Origin: Planctomycetota bacterium
GTDB lineage: Bacteria; Planctomycetota; PLA2; JAEUHO01
NCBI GenBank assembly: GCA_030066775.1
Contig: JASJAY010000050.1
Coordinates: 1 to 34,967 of the forward strand
Direction of reading: 5' to 3'
DNA length: 34,967 nucleotides
Below, piece by piece: positions 1 to 34,967 of this stretch. The notes beneath the pieces are model-generated. The model searched no databases, was not told the origin of the DNA, and was given only the letters and a program-made list of their open reading frames with translations. Position 1 is the stretch's first letter; every line of letters begins with the position of its first letter. The translations under genes were made by a program, and so were the position numbers.

Positions 1-983
1 CGCGCGTTCTCGTAGCGCTCCGTCGGCTCCGGTGCCATCGCTTTGGCGACGATCGAGCGCAGCGAGGTGCTCACCTCGTCGGGTAGGGGCAGGTAGATGC
101 CCTTGCGGGCGTCGCTGTAGAGGTCCTCGAGCGTGCGGAAGCCGTCGGCCTCGAACTGCTCGCGTCGCGCGGCGTAGCCGCGAGCCTCGGCCTCGCGTCC
201 CTCGCCGGTGGCCTTCTGCTCGGCCCTGAGCAGCTGGGTGATGCGCTCCTTGACCTGCGGACGCGTGAACTGGGACGAGCCGCGCAGGGGCGGCCGGCCG
301 GTGATCGCGAAGTGGATCAGGCTGCCGAGGCCCCACACGTCCGTGCGGGCGTCGACCTTGCCGCGCGCCTGCTCGGGCGAGAGGAAGCGGGGTGTGCCGA
401 CGATCTTCGTCTCGGCCTGCACGCCGTCGATGTCGCGGCAGATGCCGTAGTCGATCACGTAGGGACGCCGCGTCCGCGTGTCGATGAGGATGTTGTCGGG
501 CTTGAGGTCGCGATGCTGGATGCGGTACTCGACGTTGGACACCGCGATGCCGTCCGAGATCGGCAGCAGCACGTCGCGCACGAGCTTCACCGGGTCGGCC
601 CAGTGGCGGATGCGCGGGTAGCGCTTGGAGAGGCTGCCGTCGGCCGTCCACTGGACGATCTCGGTCAGGGTGATCGGATCGTAGAGCAGCTCCATCGTGA
701 AGTAGGGGCGCTCGTCCGTCAGCCAGGCCTGGTCGTAGACGGGCATGACGTGCGGGTGGCGGATCTTGGCCTGTGCCTCGCACTCCGCGAGGAAGCGCTC
801 GCGCAGGGCTTCGCTGATGCCGGGGGCGAGGATCTTGACGGCGACGTTGCGGTTGGTCGTCTCGTCGAAGGCGCGATAGACCGTGCCCATGCCGCCCTGA
901 CCGACGGGCTCTTCGATGCGGTAGCGCCCGAGCATATGGCCTCGGGGAAACTCCGATTCGATGTGCTGTCTGCCGGTGGCCAT
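1..983 (-). CDS. Hanks-type Ser/Thr protein kinase, C-terminus cut by window edge
   Basis: The minus-strand frame is open from an ATG at 983 to the window edge, giving 327 visible residues. I translated it by hand. It holds a complete eukaryotic-like kinase core: glycine loop GQGGMG (about residues 28-33), the ATP-binding lysine in VAVKIL (K50), the catalytic HRDLKPDN (157-164), and the activation segment ending in a GTPRFLSPEQ motif. The metal-binding DFG is DYG here (178-180). A stretch rich in charged and aromatic residues lies between the hinge and the HRD motif (about 105-140). The last visible residues match kinase subdomain XI (KAMAPEPTERY). A GGGGAG-like ribosome site precedes the ATG. 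In this family the kinase is usually followed by a membrane segment and sensor region, which would lie outside the window. It should phosphorylate Ser/Thr on unknown cytoplasmic targets. Confidence 0.92.
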   Translation of the reverse strand, partial: MATGRQHIESEFPRGHMLGRYRIEEPVGQGGMGTVYRAFDETTNRNVAVKILAPGISEALRERFLAECEAQAKIRHPHVMPVYDQAWLTDERPYFTMELLYDPITLTEIVQWTADGSLSKRYPRIRHWADPVKLVRDVLLPISDGIAVSNVEYRIQHRDLKPDNILIDTRTRRPYVIDYGICRDIDGVQAETKIVGTPRFLSPEQARGKVDARTDVWGLGSLIHFAITGRPPLRGSSQFTRPQVKERITQLLRAEQKATGEGREAEARGYAARREQFEADGFRTLEDLYSDARKGIYLPLPDEVSTSLRSIVAKAMAPEPTERYENA

Positions 984-1077
984 GCTCTCCCCGCCGCGCC
1001 ACGGGCGCCGGACGGCATACGGTATCCGAATCCCGCCGGAGGCCAGAGGCTTGGAAGCGGCCTGGGGACGGCCTGAT

Positions 1078-1165
1078 TGGTGCGAGAGGGGGGACTCGAA
1101 CCCCCAAGCCCGTTACGGGCGCCAGATCCTAAATCTGGTGCGTCTGCCAATTCCGCCACCCTCGC
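1078..1165 (-). tRNA. tRNA-Leu, anticodon UAG
   Basis: Read on the minus strand, this is a class II tRNA. The acceptor stem GCGAGGG pairs with CTCTCGC (one G-U). The anticodon stem CCAGA/TCTGG encloses the loop TTTAGGA, so the anticodon is TAG, which reads CUN leucine codons. The long variable arm (GCCCGTAACGGGC) is typical of leucine tRNAs. The T arm is GGGGG-TTCGAGT-CCCCC. The discriminator base is A, and a CCA end is encoded at 1080-1078. It sits between the kinase gene and the first ECF sigma gene. Confidence 0.96.
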
Positions 1166-1223
1166 ACGCACAGACGGCGCACCAGCCTAGCCGCGCCCGG
1201 CGCGCCTTTTTGTGCCTTTTGCG

Positions 1224-1250
1224 TTGGCACCCCTCGCAGCCCGCTACGTA
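1224..1250 (+). promoter_or_regulatory. Possible ECF-type promoter ahead of the sigma gene
   Basis: TTGGCACCCC at 1224-1233 and CTACGTA at 1244-1250 resemble an ECF-type -35 (A/CAC) and -10 (CGT) pair. They lie 26 bases upstream of the GTG start of the fused ECF sigma factor. The spacing is shorter than the usual 16 or so bases, so the match is weak. If real, it would fit autoregulation by the downstream sigma factor, which is inference. Confidence 0.2.
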
Positions 1251-1275
1251 GAGGGGGGAAAGGACGTGGACGCCC

Positions 1276-3153
1276 GTGGCAGGGATCACCCGAGCTGACC
1301 ACCGCACGCGCATCGAACAATGCGTGGACGGCTGCGCGCGCCGCGCGTGGGCCGTCGCCTTCGCGCTCCTCCGGGACCGCGACGAGGCCTTCGACGCCGT
1401 GCAGCAGGCCTGCCTCGTGCTCGCCCGCAAGCCGGAGGCGATTCCGCAGGGCAGCCCCTGGCCGTGGTTCGGGGTCGTGGTCGCAAACGAGGCCCGGAAC
1501 ATCCGCCGCAAGCGCCGACCCCAGACGAACCGCCTGGACGAAGGAGTGCCCATGTCGCTGCCCCCGTCCCGCGACCCGGACCCGGTCGCGGCCGCACAGC
1601 TGGGGGAGACCGAGGCGCGGCTCCGGGAGGCGCTCGATGCGCTGCCCCCGAAGGAGCGCGAGGCGGTCTACCTCACCCACGTGGCAGGCATGTCGCAGGT
1701 CGCCGCGGCCGAGGCGCTCGATCGCCCCCGCGCCACCGTCTCGCTGCATGCCCGCCGCGGCGTGGCGCGCCTCGAGGCGCACCTCGCGCGCCCGGCATCC
1801 CGTCTCACGCGCGCGCTCGCCCTCGTGCCGCTCGTCAGCCCGCCCGGCGGCTGGAGCGGCGCCACGAGCGCATGGACCCAGGCCGCCCTCGGCGCGCTGC
1901 CCGCGACCGCCGCCGTCACCTCGACCACCCTCGGAGCCGCGACCGTCATGACCTCGAAGACCGTGTGGATCGTCAGCCTCACCGCCGCGCTCGGACTCGG
2001 CGTCCTCGGAGGCCGCTACGTCATGCCGGCGACGGCACCCAGCAGCGAGACGCAGACCGCGAACGCGCCGGACGCCGACATGCGCGCCGATGCCGCGGGG
2101 ACCGATGCCGCACCGCTCGAGGGCCGTGGCGTCGAGAACGTCGAGACGCTTCGACAGAAGCTCCACGATGCGCGCATGGCCCTGGCGCGGGCGCGTACGC
2201 ACGCCGACACGCTCGAGCGCGCGCTCGAGGCCAAGCGCGATCCCTTGGCCGTGAAGACGGGGCCGGTGTTCACGTTCGGCAGCCTCGGCCAGCTCGAGGC
2301 CATCCGCGAGGCGAACTGGCGGGAGATGGCCACGGCCGCGCGCGCGGTCGAGGGCGGCGTGCTCGAGATCTTCAAGCGCACGGAGAAGGGCGAGGCCGTC
2401 CCGAAGGCGCTCTACCTGACGCTGCAGGAGAACGTCGAGAAGATGCGGAAGTACGAGTACCGCACGATCGACAAGATCCCGACGTCCGCGAAGCACAACG
2501 GCGAGCTCACGCATCCCATCACCGTGGCCAACCTGCTCGCCGCGATCCTCTCCGAGGTCGGTCTCCCCCTGGACGACACGCAGGTCGCCGACATCAACCG
2601 GCTCGGCAACGCATTCGACAAGGCCTACGAAGGGCTCGTCCGCCGGTTCGACGCCGACACGCCGCGGGTGCGTCGCATCCTCGAGGAGTACCGGCTCAAG
2701 GGGCGGTTCCGCGAGGACCTGAAGCAGGTGCTCACGGCGTCGCAGCGGGAGGCCGTCGTCAACCCCGAGACGGAAGGGCTGGCCGGTCTCGACCTACACG
2801 ATCCCACGCTCATGATCCTGCACACGAGCCCCGTGCTGACGGGTGCCGACCGCGCCGAGGTCGGCGCGAAGCTCAAGACCGTGCTTGCCAAGAAGTTCGC
2901 CGTAGGGGCCGATGACGCCGGGACCCTCGACGCGGCCGTCGAGGCCTGGCTCGGGGGCGTGGCGCGCATCCTCGAGCCCGTCGACAAGCTGCGCGTGAAG
3001 CACTACTCGTACGAGCAGGGCCTGGCGGCGGGTGAGGCCACGGCGTTGCTCTACGACCGCATGCTGCGCGACGTCCCGCTCACCGACGCGGCCCGCAAGG
3101 CGCTCCTCGACGACTTCGCCTTCTACGTCCCCCGCCTCATCCGCACGCCCTAG
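1276..3153 (+). CDS. ECF sigma factor fused to a TM segment and an extracytoplasmic region
   Basis: The product is 625 aa with a GTG start. Residues about 10-80 match sigma-70 region 2, ending in a basic patch (RRKRR). Residues about 113-170 match region 4 with its helix-turn-helix (LPPKEREAVYL, then a second helix around ATVSLHARRGVARL). An Ala/Thr-rich linker leads to one hydrophobic segment at about 228-249, followed by a likely coiled coil at about 283-315 and about 300 residues that I do not recognise. ECF factors are normally about 180-200 aa, so this is a membrane-anchored, three-part protein. No anti-sigma gene lies next to it. The tail may sense an envelope signal and release or restrain the sigma part directly, which is inference from architecture. 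A perfect inverted repeat follows the stop. Confidence 0.85.
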   Translation: MAGITRADHRTRIEQCVDGCARRAWAVAFALLRDRDEAFDAVQQACLVLARKPEAIPQGSPWPWFGVVVANEARNIRRKRRPQTNRLDEGVPMSLPPSRDPDPVAAAQLGETEARLREALDALPPKEREAVYLTHVAGMSQVAAAEALDRPRATVSLHARRGVARLEAHLARPASRLTRALALVPLVSPPGGWSGATSAWTQAALGALPATAAVTSTTLGAATVMTSKTVWIVSLTAALGLGVLGGRYVMPATAPSSETQTANAPDADMRADAAGTDAAPLEGRGVENVETLRQKLHDARMALARARTHADTLERALEAKRDPLAVKTGPVFTFGSLGQLEAIREANWREMATAARAVEGGVLEIFKRTEKGEAVPKALYLTLQENVEKMRKYEYRTIDKIPTSAKHNGELTHPITVANLLAAILSEVGLPLDDTQVADINRLGNAFDKAYEGLVRRFDADTPRVRRILEEYRLKGRFREDLKQVLTASQREAVVNPETEGLAGLDLHDPTLMILHTSPVLTGADRAEVGAKLKTVLAKKFAVGADDAGTLDAAVEAWLGGVARILEPVDKLRVKHYSYEQGLAAGEATALLYDRMLRDVPLTDAARKALLDDFAFYVPRLIRTP

Positions 3154-3180
3154 CCCGGACTACTCACGTAACTCGCCGCA

Positions 3181-3238
3181 TTGGTACCGGGTGAAACTGC
3201 GGCAAGCTGCAACTTGCCGCAGTTTCACCCGGTACCAA
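3181..3238. repeat. Perfect inverted repeat, 26-bp arms and 6-base loop
   Basis: Arms at 3181-3206 and 3213-3238 are exact reverse complements, and the loop is CTGCAA. It begins with TTGGTACCGG. It lies between the convergent ends of the ECF sigma gene and the small Cys-rich gene. In RNA it would fold on either strand into one long uninterrupted hairpin. No T-run follows on either strand, so it is not a standard intrinsic terminator. It could be a non-canonical bidirectional terminator, an mRNA-end stabiliser, or a copy of a REP- or MITE-like dispersed palindrome. Confidence 0.9.
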
Positions 3239-3247
3239 CGCTGCAAG

Positions 3248-3382
3248 TTAGAGGCGGTTGGGCTTGCAGAGGGCGCCCTTCTTGCGGGACTCCCAGCCGC
3301 AGCGTCTGCAGCTGAACCGCGGCGCGTGCCCCTTCAGCTTGGGCTTCTTCTTGCCTTTCGTGCAGCCGTCGATGCGTCCCAT
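3248..3382 (-). CDS. Small basic Cys-rich (zinc-ribbon-like) protein, 44 aa
   Basis: The product is 44 aa. A strong AAGGAG ribosome site lies 12 bases before the ATG at 3382, which supports it as a real gene. The sequence is Lys/Arg-rich. Its cysteines are C7, a CRRC pair in FSCRRCGWES, and a C-terminal C in ALCKPNRL, a pattern that could bind one zinc. It starts 46 bases after the last permease of the metal-uptake operon on the same strand, so it may be the final operon gene. From memory, similar short proteins with a CxxCG...CKP ending occur in other bacteria without an assigned role. A metal-related function is only suggested by position. Confidence 0.7.
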   Translation of the reverse strand: MGRIDGCTKGKKKPKLKGHAPRFSCRRCGWESRKKGALCKPNRL

Positions 3383-3428
3383 GGCGTTGTCTGTCTCCTT
3401 CACCGACGCAACGCGTCGGCGTGACGGG

Positions 3429-4514
3429 TCATGCCCTCGAACCTGGACTGCGTACGCGGGCGTCGCCCATGTCCGTGAGCCGCCAGCGTGTGCCCTGCTC
3501 GACGACCAGACCTGCGCGCACGGTGCGATCGAGCGCGCGGGAGATCGCCGTCGGCTCCCAAGGCAGGTGGGCCTCCAGGTAGGCGCGGTCTGCGCCTGCG
3601 CCGGCCAGCTGCAGGAGCAGCACGCGGTCCCGCAGATCGCGTCGCTGGATCCGTCGCCGCGAGGCCCGTGCGAGCAACCCGCGCTTGGGCGCCACGAGGA
3701 GCACGACCAGGAACACGAACCCGGCGACCGACGACATCGGTCCGGTCGGCGCGATGTCCAGCGCGAGGCCGAGGTAGAAGCCAAGCACCGCACTCAGCAC
3801 GCCTAGCGCGGCGCTCACGACCATCATTCGCTTGAGGTCGTCGCACAGCAGGTAGGCGGCTGCGGGCGGGGTGATCATCAGGGCGACCACGAGGATCGAG
3901 CCGGCCACCTCGAACGCGCTCACCGTGGCCAGCGACACGACACCGAGCCAGGCCACGTGCAGCAGCGCCGGGCGGAAGCCGAGGCGACCCGCGAGGAGCG
4001 GATCGAACACCATCAGCTTCAGCTCCTTGAAGAACACCGCGATGAACGCGACCACCACGAGGAGCATGCCCACCATGATGTAGGCGGGGCGCGGACCGAA
4101 GTCGGTGCCGCCGATGACCAGCCGGTCGAGCGGCGTGAGCGCCAGGTTGCCGTCGATGATGCAGTGGGCGTGGAAGTGCGTGTTGCCGAGCTCGGTGCTC
4201 GCCATCACGATGCCGATGCTGAACAGGGCCGGGAACACCACGCCGAGCGACGCGTCGTCCTTCACGAGGCGCGTGCGGGCAAGCGCTGCGACGAGCACGA
4301 CCATCAGCAGCCCCGCAGCGCCGGCCGAGAGGATCAAGAGCGGCGAGCTGCGATCGCGGAGGACGATGAACGCGAGGATGATGCCCGGCAGCACGGCGTG
4401 GCTCAGCCCCTCGCTGACGAGCGCCTCGCGGTTCGCGACGAGCAGCACGCCCACGAGCGAACACATCAGGCCAGTTGCCACGGAGATGACGAGCGTCCAG
4501 AACTCGATCCCCAT
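3429..4514 (-). CDS. Mn/Zn/Fe ABC transporter permease with C-terminal winged helix (TroD-like)
   Basis: The product is 361 aa. The N-terminal about 280 residues form the multi-pass ABC-3 permease typical of Mn/Zn/Fe uptake systems, with the family segment SEGLSHAVLPGI near the start and the signature around VGSLLVV/ALMITPPAAAYLL. After the last TM helix and an Arg-rich linker, about 75 residues read as a winged helix (AISRALDRTVRAGLV, then WRLTDMGDAR). This resembles the first part of a DtxR/MntR-type DNA-binding domain without that family's metal-binding dimer domain. Permease-DtxR fusions are known in TroD/MntC-like proteins. The ATG overlaps the upstream permease stop by one base (TGATG), which indicates translational coupling. 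Upstream in-frame codons were rejected because they lie inside the neighbouring gene. Confidence 0.9.
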   Translation of the reverse strand: MGIEFWTLVISVATGLMCSLVGVLLVANREALVSEGLSHAVLPGIILAFIVLRDRSSPLLILSAGAAGLLMVVLVAALARTRLVKDDASLGVVFPALFSIGIVMASTELGNTHFHAHCIIDGNLALTPLDRLVIGGTDFGPRPAYIMVGMLLVVVAFIAVFFKELKLMVFDPLLAGRLGFRPALLHVAWLGVVSLATVSAFEVAGSILVVALMITPPAAAYLLCDDLKRMMVVSAALGVLSAVLGFYLGLALDIAPTGPMSSVAGFVFLVVLLVAPKRGLLARASRRRIQRRDLRDRVLLLQLAGAGADRAYLEAHLPWEPTAISRALDRTVRAGLVVEQGTRWRLTDMGDARVRSPGSRA

Positions 4515-5431
4515 CACGCGCCTCCTGCGCCCAGCACGGCGCGCCGACGGCGCTTGCGGCTGCGATACCGAGCGAGGATCCCCCGGTCCGGTGCGAACAG
4601 GATCGACACGATGAAGATCGCCGTCGCGACGAGCACGATCATGGGGCCGGTGGGGGCCCGGGCGTAGAGCGCGCTGAGCAGCGAGCCGCCGGCGCCGGAC
4701 ACGGCGCCGAAGATCGCGGACAGGATCACCATGCCGCGTAGGGAGCGGGTCCATTGGCGCGCCGCGCTCGCGGGGGTGACCAGCAGCGCGATCATCAGCA
4801 CGACCCCGACGGCATGGATGCCGATCACGATGCTGGTGACCTGTAGCACGGCGAGGATCGTGTCCACGCGCGTCGCGTCGAAGCCCATGCTGTGGGCGAA
4901 GGCGCTGTCGAACGTGTGCAGCTTGAGCGCGCCCCACAGCAGGATCATCGTGGCGATGGCCAGGGCGCCGAGGACCGCGATCAACAGGAGGTCGCCCTGG
5001 GTGAGCGCGGCCGCGAGTCCGAACACGTAGTCCTCGAGCCCCGCGTGCCCCGAGATGCGGGGCGAGCGCTGCACGACGCGCAGCAGGAGGATGCCGGTCC
5101 CGAAGAACACGGCCAGCATCACCCCGAGTGCGGCGTCTTCCTTGACGCGCGTGCGCGAGGTGATGGCGCGTGTGAGCAGGAGCGCCAGCACGCCCGCAAC
5201 GAGCGCACCGGGAATCAGCACCACGATCGCCTTGGTGCCCGTTCCCGCGATGAGGGCGCTGATCGCGAAGGCGCCCACGATCCCCAGCAGCGACGCATGC
5301 GAGACCACGTCGCCGATGAGCGCTTGCCGGCGGAGGTAGGAGAAGCAGCCGAGGGCGCCGCTCGTTGCGCCGATCAGGCCCGTGCCCAGGCAGACGGTTC
5401 GAAAGGTGTGATCGCCGAGGAGCTCAAGCAC
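4514..5431 (-). CDS. Mn/Zn/Fe ABC transporter permease (TroC-like)
   Basis: The product is about 305 aa and hydrophobic throughout, with eight or nine likely TM helices. It has the ABC-3 family segments LRRQALIGDVVSHASLLGI near the N-terminus and VGVVLMIALLVTPASAARQ in the second half, the ATPase-coupling region. I chose the GTG at 5431, which overlaps the ATPase stop by 8 bases and begins VLELLGDHTFRT as family members do. An in-frame ATG at 5461 would add 10 atypical residues and a 38-base overlap, and cannot be excluded. It is the first of two dissimilar permeases, which probably form a heterodimeric channel with the adjacent permease. Confidence 0.9.
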   Translation of the reverse strand: MLELLGDHTFRTVCLGTGLIGATSGALGCFSYLRRQALIGDVVSHASLLGIVGAFAISALIAGTGTKAIVVLIPGALVAGVLALLLTRAITSRTRVKEDAALGVMLAVFFGTGILLLRVVQRSPRISGHAGLEDYVFGLAAALTQGDLLLIAVLGALAIATMILLWGALKLHTFDSAFAHSMGFDATRVDTILAVLQVTSIVIGIHAVGVVLMIALLVTPASAARQWTRSLRGMVILSAIFGAVSGAGGSLLSALYARAPTGPMIVLVATAIFIVSILFAPDRGILARYRSRKRRRRAVLGAGGA

Positions 5432-6173
5432 GGGGCACCGGGACCCGCACGGAGCCGCCATAGGTGCGTTCCACGTGCGCGTCGGTGAACGTCCTGCCGA
5501 CGGGGCCGCAGGCGACGATCTTGCGGTTCAGCAGCGCGACCTGGTCGAAGTACTCCGGAACCGTGGCGAGGTCGTGGTGCACCACGAGCAGCGTCTTGCC
5601 CTCGTCGCGAAGCCCGTGCAGCAGACGCACGATGGCGCGCTCCGTCTTGGCGTCCACGCCGGCGAACGGCTCGTCCATCATCAAGAGGTCTGCGTGCTGC
5701 ACGAACGCGCGGGCCAGGAAGATGCGCTGCTGCTGCCCTCCGGACAGCTCGCTGATCTGGCTGTCGGCCTGCTCGACCATCTCGACGAGCTCGAGCGCCG
5801 CCATGGCCTCGGCGCGCTGCGTCTTGCCCGGGCGGCGGAACCACCCGAGCCTGCCGTACGTGCCCATCAGCACCACGTCCATCACCGTGGCGGGGAAGTC
5901 CCAGTCGACGCTACGCCGCTGCGGCACGTAGGCGACGCGATGGCGCACACGCTCCAGCGGCTGACCGAACACCTCGACGCGTCCGGCCAGCGGCGGGAGC
6001 AGCCCCAGCGTGGAGAGCAGCAGTGTGCTCTTGCCGGCCCCGTTGGGCCCGACGACGCCCATGATGCAGCCGGCCGGCAGCTCCAGATCGATGTCCCACA
6101 GCACCGGATCGCTCTCGTACGCGACGGTCAGACCGTCGATGCGCAGCGCGGGGGGAGCGGAGGCGCGGGTCAT
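5424..6173 (-). CDS. Mn/Zn/Fe ABC transporter ATP-binding protein (TroB-like)
   Basis: The product is 249 aa, normal length for the family. Walker A GPNGAGKST is at 42-50, the Q-loop near 85, the ABC signature LSGGQ at 143-147, Walker B LLMMDEP at 163-169, and the switch histidine is in VVHHD. The segment QRRSVDWDFPATVMDVVLMG is characteristic of ATPases serving Mn/Zn/Fe (TroB/MntB/SitB) importers. It lies 19 bases downstream of the binding-protein gene and overlaps the permease gene, so the four transporter genes should form one transcript. It powers metal import from the cytoplasmic face. Confidence 0.93.
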   Translation of the reverse strand: MTRASAPPALRIDGLTVAYESDPVLWDIDLELPAGCIMGVVGPNGAGKSTLLLSTLGLLPPLAGRVEVFGQPLERVRHRVAYVPQRRSVDWDFPATVMDVVLMGTYGRLGWFRRPGKTQRAEAMAALELVEMVEQADSQISELSGGQQQRIFLARAFVQHADLLMMDEPFAGVDAKTERAIVRLLHGLRDEGKTLLVVHHDLATVPEYFDQVALLNRKIVACGPVGRTFTDAHVERTYGGSVRVPVPRA

Positions 6174-6192
6174 GGGCGCGTTCGGTGGACCG

Positions 6193-7137
6193 CTACTTGA
6201 GGGCCTTGTGGATCAGGTCGACGTTGGAGCGGAAGGCACCGAGGTAGGTGTTCTGAGGCGGGGACTCGCCCAGGTCGTCGGAGTGCAGGCTGTCGTCGGC
6301 GATCTCGACGTTCCAGCCGAGGCTCTGCGACGCCTCCTTCAGCGCCTGCGTGATCTTCGGGTTCGTGAGCGACTCCATGAAGATCACCGGCACCTTGCGC
6401 TCGGCGATGGTCTTCGCCACGGTGCGCATGGTCTGGATGTCGGCTTCCTGATCGTTGCCGACGCCGAGCACGGCGACCGTCTCGAGGCCGTACACCTTGG
6501 CGAAGTAGTTGAACGCATCGTGGCCGCTGACGAGGAAGCGACGGCTCTCGGGAATCTCCGCCAGCTTGCCCTTCGCCCAGTCGTGCGCCTCGCGGACCTT
6601 CTTGACGTAGGCGGCGCCGTTCTTCTTGTACGTCTCCGCGTGCTCCGCGTTCGTCTCGCCCAAGCGTGCGGCGAGCGCTTCGACACAAGCGGACCAGCCG
6701 GGCAGGTGGTTCCAGATGTGCGGATCGAAGGGGGCCTTCGGGTCGATCTCACCGTCCTCGACCCAGTCCAGGCGGTCACTCTCCGGGAACGCGGAGGCCA
6801 TCGACCACGCCTTGGCCTCGAAGGTCTCTTCCATCAGCTTCTCGAGCTGCGCCTCGAGGTGGAAGCCGTTCCAGACGATGAGGTCGGCCGCCTCCATCGC
6901 CTTCACGTCGTTCGTGCTGGCGCTGTAGCTGTGAGGGTCGACGCCCGGGCCGCAGAGCAGCTTGATGTCGGCGCCCGTGCCTTCGGTGATCGCCTGGAGG
7001 GCGTCGTTGATGTGGCCCGTGGTGGCCACGATCTTGAAGCCGCCCGCGTCCTCGGTCGTGTCTCCGCCGCAGCCGGCGAGGCACACGCAGAGCAGGGCGA
7101 TGAGTAGGGGGGTCAGGTGCAGTCGAAGGGACGGCAT
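6193..7137 (-). CDS. Metal-binding lipoprotein, ZnuA/TroA family
   Basis: The product is 314 aa. A hydrophobic signal ends in a lipobox (VCLAGC), so the mature protein should be lipid-anchored. The fold matches the cluster 9 (TroA/ZnuA) solute-binding family. Candidate metal ligands are the His of GVDPHSY, the His of PFDPHIWNH, the His of SGHDAFNYFAKVYG, and an Asp/His cluster near the C-terminus (ADDSLHSDD). The short His-rich loop typical of ZnuA is absent, which slightly favours Mn or Fe over Zn, but specificity cannot be read from sequence alone. The ATG at 7137 was chosen because it begins the signal peptide and has AGGAG 9 bases upstream; a further in-frame start would run through the operator. 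It is the first gene of the operon. Confidence 0.92.
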   Translation of the reverse strand: MPSLRLHLTPLLIALLCVCLAGCGGDTTEDAGGFKIVATTGHINDALQAITEGTGADIKLLCGPGVDPHSYSASTNDVKAMEAADLIVWNGFHLEAQLEKLMEETFEAKAWSMASAFPESDRLDWVEDGEIDPKAPFDPHIWNHLPGWSACVEALAARLGETNAEHAETYKKNGAAYVKKVREAHDWAKGKLAEIPESRRFLVSGHDAFNYFAKVYGLETVAVLGVGNDQEADIQTMRTVAKTIAERKVPVIFMESLTNPKITQALKEASQSLGWNVEIADDSLHSDDLGESPPQNTYLGAFRSNVDLIHKALK

Positions 7138-7157
7138 CGGACGGAGCTCCTCGTGGG

Positions 7158-7178
7158 TTTTGAGAATGGTTCTCAAAA
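7158..7178. promoter_or_regulatory. Fur-family-like operator palindrome
   Basis: TTTTGAGAA-TGG-TTCTCAAAA is a perfect 9-bp-arm inverted repeat with a 3-base spacer. Its core TGAGAATGGTTCTCA fits the Fur-family pattern TGAnAATnnTTnTCA. It ends 20 bases before the binding-protein ATG on the minus strand, where a bound repressor would block transcription or initiation. It is AT-rich within a strongly GC-rich background. A Fur, Zur or Mur-type regulator is the best guess. A DtxR/MntR site looks less likely from the arm sequence. Confidence 0.75.
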
Positions 7179-7212
7179 GGGTAGCCGGGCGGCCCGGCGG
7201 AGGCACTTCTGA

Positions 7213-9762
<2,550 letters not shown>

Positions 9763-9790
9763 CGCACAAAGCAGTCAGCCTGCTCATCTG

Positions 9791-9829
9791 CGCCGCCCCG
9801 GGCCTTTGCTCGGGGCGGCGTTCTCGTTT
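9791..9829 (+). terminator. Intrinsic terminator after the catalase-peroxidase
   Basis: A perfect 10-bp GC stem, CGCCGCCCCG (9791-9800) and CGGGGCGGCG (9811-9820), has a 10-base loop and is followed by TTCTCGTTT. It lies 29 bases after the stop codon. The U-tract is interrupted but present only on the plus strand, so it serves this gene rather than the convergent sigma gene. Confidence 0.8.
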
Positions 9830-9883
9830 CGGTCGGATCCCGGACTCGCGCGCGGGGCCTCCCGTGTCGCGCGCGCCATGGAT

Positions 9884-12868
9884 CTATCGCTGGGCGCTTG
9901 GCGCGACGAGCTCGAGGGACGCCTGGCGACCACGCAAGAGGTCCACCCGCTGCGGAGCCTGGTCCTCGAGACCGATCCACCAGACGCCCGTGCCGAGCCG
10001 TAGTTCGGTGCCACTGCGTCCGCCGAGCTCGATGATCTGGATCGGCGCCTGCTTCGGGTCGCGGCGCACCAGCAGGCGTTGTCCCGCCGAGGGCGTTCCC
10101 TCTTCGGTTCGTACGCGCACCCTCAGGGCGTAGCCTCGCTCGAGCACGACGCGGTGGGCGCGCGGCTCACTTGCGTCGATGAACATCACCTTCGGCGCGT
10201 AGCCCGGGGCGACGAACACGATCGGCGTCAGGCCGGCGGGGAGGTGCTCGATCCGGAACCGGCCCACGCGATCCGTCACACCGTCGGCAAGCTGCGCGAA
10301 CCGATCGGGCGGGGCCGAGAAGCGCACCCCCGGGATCGCTTCGCCATCGGTATCCACGACCGTGCCGGACGCCTCCAGCGCGTCTTCCAACGTCACCTCG
10401 ACGGTCCCCGTTGCCACTGCGTCGGCTTCGATCCGGACAGGGACGAACTGATCGGCGTAGAGCAGAAGGGGGCGCCCCGCAGGGATGAGGCGCTCGATGT
10501 GCACCTCTCCCTCGTCGACTGCGTGCAGGCTGGCGTCGGGGAGTCCGCGTGAATACGCGGCCCACGCCTTGTCACCGGACAGCATGGAGATCGCGCCGGC
10601 GATGCCCGGTTCGTCGACGGGGAATGCGACGCGGACCCGGTGGGGGGGAACCCAAGACCCGGGCACGACGAGGCGGATCGTGAGACCTTCCACGGCGGGC
10701 TCGGGACCGTCCGGCAGCTCGAGCCGCACCTCGCCTTGCGAAGGCGGCAAAGCGTCAGACGACACGATGTCGCCACCGGATCCATCCCGGATGGCGATCG
10801 TGATCGGCGCACGTGGCAGTCGATCCAGCACGAAGCGGCCGTCGGCTGCGGACATCGTCGCGCGGACCGTCATGCCTTCGAATCGTGCGACCAGCTCACG
10901 GCCGGCTGCGGGGGTTCCTTGCGCGTCGACGAGCACACCCTCGATGACGCGGCCCGTGGCGAGCTGGATCTCGTGTGGAGGTGCGCCCCTCGGCCGCACG
11001 TCCAACGAGCCGTGCCACACGCCCGCCTCGGACCGGACCAGCACCGATCGCGGTCCGACGGGCAGAGGCCGGGAGGCGTACGGGCCCATGATGGGTGTCC
11101 AGTCGCCTTTGCCGATCCAGACCACGCCCCGATCGACCGGCTGTCCCGCGCTGTCACGGATGGCGATCCGCAGGATGCCGGGCGCCCGGAGGGCGAGGTC
11201 GCGCCGCACGTCGGATTGTGCCGCGGTGAGGAGGAGCGGCTGCGTCGTTGCAGGGATCACGTCTTGCGCGGCGGCGCCCAAGGCGTAGGACGTTTCGAGC
11301 TCGAGTCCCGTCAGATCGTAGCGCCCGTCCTCGTCGGTTCGGCAGGCCCGGACCCACGAGACGCGACGCGCGGTCCGGGCGGAGGAATCGCTCAGGCACT
11401 CGTACATCGTGACCGTCGTTCCGGATCGCAGCATCGGCCGCCACGCCGTCCCCCGCGGCGCGATCCTGCAGTGCCCGCTCACCCGGTTGGAGGGCTTCGC
11501 ATACACGATCGCGCCGGCAACCGGCTCACCATCGCTTCCGACGACGCGTCCACGGACGGTGCCACCGCGTTCGAGCTGCACGACGGCGTCCGTTCCTGGC
11601 GCGCCGCGGGGATGGAAGCCCGTCGAGCCCACGGCGTATCCAGACGCCTCGGCGATGACGTGCACGGGATGTGACCATGGTGCGTCGGCCACGGTGAATC
11701 GTCCCTGCTCGTCGCTCACGGCCTGCCAGGTGTCGGCGCTCGCGGCGGCGAGTGAGTGCTTCCGCCTCACGATGCGGACGCTTGCCCCCGCAATCGGCTG
11801 CCCTGTGGACGCGTCGCGCACCTCGCCGTGCAGCGGGCGTGCGGATTCGACGCGGAGCGAGACCTCGTTGTCGAAGCCCGGCGAGAGATGCAGGCGCTGC
11901 TCTGCGGCGGTGAGTCTGGTTCCGGGAGTCAGACGAACGCGGGTCCAGCCCATGGGAAGCGACTCGAACGTGGCCGTGTCGCCGCGCTCGAGCTCCGTCG
12001 TGCGTCGCGACCCGTCCTGACAGATCACCTCTACGGTGCCCTTTCGGAAGGTCCGCGGTCCGCGATCCACGAGCTCGACCGCTAGTCGCGCCGTGGCCGC
12101 CGGCTGAGCGGCGGCGGGGGCAACAGGCATCGTGTCCGATGCAACAGCGGACGTCCGACGCGCACCGCGGCCCGCGAGCGACGCCTGCGCGTCGTCCTGG
12201 GCGGCCGCAACCGATTCCGCGGCTGCAGCGCTCTCATTGCGTGCGAAGTACCCGGCGACGATCCATATGAAGGCGCCGACCGCAAGCACGGCGATGAGCA
12301 CGGGCACGACGACCGGCAACGGGCGCGCAGCGCGAAGCTGAGGCATCCCGAGCACGAGTGCGGAGAGCCACGTTCGCCGATCGCCGCCGTGTCGTCGATC
12401 GAGCTCCAGGCGTAGTCGCTCGAGTCCGCGGTGGAGGCGCGTCTTGACGGTAGCCACGGGCACGCCTTGGGCCGCCGCGATGCGGCGCGGGGGGACGTCC
12501 TGGAAGTAGCGCATCCAGAGCGTCGTCCTGTAGATCGGCTCGAGGGCCTCGAGCGCATCCAGCACGTTCCGCTGGATCTCCACGGCGGCCGCAACCTCGT
12601 CGGCGGCGGGGAGGTGCTCGGGACGCGCCGCGGCCCGCTCCCGCGTGCGTCGGCGTCCTTTGCCGCGCAAGTGTTTCCAGGCCATGCGGCGCGTCGTGCC
12701 CTTGAGCCACGCGTCCGGGCTGCGAACGTCTTCGGACTCGAGCGCAGCGACGAGGCTCTCCTGGACGAGATCCTCGGCGTCGGCCTGGTTGCCCACGAGG
12801 CTGCGAGCAATCCGAACCAGGCCTTCGCGGTTCGCGGTCAGGGACTGGGGCGAGGTCAAGTGCGACAT
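9884..12868 (-). CDS. ECF sigma factor fused to a TM segment and carboxypeptidase-regulatory-like repeats
   Basis: The product is 994 aa. Residues about 10-75 are sigma-70 region 2 (AEDLVQESLVAAL, a basic RGKGRRR stretch), and about 100-155 are region 4 with helix-turn-helix (YFQDVPPRRIAAAQGVPVATVKTRLHRGLERL). One strong TM helix lies at about 184-207. Beyond it, about 780 residues contain at least four beta-rich units with the carboxypeptidase-regulatory-like pattern (G.V.D..G.P..GA.V, then T.D.DGRF), for example near RPLHGEVRDASTGQPIAGA and near GTVVDTDGEAIPGV. These units are commonly extracellular Ig-like folds. I chose the ATG at 12868 because GGAGG lies 5 bases before it; a GTG at 12880 is possible. 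It may be a one-protein envelope sensor and transcription factor. No anti-sigma gene is adjacent. Confidence 0.88.
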   Translation of the reverse strand: MSHLTSPQSLTANREGLVRIARSLVGNQADAEDLVQESLVAALESEDVRSPDAWLKGTTRRMAWKHLRGKGRRRTRERAAARPEHLPAADEVAAAVEIQRNVLDALEALEPIYRTTLWMRYFQDVPPRRIAAAQGVPVATVKTRLHRGLERLRLELDRRHGGDRRTWLSALVLGMPQLRAARPLPVVVPVLIAVLAVGAFIWIVAGYFARNESAAAAESVAAAQDDAQASLAGRGARRTSAVASDTMPVAPAAAQPAATARLAVELVDRGPRTFRKGTVEVICQDGSRRTTELERGDTATFESLPMGWTRVRLTPGTRLTAAEQRLHLSPGFDNEVSLRVESARPLHGEVRDASTGQPIAGASVRIVRRKHSLAAASADTWQAVSDEQGRFTVADAPWSHPVHVIAEASGYAVGSTGFHPRGAPGTDAVVQLERGGTVRGRVVGSDGEPVAGAIVYAKPSNRVSGHCRIAPRGTAWRPMLRSGTTVTMYECLSDSSARTARRVSWVRACRTDEDGRYDLTGLELETSYALGAAAQDVIPATTQPLLLTAAQSDVRRDLALRAPGILRIAIRDSAGQPVDRGVVWIGKGDWTPIMGPYASRPLPVGPRSVLVRSEAGVWHGSLDVRPRGAPPHEIQLATGRVIEGVLVDAQGTPAAGRELVARFEGMTVRATMSAADGRFVLDRLPRAPITIAIRDGSGGDIVSSDALPPSQGEVRLELPDGPEPAVEGLTIRLVVPGSWVPPHRVRVAFPVDEPGIAGAISMLSGDKAWAAYSRGLPDASLHAVDEGEVHIERLIPAGRPLLLYADQFVPVRIEADAVATGTVEVTLEDALEASGTVVDTDGEAIPGVRFSAPPDRFAQLADGVTDRVGRFRIEHLPAGLTPIVFVAPGYAPKVMFIDASEPRAHRVVLERGYALRVRVRTEEGTPSAGQRLLVRRDPKQAPIQIIELGGRSGTELRLGTGVWWIGLEDQAPQRVDLLRGRQASLELVAPSAQR

Positions 12869-12911
12869 GATGTCCTCCACCCTCAGGTGCCCGCCGGCCG
12901 GAAATAGTTGT

Positions 12912-12933
12912 CAGCGAATTCGGCGATTCGCTG
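12912..12933. repeat. 8-bp-arm inverted repeat upstream of the second sigma gene
   Basis: CAGCGAAT (12912-12919) and ATTCGCTG (12926-12933) are exact reverse complements with the spacer TCGGCG. It lies 44 bases upstream of the sigma gene ATG and 97 bases downstream of the nrfA stop, all on the minus strand. There is no following T-run, so an operator is as likely as a terminator. Confidence 0.45.
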
Positions 12934-13029
12934 CTGCCGGCGCGGCATGCGTGGAGGGAGGACTCAGTCGCGACGCGGCGTCGGGATCCGCACGCTGCGT
13001 CCGTCGGGTTGCAGAGCGGCCTACGCGCG

Positions 13030-14466
13030 CTACTTCTTGGCCTTCTCCTTCGCCCGGAGGGCGAGCACCTGGCCCTGGCGCGCGTAGTCAGCGGCCTCAG
13101 CCAAGATGCGGGCCGCCTCCTGGGGCGCGTGGAAGCCGACGGAGTTCTCGGCCACGATCCAGTCGAGACGCCACTGGGCCTTGCGCTGCATCTCCAGCGC
13201 GGGCTTCAGGTCTTCCTCGCTGGCGCCGGCTGCGCGCGCCTCCAAGATCGCGTCGATCAGGTCGACGGTCGCGTTGCCGCCGCGCTTGAGCAGCTCGTGG
13301 GTCTTGGACTGGATCGACTCGACGCGCGAGAGGATCTCGGTCTCCGAGATGTTGTGACAGACCTGGCACGCCCGGTTCACGTTCGTCAGCGGGCTCCGGA
13401 CCCAGTGGTCCGAGACCTTCGACGCGCCGCTGCGCTGGTAGGGCATGTGGCAGTCGGCGCAGGAGACGCCGCTGCGCGCGTGGATGCCTTGGCTCCACAG
13501 CTCGTACTCGGGATGCTGGGCCTTCAGGATCTCGGCGCCCGTCTCCTTGTGCTTGTAGTCATAGAAGCGCTCGCCGTTCGGCAGCTTCGTTTCGTCCCAG
13601 AAACGCTCCTGCTGGTCCACGTCCATGCCGTAGCCCCACGGGAACGTGAGCTCGAACCCACTGCCGCAGTAGTACTCCACGTGGCATTGGCCGCAGACGA
13701 AGCTGCGCATCTCCTGCCGGCTGCTATCCACGTTGGGGTCGTACGGCTTCTTGCGCGAGCCCTTGCGCCAGTTCTCGATCGAGGGGATATGGGGGACCGG
13801 TGCGTCGCCCTTCGCCAGAGCCTGGATGCCCAGGATGAACCCCGGGCGTGTGACGCGCAGCGCCATGCTGTCGGGATCGTGGCAATCGCCGCACGACATC
13901 GGGTGTGCGTGGCCCAAGTCGTGCAGCTGCTTGTTCGCTTCCTGGTACGACAGCTTGTGGCTCTTCTTGAAGCCCTCCGTTGCGTCTCCGTCACCCAGTT
14001 CGCGATAGAGCGGCATCACCGACGCATGGCAGTGCAGGCACGATCCGGACTGCGAGACCTTGTGTCGCTTCGTGACCTCCTGGTCACTGAGCATGTACGC
14101 GTGCCCACGCGCTTCGCGATAGTCGATGGCGAAGGCGTACCCTTGGAAGATGCGCGTCAGCCAGGGATACGTCTCGGCCTTCTGCTCCGGCAGGGCCTCG
14201 CTGCCGCCGCCACCGCCGAACTGCTCCTTCGCGGGAAGCTGGGTGAGCAAGAAACTGTCGTACTGGGCCGGCCAGTTGCGGCCCCAGAGCGCGGGATCGG
14301 TCGTGTCTTCGTCGACCTCTTGCACGCGGACGAAGCGGTTCTTCCCCTCCGCCTTCCGCTCCGCGATGTTCGCGATCAGCATGGCGCCGCCGGCGCCTGC
14401 GGCCACGGCCAGCAGAAGGACGATCAGCGTTCCCATGCGGACGCCACCACGGGGTCGTTGGGTCAT
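13030..14466 (-). CDS. nrfA: Cytochrome c nitrite reductase, CxxCH-type at haem 1
   Basis: The product is 478 aa. It reduces nitrite to ammonium with six electrons outside the inner membrane. A hydrophobic N-terminal segment (about 11-33) acts as signal or anchor. Five haem motifs are visible: SCLHCH (143-147), SCGDCH (192-196), VCGQCH (258-262), SCADCH (336-340) and ACQVCH (367-371). The active-site Arg is in EARGHAY (R120), the Tyr in HVEYYC and the His in LKAQHPEYE, which also supply the calcium ligands. In E. coli NrfA the first motif is CxxCK, with Lys as the axial ligand. Here it is CxxCH, a variant known in some NrfA lineages. The usual YYF is YYC (C267), an extra cysteine near the active site. 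The ATG overlaps nrfH by 4 bases. Confidence 0.94.
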
Positions 14467-15011
14467 CGAAGCTCCTTGGGGATCTCGGAATCGTGTAGCG
14501 CGCCGCCCAGGCCGGCGCGATCGCCGTGGCCCACGCGGCTGTGACAGTGAACGCAGCGCACCTCGTCCTGTGCGCCGCTCGCGCCGCTGGCGACGGCGTG
14601 CGCGAGCTCGCCGTGGCAGCGCAGGCAGTTGGCTTGGAGGATCGCCGCGCTCTTCTCGGTCATGCGGATGGGCTCATCGAAGTTCTGCAGCGTGAACGCG
14701 ACCGAGTGGTTCCAGCCGTTCTCCATCTTCGAGAGGTACTTGGCGAGACCTTCCGCCGGCAGGTGGCAGTCGTTGCACGTCGCGGCCCCGTGGTGGCTCG
14801 CCTTCTGCCACGAGTCGAACTGCGGCTCCATGATGTGGCAGTTCGCGCAGGCGCGCGGGTCGTCGCTGAGGTACGAAGCGCCGTCGGCGTAGTTGAAGGT
14901 GTAGAGGCCGAAGCCGACGAGACCGGCGATGAGAATGGCCACCGCACGGGCGAGCCGGCTAAGACGACGCCGCACGCGCCCGTCCTTTTGAACTACGGTC
15001 GGCTCAGCCAT
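14463..15011 (-). CDS. nrfH: NrfH-type tetrahaem quinol dehydrogenase
   Basis: The product is 182 aa. One N-terminal TM helix (about 22-42) is followed by four CxxCH motifs: [29 protein letters not shown] and RCVHCHS. The Met after the first motif matches the unusual Met ligation of NrfH haem 1. NapC/NrfH proteins take electrons from menaquinol and pass them to NrfA. The gene precedes nrfA with a 4-base overlap, the standard nrfHA order. An AGGAGAG-type ribosome site precedes the ATG at 15011. There are no other nrf maturation genes in the window. Confidence 0.94.
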
Positions 15012-15227
15012 CGGCCTCTCTCTCTCCTGGCCCCAATTATCCCGCCGCCACCCGCGCGGGGCGAGGAATAGTACGCACTCGAATGCGATTGCATCGCGAC
15101 GTCATGTTCCGGATCTGGCCTGTACAAACGAGTCGTCTTCGGCGCTCGACCGGGGCTTGGTTCGTCCACTCACGTTGCTCGCCTGCGCAGGCTTGACTTC
15201 GTTCACGGACACGTGCCGAGTCACGTC
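15012..15227. promoter_or_regulatory. Divergent control region of nrfHA and the methyltransferase
   Basis: This 216-base gap must carry the promoters for both directions. It contains GCGAT-TGC-ATCGC (15085-15097) and a perfect 12-bp palindrome GCCTGCGCAGGC (15181-15192). I see no convincing FNR, NarL or NsrR site and no clear -35/-10 pair. Confidence 0.35.
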
Positions 15228-15992
15228 ATGTCGGAACCCAGTCCTCGCTTCTGGTCCATCTTTTTCGAGCTCTACGAGGGCCTGCCCCGTCAGGGACCGG
15301 GCAATCGCGCGAGTGCACAACGGGCGCTCGCCCTGTGCCGTGATCTGCCGCCGCGGCCGACGGTGCTCGACCTGGGCTGCGGCGTCGGCGCACAGACCTT
15401 CCATCTCGTGGAGCTGACGGACGGCACGATCACGGCGGTCGACAAACATGCGCCGAGCATCGAGCGACTACGCCGCACGATCGCCGAGCGGGGACTGGAA
15501 GAGCGCGTCAAGCCGATGGTCGCGGACATGGGCGCGCTCGGCGTGCCGCCCGAGAGCGTCGACCTCATCTGGTCCGAGGGCGCGCTCTACAACCTCGGCA
15601 TCGAGAGCGCACTTGCGCTGTGCTACGGGCTCTTGCGTCCCGGCGGCTCTCTCGCGTTCACCGATGCGGTCTGGCGCATGGACAATCCACCCCCCGAGGT
15701 GAAGGCGGGCTTCGACTTCGACTACCCGACCATGGGCCGCGTTCCGGACGTCCTGGCCGCCATCGCCGGGGCAGGCTTCGTGCTCGTCGATCACTTCACC
15801 TTGCCGGACGAAGCCTGGTGGGACGACTTCTACACCCCGATGGCGCGCCGCATCGACGCCATGCGCGGCACGTACGCCGATGACGCGGAGGCGCTCGGCA
15901 TCCTCGACGAGCTGGCCAAAGAGCCTGAGATCCACCGCAATTACTCGGATACGTACGCCTACGAGTTCTTCGTGGCGCGCAAGCCGTCCTGA
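15228..15992 (+). CDS. Class I SAM-dependent methyltransferase
   Basis: The product is 254 aa. The Rossmann-fold SAM site is clear: motif I VLDLGCGVGAQT, an acidic residue ending beta 2 (ITAVDKHAPS), VADMGALGVP at motif II/III, and LLRPGGSLAFTDAVW at motif post-III. The region PDEAWWDDFYTPM and an aromatic-rich C-terminus are typical of small-molecule methyltransferases in the ubiquinone/methyltransferase-11 group. The substrate cannot be inferred. I chose the ATG at 15228; a GTG at 15213 is in frame. No clear Shine-Dalgarno is seen. The gene stands alone between the nrfHA operon and the convergent gene ending at 16030. Confidence 0.88.
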   Translation: MSEPSPRFWSIFFELYEGLPRQGPGNRASAQRALALCRDLPPRPTVLDLGCGVGAQTFHLVELTDGTITAVDKHAPSIERLRRTIAERGLEERVKPMVADMGALGVPPESVDLIWSEGALYNLGIESALALCYGLLRPGGSLAFTDAVWRMDNPPPEVKAGFDFDYPTMGRVPDVLAAIAGAGFVLVDHFTLPDEAWWDDFYTPMARRIDAMRGTYADDAEALGILDELAKEPEIHRNYSDTYAYEFFVARKPS

Positions 15993-16029
15993 GTCCTCAT
16001 CCGACGGCGGAGCGTCGCAGCGCCGCGCC

Positions 16030-17268
16030 TCAGTCCGTGTAGAGCGTGAGGATCACGCGCAGCCGAGGCGCGCCTTTGGCGTCCGGTTGCTTCGCCACGC
16101 CTTCGCGGATCGCGCGATGCGTGAGCGGCAGCGCACCCTCGAGGAGCGCCGCGGCAGCCTCGTCGCCCTGAAGCGCTTGCTTCACGGCGAGGGCGAGCTT
16201 CTCCTGCGCGGGCTGCTGCAGGCGCTTCACGAGATCCCAGCTGCGAAGCGTCTCCCCCGGCAAGAGGCGGATGGTGCCGAGCCAGGTGTGACGGAGAACG
16301 ACGGGGCCGGCGCCCTCCCGGGCCTGGAGTAGATCCAGGCGCGTGAGCTGGAGCTTCTTGTCGGGCCCGACGCTCGTCTCGGCGCCGGTCTCCGCGCGCA
16401 GGACCCACGCGGCGGCCGAGCCGGCCTCGACCTGGAAGCCGACCAACGCCTCGCGCTCCCACGGGCCGGCGTCGCTCTGGACCCACAGGCGCCGAGCGGC
16501 CGCGAGCAAGTCCCTGCGGGCCTTCGCCTCGCGAACCCGCACCACCCGCTTGGGGCCGCCCTTGCTGGCCCACACGCGGGGCGCGTATGCGATCGGCTTG
16601 ACCTCCGCCTTCGCACGGAGCAGGGCGTTGGCCAGCCGCGCATGGCGATGCAGACGCTTTCCAAGCTCGACGTGGAGCGCCAGCGCCGCCGGATCGCGGG
16701 GCGGACCGTCGGCCTCCCCGAAGCGCCAGAGGAACGCACAGACCCAGTTGTCGATCAGACCGTACGCCTCCGCCTCGGCGAGCGCGGACAGCAGCGAGGC
16801 AGCGCCCACGCCCGGCCGTTGCTCGCCGGCACCGATCGCGGTGGACTCGTGCGTGATCAGGTCCCGGAGCCGGGGCGGCATGGGGACCCGACCGGCGCGG
16901 CGCGTCTCGAAGAGCGTGGCGGGCGCCGGGTGCGCCGTCGGGTTGCTGTGCCAGAGCGCGTACGCGCGCGTGAAGCGCGGGAAGTTCGCCGTCATGGCAC
17001 GCCAGCGCGCGATCGTCTTCGCGTGCAACACGTCGGGCGCGTCGGACTCTGCCTGACCGACCTTGTCGGCGTCGCCCTTGCCTTCGTCGGTGTGGGCCGT
17101 CTCGGCCGAAGCGCCGAGGGCTACCAGCACGAGGACCACGAGGCGGACCAGATGTGGCGCGAAGCGCCCCCGCAGCACGATCTTGCGTCGTCGGCCGAAG
17201 CGCACGAGCAGCAGCAAGGCGATCGCGATGGCTACGATCCAAAGCAGGGCGATCCCGAACGACTTCAT
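16030..17268 (-). CDS. Unknown membrane-anchored protein, coupled to a radical SAM gene
   Basis: The product is 412 aa and I do not recognise it. Two hydrophobic segments lie near the N-terminus (about 5-22 and 39-57) with a basic stretch between them (RFGRRRKIVLRGR). About 350 mostly polar residues follow, rich in Ala, Arg and Glu, with a Trp-containing motif (LIDNWVCAFLWRFGEADG). There are almost no cysteines, so it is not an obvious redox partner. The ATG overlaps the radical SAM stop (ATGA at 17268-17265), and GGAGG sits just upstream inside that gene, so the two are translationally coupled and probably act together. It could be a membrane partner or substrate of the radical SAM enzyme, which is inference from coupling only. 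Confidence 0.8.
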   Translation of the reverse strand: MKSFGIALLWIVAIAIALLLLVRFGRRRKIVLRGRFAPHLVRLVVLVLVALGASAETAHTDEGKGDADKVGQAESDAPDVLHAKTIARWRAMTANFPRFTRAYALWHSNPTAHPAPATLFETRRAGRVPMPPRLRDLITHESTAIGAGEQRPGVGAASLLSALAEAEAYGLIDNWVCAFLWRFGEADGPPRDPAALALHVELGKRLHRHARLANALLRAKAEVKPIAYAPRVWASKGGPKRVVRVREAKARRDLLAAARRLWVQSDAGPWEREALVGFQVEAGSAAAWVLRAETGAETSVGPDKKLQLTRLDLLQAREGAGPVVLRHTWLGTIRLLPGETLRSWDLVKRLQQPAQEKLALAVKQALQGDEAAAALLEGALPLTHRAIREGVAKQPDAKGAPRLRVILTLYTD

Positions 17269-18323
17269 CGGATCGCCTCCAGCAGCGTGGAGGATGCACC
17301 GTGGAACGCGGCGCTTCGGCACGACACCCCGTTGCGTGTCTGCAGCCAGCAGTCGCCGCAGTCCGAGCGGAGCGCGTCATCGGTCCCGCGGAACCGAGCG
17401 AACCCCTCGGCCCAGATCTGCGAGAGGGGGACGTCGCGCACGTTGCCCTCGCTCTCGGCGAGGTCGGTCGTCGTGCAGGGCATGACCTCGCCCGTCGCCG
17501 ACACGACGCACGCGAAGCGGCCCGCGCCGCACACGAAGGACGCGTCGCGATAGAAGCAGTCCTCGTCACCCGCGCTGCCCCATTCGTTGTCGAGCTCGAC
17601 GCGGAACGAGTGGCGCAGGCGGCGCGCGAAGGAAGCGACGCGACGCAGCTGCGGCGCCGTCGGGAGGAGCTCGCGATGCTCACCCGCGCGCCCCTCGGGC
17701 GTCATGAGGTGCAGGCCCCACGCATCGGCGGCGCTCTCGAGAACGATCGGCGCCATGTCAGCCACCAGATCGGCGTTCTCGCGGTGGAGCGTGGTCCCGG
17801 CAACGACCTCGGACACGCCGATCTGCTTGAGCTCCGCCATCGCGCGCAACGCGCGATCGAAGCTGCCGGCGCGCCCGCGGAAGGCGTCGTGCACCTCGCG
17901 CGGGCCGTCGAGGCTGATCGCGACCATGACGGGGAGATGCGCGCGGAACGCATCCAGCTGTTCGAGCACGCGGCCCCCGTGGGAGTGCAGCGCCCAGGGG
18001 ATGCCGCGGCGGCCGGCCGCGGCCACGAGGTCCGCGAAGTCCGGTCGGAGCAGCGGCTCGCCGCCGGCCAGCACGAGGACGGGGCGATCGAGGGCGACGA
18101 GCTCGTCGAGGAGCAGGCGACACGCTTCGTCGTGGGTCAGCTCGCCGGGGCTCCGTCGTCCTGCATGGGAGTAGCAGTGCGGGCAGTGGAGATCGCACGT
18201 GGACGTGGTGATCCACTGCACGGCCTCCGGCGCGCGTACGGCACCCAGCCGGTGAAGCCAGCGGATCTCGGTCTCGTACACGTGCGCCGTTCGACGACCG
18301 AAGATGCGACCCAGGATGCCCAT
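17265..18323 (-). CDS. Radical SAM/SPASM-domain protein
   Basis: The product is 352 aa. The radical SAM cluster motif CDLHCPHC uses C43, C47 and C50. The SAM-binding GGEP is at 87-90, and VAISLDGP around 134-141 is the typical beta-strand of this family. The C-terminus has a SPASM-like cysteine set: C256, C265, C272, C283 (GEVMPC), C322, C325 and C335, enough for auxiliary 4Fe-4S clusters. SPASM enzymes modify peptides (RiPP or quinohemoprotein maturation) or act as anaerobic sulfatase maturases. No precursor or sulfatase is adjacent. GGAGG is 8 bases before the ATG. It follows the exporter adaptor gene by 101 bases on the same strand. Confidence 0.9.
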   Translation of the reverse strand: MGILGRIFGRRTAHVYETEIRWLHRLGAVRAPEAVQWITTSTCDLHCPHCYSHAGRRSPGELTHDEACRLLLDELVALDRPVLVLAGGEPLLRPDFADLVAAAGRRGIPWALHSHGGRVLEQLDAFRAHLPVMVAISLDGPREVHDAFRGRAGSFDRALRAMAELKQIGVSEVVAGTTLHRENADLVADMAPIVLESAADAWGLHLMTPEGRAGEHRELLPTAPQLRRVASFARRLRHSFRVELDNEWGSAGDEDCFYRDASFVCGAGRFACVVSATGEVMPCTTTDLAESEGNVRDVPLSQIWAEGFARFRGTDDALRSDCGDCWLQTRNGVSCRSAAFHGASSTLLEAIR

Positions 18324-18424
18324 GGCGAGACCTCCGTTCGATCCAACGTCCCATCCTGACGCCGAGTTCGTACGGGGTGTGCAAAAGACGTCACGCGATC
18401 CAGGGGAATGCGCGCTCCGCCTAC

Positions 18425-19765
18425 CTACTTCTGCGCTTCCGCGGGCGGGAGGCGCTCGATGCGCGTGCCGTTGCCGACGGCGTCAGCGGGATAGAGCACC
18501 AGCTCGTCGTTCTCGTCGAGCCCGCTCAGGATCTCGCGCGAGCGGCCGTCGCGGATGCCCGTTTCGACGCGCACTCGCCGGGCCTTGTCGTCCACGATCT
18601 TGTATGCGTACCAGCCGTCGCGCTGGCGGAAGAGCGCGCCCTCGGGGGCGCGCAGCACGCTCTCCTTGGCGTCGAGGATCACGCGCACCTCCACGCGGAA
18701 GCCGTCGCCGAGCCCCGTGCCCTTGGCGTCGAACTTCACGATCACGCGCACGCGCTGCTGCTCGACGCCGAGCGAGGAGACCTTCTCGAAGGCGCTGGGC
18801 TCGACCCGCAGGAGCTCGCCCTCGAGCACGCGCTCGCCGAGCGCACGCCCGAAGATCTCGACCTTCATGCCGGGCCGCATGTGGGCCGCGTCTTCCGAGA
18901 GGTACTCGGCCTCGATCTCGAGCCGTTCGAGGTCGGCGATGTCGACGATGGGGGTGCCGGCCGCGACGAACTGCTCACTCTCCTTGTGCACGGCGAGGAC
19001 GGTGCCCGCCGCTGGGGCGACGATCGTCGTGCGGGCCAGGTCGGCCGTAATCGAGCGCAGGCTGGCGCGCAGGCCGCCCACCTGCTCGCGGTAGACCTTC
19101 TCCTCCCAGTCGTAGTCCGACAGCCGTGCCTCCAGGACCGCGCGCTCCAGGCGCGCGACGGAGATGGCGAGGCGGCGGATGCGGATGCGGTTGTCCTGGG
19201 CGTCGACGCGCTGTTTCGCCTGGGTCGCGGCCGTGCGCGCGTCGTCGAGCTCGCTGGGGGAGACGCGCTTCTCGCGCGCCAGGGGGATCAGGCGCTCGAG
19301 CTCGCGATCGGCCTGCTTCTGCAGCGCGACCAGCTCCTTGCGCTCGCCCTCCGCCACACGCAGTGCTTCGCTCGCGGTCTGCTCCAGCACGCGGGCACGC
19401 TCGATCTCCTGGGCCTTGGGCTTCTTCGTGCCGACGCCGTCGATGCGGCGCTCGATGGCGCGGATCTGCGACTCGATCTCCTGCACCCGGCTCTCCAGCG
19501 GCAGCGGGTCGATCACGGCGATCGTCTGCTTCTCGGTGACGGTGTCGCCCTCCTCCAGCCCGACACGCAGCAGGCGTCCCGCCACGGGGGCCGAGACCAC
19601 GAAGCGCTCGATCACCCGCGTCTTGCCCTGCTCCTCGAGCGTGTGGCGCACGCCGCCGCGGGTGACGTGCACCGCGTCGATGGGCACCGGCCGCGGGCGC
19701 TGGAACCACCAGATGCCGGCCGCCACGACCAGCGCGATCAGGATCCACATCAACCAACGACGCAT
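18425..19765 (-). CDS. HlyD-like periplasmic adaptor (membrane fusion protein)
   Basis: The product is 446 aa. One N-terminal TM helix (about 5-21) is followed by a biotinyl-lipoyl-like half (VVSAPVAGRLLRVGLEEGDTV), a long alpha-helical hairpin rich in Glu, Arg and Ala (about 80-230), the second lipoyl half (TTIVAPAAGTVLAVHKESEQFV), and beta-barrel domains (VRAPEGALFRQRDGWY). This is the MacA/HlyD adaptor layout. It follows the FtsX-type permease gene by 2 bases, so the three genes form an export set. The ATG at 19765 was preferred to a GTG two codons earlier. Confidence 0.9.
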   Translation of the reverse strand: MRRWLMWILIALVVAAGIWWFQRPRPVPIDAVHVTRGGVRHTLEEQGKTRVIERFVVSAPVAGRLLRVGLEEGDTVTEKQTIAVIDPLPLESRVQEIESQIRAIERRIDGVGTKKPKAQEIERARVLEQTASEALRVAEGERKELVALQKQADRELERLIPLAREKRVSPSELDDARTAATQAKQRVDAQDNRIRIRRLAISVARLERAVLEARLSDYDWEEKVYREQVGGLRASLRSITADLARTTIVAPAAGTVLAVHKESEQFVAAGTPIVDIADLERLEIEAEYLSEDAAHMRPGMKVEIFGRALGERVLEGELLRVEPSAFEKVSSLGVEQQRVRVIVKFDAKGTGLGDGFRVEVRVILDAKESVLRAPEGALFRQRDGWYAYKIVDDKARRVRVETGIRDGRSREILSGLDENDELVLYPADAVGNGTRIERLPPAEAQK

Positions 19766-19767
19766 GG

Positions 19768-22136
19768 TCACTCCCGGGTCTTCAGGACCTCGATCACGTT
19801 CGACTTGCGCAGGCGCCGGAGCACCAGGGCGTTCGCGATCACCGCAAAGACGACGATCGCGCAGACGCTCGTCACGACGTTCGAGGGATGCATGACGAAG
19901 GGGAATCGGTAGAGCTCGGTCGCGTACGCCTTCGAGAGCACCCAGCTCAGCCAGATGCCGAAGGCGATGCCCGGTATGAGCCCGAGCACCGTCAGCACGG
20001 CGCTCTCGCCGGCCAGCACGAGGCCGACCTCGCGCTGCGTACACCCGATGACGCGCATGGTGCCCAGCTCGCGGGCGCGCTCGGCCAGCGAGATCCGCGC
20101 CGTGTTGTAGAGCACGCCGAACGCAATCACGCCTGCGAAGAACAGCAGCACGGCGTTCGACAGCTGCTGGGACTCCTCGGCCGTGTCCCGGAACGCCTTG
20201 ACCGTGCGGTCCTTGAACGTGACCGCCGCGACGGCGGGCAGGTCCTTGAGCGCCGTGCCCAGCTCGTCCTCGTAGTGCGGATCGACGCGCAAGCGCACGC
20301 TGCTCATCACGTAGGACTCGTCGAGCCAGCGCGAGAGGAGCTCGATGTCGGCGTACGCGAAGGCGCCGAGGTACTCGTCCAGCACCGCCGTCACGGGCAA
20401 CGACAGCACGGGCCGCTCGCCCTCGAGGACGCGCACCTCCAACGTGTCGCCCCGCACGACGCCGAGCACGTCCGCCAGGGCCTGGGAGAGCATCAGGCCG
20501 TCCTCGGGCAGCGCCACGCGCCGCATGGAGCGATCGAGGAGGCCGTGCAGCTCCGTGTCGCGCGGCAGCCCCAGGATTCCCGTGCGCCGCGTTCGGGGAC
20601 CGTTGGCCAGCTCGACGGCCACGACAAGCTCCGGCTCGGCGGCGAGCACGCCCGGCTCGTGTCGCACTTCGTAGAGCGCCTCGCGGCCGCGCTTCTCGTG
20701 GAAGACGACGCGTGCGTCCTGGCGCTCGATGAGGCGGAACTGCGTGTCCACCATCGCGTCCCAGGCGTCGTAGATGTAGCTGGTGAAGAGCACGATGGCG
20801 GTCGCGAACGCGATCCCGACGGCTGCCATCGCGGCGCGGGCGGGCGTCCGCGCGACGTGGCGCAGCACCATGCGCGAGGCGAAGCCCATGCGGCGCCACA
20901 GGGGCCGCACGCGCTCGAAGAGCGTGCGGCCGTAGGTCGAGGGGGCGGCGGGCCGGAGGCCCTCGGCCGGATCGAGGCGCGCAACGGCGCGCACCGCCTG
21001 CAGCGCGCCGAGGGTCGCGAAGCCGACGCTCACGAACAACCCACCGGCGATCGCGTTCGTATCTATCTGGAACACGTAGAACGGCAGGTCGAAGAACTCC
21101 TTGTAGAGCGCGCCGATCGCGCTGGCGAACCAGAGCCCCAAGGCCGACCCGACGATCGCGCCGAGCAGGCCGACCAGGAGCGCGAGCTTGAGGTAGTGGG
21201 CGACGACCTGGGCGTTGGAGTAGCCGAACGCGCGGAAGATCGCGACCTGACCGCGCTGGGACCGCACGAGCCTCCCCATGAGGACGTTCAGCACGAACGC
21301 GGCGATCCCGAGGAACACGATCGGGACCACGCCGGCACTCGCCTCCATGCCCTCGATCTCGTCGTTCAGGTAGCGGTTCGAGGCCTGGTCCTTCAGCGCG
21401 TACGCGCCGATTGCTCCGTACTCCTCGAGGCGCTGGTCGATGCTCGCGATCACCTCCTGCACGTTGGCGCTGCGCTCTACCGTCGCGAGGATGTCGTTGA
21501 TGGCCTCCTCGTAGCCGAAGACGGACTCCGAGAAGGACTCGCTGAGCCACATGACCGTGAAGCGCTCGTGGTCCGGGATGATGTCGCCCGCCCCGCGGAT
21601 CAGGTACACGTGCTCGGGGCTCTGGGCGATGCCGACGATCCGGAGCGGCTGCTTCTTGTTGTTCATCAGCACGAGCAGGTCGTCGCCGACCTTCAGCCGG
21701 TGCTCGCGCGCGAAGCGATCCGCCAGGATCACCTGACGCGTGCCGTCGCCCTCGAACCACGATCCGGCCGTCATGTGCAGTCCGCAGAGGATGCGTCCGG
21801 GTCGATCCGGGACCGAGCTGGTGCGTCCGGAGCAGGGCTGCGCGATCCAGGGGATGTCGATCGTGACGTCGAAGACGATGCGCCCCTGGACCTCGCGGAT
21901 GCCGGGGATGCGCTCCACGTCGTAGAGCACGCTTCGGGGGGCGCGCTTGACCGGGGCGAAGACGTCGGCCATGCGGTAGCGGGCGTAGTAGGCGTCGCGC
22001 GACGTCGTGAGGCCGCTATACGAGGTCAGCATCGTGACGAGGCTGGCCACGCCGCAGGCGATGATGAGCACGATGGCGATGATCTGCGCGCGCATCGTGA
22101 GGAGGTTGCGCAACAGCTTCTTGTCGAGCGTGCGCC

Positions 22137-22140
<4 letters not shown>
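19768..22140 (-). CDS. ABC transporter permease with two FtsX domains
   Basis: The product is 790 aa. An N-terminal TM helix (about 17-40) precedes a large extracytoplasmic region. A first FtsX block of TM helices follows (about 265-390), then a linker, another TM, a second extracytoplasmic region and a final FtsX block (about 650-785) with the family segment [19 protein letters not shown]. This duplicated layout is typical of MacB/LolE-like and DevC-like mechanotransmission permeases. The ATG overlaps the ATPase gene by 4 bases. With the adaptor it should move a lipid, peptide or lipoprotein out of the inner membrane. The substrate is unknown. Confidence 0.92.
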
Positions 22141-22859
<719 letters not shown>

Positions 22860-22921
22860 ATCCTCAGAGCATAGGACTCATGCCGCCCCGGCTCCGGGAT
22901 TTGCCCTCTGCGCCGCTCCCG

Positions 22922-22941
22922 AAACCGGCGCTCCGGTTTTT
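22922..22941 (+). terminator. Hairpin with T-run between divergent genes
   Basis: AAACCGG (22922-22928), loop CGCT, CCGGTTT (22933-22939), then TT. On the plus strand this looks like a weak intrinsic terminator or leader attenuator 56 bases before the lipoprotein ATG. Its role is unclear because no plus-strand gene lies immediately upstream. Confidence 0.35.
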
Positions 22942-22996
22942 CCCGTAACACATCCGACCCGGAGGCGCTTCGGGGGCAGATCGAAGGAGAGCCCCC

Positions 22997-23668
22997 ATGC
23001 ATCGCACCGCCGTCCTCACCGTCCTGCTCGGCCTGTCCGCCCTCGTCCTCCCCGCCTGCGGCGGGGGTGGCGGCGGGCCCGAGGAGATCAGCCTCGACGC
23101 CCCGTTCGAGCCCGGCCTGACGGGCATGACGCTCAACCGCAACAACGGCGAGACGATTCGCGGCAACCCGGGCATCAAGCCGCCCGTCGGCGACCTCGAG
23201 ACGGCCGGCTTCACCCAGACCTACCGTGCGATCTACAGCTTCGCCCTGCCGGAGATCCCGGAGGGGGCCGAGCTCGTCTCCGCCGAGATGATCCTCTTCC
23301 AACGCGCCGTGGTCGGCGACCCCATGGGCCTGATGCAGATGATCATCGTGGACCACATCGACATGGGCGCGACGTACGACGGCACGGCCTTCGACGACCG
23401 AACCCTGGGCACCGTCAGCGACGCGAACGGCCAGCCCGTGCCGCTCAGCACCGACGCGAGCCTCGGCGAGCGGACGATCGACGTGACCGCCGAGGTCCAG
23501 GCCGACATCGACGCCGGTCGCGGCCGTAGCCAGTACCGCCTCCGGGGGCTCATCGACGCCCCCAACGGCAACGGCGAGAGCGATCTGATCAACTTCTCCG
23601 ACGGTCGGGACCCGGTCGACCGAACCCCCCGCATCGTGCTCACCTTCCGCGTGCTCGAGAACGACTAG
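22997..23668 (+). CDS. Lipoprotein with a DNRLRE-like beta-sandwich domain
   Basis: The product is 223 aa. A signal peptide ends in a lipobox (LPAC, C21) followed by six glycines. The remainder reads like the beta-sandwich DNRLRE/CBM96-type domain: a Tyr/Phe-rich strand (AIYSFALPEIPEGAELVSAEMILFQ), then WxV-like strands and a final RIVLTFRVLE strand after a SDGRDPVDRTP turn. Such domains occur in secreted surface proteins of Planctomycetota and others, often with sugar- or wall-linked roles. The assignment is from pattern memory and the function is unknown. GAAGGAG is 6 bases before the ATG. A hairpin terminator follows. Confidence 0.82.
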   Translation: MHRTAVLTVLLGLSALVLPACGGGGGGPEEISLDAPFEPGLTGMTLNRNNGETIRGNPGIKPPVGDLETAGFTQTYRAIYSFALPEIPEGAELVSAEMILFQRAVVGDPMGLMQMIIVDHIDMGATYDGTAFDDRTLGTVSDANGQPVPLSTDASLGERTIDVTAEVQADIDAGRGRSQYRLRGLIDAPNGNGESDLINFSDGRDPVDRTPRIVLTFRVLEND

Positions 23669-23694
23669 CCTGAAGACCCCGTCCCGAACGAAGA

Positions 23695-23724
23695 AGAGGG
23701 CCCGCGGATGCGGGCCCTCTCTTC
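23695..23724. terminator. Bidirectional intrinsic terminator
   Basis: An 11-bp stem, AGAGGGCCCGC (23695-23705) and GCGGGCCCTCT (23710-23720), has the tetraloop GGAT and is followed by CTTCGTTT on the plus strand. It lies between the convergent ends at 23668 and 23747, so it can serve both lipoprotein genes. The minus-strand downstream side (TCTTCGTTC) is also T-rich. Confidence 0.8.
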
Positions 23725-23746
23725 GTTTCGTGGGGAGCTGGTCGCG

Positions 23747-24637
23747 CTAGGGGCGACGGATCAGGATCTTCATGGTCGCGAACTGCCGGACGCTCGAGCC
23801 GTCGACGTTTGCCACGCCCCACTGACCGCGGCTGCTCGAGTAGCGCAGGGCGACCTCGCGGTGGTTGACGCCGCGGGTGTCGCCGGGTCCCTGCGTGATG
23901 TGCAGGATCGCGTTCTCCGTGAGGCCCGAGCCGTCGTACCAAAGCGTCGAGCGGGCAGTGGTCGCGTTGAAGGCGTCTACGACGGCGCTGGGTGCGACCA
24001 TCACGACGTTGAACGCCGCGCGACGCGGGAGGTCGCGGCCGTTCTGGTTCATGATCGACCATTGGCCCCCGGTCCAGTGGGTGCGGACCGAGTCGCGATT
24101 GGCGGCGCCGAAGCTGCCGTCACGGAGCGAGAGGCGCTGCGTCACGAAGACGCGCGTGTCGCGGGCGCCGTGCAGCGGGCCAGCCGTACGCGGCATGTGC
24201 GTGATCGGCTGCCCGTTCCGCGTCACCTCGTGGACGAACATGTTCTGGGTGGGCTCGAAGAGCGAGACGTTGAAGGCCATGCCGGGTCGCATCGTCGGCT
24301 CCGCGGTGATGTCCATGTTCTGGATGAACCACCGGCCGAGGGGCAGCGCGTCGCCGGCACCAGCGTCGTAGAGCACGCCGACGAACGAGTGGTTGTGCTG
24401 GCCGGAGAGCCCCTCCGGGCTGCGGTTCTGGGTGACGAGGATCACGAGATCCGGGCGCCCGAAGGTGAGCGGGTTCTCGAGCATGGTCGCGTTCGCGACC
24501 GCGTTGGCGTTGGTCACGGTGTGGACGAAGTCGCGCGGGATGGCCACCGCGGGGGCATCGCCGCCGCCACCACCGCCACCGCAGGCGGCCGTGGTCACGA
24601 GCACGAAGAGGAGCGAGAGGGCGAGTCGGGGCGTCAT
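23747..24637 (-). CDS. Lipoprotein made of three repeated domains
   Basis: The product is 296 aa. The signal peptide has a lipobox TTAAC (C19) followed by seven glycines. The mature part consists of three repeats of about 80-90 residues (about 37-129, 133-215 and 217-296). The repeats share an N-terminal VHxV/AFN segment, a middle block DP/RxVxxVTQ followed by a Trp-containing strand (GRWFIQN, GGQWSIMN, RGQWGVAN), and a strand such as AFNVSLFEP, AFNVVMVAP or QFATMKILI. The pattern resembles a secreted repeat family of unknown role (possibly DUF7452, from memory and unverified). An AGGAG site lies 9 bases before the ATG. It is convergent with the DNRLRE-like lipoprotein. Confidence 0.85.
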   Translation of the reverse strand: MTPRLALSLLFVLVTTAACGGGGGGGDAPAVAIPRDFVHTVTNANAVANATMLENPLTFGRPDLVILVTQNRSPEGLSGQHNHSFVGVLYDAGAGDALPLGRWFIQNMDITAEPTMRPGMAFNVSLFEPTQNMFVHEVTRNGQPITHMPRTAGPLHGARDTRVFVTQRLSLRDGSFGAANRDSVRTHWTGGQWSIMNQNGRDLPRRAAFNVVMVAPSAVVDAFNATTARSTLWYDGSGLTENAILHITQGPGDTRGVNHREVALRYSSSRGQWGVANVDGSSVRQFATMKILIRRP

Positions 24638-24831
24638 GGGAAGGCTCCTGGCGCCCGGAGGGCGCGGGAAACGGATCGCTGGGGCTAGAACGGCACGCCC
24701 CTCCGAGCTCGCGACAGCCCATTCCGAATTCGGCCCAGGCGCCTGTTTCTCGGGCTCTGCACCCGCGTCGCGGCAGCTTCCGCAACGTCGCCTTTACATG
24801 TCGAAGCCACCCGGCCTTTCGTCCTCCAGAT

Positions 24832-24850
24832 TCGACATCGGGGATGTCGA
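24832..24850. promoter_or_regulatory. 8-bp-arm inverted repeat upstream of a lipoprotein gene
   Basis: TCGACATC (24832-24839), spacer GGG, GATGTCGA (24843-24850). It ends 43 bases before the ATG at 24894, within the divergent region between two lipoprotein genes. It could be an operator. No regulator is suggested by nearby genes. Confidence 0.4.
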
Positions 24851-24893
24851 TACGGCTGAACACACATCCAGCGCGCCACACAGGGGGGTAGCA

Positions 24894-25685
24894 ATGGCCA
24901 AGTACAGCACTTTGATCGCGGTGCTCTTCGTCTTCACCGCATGCGGTGGGGGCGGCGGGAGCCTCGTCGGCGCGGCGCCGACGCCCGAGAACGTCCTCGC
25001 TCAGCAGATGTTCGAGGGATGCGGCGTGGACGGCCTGACCGTCTATCGTCTCGTCGAGGAGCAGCCGATCGCGCTGCTCGAGAGCGGTTCCGCCATTCCG
25101 CCGTCGATCTTCGTCACCGAGGTGAGCACGCAGGACGCGTACTTCATCTGGCAGACGAACCTCGATCTCGACATTCCGATCGACTTCGAGGTCCGCACCG
25201 AGTTCAAGGACGCCAACGGCGATCCGATGCTCCCGACCGACATGCAGACCTACGTGACCATCCTCCACGGCGACCTCCTGGACGCCTGGACGTTGCTCCC
25301 CTCGATGCCTCCGGGCAGCATGATCACGCACACGATCTCGACGCCGAAGGCGCAGCCCGGCGAGCCGATCATCGACGCGGTCATCACGCACGGCATCGGT
25401 GTCAACGGTGCGCTCGTCACCACGTCGGGCGACTACACCGCGGACGACGGCCTCGGTTGCGTGACCACGCTCCACTGGGAGAACCTGGCGCTTCAGCTGC
25501 CGGCCTACCAGCAGCACCCGGTCCAGGGCACCATGGAGCTCGACTACATGGTCGCCCTCGACAACCTCACGGGCACCATCGACTACAACGGTGTGCTTCC
25601 GGCCGACCTCGAGCTCAGCATCAACGGCGGCGGCGTGCACCTCTACGACTACGACCCGGCCACGGACGCCGTGTCGCCGAAGTAG
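24894..25685 (+). CDS. Lipoprotein of unknown function
   Basis: The product is 263 aa. A short signal peptide ends in a lipobox FTAC (C17) followed by five glycines. The mature part is acidic and beta-rich, with one pair of cysteines (FEGCGVDG and DGLGCVTTLHW) that could form a disulfide. I do not recognise a domain. The ATG follows a GGGGGGTAGCA stretch. It lies divergently from the three-repeat lipoprotein and ends in a strong terminator, so it is a single-gene unit. Confidence 0.8.
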   Translation: MAKYSTLIAVLFVFTACGGGGGSLVGAAPTPENVLAQQMFEGCGVDGLTVYRLVEEQPIALLESGSAIPPSIFVTEVSTQDAYFIWQTNLDLDIPIDFEVRTEFKDANGDPMLPTDMQTYVTILHGDLLDAWTLLPSMPPGSMITHTISTPKAQPGEPIIDAVITHGIGVNGALVTTSGDYTADDGLGCVTTLHWENLALQLPAYQQHPVQGTMELDYMVALDNLTGTIDYNGVLPADLELSINGGGVHLYDYDPATDAVSPK

Positions 25686-25727
25686 GCAGACCTCGCGGCT
25701 CTGCCGCGGTCCAGTCCAAGACCAGCT

Positions 25728-25770
25728 CGCGCGCGGCGACCCTCGAGGTCGCCGCGCGCGCTTCATTTCG
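25728..25770 (+). terminator. Intrinsic terminator, 14-bp stem
   Basis: CGCGCGCGGCGACC (25728-25741) pairs perfectly with GGTCGCCGCGCGCG (25747-25760) around the loop CTCGA, followed by CTTCATTT. It lies 42 bases after the lipoprotein stop and upstream of the next plus-strand gene, separating the two transcripts. Confidence 0.82.
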
Positions 25771-25812
25771 GGCGGGGTGCTACCCTCGCGGCGTCCAAGC
25801 CGCGGAGGCCCC

Positions 25813-26940
25813 ATGCGACGACTTGCGCCCGCCCTGCTCCTGCTGCTCTTCGCCACGCCCGCCGCGTCGAAGGACTCGACGACGCTGTCCCCGGGCTACT
25901 TGCGGATCGTGCACCTGACGGACGGCCTGCGCTCGGCATCCCCGAAGCAGAACCTGCGCAAGCTGAAGGACAGCAGCATCTACAAGACGGCACAGAGGGC
26001 CGGCCTGGACCTCACCAAGCCGCCGCATGACCTGATCGCGTACAGCTACGAGAACAACCGCTTGTTCTACGTCTTCTACAAGGTGCTCGAAGGCATCGTC
26101 AGCGACCGGCCGTACGTGATCCAGCGCATCAAGAAGACGGTGCGCAACTGGACCAACGCGGAGGAGCCCCCCGAGGAGATCGTCACGTACCAGGTGGAGA
26201 CCTTCAAGACGCTCGCCGGCTCCCTCAAGCGCGCGGACCAGCACTTCGGCAGCTTCGGCCTGCGCACGATGCACAAGCGCGAGGTTGTCAAGGAGTACGA
26301 GATCGGCATCGCGACCATCCGGGGCGATGCCGAGGGCCGCACGTGGCCCTACGAGGAGCGCAAGCTCTACCGCTTGAATCAGCCCTACCAGGCGGAGATC
26401 GGCATCTACGACAACGTCCGCTTCGAGCAGGCCATCAAGTGGACCCTGTCCGTCTCGTTCGACAGGGAGGGCTTCCGGATCCATGCACCGGAGCTCGGTA
26501 TCGACGCCCCGTCGACCCTGCCCGAGGCGCGGCGCGCACACGCAGATCCGAACAAGCAGAGCGAGGGCACGGTGCTGAGACCCGGTCGGGTGGGGGACGC
26601 CAAGATCGGCGAAGGCGGCGTCAACGCGCTCACCGCCCTAGGTAAGACGCGCCGCGTGGACCGCCTCGAGAATGGGGCTGCCTATCACCAGCTCGACTCC
26701 GAGATCACCGCGTTCGTCGACAAGGAGGGCGTCGTGCGCTCGATGATCACGCATGCGGCCTTTGCCGGCATGACCGACCGGGGCATTCGCCACGGTGCGA
26801 AACGAAGCGACGTGATGAAGACGTACGGCGTGCCCAAGAAGCAGTACGCCGACGCGGAGACGTGGTTCTACGACGGCATTCGCTTCACGTTCGACGGGTA
26901 CCACCGAGTGGTGCGCATGAGCCTTACGAGGTTGAAGTAG
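25813..26940 (+). CDS. Secreted protein of unknown function
   Basis: The product is 375 aa. A signal peptide (about 1-19, ending ATPAASK) sends it out of the cytoplasm; no lipobox is present. The mature protein is basic with no recognised domain. A short compact motif at the C-terminus, GIRHGAKRSDVMKTYGVPKK followed by WFYDGIRFTFDGYHRVVRM, has the look of a beta-hairpin domain found in small envelope proteins, where G..R.DV...YG.P precedes an aromatic strand. The GGAGG site 5 bases before the ATG supports this start. Nothing nearby indicates its role. Confidence 0.75.
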   Translation: MRRLAPALLLLLFATPAASKDSTTLSPGYLRIVHLTDGLRSASPKQNLRKLKDSSIYKTAQRAGLDLTKPPHDLIAYSYENNRLFYVFYKVLEGIVSDRPYVIQRIKKTVRNWTNAEEPPEEIVTYQVETFKTLAGSLKRADQHFGSFGLRTMHKREVVKEYEIGIATIRGDAEGRTWPYEERKLYRLNQPYQAEIGIYDNVRFEQAIKWTLSVSFDREGFRIHAPELGIDAPSTLPEARRAHADPNKQSEGTVLRPGRVGDAKIGEGGVNALTALGKTRRVDRLENGAAYHQLDSEITAFVDKEGVVRSMITHAAFAGMTDRGIRHGAKRSDVMKTYGVPKKQYADAETWFYDGIRFTFDGYHRVVRMSLTRLK

Positions 26941-27199
26941 CGGCTCAGCTGCGCGGGAAGAAACCCGGCCCGTCCAGGCAGACGAACGAAGGGACGTTCA
27001 TGGTGTGGGGTACTTGTGACTCCGACGCCTACCCGGACGGGCCTATGCTGCAAATCGACCATCCCGGCGGCGCACTACAGTCGAGGCGTTAAGACGACGC
27101 CTACGTCGCGGCAAACGTGTTGGGACTTCTTTCGATGTATGTCACGCGTAGGTCGTATCGCGTCACTTGTTTGCCTGCGGTTTTGCACTAGCGAGTCGA
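26941..27199. other. Intergenic region between convergent ends, no gene supported
   Basis: This 259-base gap has lower GC content than its surroundings. It contains a 30-codon frame at 27000-27092, preceded by AAGGG, and a small hairpin AGGCGT-TAAGACG-ACGCCT near 27085-27103 that overlaps that frame's stop. Neither is convincing. No intrinsic terminator for either flanking gene is obvious. Confidence 0.5.
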
Positions 27200-28159
27200 T
27201 CAGCCGAAGGTCTCTTCCAGCTGCTGGACCTGCGTATCCGTCCGCGTCCACAGCAAGAGGGCGCGGTAGACGCTGCTTGCGATGAGGACGAGGCTCGCGA
27301 CGTAGAACGCGAAAGCCCACGTCACGTTCCACAGCGTCGCCCATAGCGGTGGGGCGGGCCCATACAGGGGGCCTGCGAACTCGGAGGTGATGTAGGCGCC
27401 GATCAAGGCGACGGCGACCGCCCACTTCCACAGGCTGTGGATCGCCGTCGTGAGCACGCCGGGCACGCTCCGATATGCCAGGTGAGCGCTAGCAGCGATC
27501 GATGTGGCAAGGAGGAGCAGCACGAACAGGGGGCTCAGCCACGAGGCTCCCCAGGCGTTGCCCGTCAGGGCCATCGCGGCCCAGGACGTCGGAATCGGTG
27601 CGCAGAGCAGGACGAGAGCGAGGCTGCCGCAGGCGCCGACGGTGAGGCGCGGCAGTCTGCGGTCGGGGAACGCGCTCTGGACCGCGCTCGCCGCCACGAC
27701 GCACGTGAGCATGAGCATGACGACGGGGCGTGCCTGGAGGAGGTAGGTCGGCGGGGGGCGCTCGCTGGTGACGCGCAGGAACCCCTCGAGCAGCCCGCTC
27801 ACGTCCGTTGCCGGGATCCGGATCGCGAAGGCGATGAGCGGAAGGATCACGAGGGCTGCCGTGGCCGCGCGCCGCCGGACGCGGACGAGCAGGTAGCACG
27901 CCACGGCCGCCAGGATCCAAGCGACCACGGATGCGATTTGGGCCGGGGGATAGCTGCCGAGGTAGCCCAGCGGCCACACCCAGCTGGTGTCCGTCAACGT
28001 CCACGAGACCTTCGGGACAAGCGTTGCGACGACGAGCACGATCGCCGTGATGCGCGTCCACCGGTCGGCGCCGTGGAGCATGCGTACCTCGAACGGCGTC
28101 ATCGCACGAAGCAACTCGTCCGTTGGGGCCGATGCCTTCCGTGTGCGTGACTCCACCAT
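27200..28159 (-). CDS. Multi-pass membrane protein of unknown function
   Basis: The product is about 319 aa. After a polar N-terminus, seven or eight hydrophobic segments are spread along the protein (for example ITAIVLVVATLVPKVSW, ASVVAWILAAVACYLLV and ATLWNVTWAFAFYVASLVLI). The C-terminus ends in a polar tail with QVQQLEETFG. No transporter or enzyme motif is recognised. The ATG at 28159 was chosen because it falls just after the deacetylase gene, from which it is separated by 11 bases. It may be the third gene of that operon. No clear ribosome site is seen, so the start is uncertain. Confidence 0.75.
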   Translation of the reverse strand: MVESRTRKASAPTDELLRAMTPFEVRMLHGADRWTRITAIVLVVATLVPKVSWTLTDTSWVWPLGYLGSYPPAQIASVVAWILAAVACYLLVRVRRRAATAALVILPLIAFAIRIPATDVSGLLEGFLRVTSERPPPTYLLQARPVVMLMLTCVVAASAVQSAFPDRRLPRLTVGACGSLALVLLCAPIPTSWAAMALTGNAWGASWLSPLFVLLLLATSIAASAHLAYRSVPGVLTTAIHSLWKWAVAVALIGAYITSEFAGPLYGPAPPLWATLWNVTWAFAFYVASLVLIASSVYRALLLWTRTDTQVQQLEETFG

Positions 28160-28170
28160 GCGCCGCGAGT

Positions 28171-29100
28171 CTACGCGGACGGCGGCTCGCCCAGTGCCCG
28201 CACGTGGGCGTACGCCGACCGACCGAGGGCGTCGAGGTTGTAGCCGCCCTCGAGCATCGACACCACGCGCCCGCCCGTGTGGGCGTCCGTCACGCGGCGC
28301 ACCTCGCTCGTGATCCAGGTGTAGTCGTCCTCGACGAGCGCCAGATTCGCGAGCGGATCCTCGAGGTGCGCGTCGAAGCCGGCGGAGAAGAAGAGCATCT
28401 CGGGGCGCCACTCGGCCAGCGTGTCGAACCACGCTTCGGCCACCGCGGGGCGCCACGCGGCGCCGTCCGTGCCCGCCGGCAGCGGGACGTTCTTGATGTG
28501 GAAGCTCTTCGTGTCCGCTCCCGAGTTGGGATAGAGCGGATGCTGGAACGACGAGCAGAAGAGCACGCGGTCGTCGTCCCGGAAGATGTCCTCGGTGCCG
28601 TTGCCGTGATGCACGTCGAAGTCGACGATGGCCACGCGCGAGAGCCCGTGGTGGTCGAGCGCGTGCGCCGCCGCGACTGCCACGTTGTTGAAGAGGCAGA
28701 AGCCCATCACCCGGTTGCGCTCGGCGTGGTGCCCGGGGGGCCTCACGTTGCAGAAGGCCTGGCTCGCCGATCCGTCGACGACGCGATCGACGGCGTGGAC
28801 CGCGCCGCCGGCGGCGTGTTCGGCGGCCTCCAGGGAGTGGGGGCCCATGAAGGTGTCCGGATCGAGGCGCGCAAGGCCGCGCTCCGGCGCGGCGCTGTAG
28901 ACCTGCGCGACGTGCTCCTTGGCATGCACGCGCAGGATGGCCTCACGATCGACGGCGGGCGCTTCGACCCGCTCCACGGGCACGCCGAGGTCCGCCTCGA
29001 GTGCGCGGGCCACGGCCTTGTGGCGGCGTCGCCGCTCCGGATGGCCGGGGCCCGTCTCGTGCAGCGCACAGGACGGATGCGAGACCAGCAAGAGCGTCAT
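28171..29100 (-). CDS. Histone-deacetylase-family hydrolase
   Basis: The product is 309 aa, normal for bacterial class II-like members. It has the arginase/deacetylase fold with the active-site His pair RPPGHHAE, zinc ligands in VDFDVHHGNGTED (Asp, His) and SAGFDAHLEDP (Asp), and the GGYN segment with the catalytic Tyr. Bacterial members (AcuC, acetylpolyamine amidohydrolase, protein lysine deacetylases) remove acetyl groups from lysine, polyamines or other amides. The substrate here is not shown. The ATG overlaps the stop of the upstream kinase gene (ATGA), so the two are translationally coupled. Confidence 0.93.
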   Translation of the reverse strand: MTLLLVSHPSCALHETGPGHPERRRRHKAVARALEADLGVPVERVEAPAVDREAILRVHAKEHVAQVYSAAPERGLARLDPDTFMGPHSLEAAEHAAGGAVHAVDRVVDGSASQAFCNVRPPGHHAERNRVMGFCLFNNVAVAAAHALDHHGLSRVAIVDFDVHHGNGTEDIFRDDDRVLFCSSFQHPLYPNSGADTKSFHIKNVPLPAGTDGAAWRPAVAEAWFDTLAEWRPEMLFFSAGFDAHLEDPLANLALVEDDYTWITSEVRRVTDAHTGGRVVSMLEGGYNLDALGRSAYAHVRALGEPPSA

Positions 29101-30152
29101 GCGTCCGCCTCGCGCAGCACGACGAGCCGCCCGCCCCAGCCCGCGCCCTGCAGCCGCGCACCCAGCACGCCCTGCGCGTGGTTGAGCGCCTCGACCAGGT
29201 CGTCGATCTCGGGCAGCGTGCTCTCGAAGTCGGCGCTGAGGCTGCGATGCCCTTGCAGCATCAACACACCGAGCCCTTCGCGATCGCCCTTACGGATGGC
29301 ATCGACGCCGGCGTGCACGCGCGCCGTCTCCGTCACGACGTGCCGCGCGCGCTTGCGCTCGAGCTCGGGCAGGTCGTGCTCCAGCGCCTCGAACTGCTTG
29401 ACGCTCAGGTCCGGCAGACGTTCGAGCTCCGGATGCGTCTGCTTGATCAGCGCGAGGGCGGCGGCCAGCTCCCGGCGACGCACGTTGTAGGGCGTCGCCG
29501 CGAGCGAACGCTTGATGCCGGTGTCTTCCGACTCGATCAGGATGCCCTCGGGCATGGGCAGCTCTTCGTGCGTGTGGTTTGCGCAGTCGAGCATCACGAT
29601 GGTGTCGGGCTCGCCCACGCACGCGATGTACGGGTCCATCGTGCCGCACGCGACGCCCGCCCACTCGCGCTCCACGGCGGCCACGTCCAGCGCGATGCGG
29701 CGCGGCGTCGGGTGCTCACCGATTGCCGTGTAGATCGCTTGCAGCAGCGCCGTGAGGTAGGCGGCGGACGACGCCAGGCCCTCACCCGTCGCGAGGTCGC
29801 CGTAGACGACGAGGTCGAGGCCGGGCACGCGGTAACCGCGCGACGCTACGTGTGCGCAGGCGCCCTTCGCCATGTCCGACCAGCGCCGGCCCGTCTTGAC
29901 CCACTCGCCGGACACGAAGAGGTCTTTCGCCTTGGCGTTGAGCGACCAGACGGAGATGCGCGTGTCGGGTCTGACGCCGTAGGCGACGGCCACGCCCTCG
30001 GTCAGGGGCACCGCCAGCACCGGCCCACCCTGGTGGTCGAGGTGCTCGCCGAGCAGCACCAGGCGACCCGGCGCGAACGTGACGCCCACGGGCTCGCGCT
30101 TCAGGCGGCTGCCGAAGAATAGATCGGCGCGGGTGCGGGGCGACATGGCCAT
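29097..30152 (-). CDS. GHMP kinase, galactokinase-like
   Basis: The product is about 351 aa. It has the three GHMP motifs: N-terminal [17 protein letters not shown] (galactokinase signature GRVNLIGEHTDYNGG), the ATP-binding [14 protein letters not shown], and the C-terminal [16 protein letters not shown]. The substrate-site Glu-His-Asp order of motif 1 is kept, with DY changed to DH. The middle MDQ of galactokinases is MDP here ([11 protein letters not shown]). It should phosphorylate a sugar C1 or a related hydroxyl; galactose is the default but specificity may differ. No galT, galE or lac gene is nearby. The first ATG at 30152 was used; a second Met two codons later is possible. Confidence 0.88.
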
Positions 30153-30212
30153 GGCGCAGGACTGTACAGCCGGTCTGGCCCCATTGCGCGATTCGGGAGC
30201 CTGGGCGCTGCG

Positions 30213-30240
30213 CATCGAAAAGCCCGCGTGCGGTGCGGGC
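30213..30240 (-). terminator. Hairpin with T-run on the minus strand
   Basis: On the minus strand GCCCGC-ACCGCAC-GCGGGC is followed by TTTTCGATG, a compact intrinsic-terminator shape. It lies between the divergent kinase and GTP cyclohydrolase genes, 61 bases before the kinase start. It may end antisense transcription from the downstream HIT gene, or act as an attenuator in the leader of the kinase operon. Confidence 0.55.
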
Positions 30241-30260
30241 GGGCCGCTACCCTTTCGGCC

Positions 30261-30866
30261 ATGAACACGCCGCCCCCCCCGGGACCGAACACCGAGACGC
30301 CGAGCGCCGAGGACCTCACCCAGATGAAGTCCGCGGTCGTCGATCTCTTGCGCGACGTCGGAGAGAACCCGGATCGGGAAGGCCTCATCAAGACGCCCGA
30401 GCGCGTGGCCAAGAGCCTGCGCTTCCTCACGCACGGCTACCGCACGGACGGCCACGCCGTGTTGCAGGGCGCGCTGTTCGAGTCCGACACCGACGAGATG
30501 GTCGTGGTCAAGGACATCGAGCTCTACAGCCTGTGCGAGCACCACATGCTGCCGTTCTTCGGCCGGGCGCACGTGGCCTACCTGCCGCGCCACCACATCG
30601 TCGGGCTCTCGAAGCTCGCGCGCGTGGTGGATGTCTACGCCCGTCGCCTGCAGGTCCAGGAGCGGCTCACGACGCAGATCGCCGAAGCGATCCAAGACGC
30701 GCTCGACCCCAAGGGCGTCGCCGTCCTGGTCGAGGCGCAGCACCTCTGCATGATGATGCGTGGCGTGGCCAAGCAGAACAGCAGCACGGTCACGTCCTGC
30801 ATGCTCGGCCGCTTCCGCTCGGACGCGAAGACGCGCGCCGAGTTCATGGAGATCTGCCGTAGGTAG
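30261..30866 (+). CDS. folE: GTP cyclohydrolase I
   Basis: The product is 201 aa. It converts GTP to 7,8-dihydroneopterin triphosphate, the first step to folate/pterin cofactors. Zinc ligands are visible in [21 protein letters not shown] (Cys and His) and [16 protein letters not shown] (Cys). The family segments [16 protein letters not shown] and the C-terminal [13 protein letters not shown] are also present. This is the classic zinc-type I enzyme. It stands alone on the plus strand and its stop lies only 3 bases from the convergent HIT stop, leaving no room for a terminator between them. Confidence 0.97.
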
Positions 30867-30869
30867 CGG

Positions 30870-31256
30870 CTAGGCGTCGGCGATCTGTTTCGCCAGCGCC
30901 TCGAACTCGGCGGGCTCCATGTTCTTGCGCGGGGGCACCGGGTAGTCCGAGAGCTCCTGCGTGGGCACCAGGTGCACGTGCACGTGGGGGACCTCGTAGC
31001 CCACGACGTCGATCACCACGCGCTTCGCGCTCGTTGCCTTGCGCACCTTGGCCTCGACCGTCTTGACCGCCTTCCAGAGCGCCGCGTAGGCCGCGTCGTC
31101 CATATCGAAGAGGTAGTCGATCTCTTGCTTCGGAACGACGAGCGTGTGGCCGGGCTGCACGGGGTTGATGTCGAGGAAGGCGAAGTGGTGTTCGTCTTCC
31201 CACACCTTGTAGCTGGGGATCTCGCCCGCGATGATCTTCGAGAAGATGGTGCTCAT
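30870..31256 (-). CDS. HIT-family nucleotide hydrolase/transferase
   Basis: The product is 128 aa. The HIT motif HVHVHLVP carries the catalytic His, and the N-terminal FSKIIAGEIPSYKVWEDE and PVQPGHTLVVPK segments are typical of Hint/PKCI-like members. Such proteins hydrolyse AMP-linked phosphoramidates. It lies 62 bases downstream of the DUF2203 gene in the same direction, so the two probably share a transcript. Confidence 0.93.
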   Translation of the reverse strand: MSTIFSKIIAGEIPSYKVWEDEHHFAFLDINPVQPGHTLVVPKQEIDYLFDMDDAAYAALWKAVKTVEAKVRKATSAKRVVIDVVGYEVPHVHVHLVPTQELSDYPVPPRKNMEPAEFEALAKQIADA

Positions 31257-31318
31257 GACGCCATCGAATCGATCGGACGATCGGTCGTCAAGAGCGGAGC
31301 GGTGGGGGCGTCTAAACG

Positions 31319-31753
31319 CTACGCGCCGGTGGGGATGAGCGCGCTCGGCACGGGCTTGCGCTCCGTGAAGCCGCAGTCGGCCGGATGCCAGTAGCCGACG
31401 GTCGTCTCGCCGAGACGCCACGAGAGGTACGCGGGCTCGCCGTCGATCAGCGCCGGGAAGTCGATCAGGCCGAGCTCCAGGTCACGCACCTCGATCGAGA
31501 GCGACGCCAGCTCTTCGAGGTAGCCCTCGATGCGACGCGAGTGGTCGCTCACCTCGTCCTTGAGCGCCTCGAGGCGCTTCGAGACGGCGAGACTGCCGGG
31601 GCCTTGCTGCTCGACCTCGAGCACGCGACGCTCGCGACCCGCCGTACGCAAGAGCCGGAAGTCGTCGACGATGTCCTTCACGATCGATCGAACGAGCGGG
31701 AGGACCCGGTTGGCTTCCTCGACTCCGTAAAGCGTGTGTGTCAGCGTTGCCAT
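31319..31753 (-). CDS. DUF2203-family protein
   Basis: The product is 144 aa. A long helical N-terminal part (ANRVLPLVRSIVKDI, about residues 13-30, then Arg/Glu-rich helices) is followed by the family's C-terminal core: LGLIDFPALIDGEPAYLSWR and VGYWHPADCGFTERKPV. DUF2203 proteins are widespread in bacteria and of unknown role. It is the first gene of a pair with the HIT protein. Confidence 0.85.
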   Translation of the reverse strand: MATLTHTLYGVEEANRVLPLVRSIVKDIVDDFRLLRTAGRERRVLEVEQQGPGSLAVSKRLEALKDEVSDHSRRIEGYLEELASLSIEVRDLELGLIDFPALIDGEPAYLSWRLGETTVGYWHPADCGFTERKPVPSALIPTGA

Positions 31754-31891
31754 GCGTCCCGTCCCGTCGTTGCCCTGCCTTGCGGACTTGGATCGGTCGG
31801 AACCCGACACGTTTGAGTCGGCGACTTGTGTTTGCGCTCGGAAGCGCACCCTTCCGTTAGGTATACGCAGGTCTGCGCTGTCACCGCTCCG

Positions 31892-32737
31892 TCACACGTC
31901 GAAATGGCCGTCGGCCTCTACGTGGGCGCCGTCCCAGACCACCTCGCGCAGCAGGTGTCGCGTGATCGCCACGGCGCCCATCGGCGTCGTCATCGGGCGC
32001 TGGGCAAAGGTCCCCAGGTGGATCGTCACGGTGCCGCCGTCCACGTGCGCGTCCTCGAGCGGCGCGCCCAGACTCTGGAGCACCTGCGCGGCGCGCGTCA
32101 GGGTGATGCGCTCCACGGGATGGCGATCGGGGTCGGGTGCGCGCGGCGCCTCGGCCAGCTCTTCGTCGATCAGCGCCAGCAGATCCGTGCGACACGAACG
32201 GCAGCCGGTGCATGCCTTGGCCGAGAGTCCGATGTCCTCGGGCGTGTGCGCACCCGCGTGGATGGCGGCACGGATGGTGCGATCGCCGACGCCGAGACAG
32301 CGACAGACGAGGATGCCCGCGCCCGTCGGATCGGCGGGGGCGCCGGCTTCGGCGTCGCCGAGCGCACGCCGCAACGCCTGCACGGCCATCTCCGTGCCGA
32401 GCCGGGCCCGCTCCGTCAACGTGTAGGACCCGCCCTGCGTCAGCCCGCGCTGGACGTCGTCGGACGAGATCGCGAGCGCCTCGTGTGTGGTCATGCCGTG
32501 CACCGCGCCCGTGATCCACGAGACGGCGGGGAGCGGCGCCGGCGTGCCGAACGCGCGCCCCTGGGCCGCCTCGATCACGGCGTCATCGCCCCGCTGGCCG
32601 AAGCGCAGCGTGATGCGCACGCCCAGGCCGCCCACCATGCTCCCGATCTCGCCCGCCGCGTGCGCATCCTCGACGTCGCCGAGGTTCTGCGGCTGCACGA
32701 GATGCTCGACGTAGGTGGGGGGCAGGTCGGGAAACAC
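31892..32737 (-). CDS. NifU-like three-domain protein lacking scaffold cysteines
   Basis: The product is 281 aa with a GTG start. The N-terminal domain (about 8-125) aligns with IscU/NifU (EHLVQPQNLGDVEDAHAAGE, GSMVGGLGVRITLRF), but the three cluster-binding cysteines are all absent. The middle domain (about 141-190) is a BFD-like 2Fe-2S domain with C145, C147, C179 and C182 in the CxC-x31-CxxC spacing, plus an extra C176. The C-terminal domain (about 208-275) resembles the NifU C-terminal scaffold (RAAQVLQSLGAPLEDAHVDGGTVTIHL), but its CxxC is replaced by RPMT. Thus only the ferredoxin-like domain can hold a cluster. It follows the FAD oxidase by 11 bases and may serve as its electron partner, which is inference. 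Confidence 0.87.
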   Translation of the reverse strand: MFPDLPPTYVEHLVQPQNLGDVEDAHAAGEIGSMVGGLGVRITLRFGQRGDDAVIEAAQGRAFGTPAPLPAVSWITGAVHGMTTHEALAISSDDVQRGLTQGGSYTLTERARLGTEMAVQALRRALGDAEAGAPADPTGAGILVCRCLGVGDRTIRAAIHAGAHTPEDIGLSAKACTGCRSCRTDLLALIDEELAEAPRAPDPDRHPVERITLTRAAQVLQSLGAPLEDAHVDGGTVTIHLGTFAQRPMTTPMGAVAITRHLLREVVWDGAHVEADGHFDV

Positions 32738-32748
32738 CGCGCCGCGTT

Positions 32749-34179
32749 CTACACGGCCGCGACGGGAGGCGGGATCTTCGCCTCGAAGACCTTGCCGGGG
32801 TTCAGGAGCCCCTTCGGGTCGAAGGCGTCCTTGATGCCCTTCATCACCCGCATGGCGACCGGATCGCGGCAGAGCTTCAGGTACCGGCTCTGCGCACAGC
32901 CCACGCCGTGTTCGCCCGTGATCGTCCCGCCGAGCGAGGTGGCGACGGCGAAGATCGCCTCGATCGCCGGGGTCAGCTTGCGCTCGCGTTCTTCCCGATC
33001 GGGGCTGTCGGTGAGCACGTTGACGTGGATGTTGCCGTCACCGGCGTGACCGTAGGAGATCTGGCGGATGCCGTACTCCGCGGCCACGCGGCGCACGCCG
33101 CGCAGGAGCTCGGGCACCGCGCTGGGTGGGACCGCGGTGTCGCACTCGACGTACGCGGCGACCTTCTTGGTGGCCTCACCCAGGCACCGGCGCACGCTCC
33201 AGAGCTCCTCTTCCTTGGCGGGCGTGTCCGCGAGCATCGCGTCGAGCGCACCGGCTTCCATCAGCACCTCGCCGACGCGCATGAGATCGCGATCCACGCT
33301 CTCCTCGTCGAAGCCGTCGACCTCGACCAGGATCTGGGCCTCCGCGTCCGAGTAAGGGACGGGCCGGCCGAGGTGCTCCTCGGCGGCCTCGAGCGCCGCC
33401 TTCTCGATGATCTCGAGCGTCGACGGCGTGATGCGCGACTTGTAGACGGCGACGATGGCGTTGGCCGCCGTGTCGAGGCTGTCGAACGCGGCGAGCAGCA
33501 CGCGCTTGTGGGCCGGCTTCGGGATCAGGCGCAGTGTCGCCTCCGTGACGATCGCGAGCGTGCCCTCGCTGCCCACGAGCAGCTGTCCGAGCTGGTAGCC
33601 GGCCACGTCCTTGCGCAGCTTGCCGCCCGTGCGGAACACGTCGCCGTTCGGGAGCACGGCCTCGAGCGAGAGCACGTAGTCCTTGGTGAGCCCGTACTTC
33701 ACGCAATGGGGGCCGCCGGCGTTCTCGGCGATGTTGCCGCCGATCTGGCACGAGCCCCAGCTGGCGGGATCCGGCGGGTAGTAGAGCCCGACCTCGCCCA
33801 CGGCTTCCTGCAGCACCTGGTTGATGACGCCGGGCTGCACGCGCGCCACGAGGTTCGCCTCGTCGATCTCGAGGATGTCGTTCATGCGCTCGACCGAGAG
33901 CACGATCCCCCCGAAGACGGGCAGCGCGCCGCCCGAGAGGCCCGTTCCGGCGCCGCGCGGCGTGACGGGGATGCCCGTCTCGTCGGAGAGGCGCATGACG
34001 GCCTGCACCTCGGCCGTCGTGCGCGGCTTCACGGCCACCTCGGCGCGGTACTGGAGGTCCTCCGTCTCGTCGCGGCCGTACACGGCGAGCTCGGGGTCCC
34101 GGTGGATCACGTTCGCGGCGCCCACGATGGTCTGGAGGCGTTCGACGATCTCGGGGGTTACGGGTGCGAATGTCTGCAT
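32749..34179 (-). CDS. FAD-linked oxidase, GlcD/D-lactate dehydrogenase type
   Basis: The product is 476 aa. The FAD-binding PCMH domain shows PRGAGTGLSGGALP and GSCQIGGNIAENAGGPHCVKYG; the C-terminal substrate-cap domain carries SYGHAGDGNIHVNVL and GTITGEHGVGCAQSRYL. These are GlcD/D-2-hydroxyacid dehydrogenase signatures, so it should oxidise glycolate, D-lactate or a related 2-hydroxyacid and pass electrons on. No glcE, glcF or other Fe-S subunit adjoins it. The ATG at 34179 begins the family start. The gene on its far side is divergent. Confidence 0.93.
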   Translation of the reverse strand: MQTFAPVTPEIVERLQTIVGAANVIHRDPELAVYGRDETEDLQYRAEVAVKPRTTAEVQAVMRLSDETGIPVTPRGAGTGLSGGALPVFGGIVLSVERMNDILEIDEANLVARVQPGVINQVLQEAVGEVGLYYPPDPASWGSCQIGGNIAENAGGPHCVKYGLTKDYVLSLEAVLPNGDVFRTGGKLRKDVAGYQLGQLLVGSEGTLAIVTEATLRLIPKPAHKRVLLAAFDSLDTAANAIVAVYKSRITPSTLEIIEKAALEAAEEHLGRPVPYSDAEAQILVEVDGFDEESVDRDLMRVGEVLMEAGALDAMLADTPAKEEELWSVRRCLGEATKKVAAYVECDTAVPPSAVPELLRGVRRVAAEYGIRQISYGHAGDGNIHVNVLTDSPDREERERKLTPAIEAIFAVATSLGGTITGEHGVGCAQSRYLKLCRDPVAMRVMKGIKDAFDPKGLLNPGKVFEAKIPPPVAAV

Positions 34180-34286
34180 CCCTTCATCTTGGGCACCCGC
34201 GCCGGCACGTGGGGCAAATTCCGCGCCCTGTCCTGGGCACCAGGCGTTCTGAGTAGGGTGGTCGCCCCTTGCTCCGGAGATCCCCC

Positions 34287-34967
34287 ATGACGCGCGCCCT
34301 GTCGATCGGCCTGCTGCTGCTGACCGCCCTCTTGGGCGCACCGCCGGCGGCGGACGAGGAGGCCCCGGCGCCCGACGCCTTCGAGGCCGCGCTCGCCGCC
34401 ATGGGGATCGGCGCGGACGAGCTCGGCTACCGGCCCAAGGCCTCGTGGTCGCGGTACCCGCACCCCAAGACCGTGCCCTACGTGATGCCCTTCTTCGAGG
34501 ACCTGCTGGCGAACCCGCTCGACACCTACGTCTTTACCCGCACGCTCGGGAACGTCGTCGAGGACTGGCTCGACCCGGCGCTGCTCTCAGGCGCGCGCGT
34601 CGACGAGAAGAAGAAGGAGACGCTCTTCCAGCTCGGGGTCTTTCTCGCCACGGACCGCCGCATCGGCGGCTTCCGGGCCTACTCCGCGAACCTCGATCCG
34701 CGTCCGAGCAAGACCGATCCGCTCTTCCACGCGCTCGTGCGGCTGCTCGATCGGAGCGGGGCCGACCTCACCCGCGGCAAGACCTTCGGCCAGGCCGACG
34801 CCGACCCGGCCAAGGACCCCATGGCCGACCTGCGCGCGCAGGTGGACCGCGTGCCCAAGATCCTGCACCCCGGTCTCGCGACGCTCGTCCTGAACCTGAT
34901 CGACGCCAGGACGTGGATCGATCGGGGCTTGCGCGACGTGCCGCAGCGCATGCGCGACGACGTGTTC
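34287..34967 (+). CDS. Secreted protein of unknown function, cut by window edge
   Basis: The frame is open from the ATG at 34287 to the window end (227 visible residues). A signal peptide (LSIGLLLLTALLGAPPAAD) is followed by a polar region with PHPKTVPYVMPFFEDLLANP and a Lys/Glu-rich stretch (DEKKKETLFQLG). No domain is recognised. GGAG lies 9 bases before the ATG. Its 3-prime part lies outside the window. Confidence 0.75.
   Translation, partial: MTRALSIGLLLLTALLGAPPAADEEAPAPDAFEAALAAMGIGADELGYRPKASWSRYPHPKTVPYVMPFFEDLLANPLDTYVFTRTLGNVVEDWLDPALLSGARVDEKKKETLFQLGVFLATDRRIGGFRAYSANLDPRPSKTDPLFHALVRLLDRSGADLTRGKTFGQADADPAKDPMADLRAQVDRVPKILHPGLATLVLNLIDARTWIDRGLRDVPQRMRDDVF

Follow-up and report, generated by a model that had tools for sequence, protein, structure and literature searches.

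Among the closest described systems is the Fe-S scaffold NifU (TIGR02000), for whose permanent [2Fe-2S] cluster a role as electron source has been proposed (PMC8593673). The NifU-like protein studied here, encoded in a window of 34,967 nucleotides (the whole stretch of planctomycetal DNA that was analysed), has the same three-domain order and BFD ligands and is 26–27% identical to the Rahnella and Pantoea nifU products over residues 11–266, but it lacks the scaffold ligands, D37/H104 and the NFU CxxC, and its gene lies beside glcD rather than nifS. The IscU fold of its first domain is common to SufU and IscU, whereas here this domain is cysteine-less and fused to BFD and NFU-like domains, in a host that has its own SufU. 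The CxC...CxxC [2Fe-2S] domain also occurs in bacterioferritin-associated ferredoxin (Bfd), NirB and GlpA, though not, as here, embedded between two dead scaffold domains, and the proposed partner is a GlcD-type flavoprotein, unlike the bacterioferritin of Bfd or the DAO-type enzyme of GlpA. BFD domains are found in other FAD dehydrogenases, such as the GlpA-type G3P dehydrogenase (PMC10480196, PMC8491902) and hydroxyproline dehydrogenase (PMC6608401). With the GlcF/CCG-type subunits of glycolate oxidase, the protein may share the role of Fe-S partner of GlcD, but there is no sequence relation between them, GlcF having [4Fe-4S]/CCG centres and the window protein a [2Fe-2S]-type domain. Finally, the degenerated A-type domain of NfuA (PMC8593673) is likewise a carrier domain retained after ligand loss; its fold is different, however, and the NFU domain of NfuA is live, whereas in the window protein NFU is dead and BFD live.

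Pfam searches and alignment bore out the original prediction of a NifU-like protein without scaffold cysteines that keeps a 2Fe-2S domain (Table 1). NifU_N matched residues 10–126 (38.6 bits, cut-off 22) and Fer2_BFD matched residues 143–192 (49 bits, cut-off 26), the latter with all four ligand cysteines, as had been predicted. The only cysteines in the protein are C145, C147, C176, C179 and C182, all inside the BFD domain, and residues 1–144 contain none, in agreement with the predicted cysteine-free first domain. Ligand sites were read from an alignment with canonical planctomycetal NifU and the annotated nifU genes of Rahnella and Pantoea. At the positions of C35, D37, C61, H104 and C105 (numbering of canonical NifU L051), the window protein has G, L, T, L and G, respectively, and the NFU CxxC site reads A245-Q-R-P248. 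The loss of this CxxC had been predicted correctly, but its site had been placed at RPMT, two residues too late. The Pfam NFU model (PF01106) gave no match on the window protein, the C-terminal domain being too diverged for it. The family NFU-like profile did align with canonical NFU profiles (hhalign; probability 93%, E = 3e-7, 64 columns), and the tblastn alignment of the protein to annotated nifU of Rahnella, Pantoea and Serratia spans residues 11–266. The order NifU_N, BFD and NFU is present, its NFU part being recognised through the profile–profile comparison and the full-length nifU alignment. The protein scored 71.9 bits with TIGR02000, below the equivalog cut-off of 273.3. Because the features that define a NifU scaffold (three cysteines, D37/H104, the NFU CxxC and linkage to nifS or another desulfurase) were looked for and are all missing, the protein is not classed as one. 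The Pfam scan of the protein revealed no GlcF-type CCG or 4Fe-4S domains, and a plasmid search with it returned true nifU genes only.

Table 1 Coordinates of the NifU-like gene, its domains and its neighbours in the window.
Feature	Position	Strand	Basis
Scaffold-dead NifU-like protein	31892..32737	(-)	ORF, 281 aa, GTG start; AF2 pLDDT 94.3
IscU-like domain, residues 1-128, without cysteine	32354..32737	(-)	Pfam NifU_N; Foldseek
BFD-like [2Fe-2S] domain, residues 141-195	32153..32317	(-)	Pfam Fer2_BFD; ligands C145, C147, C179, C182
Degenerate NFU-like domain, residues 205-276	31910..32125	(-)	hhalign to canonical NFU; AF2
GlcD-type FAD dehydrogenase, 476 aa, probable partner	32749..34179	(-)	TIGR00387; adjacent in 11/11 f1 genomes
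DUF2203 protein, third gene of conserved cluster	31319..31753	(-)	PF09969, 103.8 bits
HIT-domain protein, often after cluster	30870..31256	(-)	Pfam HIT

The AlphaFold2 model of the window protein was very confident (mean pLDDT 94.3, pTM 0.89; 46 homologues). IscU structures were its top PDB matches, with TM-scores by target length mostly of 0.72–0.83 (Foldseek), and in the model the N-terminal domain keeps the IscU fold. The isolated C-terminal domain was also modelled with high confidence (pLDDT 93.9; 11 sequences) and has the order alpha-beta-beta-alpha-beta, but the fold search of this domain against the PDB returned nothing significant (best E = 0.05), NFU1 being among the non-significant matches (E = 0.16, TM 0.63). 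Its assignment to NFU rests, therefore, on the sequence profiles and the NifU layout. Together with the IscU fold matches, the profile comparison answers the concern, raised with the original prediction, that the domains might be unrelated to IscU and NFU.

Orthologues were sought in the uncultured family of Planctomycetota that holds the source organism (f1). The NifU-like gene was present in 11 f1 genomes, including that of the window; in a 12th (70% complete), glcD lies at a contig edge and the position of the NifU-like gene would be cut off. Every scaffold ligand was gone in 11/11 orthologues and the four BFD cysteines were invariant in 11/11, so the losses, shared by all members together with the BFD ligands, are not due to chance. 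No conserved Cys, Asp or His replacement was found in f1 at the three IscU positions or the CxxC. Scattered cysteines in the orthologues fall off the ligand positions, which, for this family, rules out misalignment or the shifted cysteines that had been considered. Where the first cysteine and the aspartate would lie, there is instead a new conserved motif, GEVGSMVGGxGVR. Mean pairwise identity across f1 was greatest in the BFD domain (66%), compared with 51% in the IscU-like and 43% in the NFU-like domain. The orthologues are 35–55% identical to the window protein, their frames are intact (11/11), and dN was lower than dS in each of the three domains in five close f1 pairs, with dS partly saturated. 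The gene is thus maintained under purifying selection and is not decaying; the intact frames and dN < dS rule out a pseudogene. Three f1 genomes (L091:5246-5620, L092 and L093) encode a further short IscU-like protein with the first two cysteines kept and the third replaced by Ala (KRHAL), which is neither a normal IscU nor a SufU.

The suggested positional tie to a GlcD-type gene held across the family. Neighbouring genes were read from stretches around the loci with a home-made gene caller, and glcD lay directly upstream of the NifU-like gene, on the same strand, in 11/11 f1 genomes. The gap was −4 to +44 bp in ten genomes (a 4-bp overlap in three) and 355 bp in one; in the window, glcD stops 11 bp before the NifU-like start. 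A DUF2203 gene followed in 10/11 genomes, so that the window gene is flanked by glcD and DUF2203, not by nifS or another desulfurase. The HIT-domain gene is probably an unrelated neighbour. The window GlcD scored 429 bits with TIGR00387, below the cut-off of 568, and its nearest solved structure is LctD (7qh2), which belongs to an ETF-linked lactate dehydrogenase. The pairing was observed in this one family: in f11 and f19, the stretches read around the related scaffold-dead genes showed no recognisable glcD, and f2, a sister family within the same order, has an equivalent glcD (44–48% identity), near folE in the loci read, without a NifU-like gene. The flavoenzyme can therefore work without the NifU-like protein. 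In two f2 genomes, another glcD, distinct from this one, occurs together with a GlcF-type Fe-S protein. CCG-domain proteins of the GlcF/YdiJ type were absent from 8/11 f1 genomes and present in three; that of the host adjoins a rubrerythrin-like gene and not glcD, and a GlcF encoded elsewhere that serves the f1 glcD was rejected on these grounds. Two further genes were seen around the cluster. Divergent from glcD is an f1-conserved gene whose product of ~700–800 aa begins much like a signal peptide and matches no Pfam family (window 34287-34967; L103:8345-10459), and in genus g4 a gene for a thioredoxin-like [2Fe-2S] ferredoxin, below the Pfam cut-off, lies close downstream (L105:2494-2847, L106:8580-8894).

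The host also has its own Fe-S assembly system. Contig C154 contains sufB, sufC, sufD, sufS, a sufU whose product has three cysteines and one more small gene of SUF type (sufB/D and sufU were identified by family searches, the other suf genes by reading the sequence). Since this SUF operon includes an intact SufU, the NifU-like protein is not the scaffold of the cell, and a role as sole scaffold was ruled out.

We classed 89 planctomycetal NifU_N-BFD proteins by the residues at their ligand columns. Three scaffold cysteines were found in 31/89, none or one in 58/89 and two in 0/89. The four BFD cysteines were kept in 58/58 cysteine-poor proteins, an outcome favoured by a detection profile that includes BFD; this conservation suggests that the BFD domain is what selection retains. 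SufB/D occurred with 50/58 cysteine-poor compared to 2/31 intact proteins (Fisher test, P = 6e-14, kinship uncontrolled). Of the eight cysteine-poor cases that lack SUF, a second NifU_N protein, IscU-sized and with a high score, was found in seven, while the eighth (G287, an incomplete genome) has a weak second match only; 57/58 thus have another way of assembling clusters, either SUF or a distinct IscU-like protein. The converse was not strict, as intact NifU and a separate IscU-like protein occur together in an f43 genome.

The phylum sample includes ten family-level groups with a cysteine-less IscU domain and an intact BFD domain; the original prediction of an unusual use of this fold was right but understated. 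All these proteins combine a chemically inert IscU fold with a live BFD centre, and several sub-types could be distinguished. In f23 a live NFU domain is kept and the gene adjoins a cysteine desulfurase, both features are lost in f11, and f1 keeps a dead NFU domain and is paired with glcD; no NFU-like domain with CxxC was found in f19, f28, f40, f47, f53 or f82. Part of f23 has a cysteine one residue past the lost third one. Trees set f23 apart from the other cysteine-less forms, and the best trees need two changes for these forms, but a single clade was not rejected (AU test, P = 0.10 and 0.12). In f40 the scaffold-dead NifU-BFD protein comes after iscX in an isc operon, and a Fer2 or Fer2-like gene lies right after hscA in five isc operons of other families. 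The f40 stretch (L082:57-7406) carries a complete iscS-iscU-iscA-hscB-hscA-iscX operon and then a 779-aa protein in which scaffold-dead NifU_N, BFD and a long, low-similarity C-terminal part are fused; no fdx was seen in the stretch. A scaffold-dead NifU-BFD protein at an isc operon where no fdx was seen suggests a ferredoxin role.

Other variants were encountered in the same survey. In f23 (L084-L087) no IscU-domain ligands are in place while BFD and the NFU CxxC are intact, directly beside the cysteine desulfurase gene, and this scaffold-dead NifU was the only NifU_N protein found in 4/5 f23 genomes checked. The reverse case, live IscU and BFD domains with a broken NFU CxxC (CIHN), occurs in a 2.1-Mb genome (L058, G230). 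In L134:249-882 (G205, f77) the match is confined to the BFD and NFU-like parts; the protein has no CxxC, and an IscU-like part was not matched. Very diverged NifU_N-BFD proteins occur in f28 (L129, L030, L135, L156), where in some matches a TGA lies in frame ahead of the matched end (frameshift, stop or match extension). In two genomes from one genus of f19, a PCO_ADO thiol-dioxygenase-like gene lies next to or near the scaffold-dead NifU-BFD gene (L080:3678-4223, L081:4422-4961).

The loss of the scaffold residues, the retention of BFD and the constant adjacency of glcD make a recycled electron-transfer or docking subunit the most likely explanation. Our preferred reading, held tentatively and at somewhat less than even odds, is that a former scaffold now serves the GlcD-type dehydrogenase as a ferredoxin-like subunit for electron transfer and docking. 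This descendant of NifU would have lost the ability to assemble or carry a transient Fe-S cluster, with SUF making the clusters of the cell. A permanent BFD [2Fe-2S] centre would sit between the ligand-free IscU-fold and NFU-fold domains, which would now provide structure and docking surfaces. We infer that the protein and the product of the upstream glcD, the GlcD-type flavoenzyme, would form a complex, and that electrons from D-lactate, glycolate or a similar 2-hydroxy acid would pass from the FAD of GlcD to the NifU-like protein and onward, the latter standing in for the Fe-S subunit GlcF. There is a rival acceptor for this electron transfer, as ETF, which GlcD-type enzymes can use (PMC9504171), was present in all 11 f1 genomes. 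Of the two roles originally suggested, carrier and regulator, nothing positive favours the second, and electron transfer or docking fits better.

A different, rather unlikely function is that of a ferredoxin for Fe-S assembly, in which the IscU-like domain docks on a desulfurase (SufS) and BFD electrons reduce sulfur, with GlcD as the electron source or unrelated. The retained IscU fold and the scaffold-dead relatives that lie beside a cysteine desulfurase (f23) or end an isc operon (f40) are consistent with it, as is the statement that it is not known what donates electrons to SufBC2D (PMC8593673), but the f1 gene adjoins glcD and not suf, which is on contig C154, and the rebuilt, invariant motif at the first cysteine and aspartate may not keep a desulfurase interface. 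Comparably unlikely is a maturation or stability factor of GlcD, either a chaperone-like docking partner or a redox/iron switch, with a structural or sensory cluster and electrons flowing to ETF. The presence of ETF throughout f1, the strict pairing and close spacing with glcD, and the precedent of NfuA, in which a degenerated non-ligating domain is retained in an Fe-S protein (PMC8593673), would all suit such a factor; against this, electron transfer is the simpler account of a strictly conserved redox-type [2Fe-2S] domain and of the absence of GlcF from most genomes. A cluster carrier, the other role in the original prediction, is improbable: NifU ancestry and the kept NFU-like domain speak for a labile cluster bound and delivered via non-cysteine ligands or a dimer interface, but the ligands for a transferable cluster are all gone, with no conserved Cys, Asp or His in their place. 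The very remote idea of a decaying, functionless relic hitch-hiking beside glcD, made redundant as a scaffold by SUF, is already largely refuted by conservation (11/11 intact frames, 35–55% identity, dN < dS in all domains, the invariant new motif) and the very confident fold.

The domains and folds described here are known; what is new relative to the literature searched is a scaffold-dead NifU that is kept for its BFD centre and locked to glcD. In that literature, which was without subscription journals and preprints, we found no description of a cysteine-less NifU in Planctomycetota, of a GlcD-BFD pair, or of a two-component GlcD-type dehydrogenase with a NifU-derived Fe-S subunit. Pipelines may label such proteins 'Fe-S scaffold NifU' and so count a non-functional NIF system. 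The electron-supply role of the NifU BFD cluster is proposed but unproven, and these dozens of proteins, with scaffold sites gone and the BFD cluster retained, form a natural separation-of-function series that shows the capacities of the BFD domain and IscU fold without scaffold chemistry. More speculatively, and with slightly less confidence than in the preferred reading for f1, where SUF or ISC took over, Planctomycetota may have turned NifU into a ferredoxin-like redox/docking family with an inert IscU fold, which in f1 would provide the Fe-S subunit for a GlcD-type dehydrogenase of two components. The proteins also suggest a hitherto unrecognised Fe-S partner for GlcD-type dehydrogenases.
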